DNA of 64,000 nucleotides from NCBI RefSeq assembly GCF_025244905.1, contig NZ_CP104285.1:2666001-2730000 (forward strand). The letters are read 5' to 3'. Below, in pieces: positions 1 to 64,000 of the stretch (its first letter is position 1; each line of letters begins with the position of its first letter). The DNA is from Enterobacter mori (GTDB taxonomy: Bacteria > Pseudomonadota > Gammaproteobacteria > Enterobacterales > Enterobacteriaceae). The notes under the pieces are model-generated. The model saw nothing but the letters and a program-made list of their open reading frames with translations. It did not search any database and had not been told where the DNA came from. The translations under genes and the position numbers were made by a program.

Positions 1-2436
1 GATACGCTGGGAGAGATCGGCACTGTTATTGAGCTGAATGTCGGCGAGAAAGCGATCCCAGTTGGCGATAAAGTCACGCATGTAAAGCTGGCGCACCGCG
101 TTATCGATCTGCTGTTTATCTTCCTGGGCCGTGGTGGCACCTAATACCCAGGCGTCATCTTCATGCAGGGCGGTCGTGACGCTGTCAATCTGGCCGTTAA
201 AGCTCTTCCAGTAGCCGTCTGGGGTATACAGACCCGGCACGCCTTCGCTGACCGGCTTGCCGCTTTTGCGGGAAAAAACCAGCTCGCTCTGCGGGCCGCC
301 AAGATCGGAAAGCGAGACCGGCTTGAGGTTTTCGTCATGCTCCAGCAGGCGCTTCAGACGACCGTAAACGCGTGTCGAGAGCGGCTGCTGGTTGATGAGC
401 GCCCTTTCCCGCGCGACCAGGGATTCATCCAGCGCATAGGGTGAAGCCTGAATTTTGGGTTCCAGCAGCTGGGTCAGATGCCATTCAAGCTGTTGAAGCT
501 GCGCCTGAGTGACGTCCTGCGGCAGGTTGCGCTGAAGGTTGAGCATCACCCAGGAGTGCAGGAATTTGCCGTCGTAGTGCTTCGGCTGATAGAGCATCTG
601 GTAGGCTTTTAGCGCCTCGTAGCTGTATTCCACGTCGCTGCCGTTGTCGTTGCGCAGCCAGGTGGTGATGTGCATCGCCACGGCGGGGAGCAACATCTGA
701 TCCAGCGCTTTCTGATACAGAGACTGCGATGCATCGCTGACGTCATCCCCGCGATAAAGTCCCATACGGCGAGATACGGGCGGGTCATTGACATCAAAGG
801 CACCGCTCTTCGGCAGATCGACCAGACCATTTAGCAACGGCAGCAGCGCAAAGAGATCGCGCTGAGGTTGATTTTGCAGCGCTTTACTCTGCTGCTCCAG
901 CACCGGCACTTTGGCGTCAACCTCTTCCAGATACGCCTTGTTTTTGGCGTAACTGGTCAGCCACAGCCCGCCCAGAATCACCAGCAGGGCCAGCAGCGCC
1001 GCATAACCGGACCAGATCACCGCCCGGTTGCGCAGCTCCCACCAGCGGTTTTCTCCGGCAATGCCCGCTTCCTGGAAAATGACGTTTTGCAGCAGATTCT
1101 TGATAAAGAAACTCTGACCTTTCGCGCCCGGAATGGGGGCTTCTTTGCTGACGGAATCCCAGCTATCGCTTTCGGCCCCTTCCGGCAGAGAAAGCGCGCG
1201 GCTGAGCTCGCCCATCACGCGGTCAAACGGCATGCCTTCCTGGGTTCCGCTGGCAAAGTAGATGCCGCGCGGCGAGAATTCGGTTTCAAAGTTTGAACGG
1301 GCAAAGACCGTGCTCAGGTAATCCGCCAGCAGCGGGCGCAGCGCGGCGAATTCCTGCGGGAAGAGATAGGCTTCCGCGCGGGTTTTTCCGTCGTGCTCCT
1401 TGAGCATGGTCTCCGGCAGCCCGGCATCCAGGCGCTGCTGGAGCAGAGAAAACTCCTGCTGGAAGTTGCCCATCAGGTCGTAATCCGCGTGTTTGGTCTG
1501 CTCCCACGGCAGCGTAAAGCCCCAGATCTGGTCGCGCTGCGCTTTGTCGTAATCGGCAAACCAGGCGCGGAAGCCTTTGAGCAGGTCAGCCTTGGTCACC
1601 ATCACATACACCGGGAAGCGAATACCCAGCTGTTCATGCAGCTCGGAAAGACGCTGGCGCAGGTTCACCGCCTGCTGGCGGGACGCCTCGGCGGACTGCG
1701 TAAGCAGGTCGGAAATGCTGATGGTGATAATCACACCGTTGATCGGCTGGCGACGACGATACTTACGCAGCAGATTGATGAACTCCAGCCATTCCCCTGC
1801 GTCCTGAACCTGCTCACTCTCCTGCGTGGTGTAGCGTCCGGCGGTATCCAGCAGGACAGCCTCGTTGGTGAACCACCAGTCACAGTTGCGCGTGCCGCCG
1901 ATGCCCCGCAGCGCGGTTTTACCGAAGCGATCCGCCAGTGGGAACTGCAGCCCGGAGTTGGCCAGCGCGGTGGTTTTCCCGGAGCCCGGCGCGCCGATGA
2001 TGACGTACCACGGCAGTTGGTAGAGATACTGCGTGCTGAAACGCTGCGTCCACTGCGCGCTGTGGCCCGCTTTACTGAAGTGGGCTTTTTTCAGCATCTG
2101 CGCGGCTTCGTCGAAACGACCTGCGAGGATCTGCTCCTCGTTATTCAGGCGTTTCTGCGGATCGGCCGCGTCCGCTTTCGTGGTGTTCTCATTGAGCTTG
2201 TCCATCAGCTTGCGGTTCAGCCAGGCGTTATACAGCCGAGGCAGAATGTGGCTCTGGGCCCAGATCAGGTACACCACCGCGATACTGATAACGCGGTTCT
2301 GTTCAGATTCAAGCGGGCGGGTATCCACAATGGACAACAGCGGACCAATCATCCAGATCACCGCCGCGAGCGCCGTTACGCCGAGGAAGCTCCACAGAAT
2401 GCGATTGGTCAGTATGGAAAGAAGAGTAGTCAGCAT
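1..2436 (-). CDS. tssM: Type VI secretion system membrane protein TssM (IcmF family), partial
   Basis: TssM is the large inner-membrane and periplasmic component of the TssJLM complex that anchors the T6SS baseplate. The first 812 codons are visible and stay open to base 1, so the C-terminal periplasmic part that contacts TssJ lies outside the window. Two hydrophobic segments occupy roughly the first 70 residues. A cytoplasmic GTPase-like domain follows with a Walker A motif GAPGSGKT near residues 148-155 and a DTAGRY motif about 50 residues later. A third hydrophobic segment lies near residue 440. The ATG starts only 2 bases after the tssL stop, so the two genes are one transcription unit. 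IcmF proteins are usually about 1,100-1,200 residues, so about a third is missing. The family call is firm. Confidence 0.95.
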   Translation of the reverse strand, partial: MLTTLLSILTNRILWSFLGVTALAAVIWMIGPLLSIVDTRPLESEQNRVISIAVVYLIWAQSHILPRLYNAWLNRKLMDKLNENTTKADAADPQKRLNNEEQILAGRFDEAAQMLKKAHFSKAGHSAQWTQRFSTQYLYQLPWYVIIGAPGSGKTTALANSGLQFPLADRFGKTALRGIGGTRNCDWWFTNEAVLLDTAGRYTTQESEQVQDAGEWLEFINLLRKYRRRQPINGVIITISISDLLTQSAEASRQQAVNLRQRLSELHEQLGIRFPVYVMVTKADLLKGFRAWFADYDKAQRDQIWGFTLPWEQTKHADYDLMGNFQQEFSLLQQRLDAGLPETMLKEHDGKTRAEAYLFPQEFAALRPLLADYLSTVFARSNFETEFSPRGIYFASGTQEGMPFDRVMGELSRALSLPEGAESDSWDSVSKEAPIPGAKGQSFFIKNLLQNVIFQEAGIAGENRWWELRNRAVIWSGYAALLALLVILGGLWLTSYAKNKAYLEEVDAKVPVLEQQSKALQNQPQRDLFALLPLLNGLVDLPKSGAFDVNDPPVSRRMGLYRGDDVSDASQSLYQKALDQMLLPAVAMHITTWLRNDNGSDVEYSYEALKAYQMLYQPKHYDGKFLHSWVMLNLQRNLPQDVTQAQLQQLEWHLTQLLEPKIQASPYALDESLVARERALINQQPLSTRVYGRLKRLLEHDENLKPVSLSDLGGPQSELVFSRKSGKPVSEGVPGLYTPDGYWKSFNGQIDSVTTALHEDDAWVLGATTAQEDKQQIDNAVRQLYMRDFIANWDRFLADIQLNNSADLSQRI

Positions 2437-2438
2437 CC

Positions 2439-3677
2439 TTAGTTTCCTTGCGGCAATCCGTTCAGCTCAGCCTGCGTATTTTCAGGCGACACCAGCAGAG
2501 TAATTTCCACACGGCGGTTACGGGCGCGGTTTTCAGGCGTATTGTTTGGTGCCACCGGATTAATCTCGCCCCGCCCTTCCGCTTTCACGCGTTCAGGCTG
2601 CGAGAGGCTTCCCTGCAGCTGCTTTTGCACCGACCGGGCGCGTTCGAGAGAGAGTTCATAGTTGGAGGCAAAGCGCGCGCTGCGGATCGGCACGTTGTCG
2701 CTGTAGCCCACCACCAGAATTTTGCCGCTGACGTTATTCATCGCCTGCGCAATGCGGTTGATGACCGGCTCATAGCGATCGCGCACCACCGTCGACGCCG
2801 AGGCGAAAAGGCCATCCCCTTTCAGGATCACCACGCTGCGATCCGCTTCATCCTTCACCGCCACCAGACCGGCATCGATTTCAGGCTTCAGGAAGCCACG
2901 CAGGTTCAGTACCGCAGGCAGCTGGCGAGCCGGTTGTTGAATGGTGGTTTCCGGCAGCTGAGACTGATAAATCTTCGCCAGCACCGGGCTGGTGTTATCG
3001 CCCAGACGCCAGTTCAGCACGATATAAAACAGACAGGCGATAAACCCGACCAGCGCCACGCAGGCCCAGAGGGGGACCATCGGACGCCACAGCTTGCGCA
3101 GTACAGGACGATCTTCAGGGTGCACCGAGAGCGGCGGCGCGTAGCTGCCGCGCACGCTGCGGATCATCTGCCACAGTCGCTGTTTGATGGTTTCAAGCTG
3201 GGTTCGGCCATTATCCAGCACCCGATAGCGTCCCTCGAATCCGAGCAACAGGCAGTAGTTGATCATCTCCAGCAGCAGGATATGTTCACGCGGGTTCTGA
3301 GAGAGGCGCGCCAGCAGCTGGAAGAATTTTTCGCCGCCCCAGGTTTCGTTATGAAACGTTACCAAAAGGCCACTGCTGGACCAGACGCCGCTGCTGCCCC
3401 AAGGGGTGAGCGCGGCGGCTTCATCCAGCGCCGTACACAGACAGTAGCGGGCGCCGACGATCACTTCATACGGCAACCCTGCCTGCTGGCATCGCACTTC
3501 GAAACGGCGAATTTCGTCGATCAGACGCTGGCGCAACGCCACCTGATCGTCATGAGAAACCGAGTGCCGGATTTGTGGAATGGCATTGAGCAGCGGGTTG
3601 GCAGCCGCCACCAGCTGATTATTGCCACTGGCTCCGGTAAACACAGCATCACTGCCGGTATCCTGTCGTTCCTGCAT
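2439..3677 (-). CDS. tssL: Type VI secretion protein TssL with C-terminal OmpA-like domain
   Basis: TssL is the inner-membrane partner of TssM. This 412-residue form is the extended type. It has a cytoplasmic IcmH/DotU domain (about residues 25-185), one transmembrane helix at 201-222, then a periplasmic region ending in an OmpA/Pal-type peptidoglycan-binding domain (about 285-400). The typical NYELSLERARSV helix is present in that domain. The domain suggests that this T6SS anchors to the cell wall through TssL itself rather than through a separate TagL-type protein. It lies 17 bases downstream of tssK and 2 bases upstream of tssM on the same strand. Confidence 0.95.
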   Translation of the reverse strand: MQERQDTGSDAVFTGASGNNQLVAAANPLLNAIPQIRHSVSHDDQVALRQRLIDEIRRFEVRCQQAGLPYEVIVGARYCLCTALDEAAALTPWGSSGVWSSSGLLVTFHNETWGGEKFFQLLARLSQNPREHILLLEMINYCLLLGFEGRYRVLDNGRTQLETIKQRLWQMIRSVRGSYAPPLSVHPEDRPVLRKLWRPMVPLWACVALVGFIACLFYIVLNWRLGDNTSPVLAKIYQSQLPETTIQQPARQLPAVLNLRGFLKPEIDAGLVAVKDEADRSVVILKGDGLFASASTVVRDRYEPVINRIAQAMNNVSGKILVVGYSDNVPIRSARFASNYELSLERARSVQKQLQGSLSQPERVKAEGRGEINPVAPNNTPENRARNRRVEITLLVSPENTQAELNGLPQGN

Positions 3678-3694
3678 ATTTAGTGCTCGCTTTA

Positions 3695-5038
3695 TTATTC
3701 TGTCGGGCTACGGATGGCCCAAAACTCCATATCGAGACCCGGAAACTCCCCTGCGAGATGCAGAGCGAACGCACCGGACTTATCCATCTCGTGCCACAGC
3801 TCACTGCCCTTCTCCAGCTCGAAATAGCTGTAGCCCGCGTGCCACGGTATTTGCGGCGGCGCGACCGGCATGGCGCGCAGCATAATGCCCGGCAGCTGCA
3901 GCTGAACCAGATCGCGAATTTTCGAGACCGGTGCCACCTTCATCTGGGCCGGGAAATGGGTTTGCAGGTGTTCGCCCGGGACGTTGGCTTTCACCGCCAG
4001 TACGAAGCCGAACTCGCGCACCATGCTGGTCTCCGGCACCGTAGCGATGTTAAGACCGTGGGAACGCTCGTTGAGCGGCAGTTGGATAGCGTGATCTTCC
4101 ATCACCAGCGACAGCCCCTGACGCAGCATCAGCATCAGCTTGCTGAAGCAGATCGCCAGATCGTCATGGTCATACACCGGGAGTACGCTCTCCGCTGTGC
4201 GTTGAGAGGTCCAGGTAGCAAGTTCTGTCGCAAACGGCAGCCAGCTGCGCCACAGCGTTTCCGGGTGGAGCAACGGCAGGGTTTTTAAATGGGAAATCTC
4301 ACCAAGATGGCGGTTGACCAGCGAAAGCAGCGTGAACTCAATCAGTTCTGAGGTATTAAAACGCCCAGGCTGGCGCAGACGTCCGCCAATCTGCTGGCTG
4401 CGTTGTACCAGTAGCCCATGCAGATCGTTAATCATGCTGTAGAGCTGCGGGCTGTTGTTGGCATTCAGCATCGGCGGAATGTAGCTGTTATCCAGCCGCA
4501 CGTGGTTGTCGTTACGTTTTTCGCTCACAAAGGCCACGCCGATTGCGGTCCACTCTGCCGTGAGATCTTTTTCCAGCATAAGGGCTAAACGCAGGCGGCC
4601 AAACTGTACCGTTGCATCGCCCACAGACATGGCATTATCGTCTTCGACGTCCTGTTCAAAAGCGAGGTAACGCGCCAGCGAGGCCTGCTCTTCACTGAAA
4701 ATCACCTCTTCACGTTCGCCGCGGCGAACCGGCAGCGCAAGCACCACCTTCTCATTGGTGAGATTGTCAGGGATCTTCAGCGGCACCGGGCCGTTGCGGC
4801 CATTGCGCACCTGGAAAAACGTGCCGTCAGGCAATACCCCGCTGCAGTAGCTCAGTGCAATGCAGCCCTGGCGGAGCATCGCTTCGTCCAGTTCAACGTC
4901 GAGAAAGCCCCACAGATACGATCGCTGCAGCGCACCCCATTCACGAATGTGGTTCAGCAGGTAACTTTCTGTCCGCTGAAAATGGTGTGGGCGCAGGAAC
5001 ATGCCTTCGGTCCAGACGACCTTTTCTGCTTTCGTCAT
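3695..5038 (-). CDS. tssK: Type VI secretion baseplate protein TssK
   Basis: TssK is the cytoplasmic trimeric adaptor that links the phage-like T6SS baseplate to the TssJLM membrane complex. The 447-residue length is normal for the family. The start MTKAEKVVWTEGMFLRPHHF is the well-conserved TssK N-terminus, and the protein ends in the usual receptor-like C-terminal domain. No signal peptide or membrane segment is visible, as expected. It sits between tssJ and tssL in the order tssJ-tssK-tssL-tssM. Confidence 0.95.
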   Translation of the reverse strand: MTKAEKVVWTEGMFLRPHHFQRTESYLLNHIREWGALQRSYLWGFLDVELDEAMLRQGCIALSYCSGVLPDGTFFQVRNGRNGPVPLKIPDNLTNEKVVLALPVRRGEREEVIFSEEQASLARYLAFEQDVEDDNAMSVGDATVQFGRLRLALMLEKDLTAEWTAIGVAFVSEKRNDNHVRLDNSYIPPMLNANNSPQLYSMINDLHGLLVQRSQQIGGRLRQPGRFNTSELIEFTLLSLVNRHLGEISHLKTLPLLHPETLWRSWLPFATELATWTSQRTAESVLPVYDHDDLAICFSKLMLMLRQGLSLVMEDHAIQLPLNERSHGLNIATVPETSMVREFGFVLAVKANVPGEHLQTHFPAQMKVAPVSKIRDLVQLQLPGIMLRAMPVAPPQIPWHAGYSYFELEKGSELWHEMDKSGAFALHLAGEFPGLDMEFWAIRSPTE

Positions 5039-5066
5039 GATGATGTGTTTCCTGTTATGAAGCGCG

Positions 5067-5570
5067 TTACTGGCTGATGACCCGGATACCGTTCACGTCC
5101 AGGAAGACGTTGGCGATGAGTTCATCTGCGGACCATTTCCAGAACTGGTAGAAATGGTTTTCGCCGGGAACAGGCAATGGGATTGAGACGCGCCATTTTT
5201 TCCCGTCCAGCGTCTGATATTCCGCCATCACGCCGATATAGCGTGCCTCGGGCGAGCTTTGTCCACTCAGGGTTTTCGAAAGCTGGCCCGGCATCAGGAA
5301 GAACACATCGCTGTTAAGCAGATTCGCGCCAAGCGTGGCTGACGCGTTGTTCTGCAGGGAATAGAAGTCGCTGGACATGAAATCCGCATCGGATTTCAGC
5401 AGCAACACTCTGACCTTTAATGGCGCAGAATCATTGATTTGGGGGTGAGCCTGAAACTGCAGATTGTAGCGGGAGGGGTCGCTGTGTGAAGACGACGTAC
5501 AACCACTCAACAGGGTGAAAATCACCGCGAAAATTGCTAACCCGAGCTGATGAAACGTTTTTGTATTCAT
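5067..5570 (-). CDS. tssJ: Type VI secretion outer-membrane lipoprotein TssJ
   Basis: TssJ is the outer-membrane lipoprotein that caps the TssJLM complex and holds the C-terminal domain of TssM. The 167-residue product has a hydrophobic signal sequence and a lipobox LSGC, so Cys24 is the expected lipidated residue. After it comes a beta-rich domain with the typical DSAPLKVRVLLLKS-like strand. The residues after the cysteine are serines, not aspartate, which fits sorting to the outer membrane. It lies 28 bases upstream of tssK and 24 bases downstream of a second small lipoprotein gene. Confidence 0.93.
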   Translation of the reverse strand: MNTKTFHQLGLAIFAVIFTLLSGCTSSSHSDPSRYNLQFQAHPQINDSAPLKVRVLLLKSDADFMSSDFYSLQNNASATLGANLLNSDVFFLMPGQLSKTLSGQSSPEARYIGVMAEYQTLDGKKWRVSIPLPVPGENHFYQFWKWSADELIANVFLDVNGIRVISQ

Positions 5571-5594
5571 AAAAAATACGCTCTTGAAACCCGT

Positions 5595-6089
5595 TTAGTT
5601 CAGGATCCAGGTGCCGTTTGCGCTGTCTTTGCAGGCTTTGCTGTTGCCATCGACATCAACACAGGTTGCTTTCTTACGCGCTTTTGGACGCAGCGCCTGT
5701 TTACGCACGGTGGCTTCGTACTGGTCGGCTTTGATGACGGCGCGCATTGGGACGTAGCCAATCAGCTGTTCGTTCCCTTCGTCGGCAAGCGCCATCCAGA
5801 AGTGTTCAACCTGACCCAGCACCACGTAGGTTTTGCCGGTCTCGAGCGTGCGGATCACTTTTCCGCCGTAGTCCGGACGGCTCATCAGGGATGCGGGGTA
5901 CATGGCGCGATAAGGCTCATTCACCTGGGTGAACTCCGCCGGGGGCAGCACAACATGACGGTGAGTTAAGGTGACGCCGTTAACCTGGCTGGTCACGATA
6001 GTATCGTCAGTGATCACAGGTTTCTGCGGTGCTTTACAGCCCGCCACCGCCATTACAAACAGAAGTGAAAACAGTACGCGCATTTTCAT
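5595..6089 (-). CDS. SH3-like lipoprotein at the head of the T6SS operon
   Basis: This 164-residue protein has a short signal sequence and a lipobox VAGC (Cys18 if the first ATG is used; a second ATG two codons later is also possible). The middle part, around LGQVEHFWMAL and IGYVPMRAVIK, looks like a bacterial SH3-type beta-barrel. The C-terminal stretch is basic and carries two cysteines eleven residues apart (ATC and KAC), which could form a disulfide. It is the first visible gene of the operon, 24 bases before tssJ. I do not recognise a named gene. An envelope accessory of the T6SS, perhaps wall binding, is an inference from context; an immunity protein is an alternative. Confidence 0.7.
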   Translation of the reverse strand: MKMRVLFSLLFVMAVAGCKAPQKPVITDDTIVTSQVNGVTLTHRHVVLPPAEFTQVNEPYRAMYPASLMSRPDYGGKVIRTLETGKTYVVLGQVEHFWMALADEGNEQLIGYVPMRAVIKADQYEATVRKQALRPKARKKATCVDVDGNSKACKDSANGTWILN

Positions 6090-7093
6090 ATGCTTTTCCG
6101 TAGCGATATTTCGATGATGGAGATAAGGAGATGAAGTTTGACTTAAGTGCTATTGTTAAAATGGTCAGGATATTTTCGGGGCGTTACTATTTTAAAGGCA
6201 TAGCTACCGCACGAGCCCTTCAGAATAAGGCCCAGCGTCTTCCTGACATATTTTGACAAACGGTAAACAAGTTTACATGAGCTTCGCATCAATTCAATAT
6301 TTACCGTTACGTAACTGTTGGTAAATGAAGCAGACGACAGATTATAAGATTAATCTTAATAAAAAATCATACATGGCCTACCCCTCTTTATTTACCCTCC
6401 TTTGAAACCTTATAACCACCTGTTTTATAAAACAAAAACCAAAAAGAGAACCACTTTCATTAACGCAATGACGCTATTATCGCCACTACCATAATTAGTA
6501 GAATTCGCGTATTGGTGATGTCAGAAGAACATATCGCCGATGAATTATTTGTTGCACTAACAGGGTATCTTTAATATTTCACGTACTTTACGCTCAGAAT
6601 GGGTCTATTTCACTGATGCGGCCCGGCGTTAATTTCACGGCTCAAAATAACTTTATATTTCACGTTAGGATAATTTCTCTTTAAGGCATAAATTATATCC
6701 ATGAATCATTAAGCCAGAGTTAACCTTCCTGTCATTAACGCCACCGGAAAATGCATGCAATTACCCGCCCGCTGCGAACCTTGTCTATTTCTAACGCTCA
6801 GGCGCTTCATTCGAAATTTTACTGGTGCTACATACTTGCTTGTTCACCACCATCTATCTCACCTACCGGATGATAGATAATATTTATTATTAAAATGATA
6901 AAAATTCGTTATAATTTCTTTAAATCTTTAGGTGTAACATCCAATAAAACACTGTAATAAAAAGAATTTAGGAAGAAGCAATTTTCCATTCCGCATGCGC
7001 ATAGCCATCCGGTCATCATTGCTTTCGCTTATTGCCTGACGCAGTGCTTTTATGGGTTCAGATGTTGTGTGACCGAACAAACCAGGAGTGGGT
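6090..7093. other. About 1 kb A+T-rich intergenic region between T6SS operon and ydeP-like gene
   Basis: No credible open reading frame was found on either strand. The region is strikingly A+T rich next to both flanks, and must hold the promoter of the leftward T6SS operon and of the rightward oxidoreductase. A TATAAT hexamer at 6910-6915 (plus strand) is a possible -10 element but has no convincing -35. The composition is the kind often silenced by H-NS, which is inference only. Confidence 0.5.
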
Positions 7094-9382
7094 ATGAACA
7101 CGAAAAGACGCGCAGTTCCCGGTATCAGACACTATGACGGTCCCGCCGGAGGCTGGGGCGCGTTAAAAGCGACGGCCATCGCAGTACGTACCCAAATGGA
7201 TACTCTGGACGCCCCCGCGACGCTGCTCCGTACAAACCAGCCGGACGGTTTTGACTGCCCGGGCTGCGCGTGGCCTGATAAGGAACATAAATCGACGTTC
7301 CAGTTCTGCGAGAATGGCGCGAAGGCGGTGACCTGGGAAGCCACCAGCAAACGCGTCACTCCCGCGTTTCTGGCGGAAAACAGCGTCGCTTCGCTGCTGA
7401 CAAAATCGGACTTTGAGCTGGAAGGCTACGGTCGCCTGACGCATCCCCTGCGCTACGACCGGGCAAGCGATACCTTCCGCCCTGTCGACTGGGACGAGGC
7501 GTTCCAGCGTATCGGTGAAATCTTGCGCGGGCTCGAACCGGACCAGGTCGAGTTCTATACCTCGGGGCGCGCCTCTAACGAAGCGGCATACTTGTTCCAG
7601 CTCTTCGCCCGCGAATACGGTACCAATAACTTTCCAGACTGCTCGAATATGTGCCACGAAGCCACCAGCGTCGGTTTGCCGCGATCTATCGGGATCGGGA
7701 AAGGCACCGTCTCACTGGACGACTTTGATAAGACCGAACTGGTGATCTCCATCGGCCATAACCCTGGCACCAACCATCCGCGAATGATGGGCACCCTTCA
7801 TGAGTTGGCACGTCGCAACGTGCCGATTATCGTCTTTAACCCGCTGCGCGAGCGCGCCCTCGAACGTTTTGCGGACCCGCAGAGCGTGATTGAAATGGCG
7901 ACCTACAGCTCCACGGATATCGCCTCGACCTGGTTCCAGGTGAAAGCCGGGGGCGATGCCGCCGCGCTGAAAGGGATTGCTAAACATCTTCTGGAGATGG
8001 AAGCCGAACGCGGTGACGTGCTGGATCGCGAATTTATTGCTGAGCACACCCAGGGCATTGAGGACTTCACCGCCGATATCGCGCAAACCCGCTGGGAGGA
8101 CATTGAGCGCGAGTCGGGGCTCAGCCCGGCGGCGCTCAAGAAGGTGGCCGAGTCCTATGCCAAATCGAATGCCACCATCATCACCTATGGAATGGGGGTC
8201 ACCCAGCATAATAAAGGCACGGCGAACGTCCGACTGATTGCCGACGTTCTGCTGCTGCGCGGGAACATCGGCAAGCCCGGCGCGGGTATCTGCCCTCTGC
8301 GCGGCCACTCAAACGTGCAGGGAAACCGTACCGTCGGGATTAGCGAGAAACCCACACCGGCCTTCCTGAACCGTCTGAAGGACGTCTTCGGCTTTGAGCC
8401 GCCGTCTCACCACGGGCATGACGCCGTGCAGGCAACGCAGGCGATGATTGACGGACATGCGAAGGCGCTTATCTGCCTCGGCGGCAATTTTGCGGTTGCG
8501 ATGCCCGATCATGAACGGGGCTTTCCGGCGATGGGTAACCTGGATTTGAGCGTGCACGTCGGCACCAAGCTGAACCGTACCCATCTGCTGGTGGGCAAAG
8601 AGACCTTTATTTTCCCATGCCTCGGCCGCACCGAGCTGGATCTCCAGGCCACCGGCCGTCAGTCCATTACCGTCGAAGATTCCATGTCGATGGTGCACGC
8701 CTCGTCCGGCAAGCTGAAACCCGCCTCACCGTTACTCCGTTCGGAACCCGCCATCGTGGCTGGCCTGGCGAAAGCCACACTGCCGGAAACACGCGTGGAC
8801 TGGCTGACGCTGGTTGAGGATTACGACCGCATCCGCGATCTGATCGAGCAGACCATTCCGGGCTTTGAGCACTACAACGCGCGGATCCGGGTTCCCGGCG
8901 GCTTCCGCATGCCGCTGCCGCCAACGCAACGCATCTGGCCAACCGCAACGGGCAAAGCAATGTTCTCGGTATTCGAGGGGGTTCATGAGAACGCCAGCGG
9001 TGAAGGCGAACATGTGCTGCGTCTGATTACGCTGCGCAGCCATGACCAGTACAACACCACCATCTACGCCCTGGATGACCGCTACCGTGGGGTATTTGGC
9101 CGCCGCGACGTGCTGTTTATGAACGAAGACGATATGGCACAGTCAGGGCTGGAACACGGCGACCGCGTGGATATCGAAACCGCCCTGCCCGGCAGCGTTC
9201 AGCGCCTGGAGGACATTACCGTGGTGGCGTACAGCATCGCCCCAGGATCTGTCGGGGCATACTACCCGGAGGCTAACGTGCTGGTGCCGCTCGATTATCT
9301 GGATAAGGACAGCGGTACGCCGTCGTATAAATCCGTTCCGGTTCGCATCACCCTGCGCTCAAAAGAGATCCGCATGCTGTAA
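7094..9382 (+). CDS. ydeP: FdhF/YdeP-family molybdopterin oxidoreductase
   Basis: This 762-residue protein belongs to the family of E. coli YdeP, a formate-dehydrogenase-like bis-MGD oxidoreductase whose substrate is unknown and which has been linked to acid resistance. It matches YdeP throughout, including the N-terminal CPGCAWP motif (Cys55, Cys58), YTSGRASNEAA, DCSNMCHE and the C-terminal MGD-binding RSHDQYNTTIY. I do not see the usual four-cysteine 4Fe-4S cluster motif or a Tat signal, so it is probably cytoplasmic. The ATG at 7094 is preferred over the in-frame GTG at 7088 because AGGAG at 7084-7088 is correctly spaced for the ATG. A LysR gene follows after 19 bases. Confidence 0.88.
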   Translation: MNTKRRAVPGIRHYDGPAGGWGALKATAIAVRTQMDTLDAPATLLRTNQPDGFDCPGCAWPDKEHKSTFQFCENGAKAVTWEATSKRVTPAFLAENSVASLLTKSDFELEGYGRLTHPLRYDRASDTFRPVDWDEAFQRIGEILRGLEPDQVEFYTSGRASNEAAYLFQLFAREYGTNNFPDCSNMCHEATSVGLPRSIGIGKGTVSLDDFDKTELVISIGHNPGTNHPRMMGTLHELARRNVPIIVFNPLRERALERFADPQSVIEMATYSSTDIASTWFQVKAGGDAAALKGIAKHLLEMEAERGDVLDREFIAEHTQGIEDFTADIAQTRWEDIERESGLSPAALKKVAESYAKSNATIITYGMGVTQHNKGTANVRLIADVLLLRGNIGKPGAGICPLRGHSNVQGNRTVGISEKPTPAFLNRLKDVFGFEPPSHHGHDAVQATQAMIDGHAKALICLGGNFAVAMPDHERGFPAMGNLDLSVHVGTKLNRTHLLVGKETFIFPCLGRTELDLQATGRQSITVEDSMSMVHASSGKLKPASPLLRSEPAIVAGLAKATLPETRVDWLTLVEDYDRIRDLIEQTIPGFEHYNARIRVPGGFRMPLPPTQRIWPTATGKAMFSVFEGVHENASGEGEHVLRLITLRSHDQYNTTIYALDDRYRGVFGRRDVLFMNEDDMAQSGLEHGDRVDIETALPGSVQRLEDITVVAYSIAPGSVGAYYPEANVLVPLDYLDKDSGTPSYKSVPVRITLRSKEIRML

Positions 9383-9401
9383 GGCTGCCCGCGCAGAGAT
9401 A

Positions 9402-10310
9402 ATGATGGATATTAAACAGCTTAAATATTTAATCGCACTCGACGAGACCCGGCACTTTGGTAAAGCGGCCTCGCAGTGCAACGTCACCCAGCCAACCCTC
9501 TCCATGCGCATCCGCAACCTGGAAGAGGAGCTGGGGCTGGTGCTGATTGTGCGCGGACAGCGCTTTGAAGGGTTTACGCCGGAGGGAGAACGCATCCTCG
9601 CGTGGGCGCGTGCCCTGCTGGCCGCGCACGACGGGTTACAGGCGGAAGCCGCGCTGTGCAAAGGCCAGGTGGTGGGTGAACTACGGCTGGGGATGGTGCC
9701 GCTGGCGAGCGTGGATCCGATGATCTTCATTCGCCTGCTGACGCAAAAGTACCCGGAGCTGACCTACAGCCTCTATTCCATGTCCTCAGCGCAGATTGCC
9801 GATGGCGTCAGCCGCAACCAGCTTGAGCTGGGAATTTGCTATCTCAACAGCATCGATACCAGCCTGTTTGACATTATCCCTCTGCCGAAAACGAAGATGG
9901 GCCTGCTGCACGACATTCGCCATTTCCAGCTCGGCCAGTCAACGCTGACCTGGCACGACCTGACGGAATTTCCGCTGGGCTTCCTGACCAAAGGGATGCA
10001 CTACCGGGCGCATATGGAGGCCAGCTTCAACGCCGCAGGCCTCGATCCGACGGCCGTTTTCGAGAGCGACTCGACGTTCCAGATCATTCAGGCGGTTCAG
10101 AGTGGCGTGTGCTGCGCCGTGATGCCGTTGAACAACGGGCTGGAGGCACTGAACAGCAATTTCAGGATCGTCCCCATCGCCGAGGCGAACTTTGAGGCGC
10201 CTGTCGGGCTGATTATGCGCAGGCAGAAACCCGTCTCCTCGCTGGCGCTACGCTGTTTTACCGATGCGCAGGAAATTTATAGCCCTGTTGATGAAGGCGA
10301 TTATTGCTAA
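9402..10310 (+). CDS. LysR-family transcriptional regulator next to ydeP
   Basis: The product is 302 residues, the normal LysR length. Residues 1-60 form the winged helix-turn-helix (ETRHFGKAASQCNVTQPTLS), followed by a linker helix and a periplasmic-binding-like effector domain. The N-terminus resembles the OxyR subgroup, but the OxyR redox cysteine arrangement is not evident. It lies in the same direction 19 bases after the YdeP-like gene, so it is probably co-transcribed with it and regulates it; this is inference. An ATG three bases downstream (9405) is an equally possible start. Confidence 0.85.
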   Translation: MMDIKQLKYLIALDETRHFGKAASQCNVTQPTLSMRIRNLEEELGLVLIVRGQRFEGFTPEGERILAWARALLAAHDGLQAEAALCKGQVVGELRLGMVPLASVDPMIFIRLLTQKYPELTYSLYSMSSAQIADGVSRNQLELGICYLNSIDTSLFDIIPLPKTKMGLLHDIRHFQLGQSTLTWHDLTEFPLGFLTKGMHYRAHMEASFNAAGLDPTAVFESDSTFQIIQAVQSGVCCAVMPLNNGLEALNSNFRIVPIAEANFEAPVGLIMRRQKPVSSLALRCFTDAQEIYSPVDEGDYC

Positions 10311-10339
10311 AGGAGAGGCATTGATTGCATATCTCTCCT
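10311..10339. terminator. Inverted repeat between convergent lysR and rdrB
   Basis: AGGAGAG (10311-10317) and CTCTCCT (10333-10339) form a perfect 7-bp stem with a 15-base loop, starting immediately after the LysR stop codon. It lies between two convergent genes, where a terminator is expected. There is no strong T-run on either side, so an intrinsic terminator is only possible, not shown. Confidence 0.35.
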
Positions 10340-10366
10340 AAAATTAATAATATACCATCATAGTTT

Positions 10367-12910
10367 TCAATATTGATTCATATGGTTTTTGTTAAATATA
10401 TCAATCCCTTTCTTTCGAATCGCATCTATCCACATATCAGCCATCCAGGATCCGATACCGAAACTTTGGATGGCTGTCTCTCTCATTAAACGGTGTTCAT
10501 TTGCGATTGTGGTTGGCATGAGCGCACTATCGTCAGTATTTATGCATACCCCTAATGGACCGCTTCTTAACCCAAAACGATTGCATTTCTCACCGGGTTT
10601 TAGCCAATCCGGGTTGGGTGGATTCCAGCGAAATAAAGGATGCTCCTGATATTTTTCAAACCGCCCAATATATATGTTGGACGTCGGGCAAGCTTCAATC
10701 ACCAGCCCTTTTCTTGAGTATTTTTCCATCAAAAAATCCTGAATGGCCTCATATAATCGCAATTCCCCACAAGAAATGATATCAGTATCGACAGATCCTC
10801 CGGTGAATTTATCACCACCATCTGGCTGACAATTTACTGATATTATATGATTAAAAGGATTATTCTCTTCGAGTCCACTATCTAGATACCGTTTCCAAAG
10901 CGTTTTCGGACTCAAATCTCTATGATCATCATCATTCATTAACAAATCAGCATCGGGCACCCACTCATAAAAATTAGCGATTTCAGATTGCATCGTATTG
11001 AAATCGGGCCAGTTTCGTCTTAATAGCCACGCCTGATATAACAAGCCAGGTGTCGAAACAGTGTTGTAAAGCCGATGCGACCAATAATGAATTTTATCAC
11101 GTAACTCATGCATTACAGGAATATGCTCAACCGTAAGTTGTGAAAGGTGAACAGCTTGATGATAAGCCCATACTAAATTATCGAGGTGTTGTCCTGCTGT
11201 TAAATAAGCCCGCCTTTGACGTTTTGCCCAACTCGCTGGTTTGACCCCAAGCGCCAGACCATGACCTAACCGATCGCCTTCGCTTAGTAAACAATATTCA
11301 ACGGCTTCATCCAAAGCCCTAAGCCCACTTAGCAAGTGACTATAATCCTCACCAGCATGTACTGTAATAAAGGGACGCTGCAGTCTTGTTGATAATGAAA
11401 GTCCTTTCGGGTGTTTTCCTGCCCTGAGTACTCTAAGTACCGGAGAGAATACCTCTATTGGTAATTCATTTTCATTTCCCGCTACATCATAACCCCTGAC
11501 TAAGCGCCTGACATCTATTGTTTTGGGCATATCGTCAATATTATTTTGGTATGCATCTTCCTGCAATGTCACAGAAGAATTAAACATTTCAAAGCCGCGC
11601 ACTTGACTCAAAAGATTAGCTCTGTAACTTTCTAACCTTTTGTCGTTTGGTCGTTTTTTATCGGGGTAGCCACGAGTAAAGTGAACAACTAAATGCGATT
11701 TTTCGAGAATATTTTCTTCTTCATGCCGGGCATAGAAGTCCGAAATTTTATTATGGTAAATGTTGGGCTTATTTTGACCAAGGACATAATCAGGTGACAC
11801 ACGATATTCTCTATAAACCCCTTCAAGAAAATCATACTTCATCCCTTCGCTTTCGAAATATTTTTTATCTGCCCGTCTGATCCCTGATGTAAAATACTCA
11901 ACAAATTGTCCTAATCCAACAGAAGATACAACCATATAATTTCGTAAAACATTGCTGCAGCGAACGAAATTCATCAAACAGTTCCGATAGTCTGTATTGT
12001 GAGTATCAGTCAGCACGGCAATGCAAAAAAGCAACCAGCGATGATGCCCACGAAAACGCTCGTTAACAGATGCATGTAAGAACCTTTGCTGCATTGTCAC
12101 ACAAGGCAGAAAATGTTTAACTTGCTGTATAGTCCACACATCTTCCTTATGAGAAGAACCATGTAAAGCATCTTCCAACACTCTATATTCTATAGCTTTA
12201 TTCTCATCAGAATGAGATAAAAATTTAACAAGGCACGATACATAACCAGACAAATAGTCAGGGATTTTGTGTTTATTTAAAAACCCACTTTCAAAAAGAG
12301 TATACTCTTCTCTTCGAGGCCATTTAATTTTTCTATTAAGTTTGAAATCACCATCAATGAAACTGAGCATTGATAATGAGGTATAACCATGCCCATTGAA
12401 ATGAACGTGATTATCGGCATAAGCAGTCTCTTTCCTTTCTCCTGGAAAAGCAAAAGGACATTGTCTCCCCGTCAGTATTGATATCAGATCATCTTCTGAC
12501 AGAACATTCTGTTTCACTAATTGACTGTAGGCAGTGGATATTATCCATGCTGGATCCAATAAAGAACAGATCATCAACCATGATTCGAGTCGTTCTCCCT
12601 TAACTTCAAAACAATCTCCCTGCCATTGTAAAAAATGGTTGGCCAATTCTGTAAGAATATCTAATGCATTGATATATGAATCTTTATATCGCCAATGATT
12701 AATATTGTTGACAATGTCTTCGTTTCGAAGTCGTCCTCCAAAATAATGCTGATAATCACGCGCGGCTGAAGCGAGTATATTGTGCTCATTTTGTTGACCA
12801 ATCGTAAAAGTTGAATGCTGATTTGCATGATTCATCAGATGGTGATAAAAAAGGCGATCTGATGACAAAGTCATCACTGGGATCAACCAATAAGGATCTT
12901 GATTAAACAT
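10367..12910 (-). CDS. rdrB: RADAR anti-phage protein RdrB, large adenosine-deaminase-fold enzyme
   Basis: This 847-residue protein carries every signature of the adenosine deaminase metal-dependent hydrolase fold spread over an unusually long chain: HVHFNG (His168, His170, metal ligands), HAGE (518-521, metal His and catalytic Glu), GDRLGHG (545-551, catalytic His), EACPTSN (739-745) and NTDDS (791-795, metal Asp). Ordinary adenosine deaminases are about 330-350 residues, so roughly 500 residues are inserted or added, as in RADAR RdrB. Known RdrB proteins assemble into large shells with RdrA and deaminate adenosine in RNA and/or ATP during phage infection. The gene follows rdrA after 8 bases, and its ribosome site overlaps the rdrA stop (TAGAGG). 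Substrate specificity cannot be read from sequence. Visibly A+T rich. Confidence 0.9.
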   Translation of the reverse strand: MFNQDPYWLIPVMTLSSDRLFYHHLMNHANQHSTFTIGQQNEHNILASAARDYQHYFGGRLRNEDIVNNINHWRYKDSYINALDILTELANHFLQWQGDCFEVKGERLESWLMICSLLDPAWIISTAYSQLVKQNVLSEDDLISILTGRQCPFAFPGERKETAYADNHVHFNGHGYTSLSMLSFIDGDFKLNRKIKWPRREEYTLFESGFLNKHKIPDYLSGYVSCLVKFLSHSDENKAIEYRVLEDALHGSSHKEDVWTIQQVKHFLPCVTMQQRFLHASVNERFRGHHRWLLFCIAVLTDTHNTDYRNCLMNFVRCSNVLRNYMVVSSVGLGQFVEYFTSGIRRADKKYFESEGMKYDFLEGVYREYRVSPDYVLGQNKPNIYHNKISDFYARHEEENILEKSHLVVHFTRGYPDKKRPNDKRLESYRANLLSQVRGFEMFNSSVTLQEDAYQNNIDDMPKTIDVRRLVRGYDVAGNENELPIEVFSPVLRVLRAGKHPKGLSLSTRLQRPFITVHAGEDYSHLLSGLRALDEAVEYCLLSEGDRLGHGLALGVKPASWAKRQRRAYLTAGQHLDNLVWAYHQAVHLSQLTVEHIPVMHELRDKIHYWSHRLYNTVSTPGLLYQAWLLRRNWPDFNTMQSEIANFYEWVPDADLLMNDDDHRDLSPKTLWKRYLDSGLEENNPFNHIISVNCQPDGGDKFTGGSVDTDIISCGELRLYEAIQDFLMEKYSRKGLVIEACPTSNIYIGRFEKYQEHPLFRWNPPNPDWLKPGEKCNRFGLRSGPLGVCINTDDSALMPTTIANEHRLMRETAIQSFGIGSWMADMWIDAIRKKGIDIFNKNHMNQY

Positions 12911-12918
12911 ATTATCCT

Positions 12919-15456
12919 CTAACGGTAATGTTCAGTTGCAAATGTAAGACCATTGTACATTCTGGCAATAAAATTATTACCTTTAATCTTTGATTTCATT
13001 TTGGAATTGCTCATTATTTTATCTAAGATTATGTTGGCAATATCTTTTTTATCCCTGGCCCATTCAACCACTTCAGCCGTTATAATACTTTCATTTCCGG
13101 AATCCATTCCATACAGAACTCTAATTTCATTAAAAGATGTTGCAGATAAAAAATCATTTTTTAAACTATGACTAGCATCTCCCTCAAAAATAGTATCACC
13201 GATAGGATACTCATTAATATTCGAAGAAAAAAATAACGGGTTGCACCACATCGCCTGTATTAATTTTGCATAATCAGAGTCAGTTAATAATTCGATAGTA
13301 AGGGCTGTATTCCCACTAGCTGAAACTACTCCGGATATGTTTCTTAACAATGTTCGATCAGCCTTAGAAAATTCCGAGAATTTTCTCACAACGTCAGAAC
13401 GGGCACCCGTCGCGACATTGGCATTAATGATTAAACCTTCTTTCAAGAAAGTTGTTAGTGCATTAATATAAATATACTGGAATCTACGAGCTAAATCAGA
13501 AAGATGTTCATCCTTAATCTTTTTCTTGTCCAGCAAGTTTAATTTTAGCACGTTAAGCTGTGAGAACACCTTATTGAATACCATACTGTTTAGCGGTATT
13601 AAATTAAGACCCTGAAGTGATGGCAATCGATTATCATTAAACCATTCGTATAAGTCACTGGAAAATTTAGAAACAGTTTTATCATACTCAACTAAATTGT
13701 CATCCGTTCCACTTTCACTGCTATCCTCAGTAATGACTTTCGTTGGATTAACAGCGAATATTGAATAAAAAGGCGCTTTCGAAAATAATGAAATAAAACT
13801 CTCCTTGAACTTTTTCTCTTCAAGAAAAATTTCAGGCAAGTTATTTGTAATAGCTAACATGGACCATGACAACAATTCAAATGCACGGCTAAAGAATATA
13901 TGATACCTTCGATTTTGTTGCTGACTATAGTAATCCCTATGCGTATAAATTGCCAGTAATTCCTTATTACCATGTTTATTTTCCGCTGTCGTTTTACTAA
14001 TAAACATTGGCTCCATTATAAACTCTAACTCTGGCATACTCCTCAAGATATTAGTTTCCTCTGAAGGGACACCTACCATTGCCTGAGGAAAAACTGTTTC
14101 TAAAATTTCAGAGTTTGTATCATGGGCACGTAGTTCTCTTATTTTGGCATGCTGTTGCGAATAAAAATCTTTATCAGCCCAGGCATATCGCTCTTTTTGT
14201 AATAATGGATTAAACGCTGGCAAATTGTGAAAATCTAGCTGGCTGGATGAGGACATTTCCATAATTTTCAGATATGATTCAGCGTTTGTGATCGCAACGC
14301 CATCTCGACGATCTTCAGCCCAGACATAGAAGTTACGCCATAGCGATTCTGATTTTTCCTTGCCAGAATAAAGTTCTTCAGGAGGCAGTAATCTGACTAG
14401 TTGCGAAACGGTTCGCGCGCTATCGGGCTGTGGCCAAATGGTGCTACGTTCGTTTCCGTTGCAAAGTGGGTAGAATACACTTTTGATCAGTTTTTCATAA
14501 CCCGGATAGCTTATTTTCTGCTTTCCATATTTTATCACTAAATTTGGCAGGAGTTGCTGTACCGGCAGCAACGGCAAGCGATCGTGGAATGGAAAAACTT
14601 TAGTCAGATAGGCTGAAGAAAGTTGCTCTGCGGCATTTTTAACTCTCGTTGACGTTCTTCCTGCTGCTAAGGAATTTTCAAATTGCATTGTGGTAATATG
14701 TTTATATAACTCATCATCACCACTCACAAGAGGAAGTATTAATGGGCAAGACAGTAAGCATCTGATATCATCAAGAACGCCAAATGCATTATCAATTTTC
14801 ATATCAACATCGTCGACTGGCAATACTAATGCATCACAATTTAATAAATTTACACTTGCAATTAGAAACTCATGAAAATATCGTTCTATGTGTATTCCAG
14901 AACGATATTTTTGAATCCTATCTATCCCCCTTAATTCATTCAATTCTGATGATTCCCCAAGTGAACTGGATAATTTCTTTAAAGTTTCAAAGAAGTTATC
15001 CTTATGTAATTGATCGCTTTCCGGCCTTCTTAAAACCTTTTCTACCGAGGCATATACAGAAGCGATAATGACTTCAGAAAATCTGTCGCCAATATTTAAA
15101 AGGGTAGGATCGATAACGTCTATAAAATGAAGATTAGGGGAATCATTTTGACTTTTTTCTTTTTTCGACCATACCGCCTGCGCATTACGTAAAAAGACTG
15201 TTTTACCGGTACCTCTGGCTCCGCTAACAAAAATTGCATGATGATAACTATGTAATTTCCCGGGAAATTGCGAATATCTAGACTCATGCTCTTTTTTATA
15301 TTTCCGAGCCTCCTTGCCCATTTTATCTAATAAGGAAACCAAACGTATGTTAGCATCTTGTTGCCAAAGTTCACTTTGCTCATTATTCTCATCTGCTGAG
15401 TGAAAGTCATCTTTATATTCAGGTGCGTCAAGATTAAGTATAATACTGCTTAGCAT
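12919..15456 (-). CDS. rdrA: RADAR anti-phage protein RdrA, P-loop ATPase
   Basis: The product is 845 residues. A Walker A motif GARGTGKT lies at 79-86, a Walker B-like LVLPVDDVD at 210-218, and a sensor-like LVSGDDEL near 243. The long C-terminal part has no recognised motif. RdrA proteins are AAA+-like ATPases of about 800-900 residues that form ring oligomers and act with RdrB. The pairing with a giant adenosine deaminase directly downstream is what makes the call firm. The ATG at 15456 has GAGGG four bases upstream. One typical line (13201-13260) holds only 22 G/C in 60 bases, unlike the G+C-rich neighbours, which points to horizontal acquisition. Confidence 0.9.
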   Translation of the reverse strand: MLSSIILNLDAPEYKDDFHSADENNEQSELWQQDANIRLVSLLDKMGKEARKYKKEHESRYSQFPGKLHSYHHAIFVSGARGTGKTVFLRNAQAVWSKKEKSQNDSPNLHFIDVIDPTLLNIGDRFSEVIIASVYASVEKVLRRPESDQLHKDNFFETLKKLSSSLGESSELNELRGIDRIQKYRSGIHIERYFHEFLIASVNLLNCDALVLPVDDVDMKIDNAFGVLDDIRCLLSCPLILPLVSGDDELYKHITTMQFENSLAAGRTSTRVKNAAEQLSSAYLTKVFPFHDRLPLLPVQQLLPNLVIKYGKQKISYPGYEKLIKSVFYPLCNGNERSTIWPQPDSARTVSQLVRLLPPEELYSGKEKSESLWRNFYVWAEDRRDGVAITNAESYLKIMEMSSSSQLDFHNLPAFNPLLQKERYAWADKDFYSQQHAKIRELRAHDTNSEILETVFPQAMVGVPSEETNILRSMPELEFIMEPMFISKTTAENKHGNKELLAIYTHRDYYSQQQNRRYHIFFSRAFELLSWSMLAITNNLPEIFLEEKKFKESFISLFSKAPFYSIFAVNPTKVITEDSSESGTDDNLVEYDKTVSKFSSDLYEWFNDNRLPSLQGLNLIPLNSMVFNKVFSQLNVLKLNLLDKKKIKDEHLSDLARRFQYIYINALTTFLKEGLIINANVATGARSDVVRKFSEFSKADRTLLRNISGVVSASGNTALTIELLTDSDYAKLIQAMWCNPLFFSSNINEYPIGDTIFEGDASHSLKNDFLSATSFNEIRVLYGMDSGNESIITAEVVEWARDKKDIANIILDKIMSNSKMKSKIKGNNFIARMYNGLTFATEHYR

Positions 15457-15472
15457 AGTCCCTCACAAAAAA

Positions 15473-15478
15473 ATTATA
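15473..15478 (-). promoter_or_regulatory. Candidate -10 element for the rdrAB operon
   Basis: On the minus strand a perfect TATAAT lies about 17 bases before the rdrA ATG and is followed by a T-run. Transcription from it would give a leader of about 10 bases, just enough for the GAGGG ribosome site. No good -35 lies at 17 bases; a TTGAAA is 22 bases upstream, inside the palindrome. Tentative. Confidence 0.4.
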
Positions 15479-15480
15479 GT

Positions 15481-15516
15481 TAAGATTTAGTTGTTTCGCA
15501 TTTCAACTTAATCTTA
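15481..15516. promoter_or_regulatory. 36-bp palindrome upstream of rdrA
   Basis: Left arm TAAGATTTAGTTG (15481-15493) and right arm CAACTTAATCTTA (15504-15516) pair at 12 of 13 positions around a 10-base spacer. It sits directly upstream of the candidate rdrA -10 element and covers the expected -35 position, where a repressor or activator would bind. On the minus strand it could also fold as an A/T-rich hairpin ending the upstream desaturase-PhnD transcript, but the T-run starts about 7 bases after the stem. Operator is favoured, unproven. Confidence 0.5.
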
Positions 15517-15614
15517 TCAATTACTTACGTCCATGACCATCTTTAAAGACAATTCTGATTTACAGATTAAAAGAAACAGAAATCTGCATAAGCCCTCATG
15601 AAATGGAGGAAAGT

Positions 15615-16385
15615 TTAGAGAACGAGACTGCCAAGCAGTTGAGAATAATCCTGACGCGTCACCACGCTAAAACCGCCGATGAGCACCGCGTCGCAAACGT
15701 CTCGATGTTCCGGCGCATCCACCAGCGCGCGTAGCGCATCGCGAATGGCGTTCAGCGTTTCAGCCGAGGTATTGTGCGAGGTGATGAGCGGCAGCCCCGG
15801 CGTCAGAGGGGTACGGTCAATGACCGCCAGCCCCGCAAGCCGTTCCGGCTCATGGCGCTGCAGCAGTGCCCAGGTCACGCAGTCGATGGCCGCGATATCC
15901 CCTTCCCCACGCGCTACCTCAATCAACGACTGGCGATGGCTGCCGCTGAAAATCACCTGTGAAAAATAGTCATTGACCGTATCAGGTGCCACTCGTTTTC
16001 GCAGCGTGTTGTAGCCGGACTGGGAATCCGGCGAATTACATACCACCCGCCGCCCACGGAAATCATCAACGCGCAGGTGTTTATCTTCCTGGCGCACCAC
16101 CAGCAGGCTGCGGTAAGCAATCCCTTCGCAGCCCGGCGCCGCATAATGAAAACAGCCAACAACCTGCACGTCCGGCAACTGTGTTACCAGCGGATAACCG
16201 CAGGTCTGGCTCAGGATGAGTCCAGGCTGCTGCCAGTGCGTCAGTAACTCCTCTTCCGGGATGCCAGGCACAAGATCGCCCACCGATACACCGCGTGCCA
16301 GCAGCAAAGCGTGCACAGCTCGCCACAGCGCGTCGGTATCGGCCCGATTGACGGCATACATCGGAAACGCCAGCAGGTTACTCAT
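15615..16385 (-). CDS. PhnD/SsuA-like substrate-binding-fold protein
   Basis: The 256-residue product resembles PhnD-type phosphonate/phosphate-binding proteins (type 2 periplasmic-binding fold): GVSVGDLVPGIPEEEL at the N-terminus, LRVDDFRGRRVVCNSPDSQSG in the middle and LPLITSHNTSAETL near the end. It has no signal peptide or lipobox and no permease or ATPase gene beside it, so it may be cytoplasmic and not part of a transporter. Its ATG overlaps the stop of the desaturase gene (ATGAGTAA, 8-base overlap), so the two are translationally coupled. Ligand unknown. Confidence 0.7.
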   Translation of the reverse strand: MSNLLAFPMYAVNRADTDALWRAVHALLLARGVSVGDLVPGIPEEELLTHWQQPGLILSQTCGYPLVTQLPDVQVVGCFHYAAPGCEGIAYRSLLVVRQEDKHLRVDDFRGRRVVCNSPDSQSGYNTLRKRVAPDTVNDYFSQVIFSGSHRQSLIEVARGEGDIAAIDCVTWALLQRHEPERLAGLAVIDRTPLTPGLPLITSHNTSAETLNAIRDALRALVDAPEHRDVCDAVLIGGFSVVTRQDYSQLLGSLVL

Positions 16386-17361
16386 GCTCTTCTCGCTTTA
16401 TGCCCGGATGAACCGTGACGTCCACGGCCTTATCCCAAAACTGTCGCAGCCATTGGCCGTATCCCTTGACCACAAAACCGTGATTTCGCTGTTGATACAC
16501 CGCCCGGTTTTGCTGGTAGAGCGCCTTCAGACCATACCAGGGCACACCTGGCAGGTCATGATGTACTGAATGGTAGTTGAGATTCAAAAACAGCACCTGC
16601 CAGAAGATCCCGGCTTCGTTAATCACCGAGCGCGCAAGAGGATCGTCTGCAGCGCGGTGCTCGAGGAAAGAGCGTACTTTGGTGAGCGCCAGCGCGGGAT
16701 AGCTCACCGCCAGCACAAACCAGACCGGTGAGAAACCAACATGGCGCATCCAGACAAACAGCCCCGCCAACAGCACGCCATGCACCAGCCACATCAACAT
16801 CGCCCGCAGGTGCAGTTGGCGAAACGCCGCCACGGCACTTCCCAGCGTCTGGACGATATCCAGCAACGGAGCCAGTAACAACCGCCCCAGAAAAGTATTA
16901 CGCGCATGAATAATGCGCCTCTGCCAGGCCGTAAAACGCGCCCAGCTCTCTTCGGTAAAATAGTAGGATTCCGGATCGTCCACCGGTACCGTGAGATGAT
17001 CGTTGCGATGATGGGCCAGATGCGAGTCGCGGTACAGGCCATAGGGATACCAGACCGCCAGCGGCAGCGTACCGAAAAGCTGATTTAACCAGGGAAAACG
17101 TGTCGGATGGCCGTGGATCAGCTCATGCTGAAGCGACAGATACCACGCGGTAAACCAGATAAGCAGCGCCGTGGCAGGCAGTAAACCGAGCGTGTGCCAG
17201 TAGGCCAGGGTGGTAAACCAGCCGGTATAGATAGCAATCATTAACAGCCAGGTGGGAAGCTCGGTTCGCCACAGAAACCGCGTGGCAAGCTGGTGAATAT
17301 GCTCTCGCTGTTGCGGGTGTAAATAGTGACTCATTCCTTCCGATGCCGTTCCGCCTGTCAT
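16378..17361 (-). CDS. Membrane fatty acid desaturase family protein
   Basis: The 327-residue product has several hydrophobic segments and the three histidine boxes of di-iron membrane desaturases: HELIHGH (79-85), HLAHH (114-118) and HSVHH (264-268). Such enzymes insert double bonds or hydroxylate lipid chains. The start at 17361 has AGGA seven bases upstream; a second ATG ten codons later has a ribosome site too close. Enterobacteria normally make unsaturated fatty acids anaerobically through FabA/FabB, so this is an accessory enzyme with an unknown substrate. It heads a two-gene operon and is divergent from a GlxA-type regulator. Confidence 0.82.
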   Translation of the reverse strand: MTGGTASEGMSHYLHPQQREHIHQLATRFLWRTELPTWLLMIAIYTGWFTTLAYWHTLGLLPATALLIWFTAWYLSLQHELIHGHPTRFPWLNQLFGTLPLAVWYPYGLYRDSHLAHHRNDHLTVPVDDPESYYFTEESWARFTAWQRRIIHARNTFLGRLLLAPLLDIVQTLGSAVAAFRQLHLRAMLMWLVHGVLLAGLFVWMRHVGFSPVWFVLAVSYPALALTKVRSFLEHRAADDPLARSVINEAGIFWQVLFLNLNYHSVHHDLPGVPWYGLKALYQQNRAVYQQRNHGFVVKGYGQWLRQFWDKAVDVTVHPGIKREEHE

Positions 17362-17488
17362 TATGTGTCCTGACGATCCGGGAAAACGGCTGAAATAACA
17401 AAGAACTTAAATCACTTTGCTTTGCCAAAAATAGCGTTTAAGCGCTCTACCTGTTGACTTATTTTGTAATAAAGCTACTTTTCAGGAC

Positions 17489-18469
17489 ATGAAGAAGATC
17501 CTGATTATTGTTCCCGACGGCGGCATGCTGTTTGAAGCCGCCGGTATCGCCGACATTCTGATGCAGGCCAACCGACTGCATCCGGAAGGTCTGTCTCACC
17601 CTTGTTACCGCATCATCATCGCCACCACGCAGCCCCATCAGGTGATCCACGGTCAATCGGGATTAAACCTGCTGGCAGATTATCGTCTGCCTGAACTGGA
17701 CCCGCGTGAGCCGCTTGATACCATCATCATTACCGGCCGCGGCATGAATGAACAGGAGAGCACTGCCGTGGTGGACTGGCTGCATCTTGCAGCGCCCCAT
17801 GCGCGGCGTATTGCCTCCATCTGCGGCGGCGCGATGCTGCTTGCGCAGAGCGGCTTGCTTGACGGACGGCGGGCAACCACACACTGGCGTCTGCTGGAGA
17901 CGATGCAGGCCGCTTATCCGGCCATCAGGGTGGAAGGCGGCCCGATCTATGTTCAGGATGGGCCTATCTGGACCTCCGGTGGGGTCAGTTCCGGTTTCGA
18001 CCTGACGCTGGCCCTGGTTGAAGACGATTATGGTTTCTCTCTCGCCCGCGACGTGGCGCAGGATATGGTGATGTACTTACGCCGCCCGGGCGGGCAGCTG
18101 CAGTTTAGCCGCTATAATTTGCAGCAGTCCGGCGCCCAGGGGCCGATTAGCGATCTGCAAAGCTGGATCCTGCAAAACCTGGCCGCCGATCTCTGCGTTG
18201 AGAGCCTGGCGGAAAGAGCGGCGATGAGTCCCCGTAATTTCACTCGCGTATTCACGCGGGATGCGGGGGTCTCTCCGGCACGCTACGTGACGGAAGCGCG
18301 TCTTGCCGCCGCCCGGCAGTTGCTTGAGCAAACCACCGATCCGCTGGAGCTGATTGCTGAGCAAAGCGGGTTTGGCACCAGCATCAACCTGCGTCGTGTT
18401 TTCGAGAAACAGCTTCATCTCACCCCAACGGAATATCGCCAGCGTTTCCACTGCCGTAAGATGGCGTAA
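17489..18469 (+). CDS. GlxA-family transcriptional regulator (DJ-1/PfpI plus AraC domains)
   Basis: This 326-residue protein joins an N-terminal class I amidotransferase-like domain (DJ-1/PfpI fold, about residues 1-185, with ASICGGAMLLAQSGLLDG) to a C-terminal AraC helix-turn-helix pair (about 215-320, MSPRNFTRVFTRDAGVSPARY). That is the GlxA architecture, whose members often sense small metabolites. It is divergent from the desaturase-PhnD pair across 127 bases and is the likely regulator of that pair. The ribosome site AGGA is very close to the ATG, so initiation may be weak. Confidence 0.85.
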   Translation: MKKILIIVPDGGMLFEAAGIADILMQANRLHPEGLSHPCYRIIIATTQPHQVIHGQSGLNLLADYRLPELDPREPLDTIIITGRGMNEQESTAVVDWLHLAAPHARRIASICGGAMLLAQSGLLDGRRATTHWRLLETMQAAYPAIRVEGGPIYVQDGPIWTSGGVSSGFDLTLALVEDDYGFSLARDVAQDMVMYLRRPGGQLQFSRYNLQQSGAQGPISDLQSWILQNLAADLCVESLAERAAMSPRNFTRVFTRDAGVSPARYVTEARLAAARQLLEQTTDPLELIAEQSGFGTSINLRRVFEKQLHLTPTEYRQRFHCRKMA

Positions 18470-18547
18470 TGTGATCCTTTTTTGTCATTTACGCCATTCA
18501 GACTGACGCTTACAGTGACTCCAGACAACAGAGATAAGGAGTGCATC

Positions 18548-19558
18548 ATGGTTAAGGTCGGTATTAACGGTTTCGGCCGTATCGGACGTAATGTTCTGCG
18601 CGCGGCGCTGGGTAACCCGGATCTTCAGATTGTGGCCATTAACGATCTGACGGACAGCCAGACCCTCGCCCATCTGCTCAAATATGATTCCCTGCTCGGC
18701 ACGCTGCAGGCACCCGTTGAGGCGGCTGACGGCGCGTTACAGGTGGACGGGCAGCGGATCACCGTATTCAGCGAACGCGATCCGGCGAATATCCCGTGGC
18801 GTGACGTTGGGGTGGACGTGGTGATTGAAGCCACCGGTTTCTTCACCGAACGCGAAAAGGCGGCGGTACATATCACCCACGGTGGCGCTAAGCGCGTCAT
18901 CATCTCTGCACCGGGCAAAAACGATGACCTGACGGTGGTGATGGGTGTAAACCACGAGCTGTACGATCCGGCCCAGCACGCCGTCGTGAGTAACGGGAGT
19001 TGTACCACTAACGGACTGGCTCCGGCAGCGCAGGTGCTGCATCAGCATTTTGGTATTGAGCACGGCCTGATGAACACCACGCATGCATATACCAACAGCC
19101 AGGCGCTGCACGACCAGCCGGAGAAAGATCTGCGCGGTGCACGCGCGGCGGCCCTGTCGATTGTGCCTTACTCCAGCGGCGCGGCGAAGGCGCTGGGGAA
19201 AGTGATCCCCTCTCTGGACGGTAAGCTGACCGGGTATTCTCTGCGTGTGCCGGTTCCGGTGGTGTCAATTGTGGATTTGACGGTAACGCTGAGCCGTAAC
19301 GTGACCGCCGACGAGGTGAATGATGCGTTCCGTCAGGCCGCGGCTAGCGGACCACTGAAAGGGATACTGGGCTATAGCGATGAACCGCTGGTCTCCAGCG
19401 ATTACCAGGGCGACCCGCGCTCCTCAATTATCGACGGGCTGTCGACGCTGGTGATTGGCGGTAACATGGTCAAAATTCTTGCGTGGTATGACAACGAGTG
19501 GGGATTCTCAAACCGCCTGGTGGATCTGGCGGTGCTGATGGATAAGAAAGGGTTGTAA
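18548..19558 (+). CDS. Second glyceraldehyde-3-phosphate dehydrogenase (GapA-like)
   Basis: The 336-residue product is a class I phosphorylating GAPDH: NAD-binding GINGFGRIGRN at the N-terminus, INDLTD (Asp33 region, NAD preference), catalytic Cys152 and His179 (THAYTN). The active-site segment reads SNGSCTTNGLAP instead of the usual SNASCTTNCLAP, so two flanking positions are changed to glycine. The sequence resembles Gram-positive-type GapA enzymes more than E. coli GapA, whose gene would be elsewhere. The ATG at 18548 is preferred over an in-frame upstream TTG because AAGGAG lies seven bases before it. The next gene is convergent. Confidence 0.88.
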   Translation: MVKVGINGFGRIGRNVLRAALGNPDLQIVAINDLTDSQTLAHLLKYDSLLGTLQAPVEAADGALQVDGQRITVFSERDPANIPWRDVGVDVVIEATGFFTEREKAAVHITHGGAKRVIISAPGKNDDLTVVMGVNHELYDPAQHAVVSNGSCTTNGLAPAAQVLHQHFGIEHGLMNTTHAYTNSQALHDQPEKDLRGARAAALSIVPYSSGAAKALGKVIPSLDGKLTGYSLRVPVPVVSIVDLTVTLSRNVTADEVNDAFRQAAASGPLKGILGYSDEPLVSSDYQGDPRSSIIDGLSTLVIGGNMVKILAWYDNEWGFSNRLVDLAVLMDKKGL

Positions 19559-19565
19559 CGCTGAA

Positions 19566-19592
19566 GCCGGGTGGCACTAACGCTCACCCGGC
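19566..19592. repeat. REP-like hairpin between gap and MFS genes
   Basis: GCCGGGTG and CACCCGGC form a perfect 8-bp stem around an 11-base loop between two convergent genes. The arm sequence is that of the REP elements found elsewhere in the window. No T-run follows on either strand, so intrinsic termination is doubtful. Confidence 0.55.
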
Positions 19593-19598
19593 AAAAAA

Positions 19599-20786
19599 TT
19601 ACTCCGCTTTTACTTTCACACCCATAAACACAATCACCATTGCCGTCACCAGCAGGAAACCGCTGCCCGCAAACACGCCGCTGGCACCGTTGAGGTCGAA
19701 TACCGCCCCACCACCCGCCGCGCCTGCGCTTATCGCCAGCTGAATAGAGGCCACCAGCAAACCGCCTGCGCTTTCGGCTTCATCAGGGACGGTGGTAGCC
19801 AGCCAGGTTGACCAGCCCACCGGTACCAGGCCAAAGGCAAAGCCCCAGAGCGCAACCAGTAACCCATCCAGCATCGCCAGATGACCAAACGCGACCATCA
19901 TGAGCGCCAGTACGCCCATGGCGAACGGCACCAGCGCCAGCGTCAGGCGCAGATTTCGTGCCAGCAGATGTCCGGCAATGGAGGTGCCGACAAAGTTGGC
20001 GATACCAAAGCCAAGCAGGATCAGCGAAATCGTCTCTACGCTTGCCTGACCGACGGTCTCCAGGAACGGGCGCAGATAGGTAAAGAAAGCAAAATGGCCG
20101 CTGAAGATCAGAATGGTTGCCAGCATTCCGCCGATCATCCCCGGACGACGCAGCACCCGGAACAGGGTTCCCAGGCTGCCGCTGCTCTCCGGCTTCATCG
20201 ACGGCAGGACCCAGACCTGCCACAGCAGAGCCGCCACGCTCGGCACTATGCAGAGAATAAAGACATTACGCCAGCCAATCAGGCTGCCCAGATAACTTCC
20301 CAGCGGCGCCGCCACAACCGTTGCAATGGATACGCTGGAGAAAATCACCGCAAGCGCTTTCGGCACCTTATCGGCAGGTACCAGCCGCATCGCCGTAGCG
20401 GTCGACATCGCCCAGAATCCCCCGATAGCAACGCCCAGCAGCAAGCGCCCCATCAGCAAAACGTGCAGGGTTGGCGCAAAGGCCACCAGCAGACTGGAGA
20501 TGATTTGCAGCACCGAAAAGAACATCAACACCCAGCGACGGTCGATACTTTTGGTGGCTGGCGTAATCAGTAAACCGGTAACCAGCGCCACCAGCGCAGT
20601 CGCCGTGACGGCCTGCCCGGCCATCCCTTCCGTTACGCCCAGACTGGCAGCCATTGGCGTGAGCAAACTGGCGGGCAGAAACTCTGCCGTGATCAAACCA
20701 AATACGCCCAGCCCCAGTGAATAAACCGCACGCCAGGCGGGTTTTGCAGGCGCTATCGCCTCGCTCGCTGCGACACATGAACTCAT
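19599..20786 (-). CDS. MFS efflux transporter, NepI/AraJ-like
   Basis: The 395-residue protein has about 12 hydrophobic segments and MFS motifs (EFLPASLLTPMAASLG in TM1, GRLLLGVAIGGFWAMS in TM4-5). It closely resembles the purine ribonucleoside exporter NepI of E. coli and related DHA1 sugar or drug exporters; the substrate cannot be told. The ATG at 20786 is chosen because GGGAG lies upstream at good spacing; an upstream TTG would add seven residues. It is divergent from an AraC-family regulator that probably controls it. Confidence 0.82.
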   Translation of the reverse strand: MSSCVAASEAIAPAKPAWRAVYSLGLGVFGLITAEFLPASLLTPMAASLGVTEGMAGQAVTATALVALVTGLLITPATKSIDRRWVLMFFSVLQIISSLLVAFAPTLHVLLMGRLLLGVAIGGFWAMSTATAMRLVPADKVPKALAVIFSSVSIATVVAAPLGSYLGSLIGWRNVFILCIVPSVAALLWQVWVLPSMKPESSGSLGTLFRVLRRPGMIGGMLATILIFSGHFAFFTYLRPFLETVGQASVETISLILLGFGIANFVGTSIAGHLLARNLRLTLALVPFAMGVLALMMVAFGHLAMLDGLLVALWGFAFGLVPVGWSTWLATTVPDEAESAGGLLVASIQLAISAGAAGGGAVFDLNGASGVFAGSGFLLVTAMVIVFMGVKVKAE

Positions 20787-20828
20787 CTGTTGATCTCCCG
20801 TTATCAAAATGTGACTAATATCGCAAAA

Positions 20829-20859
20829 TCATAGAGTGTTCCCCATGGACGATCTATGA
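20829..20859. promoter_or_regulatory. Dyad in the MFS/AraC divergent intergenic region, next to a -10 element
   Basis: TCATAGA (20829-20835) and TCTATGA (20853-20859) are perfect 7-bp arms separated by 17 bases, midway between the divergent starts. A TATAAT at 20862-20867 just beyond it is a good -10 candidate for the AraC gene. The position fits an operator for the local regulator, though AraC proteins more often bind direct repeats. Confidence 0.4.
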
Positions 20860-20901
20860 CATATAATCTCCACTTATTGATTATTCGTCCGGAGTTGTGC
20901 G

Positions 20902-21858
20902 ATGACCGTTCAGTCACCCGATTTGATCAGCGAGCTTTTACGCGGCATGCGCCTTTCTGGGGTGAAATACCGGCGAATTGAAGCCAGCGCGCCATTTGGT
21001 GTGGCGTTCCATCAGGCTCCCGGTAAGGCGCAGTTTCATTTCGTCAGCCACGGCAGCGCGCTGCTGCGTATGGAGAGTGGCGCAACCTTTGAACTGAGCG
21101 GCGGCGATGCGCTCTTTATCCCAAACGGCAACGCCCACGCCCTTCTCTCTGACGCGCAGGCTCCCCTTACGCCGGTGAATGCCTTTCCCAGCGAACCTAT
21201 CTGCAGCTCGGTCTGCGCAATTGCCTGTGAGCCCTGCCCGGACGGCGAGAACACCATTATCTTTAGCGGATGCATGGATTTTGAGCTGGGCGGGATGCAG
21301 CCGCTGATCAAGGCTATGCCGGAGGTGATGATGGTGAGCAGGTTGATGTCCACCTGGCCGGAGATCCATCCTTTGCTGGCTGCCATGGAGCGAGAATCAA
21401 TGACCCGCCAGGTGGGCTTTGCCGGGATCCTGGCGCGTCTCGCAGACGTTGTCGCGGCGCTGATCGTGCGCGGCTGGGTAGAAGCCGGATGCGGTAAAGC
21501 CACGGGGTGGGTGCAGGTGCTGCGCGATCCCCGCCTCAGCAGAGCAATTTATGCCATGCACCAGCAGCCCGGCCTGAACTGGAGCGTGGCGGAGCTGGCA
21601 AAAGAAGCGGGCACCTCCCGCTCCGTGTTTGCCGAACGGTTTCTGGCCGCGACGGGGACCACCCCGGCAAAGTATCTCAGCGAGCTGAGAATGCGGCTGG
21701 CTATTCAGTACATCCGTCATGAAAATCAGCCCATCGAAACGGTCGCGCTGCGGCTGGGATACGGGTCTCTGGCGGCATTTAGCCGGGCATTTAAGCGCAT
21801 TATTGGACATGCACCGGGCACGCTGCGGGAAGCCAGCCAGACCCCGGAAGAGGCGTAA
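20902..21858 (+). CDS. AraC-family transcriptional regulator with cupin domain
   Basis: The 318-residue protein has an N-terminal cupin-type sensor domain (LSGGDALFIPNGNAHALLSD around residues 65-85) and a C-terminal AraC DNA-binding domain with two helix-turn-helix units (WSVAELAKEAGTSRSVFAERF and VALRLGYGSLAAFSRAFKR). GGAG lies eight bases before the ATG. Proteins of this type usually sit beside, and control, an MFS exporter as here. Confidence 0.85.
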   Translation: MTVQSPDLISELLRGMRLSGVKYRRIEASAPFGVAFHQAPGKAQFHFVSHGSALLRMESGATFELSGGDALFIPNGNAHALLSDAQAPLTPVNAFPSEPICSSVCAIACEPCPDGENTIIFSGCMDFELGGMQPLIKAMPEVMMVSRLMSTWPEIHPLLAAMERESMTRQVGFAGILARLADVVAALIVRGWVEAGCGKATGWVQVLRDPRLSRAIYAMHQQPGLNWSVAELAKEAGTSRSVFAERFLAATGTTPAKYLSELRMRLAIQYIRHENQPIETVALRLGYGSLAAFSRAFKRIIGHAPGTLREASQTPEEA

Positions 21859-21960
21859 CGGGCCAGCAATATTTCACGCGAAGCGGTCAATATTCGTCTA
21901 AGGTTTTCAGGTGATTGACAGCAGCGGTCACGCTGTTTAGTGAAGACAGGAGACGAACTC

Positions 21961-23646
21961 ATGATAAGACCTCGTACACTACGCCCTGCGTTCTTGCAGC
22001 TTGCGCTGGGAGGCGCGCTGCTCGGCGTAACAGCATTCGCTTATGCTGACCAGCCCCCTACAACCCAGACAACCTCACCCGATATTTTGCTGGGTCCTCT
22101 GTTTAATGATGTGCAAAGTGCCAAACTGTTTCCCGATCAAAAAACTTTTGCTGATGCCGTACCCAAAAGCGACCCGCTGATGATTCTGGCGGATTATCGG
22201 ATGCAGCACGCCCAGTCCAGCTTTGACTTACGCCACTTTGTCGAGATGAACTTCACGCTCCCTGCGGAAGGTGAAAAATATGTTCCGCCTGCTGGACAAA
22301 GTTTGCGTGAGCATATTGACGATCTCTGGCCTGTGCTGACGCGCACCACCGATAAAGCCAGCAACAAGTGGGATTCGCTCCTGCCGCTACCGAAACCTTA
22401 CGTGGTCCCCGGCGGGCGTTTCCGCGAGGTGTATTACTGGGACAGCTATTTCACCATGTTGGGCCTTGCCGAAAGCGGCCACTGGGACAAAATCAGCGAT
22501 ATGGTAGACAACTTCGCCTATGAAATTGACACCTTCGGCCACATCCCTAACGGCAACCGCAGCTATTACCTGAGCCGTTCGCAGCCGCCGTTCTTTTCCC
22601 TGATGGTCGAACTGCTGGCGACGCATGATAAAGATGCATTGAAAAAATACCGTCCGCAGATGGAAAAAGAGTATGCCTACTGGATGGAGGGCGTCGATGG
22701 CCTGCAGCCGGGCCAGGCCAACAAACGCGTGGTGAAGCTGGATGACGGGACAATCCTCAACCGCTACTGGGATGACCGCGATACCCCGCGTCCTGAATCC
22801 TGGCTCGATGATGTGAACACCGCTAAAAACAACCCTAACCGCCCGGCGACGGAAATTTACCGCGATCTGCGCTCGGCTGCCGCGTCAGGCTGGGACTTTA
22901 GCTCCCGCTGGATGGACGATCCGCAAAAGCTTGGCACCATCCGCACCACCAGCATTGTGCCGGTGGACCTGAACGCCCTGATGTTCAAGATGGAGAAGCT
23001 GCTGGCACGGGCAAGCCAGGAGGATGGCGATACCGCAGGTGCGAGCAAATATGACGCGCTGGCCGCCTCACGCCAGAAGGCCATCGAGAGCCACCTGTGG
23101 AATGAAAAAGAGGGCTGGTACGCGGATTACGATCTCAAGAGTAAAAAGGTGCGTAATCAGCTTACCGCCGCCGCCCTGTTCCCGCTTTACGTGAAGGCTG
23201 CGGCACAGGACCGGGCGGATAAAGTTGCTGCAGCGACCGCTTCACGGCTGCTGAAGCCGGGCGGCATTACGACTACCACCATCAACAGCGGCCAGCAGTG
23301 GGATGCGCCAAACGGCTGGGCACCGCTGCAGTGGGTCGCAGCGGAAGGATTGCAGAACTATGGACAGGACAAAGTGGCGATGGACGTGACCTGGCGCTTC
23401 CTGAAAAACGTTCAGCACACCTATGACCGAGAGAAGAAGCTGGTGGAGAAGTATGATGTCTCATCTACCGGCACCGGCGGGGGCGGCGGTGAATATCCGT
23501 TGCAGGATGGATTTGGCTGGAGCAACGGCGTGACGCTCAAGATGCTGGACCTGGTTTGTCCAAAAGAGAAACCGTGCGACAGCGTGCCGGAGAATCAGCC
23601 TGCGGCGAATGATGACGCTGCGCCAGCGAAAAGCGCGGCACAGTAA
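21961..23646 (+). CDS. treA: Periplasmic trehalase TreA
   Basis: TreA hydrolyses trehalose to two glucose molecules in the periplasm, allowing growth on trehalose at high osmolarity. The 561-residue product has a signal peptide ending near AFAYA and both glycoside hydrolase 37 signatures: [14 protein letters not shown] and [10 protein letters not shown]. The glycine-rich GGGGGEYP segment near the C-terminus is also conserved. The ATG at 21961 is used because AGGAG lies eight bases before it; an in-frame ATG at 21940 precedes that ribosome site. In E. coli treA neighbours ymgE and ycgR; here an IS element and a siderophore receptor gene are inserted between them. Confidence 0.95.
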
Positions 23647-23653
23647 GGCGATT

Positions 23654-23720
23654 GCCGGGTGACGGCTACGCCTTACCCGGCCTACTCGTGCTACCCCTCT
23701 CCCCGCGGGAGGGGATCCCC
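23654..23720. repeat. REP unit followed by CCCCTC/GAGGGG palindrome
   Basis: A REP-type hairpin (GCCGGGTGACGGC ... CTTACCCGGC, 23654-23681) lies just after treA, followed by CCCCTC (23694-23699) pairing with GAGGGG (23709-23714) and a GGGGATCCCC palindrome. Related CCCTCTCC/GGAGAGGG motifs recur at 25463-25484 and near 25521-25538, on the far side of the IS element. Confidence 0.65.
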
Positions 23721-23878
23721 AGTAATTTTTTTTACCTGAAGCGATGAATGTTGCATCAGAAAATTTAATGCCTTACAGCGACGCCCTGGTCCGGCTGTAA
23801 ATCGCTGAGGCGTTTCCTGTAGGCCGGGGCAAGGCGCATGGATGCGCCGAGAGGGCGGGCTTTACAGGGATAATGAGA

Positions 23879-23956
23879 TGGACGCTCCAGATTTTGCGGT
23901 ATCAAAGTACCAGACTGGATCGTTGCAATACGTCCTGAAAAATGAGGAGCGTCCAC
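23879..23956 (+). promoter_or_regulatory. Potential mRNA hairpin hiding the transposase ribosome site
   Basis: TGGACGCTCC (23879-23888, also the left inverted repeat) pairs perfectly with GGAGCGTCCA (23947-23956), which contains the transposase ribosome-binding GGAG directly before the ATG. A transcript entering from outside the IS would fold and mask the start, whereas one starting inside would not. This arrangement is inferred from base pairing. Confidence 0.5.
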
Positions 23957-24982
23957 ATGAAAGTATCAACTCTTGGTATCGACCTGGCAAAGAACGTTTT
24001 TCAGCTTCATGGTGTCGATCACGAAGGCCATACGGTTTTACGTAAGAAGCTGACCCGGGCTAAATTCGTTCAGTTTGTCATTCAACTGGAACCTTGCCTG
24101 ATTGGCATGGAGGCCTGCTCGTCCAGCCATCATTTTGCACGATTATTCAGTCGTCACGGCCATGAGGTAAAACTCATCCCTCCGCAATATGTGAAGCCTT
24201 ATGTGAAAACGAATAAGACGGATGCAGCAGATGCTGAAGCTATCTGCGAAGCGGTAACCCGCCCGAATATGCGTTTTGTGCAGATAAAAACCGAAGAGCA
24301 GCAGGCCGTTTTAGCGTTACACACTGAACGGGGAATACTTATCCGTGAGCGCATCGCCTGCTCTAACAGCTTAAGAGCTACACTTGCTGAGTTTGGTATT
24401 ACGATGGCGACCGGGCAAAGTCATCTGATCTGTGAGCTGCCGGCCATTCTGGAGGACGCCGACAATGGGTTATCTCCCTTTGTCAGAGCCAGTATCCTCA
24501 GGCAGGCTAAACATATCAGGGCACTTGAGGAGCAGATAAAAGAGGTAGAAGAGGCCCTGGCCTCCTGGTATAAAACACAGGCGGCCTGCCAGAGACTGGC
24601 AAAAATCCCTGGGGTGGGCATGCTAACGGCCACGTATGTGGTAGCAGCAGTGGGTAATGCCCGACAGTTCAGTACTGCAAAACAGTTCGCCTCATGGCTG
24701 GGGCTGACACCAAAAGAACATTCCAGTGGCGGTAAACAGCAACTGGGCGGGATAAGCAAACGTGGAGATGGATATTTCCGATACCTTCTGGTTCACGGCG
24801 CACGGGCACTTACTGCCTGGGTCAACCGGAAAGGCTCAGTTGAGGAGAATGCCTGGCTTCAGGGATTGCTTGAGCGGAAGCACTACAATGTTGCAGTTGT
24901 CGCGATGGCGGCAAAAACAGCGAGGATCATGTGGTCAATGTTGGCACACAATACTGAATATCAACCTCGCCAGCCCGCCTGA
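23957..24982 (+). CDS. IS110-family (IS1111-type) transposase
   Basis: The 341-residue transposase has the DEDD RuvC-like N-terminal domain (Asp9 in GIDLAKN, Glu52 in GMEAC, Asp89 and Asp92 in KTDAADA) and the C-terminal Tnp20 domain (IPGVGMLTATYVVAAVGN, FASWLGLTPKEHSSGGKQQLGGISKRG) with the conserved serine region. No frameshift is visible, so it should be active. The ATG at 23957 follows GAGGAG; an in-frame codon 15 bases upstream is part of the leader. Confidence 0.93.
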   Translation: MKVSTLGIDLAKNVFQLHGVDHEGHTVLRKKLTRAKFVQFVIQLEPCLIGMEACSSSHHFARLFSRHGHEVKLIPPQYVKPYVKTNKTDAADAEAICEAVTRPNMRFVQIKTEEQQAVLALHTERGILIRERIACSNSLRATLAEFGITMATGQSHLICELPAILEDADNGLSPFVRASILRQAKHIRALEEQIKEVEEALASWYKTQAACQRLAKIPGVGMLTATYVVAAVGNARQFSTAKQFASWLGLTPKEHSSGGKQQLGGISKRGDGYFRYLLVHGARALTAWVNRKGSVEENAWLQGLLERKHYNVAVVAMAAKTARIMWSMLAHNTEYQPRQPA

Positions 24983-25244
24983 CACAAGGTCAGTCAATCT
25001 GACGAGGTGCTGAAAAATGAGTTAACGTCCTGGTATGTGCAGGTGACTTCAGAAGATGGCAAAACAGGTAAGACCGCAGGCAGGATACACCGAGAGGTAA
25101 CAAGGGCAAGTTAGCCCGTAGAGGATGATTGGTACCTGCCTGGCGGATTTCATCATGGTTCGGGATAAAAAATCCCATCAGAAACCGGATATATGGCTGC
25201 ACCTACCCGTTTTATTACCGAACTGAAGAAAACATTGCATTCCG
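24983..25244 (+). ncRNA. Candidate bridge RNA region at the right end of the IS
   Basis: IS110-family recombinases use a structured bridge RNA that pairs with target and donor DNA. In the IS1111 branch it is encoded in the long non-coding segment after the transposase, and this 260-base stretch between the transposase stop and the right inverted repeat has that position and length. I did not fold it, so the exact RNA boundaries and guide loops are unknown. Confidence 0.45.
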
Positions 25245-25257
25245 GGAGCGTCCATAT

Positions 25258-25440
25258 ACGTTACCTCCGCCCGTCCCCGACAAGCCGGAAGGAATAAGCC
25301 GAAGGCACCGCGAAGCGGCGATTTACCGCCGGGAGCCCGGGTCGCCAGGGCGGCGGCGATTGAGCCGCCCTGGCACGTTCACAGGTCATGTCCTTACAGA
25401 GTAGCAAGGAACATAAAGTGAACGGAATGACCACCAGACT
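25258..25440. repeat. G+C-rich hairpin cluster of unknown nature
   Basis: Between the IS right end and the siderophore receptor is a non-coding stretch with strong pairing: GCCAGGGCGGC (25344-25354) and GCCGCCCTGGC (25364-25374) form a perfect 11-bp stem with a 9-base loop, and CGGCG/CGCCG (25316-25320, 25327-25331) form a smaller one just before. Outside the large stem GTTCAC and GTGAAC, and GGTCAT and ATGACC, are further inverted pairs. I do not recognise the element. Confidence 0.5.
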
Positions 25441-25462
25441 CGTATGTTCCCCCTCACCCCTG

Positions 25463-25484
25463 CCCTCTCCCTCAAGGGAGAGGG
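25463..25484. repeat. Perfect 10-bp palindrome CCCTCTCCCT/AGGGAGAGGG
   Basis: CCCTCTCCCT (25463-25472) and AGGGAGAGGG (25475-25484) pair perfectly around a 2-base loop. A related copy, CCCCGCGGGAGAGGGG, follows near 25523-25538, directly before the end of the receptor gene. Such motifs are frequent intergenic repeats in enterobacteria and may also work as transcription stops. Confidence 0.6.
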
Positions 25485-25546
25485 GGCGTCCGTGCAGGCA
25501 TTATTTTGTGGGGAACCCTCAGCCCCGCGGGAGAGGGGTAAGGTCA

Positions 25547-27649
25547 TCAGAAACTGTAGCTCGCCCCTAGCTGGAACGTCCGGTCACGCCCAATCCAGCA
25601 GTTGGTTGCGTCGTAACAGGTCAGCGTCTCTTTATTGGTGATGTTCTGCGCGCTGGCTTTAACCGTCAGCCCTTCCAGCGACGGCAGGACTTCGCCCATG
25701 CGGTAAGAGGCCGCCAGATCGTACTGCGTGGTGCCCCCGAGTTTGCCTGCATCGTTACTCGGTGAAATTTCCATCGGCCCGGTATAGCGCGCGCCCCCTC
25801 CCAGCATTAGCCCCTTCAGCAGCGTACTGTCGAAGGTGTAGTCGCCCCAGAGGTTAAAGGCATTCTCCGGCACCTGAGTTGGACGCTTGCCCTGATATTT
25901 ATCATCTTCCGTATTGATGGCGTGGGTGTAGGCGTAGTTCGCAATCAGCGTCAGGTTGTCCGTCGGGCGACTGACCGCCGACAGCTCAGCCCCTTTGGAT
26001 TCCACTTCCCCGGTCTGACGGTAGTTGAGGAAGCCGGGATCGGAGGTGACGACATTTTTCTGGCGAATATTAAACACCGATGCGGTAAAGGTGGTGGCGT
26101 AGTCCGCCAGCAGGTATTTCACCCCGCCCTCTACCTGCTTGCTGGTCGTTGGCTTCACGTCTTTTGCCGTGAGCGTCCCCTGCGGCGAGACCGGTGCAAA
26201 ACCTTCCGAGTAGCTGATGAAAGGCGAAATACCGTTGTCGAAGGCGTAAAGCGCCCCCAGACGTTTGGTGACCCGATCCTGAGAGACATACGCTTTGTCG
26301 CCGTTTTGCAGGTAATCCGTGGTCACGGAACGGTAATCGTCATAACGCAGGCTGCCCAACAGGTTTAACCCACCGAACTCCACCTGATCCTGCAGGTAGT
26401 AGCCGTTCTGCTGATAGCTCAGACGGTTTTTCTGTGCGGTATACAGCCCCAGCGCGCCTTCATCGATCTGCGCGTGGTCAGGATTGTGCATATCAATACC
26501 CGGTGTTGAGGAGGCGTATCGGTAGTGGAAGTGCGAGTTCAGCTTCTGATAGTCAAACCCGGCCAGCAGATGATGTTTCCATTCCCCCAGCGCAACCGTT
26601 TTGGTGACCTGGTTGTCGATGTTGAAGCTCTGAAGGTCTTCATCCGTGGTGTAAGCAAAGCGATTGAGTTGATAAACCTCGCTGCCTGGCCCGGTTGAAT
26701 AGACGCTGCGCTGATGGGTATCCACATCGAAATAGCGCGCTTTCTGGTTAAAGCCCCAGCCGCTATCAAACTCATGCTCAAAGCTGTAGCCCAGCATCCA
26801 CTGGCGCTGTTTGAATCCGCTCCACTCGTCCCCGGCAAAGTCCCGGCGATCGGCGTAGCTCGAGCGCAGATAGGCGAGCGGCAGCGGGTCGGACGGCGAC
26901 AGGCTCGGGGTATTTTGCGCCAGCGCATCAATGGTGAGACGCGTTTTGCTGTCCGGCTGCCAGGTCACTGACGGTGCCACAAGATAGTTTTCGTAGCGCG
27001 TGGTATGCGGCTGGTCGTCATTTTCCGTTGCTTTCCCCAGCAGACGGTAGTTCCAGTCGCTGTCAGCGATTTGACCGGTTGAGTCGAGGTAGCCCTCTTT
27101 CAGGTTACGGGTGCCGGTGTTGAAACCCACCTCGGTACGGGACGCTTTTTGCGGCTTCTTACTTTGAATATTCACCAGACCACCCGGTGAGCCGCCGCCG
27201 TACAGCACTGAAGAGGGGCCTTTCAGAATATCAACGCTCTCAATCAGCAGCGGATCGATGCGCGCTTTGGTATTACCGGTGACGTTATACGGCAGCTGCA
27301 GACCGTTATAGAATTCCTGGTCAACATTAAACCCGCGGATTTTGTATTCGCTCATGTACGAGGTACTGCCCCTCACTTCGGTCGAGACACCCGGGGCATA
27401 GCGCAGGATTTCATTCACGGAGTTCGCGTGACGCTTTTCTATCTCCTGCTCAGAGAGGGTATTGATCACCTGCGGCGTTTTACTTTCAGCCACCGCCGAT
27501 TTGGTCGCACTGTTCGTCCATGAAGGAAGCGCGCTGCCCTGCTCTGCGCCCGAGACTACGATAGTCGATTCTTCGGCTAAAGCCTGTGCCTGCAATGCCA
27601 GCGCCACGGCTCCTGCCAACGCACATAACGCAAAACGTGAGCTATTCAT
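25547..27649 (-). CDS. TonB-dependent siderophore receptor (FhuA/FoxA-like)
   Basis: The 700-residue outer-membrane receptor has a signal peptide ending near QALAEE, a plug domain (TPQVINTLSEQEI, YKIRGFNVDQ, ILKGPSSVLYGGGSPGGLVN) and a beta-barrel ending in the canonical C-terminal phenylalanine (LGASYSF). A cysteine pair near the end (TLTCYDATNCWIG) resembles the C-terminal disulfide of FhuA and FoxA, which suggests a hydroxamate siderophore ligand; this is inference. A Fur box lies directly upstream. It has no transport operon beside it and, with the IS, is an insertion into the treA-ymgE interval. Confidence 0.9.
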   Translation of the reverse strand: MNSSRFALCALAGAVALALQAQALAEESTIVVSGAEQGSALPSWTNSATKSAVAESKTPQVINTLSEQEIEKRHANSVNEILRYAPGVSTEVRGSTSYMSEYKIRGFNVDQEFYNGLQLPYNVTGNTKARIDPLLIESVDILKGPSSVLYGGGSPGGLVNIQSKKPQKASRTEVGFNTGTRNLKEGYLDSTGQIADSDWNYRLLGKATENDDQPHTTRYENYLVAPSVTWQPDSKTRLTIDALAQNTPSLSPSDPLPLAYLRSSYADRRDFAGDEWSGFKQRQWMLGYSFEHEFDSGWGFNQKARYFDVDTHQRSVYSTGPGSEVYQLNRFAYTTDEDLQSFNIDNQVTKTVALGEWKHHLLAGFDYQKLNSHFHYRYASSTPGIDMHNPDHAQIDEGALGLYTAQKNRLSYQQNGYYLQDQVEFGGLNLLGSLRYDDYRSVTTDYLQNGDKAYVSQDRVTKRLGALYAFDNGISPFISYSEGFAPVSPQGTLTAKDVKPTTSKQVEGGVKYLLADYATTFTASVFNIRQKNVVTSDPGFLNYRQTGEVESKGAELSAVSRPTDNLTLIANYAYTHAINTEDDKYQGKRPTQVPENAFNLWGDYTFDSTLLKGLMLGGGARYTGPMEISPSNDAGKLGGTTQYDLAASYRMGEVLPSLEGLTVKASAQNITNKETLTCYDATNCWIGRDRTFQLGASYSF

Positions 27650-27684
27650 AATTGTCGTCTTTGTTATAGGATAATACTGGGAAC

Positions 27685-27703
27685 GACAATTATTATCATT
27701 TCG
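27685..27703 (-). promoter_or_regulatory. Fur box upstream of the siderophore receptor
   Basis: On the minus strand CGAAATGATAATAATTGTC matches the 19-bp Fur consensus GATAATGATAATCATTATC at 14 positions, including the unbroken core AATGATAAT. It lies 36-54 bases before the receptor ATG, where the promoter is expected, so the receptor should be repressed by Fur when iron is plentiful. Confidence 0.7.
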
Positions 27704-27725
27704 ATTAGCAAATCAATATGCGGAT

Positions 27726-27753
27726 AAAAAAAACGGCCCTCCGGTGAGAGCCG
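27726..27753 (-). terminator. Intrinsic terminator of ymgE
   Basis: On the minus strand, after the ymgE stop, CGGCTCTC and GGAGGGCCG form a stem of about eight pairs (one G-T) with a four-base loop, followed by a run of eight Ts. This is a good Rho-independent terminator. Confidence 0.75.
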
Positions 27754-27765
27754 CTGGTGAACATG

Positions 27766-28020
27766 TTATGCCCGTCGTAGTAACCGGAATATGCCCAGTA
27801 CAACGATTGCGCCGACCACCGCGACCAGGAAACTGTGGAGATCGAAACCGCTGATGCTGCCGCCAAAGCCAAACATCGTTGCCAGCCAACCGCCGACAAC
27901 CGCCCCGACCACACCGAGTACACAGGTCAGAATAAAGCCGCCACCATCATTTCCCGGCATGATCAATTTGGCGATAGCGCCGGCAATAAGACCAAAGATA
28001 ATCCAGGCGATGATACCCAT
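27766..28020 (-). CDS. ymgE: GlsB/YeaQ/YmgE-family stress membrane protein
   Basis: This 84-residue, glycine-rich inner-membrane protein (MGIIAWIIFGLIAGAIAKLI, then VLGVVGAVVGGWLA and FLVAVVGAIVVLGIF) is a transglycosylase-associated family protein with three predicted membrane helices; the exact role is unknown and members respond to envelope or acid stress. The ATG at 28020 is chosen because GAGGG lies seven bases upstream and the length equals E. coli YmgE. Same neighbours (ycgR) as in E. coli. Confidence 0.88.
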   Translation of the reverse strand: MGIIAWIIFGLIAGAIAKLIMPGNDGGGFILTCVLGVVGAVVGGWLATMFGFGGSISGFDLHSFLVAVVGAIVVLGIFRLLRRA

Positions 28021-28160
28021 AGCGATGCCCTCTTGCAGGTTTAACGCATGCACGGAAAACCTTCCGCGCTGGTGACTTAAGTATAGGTCATCGCCCGAAA
28101 ATCATTTTCATCTCACCGACTTAAATTACGGCGGCCAGTAAAAAAAATCACCGGTTTGTA

Positions 28161-28187
28161 TTAAGTTTCATTTCAGATTGCCGATAA
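28161..28187 (+). promoter_or_regulatory. FliA (sigma-28) flagellar promoter for ycgR
   Basis: TTAAGTTT (28161-28168), 11 bases, then GCCGATAA (28180-28187) matches the flagellar class 3 consensus TAAAGTTT-N11-GCCGATAA at 15 of 16 positions. It lies 39 bases before the ycgR start codon. E. coli ycgR is a known flagellar regulon member. Confidence 0.88.
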
Positions 28188-28226
28188 CGCAGAGACAGTC
28201 TGTCACATATCAAGGAGCAATCTGGC

Positions 28227-28958
28227 GTGAGTAATTACAGTGAGCAGTTCCTGAAACAAAATCCGCTGGCTGTATTAGGGGTATTACGCGACCTGCAAAA
28301 AGGTGAAGTGCCGCTACGCATGCGTTGGTCAAACAATCAGTTTATCAGCAAGATCCTTGACGTGTCGTCCGACCGTCTGATCGTCGACCTGGGCAGCCAG
28401 GAGCATGAAAACCGCGCCGCGCAGCGGGCGGAAAAAATCTCGGTAATGGCTGAAACCCACGGCGCAAAGGTGGAATTTATTCTGCCGCGACTGGAACTGA
28501 GCGAATATCTGGGGCTGCCTGCTTTTACTACGCCGCTGCCTGATAACCTCTGGTTTGTACAGCGTCGGGAATATTTCCGCATCAGCGCCCCGCTCCATCC
28601 CGCTTATTTTTGTCGGGCAAAAATGCCGGATAAAAAAGAGATCCGCTTCCGCCTTTTTGACCTGTCGTTGGGCGGCATGGGCGCGCTGATGGATACCCCA
28701 AAACCTGACGGGCTGGTTGAAGGCATGCGATTCACGCAGATTGAGCTGGATATGGGCGGCTGGGGACGGTTTTATTTCGATGCGCAGCTGATTGCCATCA
28801 GCGAGCGTAAAGTGGTGGACAGCAAGAACGAGACCATTTCCACGCCCCGTCTGAGCTTTCGCTTTCTTAACGTGGGGCCGGGTGCAGAGCGCGAACTTCA
28901 GCGCATCATCTTCTCTCTGGAGCGAGAGGCACGGGAACGGGCAAATAAAGTCCTATGA
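28227..28958 (+). CDS. ycgR: Cyclic-di-GMP flagellar brake protein YcgR
   Basis: YcgR binds c-di-GMP and then acts on the flagellar motor to slow swimming. The 243-residue protein has an N-terminal YcgR domain (about 1-108) and a C-terminal PilZ domain with the c-di-GMP-binding RREYFR (113-118) and DLSLGGMG (about 144-151) motifs intact. It starts with GTG, preceded by AAGGAG. A FliA promoter lies upstream, tying expression to flagellar assembly. Confidence 0.95.
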   Translation: MSNYSEQFLKQNPLAVLGVLRDLQKGEVPLRMRWSNNQFISKILDVSSDRLIVDLGSQEHENRAAQRAEKISVMAETHGAKVEFILPRLELSEYLGLPAFTTPLPDNLWFVQRREYFRISAPLHPAYFCRAKMPDKKEIRFRLFDLSLGGMGALMDTPKPDGLVEGMRFTQIELDMGGWGRFYFDAQLIAISERKVVDSKNETISTPRLSFRFLNVGPGAERELQRIIFSLEREARERANKVL

Positions 28959-28964
28959 GGGGGC

Positions 28965-28987
28965 GTCGGGCAGCGAGGCCGCCCGAC
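28965..28987. repeat. Hairpin between convergent ycgR and emtA
   Basis: GTCGGGC and GCCCGAC form a perfect 7-bp stem around a 9-base loop in the 36 bases separating two convergent stop codons. REP-like; may end transcription in both directions. Confidence 0.5.
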
Positions 28988-28994
28988 AACGGCG

Positions 28995-29606
28995 TTACAT
29001 GGCGTCCATCGCTTTCTGAACCTTCCAGATATACCGAGGTGCCTGCGGTGACGGGTGATTCTTCACTACATGTTCAAAGAACTCGTCTTTGTCCATGTCG
29101 TTTATCTCTTCAATCGCCTCTTTACGGTCGGACGAGAAGGTTCTGAGCAGCGCACCCGCACCGTTCACGTAAGAGACCACCAGCGCGTACTGCATCACAT
29201 CAGGATCTTCAATACCCTTCAGCACGCCGTGTTCCAGAATGCTCAGGTAAGCTGTTCCCATCGAGATGTTGCGTTCCGGGTTTTTCAGCTCGCTGGTCGA
29301 CGGCTGACCGCTCCAGCCCATATAGCGGTAGACCTCTTTGCCGGCCGTTGATGCTTTAAGCTGCATCAGCCCCACCGCGTTGGATTTACTGACGAGCGTT
29401 GGGTTGCCGCCGGATTCTACGGCAATGATCGCCGTGACCAGGCGCGGGCTCACGCCCCAGGCCTTCCCGGCTTGTTCGCTGATCGGCATCCACTGCATGG
29501 CCCGTTTCACCGGCACTTCCGGGTTCCAGGGCGGATTTTGATAATCATGTTTTGAACTACAGCCAGCAAGCAACACAATCAAAAAAGCAAACCATCTCAA
29601 TTTCAC
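28995..29606 (-). CDS. emtA: Membrane-bound endo-type lytic transglycosylase EmtA (MltE)
   Basis: EmtA cleaves peptidoglycan between MurNAc and GlcNAc inside strands, forming 1,6-anhydro ends, from the outer membrane. The 203-residue product has a lipobox LAGC (Cys16) and an SLT domain; Glu64 in [11 protein letters not shown] is the catalytic acid, the same position as in E. coli MltE. The GLMQLKAS and AYLSILEHG motifs follow. It is divergent from ldcA, another murein enzyme. Confidence 0.95.
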
Positions 29607-29713
29607 GTCATCTATCCTTATAGCCGGTCATCGCAGTGCGCCGCCTCTTGAAGCAGGCGGCGTATAAGCGGCATGATATAGACAATTAGTTTCTCATTCA
29701 GCAAGGAATTGCC

Positions 29714-30628
29714 ATGTCTCAGTTTCATCTCATCGCGCCGTCGGGTTATTGCATCAACCAGGATGCTGCACAGCGGGGCGTTCAGCGCTTGCTGGAATCC
29801 GGCCATCGGGTAGAAAATCAGACGATTATCCCCCGCCGCCTGCAGCGTTTTGCCGGAACAGAGGCGCAGAGACTGAATGATATCAACAGCCTGGTGAACC
29901 TGACGGGCGCTAACCAGATTGTGCTTGCTGTGCGCGGCGGGTATGGCGCGAGCCGGTTGCTGGAGAGTATCGACTGGCAAGGCCTGGCAAAACGCCAGCA
30001 GCAGGATCCGCTGCTGATTTGTGGACATAGCGATTTCACGACGATCCAGCTCGGCCTGCTGGCGCTGCACAACGTCATTACCTTCAGCGGCCCGATGCTG
30101 GCCGGTAACTTCGGCGCGCCGGAGCTGGATGCATTTACCCAGGAACATTTCTGGCGCGCACTGCAAAATTCGACCTTCAGCGTTGAGTGGCAGGGAAACG
30201 GACCGCACTGGGAATGTGAGGGCCGGCTCTGGGGCGGAAACCTGGCGATGCTGGTGTCACTTATCGGCACGCCGTGGCTGCCTCAGATTGAGGATGGCAT
30301 TCTGGTGCTGGAAGATATCAACGAGCATCCTTTCCGCGTCGAGCGCATGCTGCTGCAGCTTTACCATGCGGGCATTCTCGGGCGCCAGTCCGCCATCGTG
30401 CTCGGCAGCTTTAGCGGCTCGGCACCGAATGACTATGATGCAGGCTACACCCTTGAGACGATGGTTGATTTCATCCGCTCGCGGCTGGATATTCCGGTGA
30501 TTACGGGACTGGATTTTGGCCATGAGCAGCAGACCGTTACCCTGCCGCTGGGTGCTCAGGCGAAGCTGACGCATAATAATTCAGGCAGTCGGCTTACTCT
30601 AAGCGGCCATCCGGTCTTAAAAGCATAA
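29714..30628 (+). CDS. ldcA: Murein L,D-carboxypeptidase LdcA
   Basis: LdcA is a cytoplasmic serine peptidase that removes the terminal D-alanine from recycled murein tetrapeptides, essential in stationary phase. The 304-residue product has the family S66 motifs: VRGGYGASRLL, the nucleophile serine in ICGHSDFT, and the Glu and His of the triad later (EDINEHPFRVERML and DFGHEQQ). Same length as E. coli LdcA. It works with EmtA and other hydrolases in cell-wall recycling. Confidence 0.95.
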   Translation: MSQFHLIAPSGYCINQDAAQRGVQRLLESGHRVENQTIIPRRLQRFAGTEAQRLNDINSLVNLTGANQIVLAVRGGYGASRLLESIDWQGLAKRQQQDPLLICGHSDFTTIQLGLLALHNVITFSGPMLAGNFGAPELDAFTQEHFWRALQNSTFSVEWQGNGPHWECEGRLWGGNLAMLVSLIGTPWLPQIEDGILVLEDINEHPFRVERMLLQLYHAGILGRQSAIVLGSFSGSAPNDYDAGYTLETMVDFIRSRLDIPVITGLDFGHEQQTVTLPLGAQAKLTHNNSGSRLTLSGHPVLKA

Positions 30629-30707
30629 AAAAGCGCTTAAACCGCCTCAATAAAACGCTGTTCCTGTCGTTAATATGTTAGGGTTTTAATAACAGCGTTA
30701 ACATTGA

Positions 30708-32459
<1,752 letters not shown>

Positions 32460-32470
32460 CGGTTTTTTTT

Positions 32471-32546
32471 GCCGGGTGGCGGCTTCGCCTTACCCGGCCT
32501 ACAAAACCCTCGAACGTAGGCCGGGTAAGCGTAAGCGCCACCCGGC
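32471..32546. repeat. REP doublet downstream of cvrA
   Basis: Two REP-type sequences in opposite orientation: GCCGGGTGGCGGC ... CTTACCCGGCCTAC (32471-32501) and GTAGGCCGGGTAAGC ... GCCACCCGGC (32517-32546). This is the BIME layout seen between convergent cvrA and dadX. Confidence 0.8.
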
Positions 32547-32555
32547 GAACATACG

Positions 32556-33626
32556 TTACACCGTCACAACTGGCACCCTCGGTGCCAGCGCGCACATCAA
32601 TTCATAGCCGACCGTGCCCGCAGCGGAAGCCACATCGTCGATTTTGACCTCATTCCCCCACAGCTCGACCGGCGATCCGATCCCCGCCTGCGGACAGGGG
32701 GTTAAATCTATCGCCATCATATCCATTGAGATGGTCCCTACCGTGCCCGTGCGAACCCCATCGACCCAGACTGGCGTGCCGGTTGGTGCCAGACGCGGAT
32801 AGCCGTCCGCATACCCCCCCGCGACAATCCCGATGCGCTGCTCGCCCTTTGCCCGGTAGCGGCTGCCGTAGCCCACCGTATCACCTGCCTTCAGCGTCTG
32901 CACGCCAATGATTTCACTGCGCAGGGTCATGACCGGCTTCAGGCCGCTGTTGGCGATATCCTGCCACTGGCCTGAGGGAGACGCGCCGTACAGAACGATC
33001 CCCGGACGCACCCAGTTGTAGTGGGCTTCAGGGTGCCAAAGCGTCGCGGCCGAGTTCGACAGCGAACGTGGGCAATCCAGCCCTTCTGCCGCCTGCTCAA
33101 TGCGGACCATGGCATCGGTAATGCCGTCCGGCTTTTCAGCATCCGCAAAATGCGCCATCAGCGTCATTTCACCGACATTTTTCAGGGCACGCAGCTGCTG
33201 CCAGACCGTATGGACTCGCTCAGGCTGGAAGCCCAGGCGGTTCATGCCGCAGTTGACCTTGAGATAGATATCCAGCGGCGCGTGGAGCTTCGCATCCTGA
33301 ATCGCCTTAATTTGCCAGTTGCTGTGAACGCTGGTGGTCAGACGGTATTTATCCAGCAGGAGCAAATCGTCGGCGTGGAAAAAGCCTTCCAGCAGCAAGA
33401 TTGGCCCCTTCCAGCCGCGCTCGCGCAGCAGAATCGCCTCTTCCAGATTGAGTAACGCAAAACCGTCTGTTGCGCTAAGGGCGCTCCAGATGCGGTCAAT
33501 GCCGTGGCCGTAGGCATTTGCCTTGACTACCGACCAGACGCGTGAACCCGGCGCAGCACGGCGAACAATTTGCAGATTATCCTTCAGGGCCTGCAAATCC
33601 AGCTGAGCCAGAATGGGACGGGACAT
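32556..33626 (-). CDS. dadX: Catabolic alanine racemase DadX
   Basis: DadX converts L-alanine to D-alanine so that DadA can oxidise it during alanine catabolism. The 356-residue PLP enzyme has the lysine that binds the cofactor in VVKANAYGHG (Lys35) and the tyrosine motif GYGSRYRAKGE. It follows dadA by 9 bases in one operon. Length equals E. coli DadX. Confidence 0.95.
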   Translation of the reverse strand: MSRPILAQLDLQALKDNLQIVRRAAPGSRVWSVVKANAYGHGIDRIWSALSATDGFALLNLEEAILLRERGWKGPILLLEGFFHADDLLLLDKYRLTTSVHSNWQIKAIQDAKLHAPLDIYLKVNCGMNRLGFQPERVHTVWQQLRALKNVGEMTLMAHFADAEKPDGITDAMVRIEQAAEGLDCPRSLSNSAATLWHPEAHYNWVRPGIVLYGASPSGQWQDIANSGLKPVMTLRSEIIGVQTLKAGDTVGYGSRYRAKGEQRIGIVAGGYADGYPRLAPTGTPVWVDGVRTGTVGTISMDMMAIDLTPCPQAGIGSPVELWGNEVKIDDVASAAGTVGYELMCALAPRVPVVTV

Positions 33627-33635
33627 GACGACTCC

Positions 33636-34934
33636 TTAGTTATGTGCGCCGTGCAGGTGCTGCGGACGCGATGGGGTAAACCCTGATTGATAACGTGCCG
33701 CACTTAAATCGTCAAACGGAATTGCTGGCGTGCGGCCGGAGATCAGGTCGCTCAGCAGCTGACCCGAGCCGCAGGCCATCGTCCAGCCGAGCGTGCCGTG
33801 CCCGGTATTGGTCCAGAGGTTTTTATACGGCGTGCGGCCGACAATCGGCGTGCCGTCCGGCGTCATGGGGCGCAGACCGGTCCAGAAGGTCGCCTGTTCG
33901 ACAAAGCCTCCGCGCGGGAAGAGATCGCCCACCACCATTTCGAGGGTTTCGCGACGCGGTTGCAGCAGCTCGGTGTTGAAGCCCACGATCTCCGCCATGC
34001 CGCCCACACGGATGCGGTTGTCGAAGCGGGTGATCGCGATTTTGTAGGTTTCGTCCAGAATGGTCGACACGGGCGCGCCGCTCTCTTCTTTCACCGGAAT
34101 GGTCAGCGAGTAGCCTTTCAGCGGGTAGACCGGAATATCGAGGATGCCTTTCAGCATGGCGGTGGAGTACGAACCAAACGCCATCACGTAGGCATCGGCC
34201 TTGATCACCTCTTCGCCACACTTCACGCCGTAAATTTTTTCGCCCTCGGACAGCAGCTTATCGACCGAGGTATTAAAACGGAATTTCACCCCTGCCTGCT
34301 CGCACATGTGCGCCAGACGTTGGGTAAAGAGCTGACAGTCGCCGGTTTCGTCGTTAGGCAGGCGCAGCCCGCCCGTCAGCTTGTGCGCCACTTCTGCCAG
34401 CGCCGGTTCAACCTGGCCAAGCTGGCTGGCTTCCAGCAGCTGGTACGGTACGCCGGCATCTTCCAGCACGGCGATATCGCGGGTGGCGTTTTCATACTGT
34501 TGCTCAGTGCGGAACAGCTGCAGCGTACCGCCCTGACGGCCTTCGTACTCAATCCCCGTCGAGGCGCGCAGCGCTTTCAGACAGTCGCGGCTGTACTCTG
34601 CCAGACGCACCATGCGTCCTTTATTTTCCATGTAGTGGCGGGTGTCGCAGTTGCGCAGCATCTGCCACATCCACTTCAGCTGGAACTGCGTGCCGTCGAG
34701 ACTGATCGCCAGCGGCGCGTGGCGCTGGAACATCCACTTAATCGCCTTTAACGGCACGCCGGGTGCCGCCCACGGCGCCGCATAGCCCGGAGAGATTTGT
34801 CCGGCGTTCGCCGCACTGGTTTCAAGCGCCGGGCCAGATTCACGATCGATAACGGTAACCTCATGCCCCGCCTGACTTAAATACCAGGCGCTGGTTACGC
34901 CAACGACACCACTTCCCAGTATGACAACACGCAT
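33636..34934 (-). CDS. dadA: D-amino acid dehydrogenase DadA
   Basis: DadA is a membrane-associated FAD enzyme that oxidises D-alanine and other D-amino acids to keto acids, feeding electrons to quinones. The 432-residue product begins with the FAD-binding Rossmann motif [19 protein letters not shown] and contains the typical [17 protein letters not shown] segment. The ATG at 34934 has GGAG six bases upstream; a GTG two codons earlier is less likely. First gene of the dadAX operon; a CRP site lies upstream. Confidence 0.95.
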
Positions 34935-34988
34935 AGCCACTCCATTATGTGCAAAAGAACAATCTTCTAATTACAGATTGATAACCTA

Positions 34989-35057
34989 GTTGAAAATATT
35001 ATTCAACATACGACTTTTTTATGGTGACTTACCTCACACATCCCCCTGTATCAGGGG
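34989..35057 (-). promoter_or_regulatory. dadAX control region: CRP site and AT-rich palindrome
   Basis: GGTGA-CTTACC-TCACA (35023-35038) matches the CRP consensus TGTGA-N6-TCACA at 9 of 10 positions. Nearer to dadA, GTTGAA and TTCAAC (34989-35007) form an AT-rich dyad that could serve Lrp, a known regulator of dadAX in E. coli. A CCCCTG/CAGGGG hairpin follows at about 35043-35057. The 322-base gap to ycgB otherwise shows no gene. Confidence 0.6.
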
Positions 35058-35198
35058 ATAGTGCTAATTTGGAATCTCCTGCTGTGCGTTATTTTTAGCC
35101 AGCATAAAACTCTGCGGGATCCGCGTTATTTGCCGTATCAAAAACGCGAAATCGCAAAGAAAAAATTTCTGCTTCAGCACGCTTTTTAACGCGTTGAT

Positions 35199-35205
35199 CT
35201 ATGCT
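35199..35205 (+). promoter_or_regulatory. Candidate sigma-S type -10 element for ycgB
   Basis: CTATGCT, close to the RpoS-preferred CTATACT, lies about 50 bases before the ycgB ATG. E. coli ycgB is known to be RpoS-dependent. No -35 is obvious, as is common for such promoters. Confidence 0.4.
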
Positions 35206-35256
35206 TGAAAGGAGGCTCTCCAGACAGAGAGAGCTCCCAACAACGAGGGCGCGCTA

Positions 35257-36789
35257 ATGGCTACTATTGATTCCATATCCAAGGACAACACACGTCTGAG
35301 CGATGGACCCGACTGGACCTTCGAGCTGCTTGATGTCTATCTGGCCGAGATTGACCGGGTAGCAAAATTGTATCGCCTGGATACCTATCCCCATCAAATT
35401 GAAGTCATTACGTCCGAACAGATGATGGATGCCTACTCCAGCGTCGGGATGCCGATCAACTATCCGCACTGGTCGTTTGGTAAGAAATTTATTGAAACGG
35501 AGCGGCTGTATAAACACGGTCAACAGGGGCTGGCATATGAGATCGTCATTAACTCCAATCCGTGTATTGCCTATCTGATGGAAGAGAACACCATTACCAT
35601 GCAGGCACTGGTGATGGCGCACGCCTGCTACGGGCACAACTCTTTCTTCAAGAACAACTATCTTTTCCGCAGCTGGACGGATGCCAGCTCGATTGTCGAT
35701 TACCTGATTTTCGCCCGTAAATACATTACCGAATGCGAAGAGCGCTACGGCGTGGATGAAGTGGAAAAACTGCTCGATTCCTGCCACGCGCTGATGAACT
35801 ACGGCGTTGACCGCTACAAGCGTCCGCAAAAAATCTCCTTACAGGAGGAGAAGGCCCGGCAGAAAAGCCGCGAGGAGTATCTGCAAAGCCAGGTGAATAT
35901 GCTGTGGCGTACCCTACCGAAGCGTGAGGAGGAGAAAACGGTCGCCGAAGCGCGTCGTTATCCGTCTGAGCCGCAGGAAAACCTGCTCTACTTTATGGAG
36001 AAGAACGCCCCGCTGCTGGAACCGTGGCAGCGCGAGATCCTGCGCATTGTGCGTAAGGTGAGCCAGTATTTCTACCCGCAGAAACAGACACAGGTGATGA
36101 ACGAAGGCTGGGCGACCTTCTGGCACTACACCATCCTTAACCACCTGTATGACGAAGGGAAAGTCTCCGAACGCTTTATGATGGAGTTTCTGCACAGCCA
36201 CACCAATGTGGTGTTCCAGCCTGCTTATAACAGCCCATGGTACAGCGGCATTAACCCGTATGCCCTTGGCTTTGCAATGTTCCAGGACATTAAACGTATC
36301 TGCCAGTCGCCGACGGAGGAAGATAAATACTGGTTCCCGGACATCGCCGGATCCGACTGGCTGGAAACACTGCATTTCGCGATGCGTGACTTTAAGGATG
36401 AAAGCTTCATCAGCCAGTTTATGTCGCCGAAGATCATGCGAGATTTCCGTTTCTTCACCGTGCTGGATGATGACCGTAACAATTATCTGGAAATTTCGGC
36501 GATCCATAACGAAGAGGGATACCGCGAGATCCGCTCTCGCCTCTCTTCCCAGTACAACCTGAGCAACCTTGAGCCGAATATTCAGGTATGGAATGTGGAT
36601 TTACGCGGTGACCGCTCCCTGACGCTGCGCTATATCCCGCACAACCGTGCGCCGCTGGATAAAGGGCGTAAAGAGGTGCTGAAGCACGTGCATCGCCTGT
36701 GGGGCTTTGACGTGTTGCTTGAACAGCAGAATGAAGACGGCAGCGTAGAGCTGCTGGAGCGGTGCCCTGCGCGATTGAATACGCTGTAG
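35257..36789 (+). CDS. ycgB: SpoVR family protein YcgB
   Basis: This 510-residue cytoplasmic protein belongs to the SpoVR/YcgB family. E. coli YcgB is a stationary-phase protein of unclear mechanism, and SpoVR in Bacillus is needed for spore cortex formation. Conserved features include WTFELLDVYLAEIDRVA at the N-terminus, the ACYGHNSFFKNNY and NEGWATFWHY segments with histidines typical of the family, and a C-terminal DUF-like part. It is divergent from dadA and convergent with fadR. Confidence 0.93.
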   Translation: MATIDSISKDNTRLSDGPDWTFELLDVYLAEIDRVAKLYRLDTYPHQIEVITSEQMMDAYSSVGMPINYPHWSFGKKFIETERLYKHGQQGLAYEIVINSNPCIAYLMEENTITMQALVMAHACYGHNSFFKNNYLFRSWTDASSIVDYLIFARKYITECEERYGVDEVEKLLDSCHALMNYGVDRYKRPQKISLQEEKARQKSREEYLQSQVNMLWRTLPKREEEKTVAEARRYPSEPQENLLYFMEKNAPLLEPWQREILRIVRKVSQYFYPQKQTQVMNEGWATFWHYTILNHLYDEGKVSERFMMEFLHSHTNVVFQPAYNSPWYSGINPYALGFAMFQDIKRICQSPTEEDKYWFPDIAGSDWLETLHFAMRDFKDESFISQFMSPKIMRDFRFFTVLDDDRNNYLEISAIHNEEGYREIRSRLSSQYNLSNLEPNIQVWNVDLRGDRSLTLRYIPHNRAPLDKGRKEVLKHVHRLWGFDVLLEQQNEDGSVELLERCPARLNTL

Positions 36790-36801
36790 TGCCGCTTTTT
36801 T

Positions 36802-36850
36802 ACCGGGCCTACAAGACCCGTAGGTCGGGTAAGGCGTAGCCGCCACCCGA
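36802..36850. repeat. REP doublet downstream of ycgB
   Basis: ACCGGGCCTACAAGACCCGTAGGTCGGGTAAGGC-type sequence with a second inverted unit ending GCCACCCGAC. The REP arms face each other in the short gap between ycgB and fadR. Confidence 0.7.
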
Positions 36851-36852
36851 CG

Positions 36853-36887
36853 AAAAAAAACCTCTCGTACGAGAGGTTTTTTTCTTT
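36853..36887. terminator. Bidirectional terminator between ycgB and fadR
   Basis: ACCTCTC-GTAC-GAGAGGT, with a run of As before and Ts after, is a perfect stem with U-tract on both strands. It serves both convergent genes and reaches the last base before the fadR stop. Confidence 0.9.
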
Positions 36888-37606
36888 CAGCGCGTCTGAA
36901 TCGCTAAATCCCCCGGCAGCGTTTTCTGCATGCGGTGCCAGATTTCACCGGAATCATGCCCGTAGCGACGCACCGTCTCATAAACCTGATCGTGCAGCCC
37001 TTCAGTGCAGAGCTTGCTCAGCTTATGGTAGAAACCCAGCGCCAGGCTGCGGGCCTCAGGGTTAGCAAAGTAGTGGCGACCGATACGGGTATACAGTCCT
37101 TTCATCCCGTTCAGGATCAGGCCGTAAATCGGGTTACCGGAGGCAAAGGCCAGGCCGCGGAAGACGTTATAGTCAAGCGTGGCGAAAGCGTCAGCGTGGT
37201 CTTCGACCTCGTTCGCGCTGGCCAACACCGCGAGCGCATCTTCAGGATGCTGACGGAATGCGGTGCGGATAAAGATAGTCGCGATGTTGGTACGCACCGA
37301 GAGCAGATTGTCGATCAGCTGCGGCACGCTTTCGTGGTCGAGACGCGCCAGCGTTTCAAGAATGTTCAGCCCGGACGTTTCCCAGAAGTTGTTTACTTTC
37401 GTTGGCTTGCCGTGCTGAATCGTCAACCAGCCATCACGTGCCAGACGCTGCAGAACTTCACGCAACGTAGTACGGGTGACGCCAATCAGTTCAGAGAGTT
37501 CGCGTTCAGCAGGTAGAATTGATCCCGCAGGGAAACGATTATTCCAGATGCTTTCAATGATGTACTCTTCCGCGAAACCCGCCGGGCTCTGCGCCTTAAT
37601 GACCAT
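36887..37606 (-). CDS. fadR: Fatty acid metabolism regulator FadR
   Basis: FadR represses fatty acid degradation genes (fadD, fadL, fadBA, fadE) and activates fabA and fabB; long-chain acyl-CoA releases it. The 239-residue protein has a GntR winged helix ([28 protein letters not shown]) and the all-helical acyl-CoA-binding domain. The ATG at 37606 matches the E. coli N-terminus [16 protein letters not shown]; an upstream in-frame extension exists but is not conserved. A FadR operator is visible at fadD in this window. Confidence 0.96.
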
Positions 37607-37808
37607 AGTGAGATTTCCATTACACAGCTTTAGCAAATTGGACTCATCATACCAGAGGCTCGCAGAGGCAGATAGCGCAGCAAAGAGAGAAAAGAGGGAT
37701 CGCCGTTTCATTTTTGTGAAATTTTACAATTTGGCCTAATGCCTCTCTACGCCGGCATTTTTGCGTATACTGATGTTTTGCCTTATTTGACGGGGAAGGA
37801 CGTCTGTC

Positions 37809-39347
37809 GTGGAAATTTCATTTGGCCGCGCGCTGTGGCGCAACTTTTTAGGCCAGTCACCTGACTGGTACAAACTCATACTTCTGGTATTCCTGGTCGG
37901 TAACCCCATCCTGTTTTATGTCAATCCGTTTGTTGCCGGATGGCTGCTGGTGGCGGAGTTTATCTTCACCCTGGCGATGGCGCTGAAATGCTATCCATTA
38001 CTTCCCGGCGGCCTGCTGGCATTTGAAGCGGTGGTGATTGGCATGACCAGCGCGGAGCATGTTAAACAGGAGCTGGCCTCCAATCTTGAGGTGCTTCTGC
38101 TGCTGATGTTTATGGTGGCTGGCATCTACTTTATGAAGCAGCTACTGCTGTTTATCTTTACCCGACTGCTGCTGAGCATTCCTTCGAAAACGATCCTGTC
38201 GGTGGCGTTTTGTCTCGCGGCGGCGTTTCTTTCGGCTTTCCTTGATGCCCTGACGGTGGTGGCCGTGGTGATTAGCGTGGCCGTCGGCTTTTACGGCATT
38301 TATCATCGCGTCGCCTCCTCTCGACCCGGTGAGGATTTGCAGGACGATAGCCATGTCGACGCGCATAACCGTGAGGTGCTGGAGCAGTTCCGCGCGTTCC
38401 TGCGCAGCCTGATGATGCATGCGGGTGTGGGTACGGCGCTGGGCGGCGTAATGACGATGGTGGGGGAACCGCAAAACCTGATTATCGCCAAAGCGGCGGG
38501 CTGGCATTTCGGCGAATTCTTCCTGCGCATGGCGCCAGTGAGCGTTCCGGTGCTGATCTGCGGCGTCGTCACCTGTGTTCTTGTCGAGAAATTCAGCGTC
38601 TTTGGCTACGGCGCACGGCTGCCTGAAACGGTGCGACAGGAGCTGCATAAATTTGACGAGCAAAGTCGCCGTCAGCGCACACGCCAGGATACGCTACGTC
38701 TTATCGCACAAGGCATCATAGGCGTCTGGCTTATCGCTGCGCTGGCTTTCCATCTTGCTGAGGTGGGGTTAATTGGCCTGTCGGTTATTATTCTTGCCAC
38801 CACCTTTAGCGGCGTGACCGACGAGCACGCTATCGGCAAAGCCTTTACCGAAGCCCTGCCGTTTACCGCACTGCTGGCGGTATTTTTTGCGGTAGTGGCG
38901 GTGATTATCGATCAGCACCTGTTTGCGCCGATTATTGCCTTTGTATTACAGGCCGCGCCCGACGCCCAGCTTTCGCTGTTTTACCTGTTTAACGGTTTGC
39001 TCTCCTCCATTTCCGATAACGTTTTTGTTGGCACGGTTTATATCAACGAAGCGAAAGCTGCAATGGAGCAAGGCGTTATCAGCGCTCAACAGTTTGAGCT
39101 GCTGGCGGTGGCGATCAACACGGGCACCAACCTGCCTTCCGTGGCCACACCTAACGGCCAGGCCGCATTCCTGTTCCTGCTGACCTCGGCACTTGCGCCA
39201 CTCATACGACTTTCTTATGGAAGAATGGTCTGGATGGCCCTGCCCTATACGCTGGTACTGACGATTGTGGGTTTGCTTTGCGTCAAAATTACCCTCATTC
39301 CTTATACGCACTGGCTGATACAAGCGGGTATACTTGCCGCGCATTAA
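37809..39347 (+). CDS. nhaB: Na+/H+ antiporter NhaB
   Basis: NhaB is an inner-membrane sodium/proton antiporter important at neutral pH. The 512-residue protein has about 12 hydrophobic segments and matches E. coli NhaB throughout, including [40 protein letters not shown] and [20 protein letters not shown]. The start is GTG, with a GGGGAAGGA ribosome site upstream. TATACT at 37766-37771 may be its -10 element. Divergent from fadR, as in E. coli. Confidence 0.95.
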
Positions 39348-39358
39348 GATGTGTAAAT

Positions 39359-39383
39359 CGGGCAGTTCGCTGCCCGTTTGCCT
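39359..39383 (+). terminator. Intrinsic terminator after nhaB
   Basis: CGGGCAG-TTCG-CTGCCCG is a perfect 7-bp stem with a stable tetraloop, followed by TTTGCCTTTT. It lies 11 bases after the nhaB stop. Confidence 0.8.
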
Positions 39384-39490
39384 TTTCGCATGATAAACAT
39401 CCAATTACGTTTTATTTCGTCAGGTACAGGTGGCGCGGAAAACGAATTCGTTTACACTGCGCTTTCTAAGCATGTTCCAGGGAAATGATT

Positions 39491-40021
39491 ATGTTGAGAT
39501 TTTTAAACCAGTGCTCTCGCGGTCGCGGAGCGTGGTTGTTAATGGCCCTGACCGCCTTTGCGCTGGAAATGGTCGCGTTGTGGTTCCAGCATGTGATGGG
39601 GTTGAAGCCCTGCGTGCTGTGTATCTACGAACGTTGCGCATTGTTCGGCATTATGGGCGCGGGTCTGGTGGGCGCGATTGCCCCGAAATCACCGTTACGC
39701 TATGCCGGTATCGCTATCTGGCTGTACAGTGCCTGGAAGGGAATTGAACTCTCCTGGGAGCACACCATGATGCAGCTGCATCCGTCACCGTTTATGACCT
39801 GTGATTTTGCCGCCCGTTTCCCAGGCTGGCTGCCGCTGGATAAGTGGCTGCCGCAGGTGTTTGTAGCGTCCGGCGACTGTTCCGTGCGTCAGTGGGAATT
39901 CCTGACGCTGGAGATGCCGCAGTGGCTGGTGGGCATTTTCGTGGCCTACTTCGTTGTGGCCCTGCTGGTGCTGATTGCCCAGCCGTTTAAACCAAAGAAA
40001 CGTGATTTGTTCGGGCGCTAA
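39491..40021 (+). CDS. dsbB: Disulfide oxidoreductase DsbB
   Basis: DsbB is the four-helix inner-membrane protein that reoxidises DsbA and passes electrons to quinones. The 176-residue product has both redox pairs at the E. coli positions: Cys41-Cys44 (CVLC) and Cys104-Cys130. The ATG at 39491 has AGGGA seven bases upstream; an in-frame ATG six bases earlier is less likely. It follows nhaB, as in E. coli. Confidence 0.96.
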
Positions 40022-40024
40022 GTT

Positions 40025-40090
40025 GCCCGGCGGCGCTTCGCTTGCGCGGGCCTACGGTTTTGTAGGTCGGGTAAGCGCAGCGCCACCCGA
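40025..40090. repeat. REP doublet downstream of dsbB
   Basis: GCCCGGCGGCGCTTCGCTTG-type unit with GCGGGCCTAC, then GTAGGTCGGGTAAGC ... GCGCCACCCGAC in the opposite orientation, a BIME layout between convergent dsbB and ycgN. Confidence 0.75.
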
Positions 40091-40105
40091 CACAACAGCG
40101 CATAA

Positions 40106-40134
40106 TAAAAAACCCGCCTCGGCGGGTTTTTTAT
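40106..40134. terminator. Bidirectional terminator between dsbB and ycgN
   Basis: AAAAACCCGCC-TC-GGCGGGTTTTTT is a perfect stem flanked by A- and T-runs on both sides, between the two convergent genes. Confidence 0.9.
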
Positions 40135-40136
40135 TC

Positions 40137-40589
40137 TCAACGGTTAGGATGATTCATAATGTGGTCTTCCCAGTCCCGTACCTCGGACTCTTTCACCGCG
40201 ATATGACGCACAGAAATGCGTTCTCCGTGCATGGCGGCTTTCGAGCCGGTCAGCAGCGGATGCCATGTCGGCAAATCTTTTCCTTCCGCCAGCAGGCGAT
40301 ACGCGCAGGTGTGCGGTAACCACTCAAAAGTCGGTAAATTTTCACGGGTTAACTTGATGCAGTCCGGCTCGTATTCGAAGCGGCGTTCGTAGTTGCGGCA
40401 CTGGCAGGTTTTGATGTTCAACTGCTTGCAGGCGACGTTGGTGAAATAGATCTCGTCAGAGTCCTCATCCATCAGCTTGTGCAGGCAGCACTGCCCGCAG
40501 CCGTCGCACAACGACTCCCACTCCGCGTCGGTCATTTCGTCGAGCGTTTTACTTTGCCAGAAAGGGATGTCGTTCATCAGGATGTCCAC
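40137..40589 (-). CDS. ycgN: UPF0260 family protein YcgN
   Basis: This 150-residue cytoplasmic protein is rich in conserved cysteines: [22 protein letters not shown] and [10 protein letters not shown], followed by PDC. The pattern suggests binding of zinc or an iron-sulfur cluster (CxxCxxCC), but the role is unknown. It matches E. coli YcgN along its length. The start is taken at a GTG; an ATG four codons later (40577) aligns equally well. It follows ycgM on the same strand. Confidence 0.88.
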
Positions 40590-40640
40590 ACGTCAAAAGA
40601 AAGCGCACCTTATAACGAGTCTGGCACGTTGATGCAAGTT

Positions 40641-40663
40641 TTGCCGCCCATTTCGGGCGGCAA
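40641..40663. terminator. Stem-loop between ycgM and ycgN
   Basis: TTGCCGCCC and GGGCGGCAA make a perfect 9-bp stem with a 5-base loop. A T-run follows only on the plus strand (GGTGTTTTT), whereas both genes are on the minus strand, so on the minus strand it may act as an attenuator or as mRNA protection instead of a strong stop. Confidence 0.5.
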
Positions 40664-40670
40664 GGTGTTT

Positions 40671-41330
40671 TTACAGTACGCGTGTTTTCAGTGACAGGCC
40701 GTTGAAACCGACCTCAAGCTCATCGCCACCGTTGAGCGGGCCGACGCCCTCCGGCGTACCGGTCAGGATCACATCACCTGGTTTCAGGGTAAAGAAGCGG
40801 CTCATATAGGCAATCAGCGGGACGATCTTGTGGATCATGTCTGCCGTGGTGCCCTGCTGGCGAACCTCGCCGTTCACCTTCAGGCTGAGCGGGGTGTTCT
40901 GCGGGTCATCCGTAAACTCGCTCACTGGAACAAAACCCGAAATGGGGCAAGAGTTATCAAAGCCTTTGGCTTTTTCCCACGGTTGCCCCGCTTTCTTCAT
41001 CTTGCCCTGTACATCACGCAGGGTGAGATCCAGGGCGACACCGTAACCGGCTATCGCTTTCTGTACATGCTCTTCAGAAGCCTGGCGCAGCGTGGCGCCT
41101 ATCAGCACCGCCAGCTCTACTTCGTGGTGCACGGAACCCAGCCCTTGCGGTAACGCCAGCGGCTGGCGAATATCGCAGAGTGCGGTTTCGGGTTTAATAA
41201 ACAGTACCGGCTCTTCTGGCGTCGCGCTGCCCATTTCCTGAATGTGTTTTGCGTAGTTGCTGCCCACGCAGACGACTTTGCTGACGGGATAATCCAGTAA
41301 TGCACCTTGCCAGTTATGATGTTGATACAT
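40671..41330 (-). CDS. ycgM: Fumarylacetoacetate hydrolase family protein YcgM
   Basis: The 219-residue protein belongs to the FAH superfamily, related to acylpyruvases and oxaloacetate decarboxylases such as human FAHD1. The metal-binding motif is seen in VHHEVELAVLIG, with a catalytic-pocket segment GYGVALDLTLRD and the C-terminal GDVILTGTPEGVGPL. The physiological substrate is not established. It lies between ycgL and ycgN. Confidence 0.9.
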   Translation of the reverse strand: MYQHHNWQGALLDYPVSKVVCVGSNYAKHIQEMGSATPEEPVLFIKPETALCDIRQPLALPQGLGSVHHEVELAVLIGATLRQASEEHVQKAIAGYGVALDLTLRDVQGKMKKAGQPWEKAKGFDNSCPISGFVPVSEFTDDPQNTPLSLKVNGEVRQQGTTADMIHKIVPLIAYMSRFFTLKPGDVILTGTPEGVGPLNGGDELEVGFNGLSLKTRVL

Positions 41331-41377
41331 GGTCGACCCCTAAACGGTTGATGTGTTGTTCCCGGAGACGTCCGGGT

Positions 41378-41653
41378 TTATTTCTTTCCGTTCACCTCAA
41401 GATGCTGTTTTAATAAATTCTCGGGTGGTGGCGGAAGCTGTAAATAATAGCCTTGCTCGGTTAATGCCAGCTTCACTTTTTCCAGATCGGCATTCACCAG
41501 CGTCTTGCGCCCGTCAAGCGGCAGCAGCATCGCCAGCTGAGGGCGGCCAAAGTTTTTCATTAATTCTTCAGGCACGCGCGAAAAATCGTCTTTCTTTTCG
41601 ACATAAAGATAGGTCTGGTCACGGCTTGTACTTCGATAGATCACACAAAACAT
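41378..41653 (-). CDS. ycgL: YcgL domain protein
   Basis: A 91-residue cytoplasmic protein that matches E. coli YcgL ([39 protein letters not shown]). The family has a small alpha/beta fold and no known function. It is divergent from minC across 123 bases, the conserved arrangement in enterobacteria. Confidence 0.9.
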
Positions 41654-41671
41654 GTTTTTACTCTGAATTAA

Positions 41672-42484
<813 letters not shown>

Positions 42485-42507
42485 TCCCTTTTTAACAAGG
42501 AATTTCT

Positions 42508-43320
42508 ATGGCACGCATTATTGTTGTTACTTCGGGTAAAGGAGGCGTTGGCAAGACCACCTCCAGCGCGGCCATCGCTACTGGTTTGGCCCAGAAGGGA
42601 AAGAAAACCGTCGTTATCGATTTCGATATCGGCCTGCGTAACCTGGACCTGATCATGGGTTGTGAGCGTCGCGTAGTGTATGACTTCGTAAACGTCATCC
42701 AGGGTGATGCCACGCTTAACCAGGCGCTGATTAAAGACAAGCGCACCGAGAACCTCTACATTCTTCCTGCGTCTCAGACCCGTGACAAAGACGCGCTGAC
42801 CCGTGAAGGCGTGGAAAAGGTCCTCGACGAACTGAAAAAGATGGAGTTCGACTTCGTGGTCTGTGACTCCCCTGCCGGTATCGAAACCGGTGCGCTGATG
42901 GCGCTCTACTTCGCGGATGAAGCCATCATCACCACGAACCCTGAAGTCTCGTCCGTGCGTGACTCAGACCGCATTCTCGGTATCCTCGCCTCTAAATCCC
43001 GCCGTGCGGAAAATGGTCAGGAACCGATCAAAGAGCACCTGCTGCTGACCCGTTACAATCCGGGCCGCGTGAACAAAGGTGACATGCTGAGCATGGAAGA
43101 CGTGCTGGAGATCCTGCGCATTAAACTGGTTGGCGTTATCCCGGAAGATCAGTCCGTGTTACGCGCCTCTAACCAGGGTGAGCCAGTGATTCTGGATACG
43201 ATGGCAGATGCAGGTAAAGCTTACGCCGATACCGTTGACCGTCTGCTGGGAGAAGAACGTCCTTTCCGCTTCATTGAAGAAGAGAAGAAAGGTTTCCTCA
43301 AACGCCTGTTCGGAGGATAA
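42508..43320 (+). CDS. minD: Septum site-determining ATPase MinD
   Basis: MinD is a membrane-bound ParA-type ATPase that recruits MinC and oscillates from pole to pole with MinE. The 270-residue protein has the deviant Walker A motif KGGVGKTT (Lys11, Lys16), switch II DSPAG and the C-terminal amphipathic membrane helix (KKGFLKRLFGG). It lies 23 bases after minC and 3 bases before minE. Confidence 0.98.
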   Translation: MARIIVVTSGKGGVGKTTSSAAIATGLAQKGKKTVVIDFDIGLRNLDLIMGCERRVVYDFVNVIQGDATLNQALIKDKRTENLYILPASQTRDKDALTREGVEKVLDELKKMEFDFVVCDSPAGIETGALMALYFADEAIITTNPEVSSVRDSDRILGILASKSRRAENGQEPIKEHLLLTRYNPGRVNKGDMLSMEDVLEILRIKLVGVIPEDQSVLRASNQGEPVILDTMADAGKAYADTVDRLLGEERPFRFIEEEKKGFLKRLFGG

Positions 43321-43323
43321 GTT

Positions 43324-43590
43324 ATGGCATTACTGGACTTTTTTCTCTCGCGGAAAAAAAGCACCGCCAACATCGCAAAAGAACGTCTGCAAATTATCGT
43401 TGCGGAGCGTCGTCGTAGCGACGCCGAGCCTCACTACCTGCCGCAGTTGCGCAAGGACATCCTGGAAGTGATCTGTAAGTACGTGCAGATTGACCCGGAG
43501 ATGGTCACCGTGCAGCTGGAACAAAAAGATGGGGATATTTCGATTCTGGAGCTGAACGTCACGTTGCCAGAAGCGGAAGAGTCGCGCTAA
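43324..43590 (+). CDS. minE: Cell division topological specificity factor MinE
   Basis: MinE stimulates the MinD ATPase and drives the Min oscillation. The 88-residue product is the standard length, with an N-terminal membrane-targeting and anti-MinCD helix ([23 protein letters not shown] region) and a C-terminal dimerisation domain ([17 protein letters not shown]). It lies 3 bases after minD. Confidence 0.98.
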
Positions 43591-43603
43591 TCGTTTGTGG
43601 TTT

Positions 43604-43671
43604 TGTAGGCCGGGCAAGCATCGCGCCGCCCGGCAATCCCCCGGTGGCGCTGCGCTTACCGGGGCTACAAT
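43604..43671. repeat. REP doublet downstream of minE
   Basis: GTAGGCCGGGCAAGC ... GCCGCCCGGC followed by an inverted unit CCGGTGGCGCTGCGC ... TTACCGGGGCTACA, between the convergent minE and rnd genes. Confidence 0.75.
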
Positions 43672-43674
43672 TCT

Positions 43675-44802
43675 TTAGCGCGGATACCCTTCCAGCAGGG
43701 TATTCAGGCGTTCGGCCATCAGTTCCCCCCGCCATCCGGCGACCAGTTCCGGTAAACCATTTTGCGGTTTCAGCTTCCAGTGCCAGTTCAGCAGCTGGTT
43801 AATCTGACGACGTGATGCCAACAGCTCCGCGCTCAGCTTGCTTTCCGTTGCGACATCCAGTACCAGCGCCTTGATATCTTTAAACGCTTTACGATAGCCC
43901 GGCATATCCATCAGATTCAGCAGCGGTTCCGGCAGGTCTTCATCCGCCGTTTGCTGTGCCTGCGCCACCAGCGCCAGCAGGGTTTTGCCGTGGAAACGAA
44001 TTTCGCTACCCGAAAGCCCAATGCTGTCCAACTCGCCCATACTGCCCGGCATATAGCGCGCGACCGCCCAGAGATGCTCTTCACGCACCACAAAGTTCAC
44101 GGCCAGATCGCGCTCGCGCGCTTTGCGCAAACGCCAGTCCGCTAACAGCTGCAGGCACGCCAGCTGACGCGTGCGAAGCTGCCAGGCGTTCGTGATATCG
44201 CGCCAGGCCTCTTTCGGGTCAACCACTTCCTGACGACGCAGCTGGGTCATTCGGCACTCATCCAGCGCAGCAGACAGCCAGCCGGAGTCTTCTGCCTCCT
44301 TCATCAGCTGTCCGGCAATCGGCAGCAGGTAGAAGACGTCCGCCGCCGCATATTCCAGCTGACGCTCGGTCAGCGGGCGCGCCAGCCAGTCGGTACGGGA
44401 TTCGCTTTTATCCAGCGTCAGGCCGGTGTACTCCTCAACCATGGCAGCAAAGCCCCATGAGAGCGGACGCCCGCTGAACGCCGCGAGGATCTGCGTATCA
44501 ATGAGCGGCTGCGGCATGATGCCAAAGGTATTCATAAACACTTCCAGATCTTCACTGCCCGCATGCAGGTATTTGGTCACGGCCGTATCCAGCAGCAGGT
44601 CGCGCATCGGTGCCCAGTCGGTAATACCAAGCGGGTCAATCAGCGAGACATGCTTACCGTCGTACATCTGAATCAGGCCCAGCTGCGGATAATAGGTTCT
44701 CGTACGGACAAACTCGGTATCCAGGGCGATGGCGGGATAGTCGCGCGTCACTTCGCACAGCGAAGCCAGCTCGTCGTTGGTCGTGATCATCTGGTAATTC
44801 AA
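43675..44802 (-). CDS. rnd: Ribonuclease D
   Basis: RNase D is a 3'-5' exoribonuclease that trims tRNA precursors. The 375-residue product has the DEDD exonuclease domain (LDTEFVRTRTYYPQLGLIQ, LHAGSEDLEVF, YAAADVFYLLP) and two HRDC-type helical domains. The start is a TTG (44802), which gives the E. coli length and N-terminus NYQMITT. E. coli rnd also begins with UUG. An in-frame ATG nine codons upstream overlaps the hairpin leader and is not conserved. It follows fadD on the minus strand behind a terminator-like element. Confidence 0.93.
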   Translation of the reverse strand: MNYQMITTNDELASLCEVTRDYPAIALDTEFVRTRTYYPQLGLIQMYDGKHVSLIDPLGITDWAPMRDLLLDTAVTKYLHAGSEDLEVFMNTFGIMPQPLIDTQILAAFSGRPLSWGFAAMVEEYTGLTLDKSESRTDWLARPLTERQLEYAAADVFYLLPIAGQLMKEAEDSGWLSAALDECRMTQLRRQEVVDPKEAWRDITNAWQLRTRQLACLQLLADWRLRKARERDLAVNFVVREEHLWAVARYMPGSMGELDSIGLSGSEIRFHGKTLLALVAQAQQTADEDLPEPLLNLMDMPGYRKAFKDIKALVLDVATESKLSAELLASRRQINQLLNWHWKLKPQNGLPELVAGWRGELMAERLNTLLEGYPR

Positions 44803-44829
44803 ATCATTTTCTCTTTTGTTTGCGCCCAT

Positions 44830-44853
44830 AAAAAACGCCGGCTTAACCGGCGT
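44830..44853 (-). terminator. fadD terminator / U-rich leader of rnd
   Basis: On the minus strand ACGCCGG-TTAAG-CCGGCGT is a perfect 7-bp stem followed by TTTTTT. It is a good intrinsic terminator for fadD. It also lies about 28 bases before the rnd TTG, and in E. coli a stem plus U-run at this place is known to be needed for rnd translation, so it may do both jobs. Confidence 0.8.
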
Positions 44854-44873
44854 CTGGGCGATTAACGTGAAGC

Positions 44874-46559
44874 TCAGGCCTTATTGTCTACTTTGGCACG
44901 GGCTTCGTCACGTAATTCTCGTCGTAATATCTTCCCGACGTTGGATTTTGGCAGTTCATCGCGGAATTCCACCAGCTTCGGCACCTTGTAGCCCGTTAAC
45001 TGACGACGGCAGAAGGTTATCAGCTCTTCCTCATTCAGCGAAGGATCTTTCTTGACCACAAATATCTTCACCGCTTCACCGCTGCTGCCGGAAGGGACGC
45101 CAACTGCCGCCACTTCGAGCACGCCGCTGTGCTGCATAACCACATCTTCGATTTCGTTCGGGTAGACGTTAAAGCCGGAGACCAGGATCATGTCTTTCTT
45201 GCGATCGACAATGCGCAGGAAACCTTCGTCGTCCATCACGGCGATATCGCCGGTATGCAGCCAGCCGTCTTTGATGATCTCGTCCGTAGCATCCGGACGT
45301 TGCCAGTAGCCCAGCATCACCTGCGGCCCTCTTACGCACAGCTCGCCAGGCTCCCCATGAGGCACTTCGTTATCCTCATCATCCACCAGCTTCGCTTCGG
45401 TCGACGGAACAGGCAGGCCAATGCTGCCGCTGTGGTAGTCAATGTCGTGCGGGTTCACGCTCACCAGCGGCGCGCATTCCGTCAGGCCATAGCCTTCCAG
45501 CAGGTACTGGCCGGTAAGCTTCACCCAGCGCTCGGCAACCGCCTGCTGAACCGGCATGCCGCCGCCCGCCGAGAGGTGCAGCGTGGAGAAATCCAGCTGC
45601 TGGAACTCTTTGTTATTCAGCAGCGCATTAAACAGGGTATTCACCCCCGTCATGGCGGTGAACGGGTATTTCGCCAGCTCTTTCACCAGGCCCGGGATAT
45701 CGCGCGGGTTGGTGATGAGTATGTTCTGACCACCCAGCTCAATAAACAGCAGGCAGTTCATGGTCAGCGCAAAGATGTGATACAGCGGAAGCGCGGTGAT
45801 CACCACCTCTTTGCCCGGATGCAGCAGCGGCCCGTAAGTGGCGTTCACCTGTTCAAGGTTCGCCAGCATGTTCCGGTGCGTCAACATCGCGCCTTTCGCC
45901 ACGCCGGTGGTACCACCGGTATACTGCAGGAAGGCGAGATCTTCTGACACCACTTCTGGCTTGACGTATTGCATACGGTAGCCCGCGTGCAGCGCACGGC
46001 GGAAGGAAATGGCGTCCGGCAGGTGATACTTCGGTACCAGCCGCTTCACGTATTTAACGACAAAGTTAACCAGCGTGCCTTTGGCCGTGGAAAGTTGATC
46101 GCCCATGCGCGTCAGGATGACGTGTTTCACCTGGGTTCTGTCGACCACTTTTTCCAGCGTGTGGGCAAAGTTTGAGACAATGACAATTGCGACCGCGCCG
46201 CTGTCGTTCAACTGATGCTCAAGTTCACGTGGGGTATACAGCGGGTTAACGTTGACGACAATCATCCCGGCTCGCAGGATGCCGAACAGCGCGACCGGAT
46301 ATTGCAGCAGGTTCGGCATCATCAGCGCGACGCGGTCCCCTTTTTGCAGTCCCAGCCCTTCCTGAAGATATGCCGCAAACGCCCGGCTACGCTCTTCCAG
46401 CTTACGGAAGGTCATCACTTCACCCATGTTCACAAACGCAGGCTGGTCAGCGTAGCGCCGCACCGAGTGTTCAAATAATTCAACCAGGGATTGATAACGG
46501 TCAGGATTGATCTCCGCAGGCACATCTGCGGGATACCGGTTAAGCCAAACCTTTTTCAA
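44874..46559 (-). CDS. fadD: Long-chain fatty acid-CoA ligase FadD
   Basis: FadD activates imported long-chain fatty acids to acyl-CoA at the inner membrane, the entry to beta-oxidation and the signal for FadR. The 561-residue product has the AMP-binding motif [18 protein letters not shown] and the fatty acyl-CoA synthetase signature ([19 protein letters not shown]). The start is taken at TTG 46559 with GAGGTGA upstream, giving exactly the E. coli length and the N-terminus [13 protein letters not shown]; an in-frame ATG twelve codons upstream lies before that ribosome site. Confidence 0.93.
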
Positions 46560-46629
46560 TGCATCACCTCTGAAATGAGTATTCGTCGTCATCACAGCCC
46601 CGATAATAAACAGTTTGTTAACATTATAT

Positions 46630-46647
46630 TAACTCAGCGTACCAGTT
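46630..46647 (-). promoter_or_regulatory. FadR operator in front of fadD
   Basis: On the minus strand AACTGGTACGCTGAGTTA strongly resembles the FadR consensus (AACTGGTCNGACNAGTT) and the E. coli fadD operator. A TATAAT follows at 46623-46628. The site is about 70-90 bases before the fadD start, so FadR should repress fadD until acyl-CoA accumulates. Confidence 0.8.
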
Positions 46648-46707
46648 TATTAATTGTTCAGATTGCAGGTTGCGAAGCGCGTCACTCTTTTTTTTCATTT
46701 TATCCGT

Positions 46708-46739
46708 AAAAAAACAGAGACAGCGGCTGAGCCGCTGTC
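46708..46739 (-). terminator. Intrinsic terminator of yeaY
   Basis: On the minus strand GACAGCGGC-TCA-GCCGCTGTC, a perfect 9-bp stem, is followed by TCTGTTTTTTT. It lies 23 bases after the yeaY stop codon. Confidence 0.88.
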
Positions 46740-46762
46740 CCTTTCCTAATAATAACAGTTAG

Positions 46763-47344
46763 TTACTCAGTTACGATCGTTTGAACCTGCGCCGGGCCCG
46801 GGTTATACCAGCCCCAGCCGGGGTAACCATAACGGTAAGGATGAGGACCCCACATCCACGGATCGACCGGCTGTGGCGGCATAACCACCTGCTGGGCAAT
46901 ACGCCAGCGTTTATAGCCCGTCACCTGCATGGTCATAAATTTATACGGCGTGCTGCCGATTTTGCCCTGCACCGAACCGGTAATCGGCCCCACAACGGTT
47001 ACCAGTTGCCCACGGAAATCGACCGGGTCAAGGAAACCGCTGACGTCTGCATAAATGCGCCCGCGAGAGGCTTCTCCCAGAATGGGGCGAGCACCGCTGT
47101 CCAGCGGCACCGTCGCAATTTCCAGACGGGTCTTACCCTGCTGGTTAAAGACCTCGATCACCTTGCCGCCGAAGCGCGATTCCTGGCCAACATACAGCTC
47201 AGGCGCATTCATAACGCGCACCAGATCCTGCTGTGGCGTTGGGCTACTGCCCTTAATCGCATCAGGAACGGTAACGCAACCGCTCAGTGCTGTGGCAACA
47301 ACGCCTGCCATTAAAAGGCGAACAACTTTACTTTGAACCGCCAT
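46763..47344 (-). CDS. yeaY: Slp-family outer membrane lipoprotein YeaY
   Basis: The 193-residue product has a lipoprotein signal with lipobox LSGC (Cys23), then a Slp-family domain ([39 protein letters not shown]). The C-terminus is rich in Trp, Gly, Pro and Tyr. Slp proteins are stress-linked outer-membrane lipoproteins without known biochemistry. It is downstream of tsaB in the same direction with a terminator after it. Confidence 0.93.
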
Positions 47345-47381
47345 GATGCGACTCCTTTTTCTCAGTTCCTGTTACTGAGAT

Positions 47382-48077
47382 TCACTCGCGGCCTGGAAGT
47401 TTCTTCCACGCAACGGTGTTTCGTAAATAAACCGGCTCAGCCTGTTCAACGGCAACGGTTTTTCCTTTCGCGAACAGCTGACAGGCAATGGGAAGCATAT
47501 CTTCGGCGGCAGGCAGAAGCATATTACCATCGACCAGCGTTACGCCGGTGTCGTTCCCCATCTCCGGCCATGCCGGCCAGCCCGTCCCTACCGTCGCCCA
47601 CTCACCTGAGAGCTGCTTCAGGCGTTCGGTGACGGCTTCAGGCGTCAACACGGCTTCTGTCTCTTCACCGTGCCAGACGCCGTTTTCATCACGGGTATAT
47701 TCAGCCCAGTAAACTTCGCCCATGCGGGCATCAATCGCCGCCAGCACGCGGGTTGCGCCAGTGATGCGCCAGGCACCCTGCGCCATGGTGGCGAGGGTTG
47801 AGACGCCGATCATCGGCAGTTCAGCGCCCAGCGCCAGCCCCTGCGCGATGCCAATGCCAATGCGTACGCCCGTAAAGCTGCCAGGGCCACGGCCAAAAGC
47901 CAGCGCGTCGAGTTCGGTTAAGGAGGTGTTGCCCTGGGTTAACATGGCTTTTACCAGGGGCAGAATACGTTGGGTGTGTTCCCGTGGGCACTCTTCGAAA
48001 TGAGCAGAAACAGCACCGTCGTTCAACAGAGCGACAGAGCAAGCCTCTGTCGCGGTATCAATAGCCAGAATTCGCAT
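47382..48077 (-). CDS. tsaB: tRNA threonylcarbamoyladenosine synthesis protein TsaB
   Basis: TsaB is the non-catalytic partner of TsaD and TsaE in making t6A37 on tRNAs that read ANN codons; it is essential in E. coli. The 231-residue protein has the ASKHA-type N-terminus [17 protein letters not shown] and the [23 protein letters not shown] segment. It lies between yoaA and yeaY on the minus strand. Confidence 0.96.
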
Positions 48078-48143
48078 CAGTTGTCGCGCTCTCGCAAGGG
48101 TCAGTCACAAAATGGCGCGCATCTTAGCACATTCCGGGGCGAA

Positions 48144-50054
48144 TTACTCCGCCGTTGGGTTTGCCAGGAAACGCACCGCGCGTTTTATGTCCCGCGTCCG
48201 CGGCGCGGGCGGCAGGCTGGCGAGGAAAGTGGCGCCGTAAGGGCGCATCACCAGTCGGTTATCACAGATCACCAGCACGCCGCGATCGGTGACGTCGCGG
48301 ATCAAACGCCCTACCCCTTGCTTGAGGGTAATCACCGCGTCCGGCAGCTGGACCTCGTCAAACGGATCGCCTCCGCGCAGGCGGCAATCTTCCATCCGCG
48401 CCTTCAGCAGCGGATCGTCCGGGGAGGTAAACGGCAGTTTGTCGATGATGACCAGCGAGAGGGTATCGCCGCGCACGTCGACCCCTTCCCAGAAGCTGCT
48501 GGTCGCCACCAGCAGGGCATTACCGGCGGAAACAAACTGCTGTAACAGCTGGCCTTTGCTGGTTTCGCCCTGCAGCAGAACCGGCAGCGTCATGGTGGCG
48601 CGGAACTGCTCGGCGAGGTCACGCATCATGGCGTGAGAGGTGCAGAGCATAAAGCAGCGGCCGTTGTTGGCCTCAATCATCGGTTTTAACATTGCCGCCA
48701 GATGGCGCGCCGCGCCCGGCTGATTCGGCAGCGGCAGATTACGGGGAACACAGAGCAGCGCCTGTTTTTCATAATCGAACGGGCTGGGCAGAAGCAGCGA
48801 TTCCGCCTGCTCAATGCCAAGACGTTCCGTGAAGTGATGCAGATCGTCATTCACCGACAGGGTTGCCGAGGTGAAGATCCAGCTTCCCGGTTTTTGCGCC
48901 ATCACCTCTTTAAACTTATCCGCCACCGTCAGCGGCGTGAGCGCCAGCGTGAAATGCCGCGAGGTGCACTCATACCAGTAGCTGAACCCTGGCTGGTTAA
49001 TCTCTTTCAGGCGTTTGAGCCGCCCGCGATAGAGCGTGGCGCGTTCAAACGCCGCATCTAACAGCGCGGAGCGTCCAAGCGACAGTTTCGCCACGTCGTA
49101 GCAGAGTTCCAGGGCATCATCGAGCAGCAGCAGCGCGCGCTGGATATTTTTATCCGCCAGCAGTTCGCGCAGGTTGCCGCGATAGCCCGGTTCACCGAGC
49201 TGTAAGCGGAAATCCTGCGCGCTTTGCGCCAGTCGGTCGGCGCACTTCTGCAACTGCTGGGTATCTTTTAATTCGGTGCGATAGGCGATGGTGAAGTCTT
49301 TGGCCAGGTCCTGAAGCTGGCGGCTGGAGAGAGATTGGCCGAAATACTGGCTGGCGATATCCGGGAGCTGGTGCGCTTCATCGAAGATCATCACGTCAGC
49401 CTCGGGGATCAGCTCACCGAAACCGCTGTCCTTGACCGCCATATCCGCGAGAAACAGGTGATGGTTTACTACCACGACGTCAGCGTCCATGGCCGTTTTG
49501 CGCGCTTTAACCACAAAGCAGTCTTTATACAGCGGGCAGTCGCTGCCGAGGCAGTTATCGTTGGTGCTGGTCACCAGCGGCCAGGCAGGAGAGTCTTCCG
49601 GCACGCTCGCGCAGGTGCTGATGTCCCCCTCTTCGGTCTGGTTCGCCCAGGCACGCAGGATAATGACGTCGCTGAGGGTTTGCACCGGCAGGTCGCCGCC
49701 CGCCAGCGCCTGCTGTTCGAGACGCTCAAGGCAAAGGTAGTTAGAACGCCCTTTCAGCAGAGCCAGACGCCCTTTGTATTTCAGCGCTTTCGCCACCGTG
49801 GGCAAATCGCGGCTGTAGAGCTGATCCTGCAGCGCCTTCGATCCGGTGGAAATAATCACCTTCTTCTTCGCACGCAGCGCCGGAGCAAGGTAAGCATACG
49901 TTTTACCCGTGCCGGTACCGGCTTCGACCACCAGCGGCTGAGCCTTATCGATAGCGTGCGCAACGGCGTGCGCCATCTGCCGCTGCGGCTCGCGCGGTTT
50001 AAAGCCGGGGATAGCCTGTGCTAATTGACCTTCAGGGGAAAAATCGTCTGCCAC
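48144..50054 (-). CDS. yoaA: XPD/DinG-family DNA helicase YoaA
   Basis: YoaA is a 5'-3' iron-sulfur helicase that acts with the HolC subunit of DNA polymerase III on damaged forks. The 636-residue protein has Walker A EAGTGTGKT (44-52), the DEAH box (about 225-228) and the C-terminal motifs FWEGVDVRGD and QGVGRLIRD. Cysteines in CLERLEQQ, STCASVPED and DNCLGSDCPLYKDC supply the 4Fe-4S cluster. It is divergent from yoaB, and a LexA-type box lies in between, close to the yoaA start. Confidence 0.94.
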   Translation of the reverse strand: MADDFSPEGQLAQAIPGFKPREPQRQMAHAVAHAIDKAQPLVVEAGTGTGKTYAYLAPALRAKKKVIISTGSKALQDQLYSRDLPTVAKALKYKGRLALLKGRSNYLCLERLEQQALAGGDLPVQTLSDVIILRAWANQTEEGDISTCASVPEDSPAWPLVTSTNDNCLGSDCPLYKDCFVVKARKTAMDADVVVVNHHLFLADMAVKDSGFGELIPEADVMIFDEAHQLPDIASQYFGQSLSSRQLQDLAKDFTIAYRTELKDTQQLQKCADRLAQSAQDFRLQLGEPGYRGNLRELLADKNIQRALLLLDDALELCYDVAKLSLGRSALLDAAFERATLYRGRLKRLKEINQPGFSYWYECTSRHFTLALTPLTVADKFKEVMAQKPGSWIFTSATLSVNDDLHHFTERLGIEQAESLLLPSPFDYEKQALLCVPRNLPLPNQPGAARHLAAMLKPMIEANNGRCFMLCTSHAMMRDLAEQFRATMTLPVLLQGETSKGQLLQQFVSAGNALLVATSSFWEGVDVRGDTLSLVIIDKLPFTSPDDPLLKARMEDCRLRGGDPFDEVQLPDAVITLKQGVGRLIRDVTDRGVLVICDNRLVMRPYGATFLASLPPAPRTRDIKRAVRFLANPTAE

Positions 50055-50066
50055 GGTGCTCTCTCA

Positions 50067-50082
50067 CTGTATTTTTGCACAG
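50067..50082. promoter_or_regulatory. LexA (SOS) box between yoaA and yoaB
   Basis: CTGTATTTTTGCACAG fits the LexA pattern CTGT-N8-ACAG exactly, with an A/T-rich left half. It begins 13 bases upstream of the yoaA start codon and would repress yoaA until DNA damage. yoaB may also be affected. Confidence 0.75.
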
Positions 50083-50187
50083 GGATTATGTCAGCCTGTC
50101 TCGTCCTGTGCCACCCCAAATAGTGACGTCAGGTGCACAATATGGCAGTCTTGCCGCCTGAATACGCAAAATAACGAGGAAACGTTT

Positions 50188-50532
50188 ATGACGATTGTGC
50201 GCATTGATGCCGAAGCCCGCTGGTCTGATGTGGTGATTCACAACCAGACGCTCTATTACACCGGTGTACCGGCTAATCTGGACGCCGACGCCTTTGAACA
50301 GACGGCGAACACCCTGGCGCAAATTGACGCAGTTCTGGAAAAACAGGGCAGCGACAAATCGCGCATTCTGGATGCGACGATTTTCCTGGCAAACAAAGAC
50401 GATTTCGCGGCAATGAACAAAGCCTGGGATGCATGGGTGGTGGCGGGTCACGCGCCTGTACGCTGCACCGTACAGGCCACGTTGATGAAACCGGAATATA
50501 AGGTCGAGATCAAGATTATCGCGGCGGTGTAG
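50188..50532 (+). CDS. yoaB: RidA-family protein YoaB
   Basis: The 114-residue protein belongs to the RidA/YjgF/UK114 family of enamine and imine deaminases, which clear reactive intermediates of PLP enzymes. Typical motifs are ANTLAQIDAVLEKQGSDKSRILDATIFLANKDDF and the C-terminal HAPVRCTVQATLMKPEYKVEI, with the conserved arginine. The ATG at 50188 has GAGGA upstream; earlier in-frame codons belong to the promoter region. Confidence 0.93.
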   Translation: MTIVRIDAEARWSDVVIHNQTLYYTGVPANLDADAFEQTANTLAQIDAVLEKQGSDKSRILDATIFLANKDDFAAMNKAWDAWVVAGHAPVRCTVQATLMKPEYKVEIKIIAAV

Positions 50533-50537
50533 GCCCG

Positions 50538-50720
50538 TTACTCTTCCTCTTCATCCTCAAAGCGCGCCACGATCCGCTCGCCGGTATGGGTGGCGCGCAG
50601 TTCTTCCGCCACCTGAGAAATCGCCTGTCCGCTGCTCATCCCCTGGGACATCAGTTCCTGAATTCGCTCGACCGCTTTCTGCTGCTGTTCATGGCTCAGA
50701 GAAGGTAAACCTGCAAACAT
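50538..50720 (-). CDS. yoaH: UPF0181 family protein YoaH
   Basis: A 60-residue, mostly helical, acidic protein nearly identical to E. coli YoaH ([28 protein letters not shown]). Function unknown. The ATG at 50720 is chosen because AGGAG lies six bases upstream. It ends five bases after the convergent yoaB stop and is divergent from pabB. Confidence 0.92.
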
Positions 50721-50772
50721 CGTCAACTCCTGCTAAATTATTCGCGCTAATTATTTCACGCTGCCCGGTAGT

Positions 50773-52110
50773 ATGCCACACATGAACATGCGCTTCCCCA
50801 CTGTTATGACCTTGCCCTGGCGTGCTGATGCCGCTGAGTTCTGGTTTTCTCGCCTGAGCCACCTTCCGTTTGCGATGCTGCTGCACTCCGGCCATGCGGA
50901 TCACCCCTACAGTCGGTTTGATATTGTAGTGGCCGATCCGGTCAAGACGCTGACAACCGATGACCTGTCGTCAACGGACGATCCGCTGAAGCAGCTTCAG
51001 CAAGATATCACCGCGCTGGGCCTCTCCGCCACGCCGCATCCCGACCTGCCTTTTCAGGGGGGCGCGCTGGGCCTGTTTGGTTACGATCTGGGTCGCCGTT
51101 TCGAAACGCTACCTGACCTTGCTCAGGATGATATTCCGCTGCCCGATATGGCGGTGGGGCTTTACGACTGGGCATTAATCGTCGATCACCACAGGCAGGT
51201 GGTGTCTCTCTTAAGCCATGCTGACGTGAATGCACGCCTGGCCTGGCTGGATGCTCAGGAGCCTGTAACATCGGTTGATTTTCAGCTAACCTCAGGCTGG
51301 CACGCCAACATGACCGAGAAGGAGTATGCGGAAAAGTTCGCGCGCGTGCAGGCGTACCTCCAGAGCGGCGATTGTTATCAGGTCAACCTTGCCCAGCGGT
51401 TCCAGGCAACCTATCAGGGCGATGAGTGGCAGGCATTTACCCGTCTCAACGCCAGCAACCGCGCCCCGTTCAGCGCATTTGTGCGTCTGGAACGTGGGGC
51501 TATCCTGAGTCTTTCCCCCGAGAGGTTCATTCATCTGGCAAATGGCACCATCCAGACCCGCCCGATCAAAGGCACGCTGCCGCGCCTTGCCGATCCGGCA
51601 GCTGACCGTCAGCAGGCCGAAAAGCTGGCCGCGTCGCCAAAAGACCGCGCCGAGAATCTGATGATTGTGGATTTAATGCGCAACGATATTGGCCGGGTCG
51701 CAGTACCGGGCAGCGTCCGCGTACCTGAACTGTTCGTCGTCGAGCCTTTCCCGGCGGTGCATCATCTTGTGAGCACCGTCACCGCACAGCTGCCCGCCTC
51801 GCGCACCGCCTGCGATCTGCTCCGCGCCGCGTTTCCGGGAGGCTCCATCACCGGCGCACCCAAAGTGCGGGCGATGGAGATTATCGATGAGCTGGAGCCG
51901 CACCGCCGCAACGCCTGGTGCGGCAGCATCGGCTATGTGAGCCTTTGCGGAACCATGGATACCAGTATCACTATCCGCACGCTAACCGCCTGCGACGGGA
52001 ATCTGTACTGTTCCGCAGGGGGCGGCATCGTGGCCGACAGCCAGGTCGATGCGGAATATCAGGAAACCTTTGATAAAGTTAACCGTATCCTTCAACAGCT
52101 GGAGACCTGA
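50773..52110 (+). CDS. pabB: Aminodeoxychorismate synthase component I PabB
   Basis: PabB converts chorismate and ammonia (from PabA) to 4-amino-4-deoxychorismate for folate synthesis. The roughly 440-residue product has the chorismate-binding core: SGDCYQVNLAQRF, RPIKGTLPR with the catalytic lysine, DRAENLMIVDLMRNDIGRV, AAFPGGSITGAPKVRAMEII and SAGGGIVADSQ. The start is uncertain among three in-frame ATGs (50773, 50782, 50788), none with a strong ribosome site; 50782 aligns best with E. coli. nudL follows after 3 bases. Confidence 0.95.
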   Translation: MPHMNMRFPTVMTLPWRADAAEFWFSRLSHLPFAMLLHSGHADHPYSRFDIVVADPVKTLTTDDLSSTDDPLKQLQQDITALGLSATPHPDLPFQGGALGLFGYDLGRRFETLPDLAQDDIPLPDMAVGLYDWALIVDHHRQVVSLLSHADVNARLAWLDAQEPVTSVDFQLTSGWHANMTEKEYAEKFARVQAYLQSGDCYQVNLAQRFQATYQGDEWQAFTRLNASNRAPFSAFVRLERGAILSLSPERFIHLANGTIQTRPIKGTLPRLADPAADRQQAEKLAASPKDRAENLMIVDLMRNDIGRVAVPGSVRVPELFVVEPFPAVHHLVSTVTAQLPASRTACDLLRAAFPGGSITGAPKVRAMEIIDELEPHRRNAWCGSIGYVSLCGTMDTSITIRTLTACDGNLYCSAGGGIVADSQVDAEYQETFDKVNRILQQLET

Positions 52111-52113
52111 CGG

Positions 52114-52692
52114 GTGGAAAAAGAGAACCTGACGCTGGATGATTTTTTGTCGCGCTTTCAGCTTTTGCGACCTGCGGTGAACCGTGAAGCGCTGAATCAA
52201 CGTCAGGCAGCGGTGCTGATCCCGGTGGTGCGACGCGAACAGCCGGGCCTGCTGCTCACGCAGCGATCGCCACATATGCGTAAACATGCCGGTCAGGTCG
52301 CCTTTCCGGGCGGCGCAGTGGATAGCACCGATGCGTCGCTGATTGCCGCCGCGCTGCGGGAAGCACAGGAAGAGGTCGCGATTCCACCGGAAGCCGTCGA
52401 GATCGTTGGTGTATTACCCCCTGTCGACAGCGTTACCGGTTTTCAGGTCACCCCGGTGGTCGGCATTATTCCCCCCGATCTTCAGTATCACGCCAGCGTC
52501 GATGAAGTCTCTGCGGTGTTTGAAATGCCGCTGGAGGAAGCCCTCCGACTGAGCCGTTACCACCCGCTGGATATTCAGCGTCGTGGACACGACCATCGAG
52601 TGTGGTTGTCCTGGTATCAGCATTATTTTGTCTGGGGCATGACGGCGGGCATTATTCGTGAGCTGGCGTTGCAGATCGGCCTGAAACCTTGA
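52114..52692 (+). CDS. nudL: Nudix hydrolase NudL
   Basis: The 192-residue protein is a Nudix hydrolase of the CoA-pyrophosphatase-like group. The Nudix box is present as [20 protein letters not shown] followed by EEVAI, and the UPF0035-type motif [12 protein letters not shown] precedes it. The start is GTG, 3 bases after the pabB stop, giving the E. coli N-terminus ending [15 protein letters not shown]. Probably translationally coupled to pabB. Confidence 0.93.
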
Positions 52693-52876
52693 CTATACTT
52701 TACATTCCACCCTTTTCTGGCAGGTTTGCGATCGCTGTCGCGCTATTAGCAAAACCATCGTTAACCATTAGTTTAATTCATGTGAATAGTTAAGCCGAGG
52801 TTGGTGTTCCCTCTTACACTATGCGCAGTTATAACATCGTTACTGGAACCCCGGTAACCCTGTCAGGAGTGTAAAA

Positions 52877-54241
52877 GTGATTAGTATATTCGACATGTTC
52901 AAAGTGGGGATTGGTCCTTCTTCTTCCCACACTGTAGGGCCGATGAAGGCCGGTAAACAGTTCGTCGATGATCTGGTCGAAAAAGGATTACTGGAAAGCG
53001 TTACCCGTGTTGCCGTAGACGTGTACGGCTCGCTGTCATTAACGGGTAAAGGCCACCACACCGATATCGCCATTATTATGGGTCTGGCAGGTAATATGCC
53101 GGACACCGTTGATATTGATGCCATTCCGGCATTTATCCGCGACGTGGAAACGCGCGGTCGCCTGCTGTTGGCTAACGGCCAGCACGAAGTGGATTTCCCA
53201 CAGGATGACGGCATGCGTTTTCGCAGCGACAACCTGCCGCTGCATGAAAACGGCATGACCATCCATGCGTGGAACGGCGAAAAAGAGATCTACAGCAAAA
53301 CCTACTACTCCATCGGCGGGGGTTTTATCGTTGATGAAGAACATTTTGGCAAAGACAGCGTAGGCGACGTTAACGTGCCCTACCCGTTCAAATCGGCTAC
53401 CGAGATGTTGGGCTACTGCAAAGAGACAGGCCTGTCGCTTTCCGGCATGGTGATGCAGAACGAACTGGCGCTGCACAGCAAGAAAGAGATTGAAGACTAT
53501 TTTGCAAACGTCTGGCAAACCATGCGTGCCTGTATCGATCGCGGGATGAATACCGAAGGCGTATTGCCGGGCCCGCTTCGCGTGCCGCGCCGTGCCTCCG
53601 CGCTGCGCCGTATGCTGGTGACGACGGACAAGTTCTCTAACGATCCAATGAACGTGGTCGACTGGGTGAACATGTTTGCCCTGGCCGTGAACGAAGAGAA
53701 CGCCGCCGGTGGCCGCGTCGTGACGGCGCCAACCAATGGTGCATGCGGCATTGTGCCAGCGGTACTGGCCTACTATGACCACTTTATCGAACCGGTGACG
53801 GCGGATATCTACATCCGTTACTTCCTGGCGGCGGGGGCGATCGGCGCGCTGTACAAGATGAACGCCTCAATTTCTGGCGCGGAAGTAGGCTGCCAGGGTG
53901 AAGTGGGCGTAGCCTGCTCCATGGCCGCGGCTGGCCTCGCGGAACTGCTGGGTGCAAGCCCTGAGCAGGTGTGCGTGGCGGCTGAAATCGGCATGGAGCA
54001 TAACCTGGGGCTGACCTGTGACCCGGTGGCAGGCCAGGTGCAGGTGCCGTGCATCGAACGTAACGCCATTGCCTCGGTGAAAGCGATCAACGCCTCCCGT
54101 ATGGCGATGCGTCGTACCAGCGAACCTCGCGTTTCGCTGGATAAAGTGATCGAAACCATGTACGAAACCGGCAAGGACATGAACGCCAAATACCGTGAAA
54201 CCTCACGAGGCGGTCTGGCCATTAAGGTGCAGTGCGACTAA
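52877..54241 (+). CDS. sdaA: L-serine deaminase I SdaA
   Basis: SdaA is an oxygen-sensitive 4Fe-4S enzyme that converts L-serine to pyruvate and ammonia. The 454-residue protein equals E. coli SdaA in length and carries [19 protein letters not shown] at the start, the cluster cysteines in [10 protein letters not shown] and [19 protein letters not shown] and LTCDPVAG. The start is GTG with AGGAG upstream. A terminator follows. Confidence 0.97.
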
Positions 54242-54250
54242 TACTTCCCT

Positions 54251-54279
54251 TCGCCCATCTGCAACGGATGGGCGAATTT
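54251..54279 (+). terminator. Intrinsic terminator after sdaA
   Basis: TCGCCCATC and GATGGGCGA form a perfect 9-bp stem with a 7-base loop, followed by ATTTTAA. It lies 9 bases after the sdaA stop. Confidence 0.82.
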
Positions 54280-54371
54280 TAACGTCACGCCTCGTCTCAT
54301 GATGTAATCCCCACTACACTTTCTCTGTTGCGTCCGGCTTTTGGGGCTGGTGGCTTACAGAGCGACCGTTC

Positions 54372-55970
54372 ATGCAAAAAGCACAAGCGATCATTAAAGA
54401 TTATCGCCGAAAACGCGTTATCGTCTGTGTCACGGTTGCGCTCCTTACGCTCATCCTGACGTTGGGCATTCGGTTTATTTCGCAGCGTAATGTCAATCAG
54501 GAGCGCATCCAGAATTTTGCCGACCATACGGTACACTCCCTCGAAAAAGTGCTGCTTTCACTGGAAAACCAACGCGATGTGTTACAGGCCCAGGTTGGAC
54601 AGCCCTGCAGCCAGGCCCAACTGGTATTACGCAAGCAGGCGGCCATTCTGCAGACCGTCCGCTCAATTGCCCTGATTAAAGATGGACTTCTCTACTGCTC
54701 GAGTATTTTTGGTTCACGCAGCGTGCCCGTAAGCACGTTCCTGCCGATTTTTCCCGCGCAAGAACCCCGGTTGGTATTGTCGACCGACCAGTGGTTGCTG
54801 AAGGGCAGCCCGATCCTCATTCAGTGGTATCCGGCTTCAGGTGACGGCGAGGACGGGGTGATGCAGATTGTCAATATCGACCTTCTCACCAGAATGATCC
54901 TTGAACCGCAGCGACCACTGATTACCGATGTGGGTTTATCCGTCGGTAATCATTACCTGCGCTACGGTCAGCAGGTTACGGATACCCTGACGTTTGATGA
55001 TGGCGATGTGCTTCTGTCGCTGGCATCCACGCGCTACCCCTTCAGCATCACCGTGAGCGGGCCGGGGCCAGGTTCACTAGCACTCAAAAATTTGCCAACA
55101 CAATTACCGCTGGCACTGATGTTGAGCTTGCTGCTGGGCTACATCGCCTGGCTGGCCACCGCGCGTCGAATGAGCTTTACATGGGAAATAAACATGGGGC
55201 TTGCGGCGCGGGAATTTGAGCTGTTTTGCCAACCTCTGGTCAATGCCCGCACCCAGGATTGCGTCGGCGTTGAGATCCTGCTGCGCTGGAATAACCCTCG
55301 TCAGGGGTGGATCTCGCCGGACGTATTTATTCCTCTGGCAGAAGAACATAACCTGATTATTCCGCTCACCCGCTATGTCATCAGCGAAACGGTACGTCAG
55401 ATAGGCTACTTCCCCACCACGTCCGACTTTCAAATCGGTATTAACGTGGCCGCCAGCCACTTCCGCCGCGCCGTCCTGCTGCAGGACCTGAATCAATCGT
55501 GGTTCAGTGCAAACCCGCCCCAGCAGCTGGTGGTCGAGCTTACGGAGCGCGACGCCCTGAGGGACGTGGATTATCGCATAGTGCGCGAGCTGCATCGAAA
55601 AGGCGTTCAGCTCGCCATTGATGATTTTGGCACCGGCAACAGTTCCCTCTCCTGGCTCGAAAAGCTCCATCCTGACGTGCTGAAAATTGATAAATCTTTT
55701 ACCACCGCCATCGGGACCGATGCCGTGAACTCGACGGTGACGGATATTATTATTGCGCTGGGCCAGCGGCTGAATATCGAACTGGTGGCGGAAGGGGTAG
55801 AAACCGAGGAGCAGTCGCGGTATTTGCGTCGCCACGGGGTGCATATTTTGCAGGGATATTTCTTTGCGCGGCCAATGCCGCTGCGGGAGTTTCCGAAATG
55901 GCTGGCGGGAAGTTCTCCCCCGCCAGCACATCACAATGGACACATCGTGCCCTTAATGCCGTTACGCTAA
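54372..55970 (+). CDS. pdeD: Cyclic-di-GMP phosphodiesterase PdeD (YoaD)
   Basis: PdeD is an inner-membrane enzyme that hydrolyses c-di-GMP to pGpG and is controlled by periplasmic disulfide state. The 532-residue protein has TM1 (about 16-38), a periplasmic CSS domain with Cys109-Ser-Ser and a second cysteine at Cys79, TM2 (about 240-260) and a C-terminal EAL domain. Catalytic motifs are intact: VGVEILLRW (EIL in place of EAL), INVAASHF, ELTERDA, IDDFGTGNSS, KIDKSF and VAEGVETEEQ. DsbB, also in this window, belongs to the pathway known to act on CSS cysteines. Confidence 0.94.
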   Translation: MQKAQAIIKDYRRKRVIVCVTVALLTLILTLGIRFISQRNVNQERIQNFADHTVHSLEKVLLSLENQRDVLQAQVGQPCSQAQLVLRKQAAILQTVRSIALIKDGLLYCSSIFGSRSVPVSTFLPIFPAQEPRLVLSTDQWLLKGSPILIQWYPASGDGEDGVMQIVNIDLLTRMILEPQRPLITDVGLSVGNHYLRYGQQVTDTLTFDDGDVLLSLASTRYPFSITVSGPGPGSLALKNLPTQLPLALMLSLLLGYIAWLATARRMSFTWEINMGLAAREFELFCQPLVNARTQDCVGVEILLRWNNPRQGWISPDVFIPLAEEHNLIIPLTRYVISETVRQIGYFPTTSDFQIGINVAASHFRRAVLLQDLNQSWFSANPPQQLVVELTERDALRDVDYRIVRELHRKGVQLAIDDFGTGNSSLSWLEKLHPDVLKIDKSFTTAIGTDAVNSTVTDIIIALGQRLNIELVAEGVETEEQSRYLRRHGVHILQGYFFARPMPLREFPKWLAGSSPPPAHHNGHIVPLMPLR

Positions 55971-55976
55971 AAAAGT

Positions 55977-57539
55977 TTACTCTTCTTCGTCGTGTGCAGA
56001 TTGCTCTTTAACAATACGCACCATATCAACGCGATAGTCGTTGGCTTCCACAATGGTGATATGCAACGGCGGCAGTTCAATCACATCGCCGATACGCGGG
56101 ATCTGACCGTTAACCGAAATCACAAGCCCTGCCACGGTGGCAATGTCTTCTTCATCGTTAATGACATTTTCCAGCCCCAGCGTGTGCGAGAGCGCGTGCA
56201 GGTCAGTAGTACCTTTGACCAACCAACCTTCGCCATCCGCAACGATTTCCGGCGTTTCGTCCGCATCCGGGAATTCACCCGCAATCGCTTCCAGTACGTC
56301 CAGCGGGGTGACAAGACCCTGAACCACGCCAAATTCGTTGGTGACGATAACGAAGCTACCGCGTGCGCGACGCAGCACGCCCAGCAGGTTGATGGGATCC
56401 AGCGTTTCCGGAACGACAATCGCAGGCGACGAGGCCGCAATGGCTTCCACGTTGACGCCCTCTTCCAGCGCCACCAGCATCTCTTTCGCACGGACCACGC
56501 CGATGATTTCATCCAGTTCGCCACGGCACACCGGGAACAGACTGTGCGGTGAAGAGAGGAGCTGCTGACGAATCTCGTCAACGCTCAGGTTGGCATCCAC
56601 CCAGCTGATTTCACCGCGCGGGGTCATTATCCCACGCAAGGAACGGGAGGCCAGGGAGAGCACGCCGTTGATCATGTAGCGCTCTTCTTCAACAAATGCC
56701 CCTTCAGGGACTGGAACCGGGTTGCGGCTCTCGCTATCTGATGACTGCACGCTCACCTGGCGACGCCCCCCCATCAGGCGCAAAATCGCATCAGCGGTAC
56801 GGGCGCGCAGCGGCTGGTTTGACTGCTGCTTAATGAAGTTGCGGCGCGCAATCTGATTAAACAGCTCAATGATGATCGAGAAACCAATCGCGGCGTACAG
56901 GTAGCCTTTCGGAATATGGAAGCCAAAGCCTTCTGCCACCAGGCTGAGACCAATCATCAGCAGGAAGCTCAGACACAGCACGACAACCGTTGGGTGCTGG
57001 TTCACAAAACGCGTCAGCGGTTTCGACGCCAGCAGCATCACCGCCATCGCAATGACGACAGCCGCCATCATCACCGGCAGGTGGTTCACCATACCGACTG
57101 CGGTAATGACCGCATCCAGCGAGAAGACCGCGTCAAGCACGACAATTTGCAGTACCACGACCCAGAAGCTGGCATAGCCCTTGCCATGCCCATCATCATG
57201 CTGCCGGTTTTCAAGCCGTTCGTGTAGCTCTGTCGTCGCTTTGAAGAGCAAGAATATCCCCCCGATCAGCATGATCAAGTCACGGCCGGAGAAGGTGTAA
57301 TCCATCACGGAGAACAGTGGCTTGGTCAGCGTGACCATCCAGGAGATGACGGACAGCAGGCCCAGGCGCATGATCAATGCCAGCGACAGACCAATCAGAC
57401 GTGCTTTATCACGCTGTTTTGGCGGCAGTTTGTCTGCAAGGATGGCGATAAACACCAGGTTATCAATACCGAGAACGATCTCCAGTACGACCAGCGTGAG
57501 CAATCCTACCCAGATTGACGGGTCCATTAAGAATTCCAT
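55977..57539 (-). CDS. yoaE: TerC/CBS/CorC-domain membrane protein YoaE
   Basis: The 520-residue inner-membrane protein joins an N-terminal TerC domain of seven or so helices ([33 protein letters not shown]) to two CBS domains (about 300-420) and a C-terminal CorC_HlyC domain. It may handle metal ions or support protein metalation, but the function is not settled. It is convergent with pdeD and divergent from manX, with a leader of well over 150 bases before the start. Confidence 0.92.
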
Positions 57540-58000
57540 GACAAGCTCCTGCTAAAGGAATGACAAAACGGTGCCCCACTCAATGTGGGCAAAACAGAGG
57601 CAAACAGAGACGAGATCTGGCGAGGATCGCCGGTGAAAAAGGCGCGGAATGGCCTGGTAGATAACTGACGTCGGTGACGGTCCATATAGCGGGCTGTAGC
57701 CCTGTACTCCTGAACAATTAAACGGAGGCTAAACATATCAGAGATAACGTCTTTTTAGCAAAGATTTACTTTCCTTTGCAAAAACGCAATAAGACTCAAT
57801 TTTTGTTGATATTTTTCTGTATTGCGAAAGCTAAATTACGGATCTTCATCACATAAATTATTTTTTCACTGTCTAAAATAATTCGCGGAAGTCTTAGTTA
57901 ATTTAACTCTAACCCTTATCTGAATCGATTCGGTTCGCCAATACGATTCTCAGTACGTCTGCCCGACAGGCGTATTAATGATAATAAAAGGAGGTAGCAA
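57540..58000. promoter_or_regulatory. Divergent yoaE/manX control region with CRP and Mlc sites
   Basis: The 461-base gap has no gene. On the manX side, AATTATTTT (57856-57864) and AAAATAATT (57875-57883) form a perfect 9-bp dyad with a 10-base spacer, matching the Mlc (DgsA)/NagC operator type. Just upstream, 57836-57857 holds a CRP-like site with a perfect right half TCACA (57849-57853), placed as in E. coli manX. On the yoaE side, a GCCCCAC/GTGGGC-type hairpin lies in the leader near 57573-57590. Confidence 0.72.
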
Positions 58001-58963
58001 GTGACCATTGCTATTGTCATAGGCACACATGGTTGGGCTGCTGAGCAGCTACTCAAAACGGCAGAGATGCTGTTGGGCGAGCAGGAAAACGTCGGCTGGA
58101 TCGATTTCGTTCCCGGTGAAAACGCCGAGACGCTGATAGAGAAGTACAACGCTCAACTCGCGAAGCTGGATACCAGCAAAGGCGTGCTGTTTCTCGTCGA
58201 TACATGGGGCGGCAGCCCGTTTAATGCTGCCAGCCGCATTGTCGTCGATAAAGAGCACTATGAAGTTGTCGCCGGGGTGAATATCCCAATGCTGGTGGAA
58301 ACCTTCATGGCGCGCGACGACAACCCGAGCTTCGATGAACTGGTGGCCCTGGCGGTGGAAACCGGGCGTGAAGGCGTTAAGGCGCTGAAAGCGCAACCGG
58401 TTGAAAAACCAGCCCCGGTCGCGGCGGCACCGAAAGCTGCAGCCCCAGCGAAACCGATGGGTCCGAACGATTATATGGTCATCGGCCTTGCGCGTATTGA
58501 TGACCGTTTAATCCACGGCCAGGTGGCGACACGCTGGACCAAAGAGACCAACGTTCGCCGCATCATCGTCGTCAGTGACGAAGTGGCTGCGGATACCGTA
58601 CGTAAAACCCTTCTGACTCAGGTTGCCCCTCCAGGCGTTACCGCGCACGTGGTGGATGTGGCCAAGATGATCCGCGTCTACAACAACCCGAAATATGCGG
58701 GCGAGCGCGTGATGCTTCTGTTCACTAACCCAACAGACGTCGAGCGCATTGTTGAAGGCGGCGTGAAAATTACCTCCGTAAACATTGGTGGTATGGCTTT
58801 CCGTCAGGGCAAAACGCAGGTCAACAACGCGATTTCAGTTGATGAAAAAGATATTGAGGCATTCAACAAGCTGAATGCACGCGGTATTGAGCTGGAAGCC
58901 CGTAAGGTTTCCACGGATCAAAAACTGAAAATGATGGATTTGATCGGCAAAGTTGGGAAATAA
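58001..58963 (+). CDS. manX: Mannose PTS EIIAB component ManX
   Basis: ManX accepts phosphate from HPr and passes it to sugar carried by ManYZ. The 320-residue protein has an IIA domain (His10 in VIGTHGWAA), an alanine- and proline-rich linker around residues 133-155 and an IIB domain with the active histidine in IDDRLIHGQVATRW. The start is GTG, preceded by GGAGG. First gene of manXYZ, repressed by Mlc and activated by CRP in E. coli; both sites are visible upstream. Confidence 0.97.
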   Translation: MTIAIVIGTHGWAAEQLLKTAEMLLGEQENVGWIDFVPGENAETLIEKYNAQLAKLDTSKGVLFLVDTWGGSPFNAASRIVVDKEHYEVVAGVNIPMLVETFMARDDNPSFDELVALAVETGREGVKALKAQPVEKPAPVAAAPKAAAPAKPMGPNDYMVIGLARIDDRLIHGQVATRWTKETNVRRIIVVSDEVAADTVRKTLLTQVAPPGVTAHVVDVAKMIRVYNNPKYAGERVMLLFTNPTDVERIVEGGVKITSVNIGGMAFRQGKTQVNNAISVDEKDIEAFNKLNARGIELEARKVSTDQKLKMMDLIGKVGK

Positions 58964-59010
58964 GCCCGCGCCGGTTTTTCACATAAAGCTTATGCAATAG
59001 GAGAAGTACA

Positions 59011-59811
59011 ATGGAGATTACCACTCTTCAGATTGTGCTGGTGTTCGTCGTCGCATGTATTGCGGGTATGGAATCCGTACTTGATGAATTTCAGTTCCAC
59101 CGTCCGCTGGTGGCCTGTACGTTGATCGGTGCCGTTCTCGGTGATATGAAAACCGGTATCATCATCGGTGGTACCCTGGAAATGATCGCCCTCGGCTGGA
59201 TGAACATCGGTGCAGCGGTTGCGCCCGATGCCGCGCTGGCATCGATTATCTCAACCGTTCTGGTTATTGCCGGTCATCAAAGTATTGGTGCCGGTATCGC
59301 CCTGGCAATCCCACTGGCTGCAGCAGGCCAGGTTCTGACCATTATCGTGCGTACTATCACCGTTGCCTTCCAGCACGCGGCGGATAAGGCGGCCGAAAAC
59401 GGCAACCTGACGGCGCTATCCTGGATCCACGTGTCGTCCCTGTTCCTGCAGGCGATGCGTATCGCGATCCCGGCGGTTATCGTGGCGATCTCTGTCGGTA
59501 CGAGTGAAGTCCAGAGCATGCTGAACGCCATTCCAGAAGTGGTCACCGGCGGTCTGAACATTGCGGGCGGCATGATCGTGGTTGTCGGTTACGCGATGGT
59601 CATCAACATGATGCGCGCAGGCTACCTGATGCCGTTCTTCTACCTCGGCTTCGTGACCGCAGCCTTCACCAACTTCAACCTGGTTGCTCTGGGTGTGATT
59701 GGTGCAGTGATGGCGATTCTCTACATCCAGCTCAGCCCGAAATATAACCGCGTCGCGGGTGCCCCAGCGCAGGCTGCTGGTAACAACGATCTCGATAACG
59801 AACTGGACTAG
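59011..59811 (+). CDS. manY: Mannose PTS EIIC component ManY
   Basis: ManY is one of two membrane subunits forming the mannose/glucose/glucosamine channel. The 266-residue protein is highly hydrophobic and nearly identical to E. coli ManY, with GDMKTGIIIGGTLEMIALGW and GAGIALAIPLAAAGQ. ManY and ManZ together are also used by some bacteriocins and by phage lambda DNA as an entry route. It lies 47 bases after manX. Confidence 0.97.
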   Translation: MEITTLQIVLVFVVACIAGMESVLDEFQFHRPLVACTLIGAVLGDMKTGIIIGGTLEMIALGWMNIGAAVAPDAALASIISTVLVIAGHQSIGAGIALAIPLAAAGQVLTIIVRTITVAFQHAADKAAENGNLTALSWIHVSSLFLQAMRIAIPAVIVAISVGTSEVQSMLNAIPEVVTGGLNIAGGMIVVVGYAMVINMMRAGYLMPFFYLGFVTAAFTNFNLVALGVIGAVMAILYIQLSPKYNRVAGAPAQAAGNNDLDNELD

Positions 59812-59823
59812 CAGGTGAGCGAA

Positions 59824-60675
59824 ATGGTTGATATGACAAAAACTACCACTGAGAAAAAACTCACTCCGAGTGATATTCGTGGCGTGTTCATTCGTTCTAA
59901 CCTGTTCCAGGGTTCATGGAACTTCGAACGTATGCAGGCGCTGGGCTTCTGCTTCTCTATGGTACCGGCAATCAAACGCCTGTATCCGGAAAACAACGAA
60001 GCACGTCGTCAGGCGATTAAGCGTCACCTGGAATTCTTTAACACCCACCCTTACGTCGCAGCCCCGGTTCTTGGGGTGACACTGGCGATGGAAGAACAGC
60101 GTGCGAACGGCGCAGAGATTGACGATGGTGCTATCAACGGTATCAAAGTCGGCCTGATGGGGCCGCTGGCCGGTGTCGGTGACCCGATCTTCTGGGGCAC
60201 CGTCCGTCCGGTCTTCGCCGCACTGGGTGCCGGTATCGCAATGAGCGGCAGCCTGCTTGGCCCACTGCTGTTCTTCATCCTCTTCAACGCAGTACGTCTG
60301 CTGACCCGTTACTACGGCGTGGCTTACGGCTACCGTAAAGGCGTGGATATCGTTAAGGACATGGGCGGCGGCTTCCTGCAAAAACTGACAGAGGGGGCGT
60401 CAATCCTCGGCCTGTTTGTGATGGGGGCATTGGTTAACAAGTGGACGCACGTGAACATCCCGCTGGTGGTCTCCACCATCACCGGTCAGGATGGCCAGAC
60501 GCGTGTGACTACCGTGCAGACAATCCTGGACCAGCTGATGCCGGGCCTGGTACCGCTGCTGCTGACCTTCGCCTGTATGTGGCTGCTGCGTAAGAAAGTG
60601 AACCCGCTGTGGATCATCGTTGGCTTCTTCGTCATCGGTATCGCGGGCTACGCTGTCGGTCTGCTCGGCCTGTAA
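59824..60675 (+). CDS. manZ: Mannose PTS EIID component ManZ
   Basis: ManZ is the EIID membrane subunit of the mannose PTS. The 283-residue protein matches E. coli ManZ (DIRGVFIRSNLFQGSWNFER, GLMGPLAGVGDPIFWGTVRP). The ATG at 59824 is used because AGGTGA is correctly spaced before it; an in-frame GTG nine bases upstream overlaps this ribosome site. It lies 12 bases after manY. Confidence 0.96.
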   Translation: MVDMTKTTTEKKLTPSDIRGVFIRSNLFQGSWNFERMQALGFCFSMVPAIKRLYPENNEARRQAIKRHLEFFNTHPYVAAPVLGVTLAMEEQRANGAEIDDGAINGIKVGLMGPLAGVGDPIFWGTVRPVFAALGAGIAMSGSLLGPLLFFILFNAVRLLTRYYGVAYGYRKGVDIVKDMGGGFLQKLTEGASILGLFVMGALVNKWTHVNIPLVVSTITGQDGQTRVTTVQTILDQLMPGLVPLLLTFACMWLLRKKVNPLWIIVGFFVIGIAGYAVGLLGL

Positions 60676-60706
60676 GGAATGACCTAATACCCTGACGGGT
60701 ATATAC

Positions 60707-60733
60707 ACCGGGGGCTTGCCCCCGGTCTTTTTA
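60707..60733 (+). terminator. Intrinsic terminator after manXYZ
   Basis: ACCGGGGG-CTTG-CCCCCGGT is a perfect 8-bp stem with a 4-base loop, followed by CTTTTTAT. It ends the manXYZ operon 13 bases before yobD. Confidence 0.9.
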
Positions 60734-60745
60734 TCTGGAGGATGA

Positions 60746-61204
60746 ATGACTGTCACGGACATCGTACTGGTTTTATTTATTGTTGCCCTTATGGCTTACG
60801 CGATCTATGACGAGTTCATCATGCCCCGCCGTCACGGCGAGACGCTGCTTTCCCTTTCCCTTCTGCGACGCGGGCGCGTTGATGGGTTCATCTTCGCGGG
60901 CCTCATCGTCATTCTGATTTACAACAACGTAACCAGCAACGGTGCACTATTAACCACATGGTTATTATGTGCGCTGGCATTAATGGCGATTTACCTGTTC
61001 TGGATCCGCTCGCCAAAGCTCATTTTTAAAAAACACGGATTCTTCTTCGCCAATGTCTGGATAGAATATAACCGTATTAAAGAGATGAATTTATCCGAAG
61101 ACGGTGTGTTGGTAATGCAATTAGAACAGCGTCGTCTGCTGATTCGGGTCAAGAATATTGATGACCTTGAAAAGATATCCAGGTTACTCCTTAAAACTCA
61201 ATAA
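60746..61204 (+). CDS. yobD: DUF986 inner-membrane protein YobD
   Basis: A 152-residue protein with about three hydrophobic helices ([51 protein letters not shown]) and a cytoplasmic C-terminal part ([20 protein letters not shown]). It matches E. coli YobD; function unknown. It lies between manZ and mntP, as in E. coli. Confidence 0.92.
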
Positions 61205-61211
61205 GTTATTA

Positions 61212-61229
61212 TTATAGCATCGGCTATAA
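61212..61229. promoter_or_regulatory. MntR operator 1 upstream of mntP
   Basis: TTATAGC-ATCG-GCTATAA is a perfect dyad that fits the MntR box (ATAGC-N4-GCTAT). E. coli mntP is activated by MntR with manganese. Its centre is 41 bases from that of the second site, close to four helix turns. Confidence 0.72.
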
Positions 61230-61252
61230 AGTACGATATTCGCGTGCAGACA

Positions 61253-61270
61253 ATATAGCCGTTGCTATAT
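61253..61270. promoter_or_regulatory. MntR operator 2 upstream of mntP
   Basis: ATATAGC-CGTT-GCTATAT is a second perfect dyad of the same type. The pair lies on the same face of the helix, which suggests cooperative binding. Both lie about 100-180 bases upstream of the likely mntP promoter. Confidence 0.72.
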
Positions 61271-61367
61271 CCATCCTCTTCTTAACTTATATTTATTAAC
61301 GATATTTTCACGCATAAATCTAAATGAAAATCGTTATCAGAAAAGCAGCTAAATTAAGCCTGCTTCG

Positions 61368-61395
61368 TTGTTGTTTTATATTCTCAAAATATGTT
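61368..61395 (+). promoter_or_regulatory. Candidate mntP promoter
   Basis: TTGTTG (61368-61373), 16 bases, TATGTT (61390-61395). Transcription would begin near 61402, just before the riboswitch aptamer. The boxes are weak, which suits a promoter needing MntR activation. Confidence 0.5.
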
Positions 61396-61404
61396 AAGGT
61401 TGCG

Positions 61405-61560
61405 CCCGTCGTTGGGGAGTAGCCGATTTCCTGTTCTCAGGAAATGTACGTGTCAACATACTCGTTGAAAAACGTGGCGCGTACGGATCGCTTTCAGCAC
61501 ATTTCAGGTGTGTTGCGATCAGGCGAGACCATAGATACATCAACTGCTGTTTACTGGGGG
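61405..61560 (+). ncRNA. yybP-ykoY manganese riboswitch in the mntP leader
   Basis: The leader begins with GTTGGGGAGTAGCCGATTTC and ends with AACTGCTGTTTACTGGGGGC, which are the conserved features of the yybP-ykoY aptamer that precedes mntP in E. coli. Mn2+ binding favours mntP expression, adding RNA control to MntR control. Boundaries are approximate. Confidence 0.88.
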
Positions 61561-61601
61561 CAGTGATGTGTCATATGGATATCCCCGGTCTGGACGCTGT
61601 T

Positions 61602-62168
61602 ATGAACATCTCCGCTACGATCCTTCTTGCTTTTGGCATGTCCATGGACGCATTTGCTGCTTCCATCGGAAAAGGCGCCACGCTCCACAAACCTAAATTC
61701 TCAGAAGCCCTGCGTACCGGCCTGATTTTTGGTGCTATCGAAACGCTAACGCCGCTTATTGGCTGGGGACTGGGGATGCTCGCCAGCCAGTTCGTGCTGG
61801 AGTGGAACCACTGGATTGCATTCGTCCTGCTGGTGTTCCTGGGGGGGAGAATGGTTATCGAGGGTTTTCGCGGTAACAGCGATGAAGATGATGAGCCACA
61901 GCATCGCCACGGCTTCTGGCTGCTGGTCACCACGGCGATTGCCACCAGCCTCGATGCCATGGCGGTCGGTGTCGGTCTGGCGTTCCTGCAGGTCAATATT
62001 GTTGCAACTGCACTGGCCATCGGCTGCGCTACGTTAATTATGTCAACGCTGGGGATGATGGTGGGTCGGTTTATCGGCCCGCTGCTGGGCAAGCGAGCCG
62101 AAATTTTGGGCGGTATCGTGTTAATCGGTATTGGCGCTCAAATCCTCTGGGCGCATTTCGCCGGTTAA
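61602..62168 (+). CDS. mntP: Manganese exporter MntP
   Basis: MntP exports Mn2+ and protects from its toxicity. The 188-residue protein has six membrane helices in two repeats with conserved acidic residues ([31 protein letters not shown]). The start at 61602 gives the E. coli N-terminus and length; in-frame ATG codons at 61566 and 61575 lie next to the riboswitch GGGGGC and could be used instead. Its stop overlaps the convergent rlmA stop by 4 bases. Confidence 0.92.
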
Positions 62169-62980
62169 ACCTCGCGCTGCCAGACGTGGATACTGAAATC
62201 AGTCTGGCAGCGAAAAACGGTCTGCTTTGATAACGTTTCCCACACCTCTGGTTTTGCCCGCCATGCGAACGGCGTCATCTGCAGCAACGCTACGGCCTCC
62301 TCCCCATTGAGATCCATTTCATACGCCACAGTGTGTTCCTGTTGCAGCATAAAACCCGGCAGCTGTTCAGAGTGAGGCGCGTGCAAACGTACTTCGTCGT
62401 AAATCAGCCCTTTCAATTCCATCAGATGCCGTGGTCCTGGCGTGACGGTGATCACCCAGCCACCCGGTTTCACCACGCGCGCCAGCTCTTCCGCTTTGCA
62501 GGGAGCATAGATACGGATAATAGCGTCCATGCTGGCGTCGTCAAACGGCAGCCGGTGGCTGGATGCCACACAAAACGTCACGGCAGAATAGCGTTTTGCC
62601 GCCGCGCGAATCGCCACTTTTGCCACATCCAGACCAAACGTCTCCGCGCCCTTCTCGCGGGCAATCTCTGCAAACGTTGCCGTGTAGTAGCCTTCGCCAC
62701 AGCCGATATCCAGCACAGCGGTAGCATTATCAGGCAGGTGATGCGCCAGTAACTGTGCAACGGTATCACGAAGCGGCTGGTAATGTCCTGCATCCAGAAA
62801 CGCACGGCGCGCCTGCATCATCTCTGCACTATCACCCGGATCGCGGGAGCGCTTGTGCTGCACAGGGAGAAGATTCACGTACCCTTCCTTCGCCATATCA
62901 AACTGATGTCCCTGCGGACAGGTAAAGCTTTTCTCTGAGCGCAGCAGACGCGCATGGCAAAGGGGACAACTGAAGGACAT
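62165..62980 (-). CDS. rlmA: 23S rRNA (guanine-745-N1)-methyltransferase RlmA
   Basis: RlmA methylates G745 of 23S rRNA using S-adenosylmethionine. The 271-residue protein begins with a zinc finger (CPLCHARL and CPQGHQFD: Cys5, Cys8, Cys21, His25) and has the SAM motif [17 protein letters not shown]. The ATG at 62980 has GGAG upstream and gives the family N-terminus MSFSCPLC; the longer in-frame extension is unlikely. It is convergent with mntP. Confidence 0.94.
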
Positions 62981-63048
62981 GACAACTCCGGGGGCATAAA
63001 CCAAAGGGCGAAGTGTACCGCTATTCGCCCGTCTTATAAACGCCTGGG

Positions 63049-64000
63049 TTAACGCATGACGATAAGGTGGGCAGAATCCGCCGGTAGACCATCCGGTCTC
63101 ACATTCTCCAGACGCAGCACGTTGCCCATAATTTCGCTGAACACCGGCGCGGAGACGGCACCGCCGTAGTAGGCGCCGTTTTGAGGATCGTTAATGACAA
63201 CCACCAGCGCAAAGCGCGGATCGCTGGCAGGCGCAACGCCAGCAGTATAGGCGACATATTTATCGACATATTTCCCGCCGTCATCAATCTTCTTCGCCGT
63301 CCCGGTTTTCACCGCCACGCGATAATCACGCACTGCGGCCTTAACACCGCCGCCACCCGGCAGTGCAACGCTTTCCATCATATGTTCGACTTCATGCGCA
63401 ATCGCCTCTGGCATCACCCGGTGCCCCATAACGGGAGGATCAATGCGGGTAATAGAGAGTGGGCGCTCAAGACCAAAGCCACCGATAGTGGCGTAAACAT
63501 GCGCCAGTTGAAGCGGCGTAACCATCAGGCCATAGCCGAATGCAAACGTCGCCCTGTCGAGCTGGCTCCAGAATTTACGCTGTGGCAATAGCCCCGCACT
63601 TTCCCCCGTTAAGCCAAGGCCAGTGTTTGTGCCGAAACCAAAGTTTCGGTAGGTATCGATGAGGTGCTGGACCGGCATCGCAAGAGAGAGGCGTGATACG
63701 CCCGTATCGCTCGATTTTTGCAGAATGCCGGTCATCGTCAGTTCCGGGTAGTAGCCCACATCGCGGATACGGTGCCCATCAAGCGTGTACGGGTGGGTGT
63801 CAATCACGCTGTCCGGCTGTACCAGCCCCTGCTGCAGCGCCGTCATCAGCACCAGCGGTTTGACGGTCGAACCCGGTTCGAAGGTATCGCTGATCGCACG
63901 ATTACGAAAATCGTTTAACGTCGCCCCTTCCCGGTTGTTAGGGTTAAAATCCGGATAGCTTGCCATCGCAAGAATTTCGCCCGTCTGAATATTGATTAAT
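63049..64000 (-). CDS. Second FtsI-like penicillin-binding protein (PBP3 paralogue), partial
   Basis: The C-terminal transpeptidase domain of a class B penicillin-binding protein, open to the window edge. Counting from MASYPDF, SxxK is STVK at 33-36 and KTG at 220-222; the SxN position reads SSD at 85-87. The spacing (52 and 135 residues) equals E. coli FtsI (Ser307, Ser359, Lys494), so the frame is intact. Its place beside rlmA, far from the mraY/ftsI cluster, matches the Salmonella PBP3 paralogue (PBP3SAL) used for division in acid. The aspartate in the SxN motif is unusual. The N-terminal part is outside the window. Confidence 0.85.

Follow-up and report, generated by a model that had tools for sequence, protein, structure and literature searches.

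The question raised by this locus is whether a pair of A+T-rich genes in Enterobacter mori encodes a working anti-phage system, and how the pair came to lie where it does. The window, that is the whole stretch of DNA that was analyzed, comprises 64,000 nucleotides (positions 2,666,001 to 2,730,000 of NZ_CP104285.1). An earlier reading made without database searches (the sequence-only reading) had taken the two genes for a functional and horizontally acquired RADAR operon. We arrive, with a probability of about 0.92, at an intact two-gene RADAR anti-phage operon, rdrA followed by rdrB, which forms a compact cassette between convergent lysR and phnD genes and would convert (d)ATP to (d)ITP when triggered by phage. 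The two genes are:

12919..15456, minus strand: rdrA, AAA+ ATPase of RADAR, 845 aa (PADLOC PDLC02217, NCBIfam NF041743, PDB 8hr7/8fnt)
10367..12910, minus strand: rdrB, adenosine-deaminase-family protein of RADAR, 847 aa (PADLOC PDLC02218, NCBIfam NF041744, PDB 8fnw/8fnv)

Only 8 bases (12911–12918) separate them, and both frames are open over their full length with no internal stop. The arrangement described earlier, a P-loop ATPase followed after 8 bases by an 847-residue protein without any frameshift, was thus recovered with the same coordinates and sizes. Comparison with models of known RdrA and RdrB, a check that the sequence-only reading had itself proposed, gave PADLOC matches of nearly full length for RdrA (PDLC02217, 1378.6 bits, residues 1–843) as well as RdrB (PDLC02218, 1538.4 bits, residues 1–846), and both proteins passed the cut-offs of the NCBIfam equivalogs (NF041743, 725.7 bits with a cut-off of 600; NF041744, 930.4 bits with a cut-off of 800). 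PADLOC and NCBIfam both name the tandem of RdrA and RdrB that is required of a RADAR. When the PDB was searched with the single sequences at E 0.001, the sole matches were RdrA chains (8hr7/8fnt) for RdrA and RdrB chains (8fnw/8fnv) for RdrB; the RADAR structure entries are 8FNT, 8FNU, 8FNV and 8FNW (PMC9994260). We also used profiles built from 42 RdrB-like and 37 RdrA-like proteins. For RdrB, whose deaminase core bears insertions 1–3 in characterized RADARs, the profile matched 8fnw over profile positions 35–846 (E 1.7e-57), followed by ordinary adenosine deaminases at about 1e-6 or weaker, and the RdrA profile matched 8hr7 (E 4.7e-44) and S. suis RdrA 8fnu (E 1.4e-10), in both cases mainly in the ATPase domain. 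RdrA had no match in Pfam at E 0.001. The RADAR identity proposed earlier therefore agrees with PADLOC, NCBIfam and PDB sequence searches, and judged by its sequence the locus is an intact two-gene copy of a system that is rare but already known. Current annotation models recognize it, and it is otherwise ordinary.

The catalytic residues of both proteins could be located:

15199..15222, minus strand: Walker A GARGTGKT, RdrA residues 79–86 (from the sequence and near-invariance in 37 RdrA proteins)
14803..14817, minus strand: Walker B VDDVD, RdrA residues 214–218 (D215 and D216 nearly invariant; D221 and D222 in E. coli RdrA)
12401..12409, minus strand: RdrB H168-V-H170, first zinc pair (invariant in 42 RdrB-like proteins; H152/H154 in E. 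coli)
11345..11359, minus strand: RdrB HAGED, residues 518–522, zinc H518 and catalytic E521 (both invariant in the 42 proteins; H498/E501 in E. coli)
11261..11272, minus strand: RdrB RLGH, residues 547–550, zinc H550 (invariant in the 42 proteins; H530 in E. coli)
10529..10534, minus strand: RdrB D793-D794 (invariant in the 42 proteins), which we take to be the C-terminal active-site aspartates of the ADA fold

Within Walker A, G79, R81, G82, G84 and K85 are nearly invariant among the 37 RdrA proteins. Walker A, Walker B, sensor 1 and sensor 2, the RdrA sites expected of a RADAR, are all present: by eye, G84-K85-T86, D215-D216, sensor 1 D247 and sensor 2 R348 correspond to E. coli G81-K82-T83, D221-D222, D253 and R377 (E. 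coli numbering of the catalytic residues of RdrA and RdrB from PMC9994260). RdrB likewise has the zinc histidine tetrad (H168, H170, H518, H550) together with the catalytic glutamate E521. The Walker A motif had already been placed at exactly these residues, and the earlier claim that all catalytic deaminase residues are present holds for the histidines, E521 and D793-D794 alike. An AlphaFold2 model of RdrA, inspected for the crown insertion and the helical C-terminal lobe expected of a RADAR, was of fair quality (mean pLDDT 81.8, pTM 0.75); it contains helices 126–142, 149–166 and 178–205 between the Walker strands, with pLDDT below 50 at 169–176 and 179–186, and a long, mostly helical C-terminal lobe (317–842). 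As far as intact frames and catalytic residues go, they are consistent with a functional operon.

We then considered how the genes are placed in the chromosome. The features concerned are:

10297..15649, no strand: inserted block of about 5.35 kb with rdrA-rdrB (flanks 6 bases apart in the sister genome G034; edges good to about 10 bases)
9402..10310, plus strand: lysR-type regulator, left flank (Pfam HTH_1 and LysR_substrate; last residues differ from the empty-site copy)
15615..16385, minus strand: PhnD-like substrate-binding protein, right flank (Pfam PF12974; last residues differ from the empty-site copy)

The flanking lysR and phnD genes form a convergent pair. The composition of the block is foreign to its surroundings, with 37.5% G+C as compared to 55.9% in the rest of the window, where the lowest value among 192 overlapping segments of 5.35 kb is 52.2%. 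Third-position G+C amounts to 31–33% in rdrA and rdrB and to 65–75% in five flanking genes, which bears out the sharp difference in composition described before. Using the left-flank lysR gene we searched 61 same-genus genomes and obtained 22 matches; 19 were gene-length, one of them being the window's own, while the 3 that were short were set aside. This comparison with related genomes lacking the locus, also suggested earlier, revealed no insert in 16 of the 18 other genomes carrying the gene, where lysR and phnD are spaced 6 to 60 bases apart. The other two (L097 and L098) have about 6.8–6.9 kb of other DNA at the junction; the site is variable. In the sister genome G034, which is 94% identical on both flanks, the matches to lysR and phnD lie 6 bases apart, so that the insert can be placed at about 10297–15649. 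Both genes beside it are still open and have C-terminal tails unlike those of the empty-site copies, which fits a cassette that inserted where the ends of the two genes meet better than one that the other genomes have lost. Because most sites are empty, the composition deviates, relatives reside on plasmids and the one other same-genus copy to exceed the cut-off, that of G026, is from a distant clade, the horizontal acquisition proposed by the sequence-only reading is supported, probably as gain of rdrA-rdrB in the form of a compact cassette. An empty site resolved to near base level in a sister genome is useful for asking how two-gene cassettes move without an adjacent integrase.

A mobile element as the cause was rejected, since there is no tRNA in the window, no integrase or transposase among 10 proteins scanned between 5067 and 19558, and no direct repeat of at least 14 nt linking the two junctions. 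We also discarded the junction as a defence hotspot, given that two of 18 genomes hold other DNA there and that the insert in one of them (L097:2700-9515) reads as transporter genes, assigned by eye, and a luciferase-like monooxygenase. Elsewhere in the window we noted an A+T-rich stretch of about 1 kb (6090–7087; 37.8% G+C in 6001–7000) in which no ORF exceeds 57 aa and which is bordered by a tagV-like type VI secretion gene on one side and by a YdeP-like oxidoreductase on the other, as well as an sroD sRNA (44829–44915) and a yybP-ykoY manganese riboswitch (61402–61592) barely over the gathering score.

RdrB is uncommon among related genomes. Scores above the equivalog cut-off occurred in 2 of the 61 genomes of the same genus and in 9 of the 392 of the same family, and any match at E 0.001 was found in 4 of 61 and 17 of 392, the window's own being included each time. 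These low counts fit the published rarity of RADAR, which was found in 270 of about 38,000 genomes (PMC9994260). The G026 protein is 34% identical over the aligned part. The nearest RdrB is that of Enterobacteriaceae bacterium RIT693 with 62% identity, the highest found, followed by those of two Pectobacterium and one Dickeya (59%, best segment) and of the Salmonella plasmid pIndS104-CTX (55%). A first scan of genome contigs yielded no RdrB relative and a profile scan yielded 45 loci. In a tree of 46 proteins the window's protein falls into a set of 8 rows with a support of 100/100, the inner order near it being poorly settled. Among relatives whose locus is not truncated at the end of a contig, most have an rdrA-like ORF ahead of rdrB. 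Megablast detected no near-identical DNA in E. coli genomes or plasmids, and RdrB relatives were absent from phage records and, by the patterns used, from viral contigs.

Some related loci are damaged. Within the genus, G007 (L099:8814-12115) retains a 116-aa C-terminal rdrB remnant; next to it lie a phage-type integrase and a transposase (rve), and close at hand a gene that by eye resembles smpB. The locus looks like a decayed RADAR in another island. In Catenovulum (L125:7980-9740) the rdrB frame is split, and in G267 (L105:12407-14944) rdrA is interrupted near its end. Two distant RADAR clades (L107, L100 and L102) share a chromosomal neighborhood, a gene run that by eye comprises pth, ychH and a SulP-type transporter, and this suggests that RADAR has landed there repeatedly.

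RIT693 deserves separate mention, as its RADAR lies in the same interval, from tagV to an AraC-GAPDH pair (L137:1689-16150 compared to 5595–19558 of the window). The tagV homologues are 56% identical and the members of the AraC-GAPDH pair 76% and 86%, and the divergence of RdrB is similar to that of tagV. In RIT693 the RADAR has the opposite orientation, the AraC-GAPDH pair is turned round and other genes are directly adjacent; the lysR and PhnD-like neighbors of the window had no match in L137 at E 1e-8. Two histories fit the shared interval: RADAR may have landed more than once in a region next to type VI secretion genes, or an older copy may have persisted while the interval was rearranged and have disappeared from other genomes. 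In the window, the changed tails of the flanking genes favor a fresh insertion at the present place. The empty sites support horizontal gain. That the nearest relative holds a RADAR in the same chromosomal interval counts against its simplest story, since RADAR may have been present in that region earlier, and raises the question why.

The sequence-only reading had stated that no third component of the RdrC/RdrD type is adjacent, RdrC and RdrD being names that we assume to denote third RADAR components. Neither name occurs in PMC9994260. The statement is correct: the block's genes are 56 bases away from the LysR regulator and 158 bases away from the PhnD-like gene, spacers that leave no room for a third component in the window, and ORFs of at least 20 aa at 15400–15700 appear chance-like by eye. 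We further clustered neighboring ORFs of at least 50 aa in 63 RADAR or RADAR-like stretches, several of them cut by contig ends and one (L150) without an RdrB ORF; L160 was left out, and six pairs represent the same locus twice, leaving about 57 distinct loci. By this clustering no third gene recurs beside RADAR across the window's clade, in which neighbor clusters are shared between the two Pectobacterium loci, between Dickeya and G267, and between the window and RIT693 (three chromosomal genes). Third genes do follow rdrB elsewhere; they form two clusters, one seen in 7 stretches and the other in 6, with no member from the window's clade. Absence of a third gene is normal for this clade.

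In Rahnella inusitata (L123:5900-7254) and Enterovibrio (L132:10752-12094) rdrB is followed on the same strand by a Ham1/ITPase-family gene and a SIR2_2 gene; PF01725 membership was tested in L123 and assigned by clustering in L132. A family that cleaves inosine triphosphate here adjoins a system that makes it. We nevertheless rejected the pair as a RADAR accessory, because relatives of the SIR2 gene occur in 202 plasmid records and each of the 12 listed overlaps a gene annotated as NTP pyrophosphatase. The pair is more likely a cassette of its own.

How might this copy act? RdrA and RdrB of characterized systems assemble a giant complex, and upon infection RdrB turns ATP into ITP and dATP into dITP, with minimal RNA editing (PMC9994260). 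Since family identity and active site match those of characterized RADARs, phage-triggered deamination of (d)ATP to (d)ITP is most likely for this copy as well. RdrA would form a ring ATPase that responds to a phage cue, and RdrB would assemble into a multimeric deaminase shell. During infection the two would act jointly on ATP and dATP to give ITP and dITP, the (d)ITP would poison the nucleotide pool, and the phage would be stopped at the cost of the infected cell. We infer co-transcription, assembly, substrate, trigger and phage spectrum from other RADARs.

As first reported, RADAR acts differently: RdrB would edit adenosines in RNA instead of free nucleotides and thereby drive abortive infection. 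According to PMC9994260, RNA editing had previously been described for the C. rodentium system, with which that study itself saw a weak signal, e.g. about 4% in ssrA after 60 min. In the same study, however, E. coli RdrB left an RNA hairpin unedited in vitro and (d)ITP built up with the RADAR of E. coli as well as with that of C. rodentium, and the window's RdrB has the same catalytic residues, which makes RNA editing very improbable here. Of the substrates named earlier, RNA and/or ATP, the mononucleotides are favored by PMC9994260. That the pair might be a separate ATPase and adenosine deaminase outside RADAR, such as a CARF-ADA-like system or a relative of housekeeping ADA, could be argued from the sole Pfam match of RdrB, a partial A_deaminase hit of 28.5 bits (cut-off 27, residues 706–760), and from PADLOC CARF_ADA also being listed at 19.6 bits. 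Scores of 1538 and 1379 bits with the RADAR models, the equivalog cut-offs passed and the rdrA-like ORF ahead of rdrB in most uncut relatives speak so strongly against it that we regard this as practically out of the question.

The operon may also have been inserted and now be silent or decaying, as the remnant in G007, the split rdrB of L125 and the interrupted rdrA of L105 illustrate for related loci. The number of promoter-like sites is close to what chance would give (22 found, 18.5 expected, sd 4.7), which could point to silence. The terminator scan was also near chance, and our conclusions draw on neither scan. Against decay stand the two frames, open over their full length, and the intact catalytic residues, and we consider such a copy unlikely. 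The intact (d)ATP-deaminating RADAR operon remains our preferred reading.

Among known systems, Cad1, the CRISPR-associated adenosine deaminase, shares an ADA-family domain and, according to the title of PMC11645235, converts ATP to ITP. It differs in being a CARF fusion, whereas RdrB of the window scores only 19.6 bits with CARF_ADA. The RADAR clade with a third gene (Pluralibacter, Kosakonia, Silvania; L128 tested as PDLC02219) has the same rdrA-rdrB order and active-site residues, but its RdrB is 28–29% identical to the window's and a 245-aa third gene lies 11 bases after rdrB. The Aliivibrio salmonicida plasmid pVSAL840, with annotated rdrA/rdrB, shares both genes and their order, and its RdrB is 44% identical; unlike the present locus it is a plasmid, typed as conjugative, and its two genes overlap by one base. 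Closest is the clade of PDLC02217/PDLC02218 (RIT693, Pectobacterium, Dickeya, Salmonella pIndS104-CTX), with the same genes, order and catalytic residues and 55–62% identity in RdrB, whereas the directly adjacent genes are unlike those of the window.

The E. coli RADAR (PDB 8FNT, 8FNV, 8FNW; PMC9994260) shares by alignment the same Walker, sensor and zinc-site residues, but its chains measure 947 (RdrA) and 799 (RdrB) residues compared to 845 and 847 here. With L101 as E. coli-type reference (its RdrB matches 8fnw with 1626 bits), local identity is 24% for RdrB (352 columns) and 25% for RdrA (257 columns); this low identity is offset by the clade having its own PADLOC models and named relatives. 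In weak and gappy alignments judged by eye, residues important for the E. coli assembly are mostly not conserved: the acidic triad E595–E597 at the three-fold interface of E. coli RdrB faces R-L-Y, so that no such triad is found at the aligned place, and the crown residues K150, E151 and R162 of E. coli RdrA face P145, E146 and E157, with a like residue only at E151. The clade might thus keep the active sites of RADAR and differ in its RdrA-RdrB and RdrB-RdrB contacts, giving an assembly of other geometry or regulation with the same chemistry, which we think unlikely. Since its sequences are so far from those of the E. coli and S. suis proteins with known structures, the clade is well suited to testing which contacts the assembly really needs.
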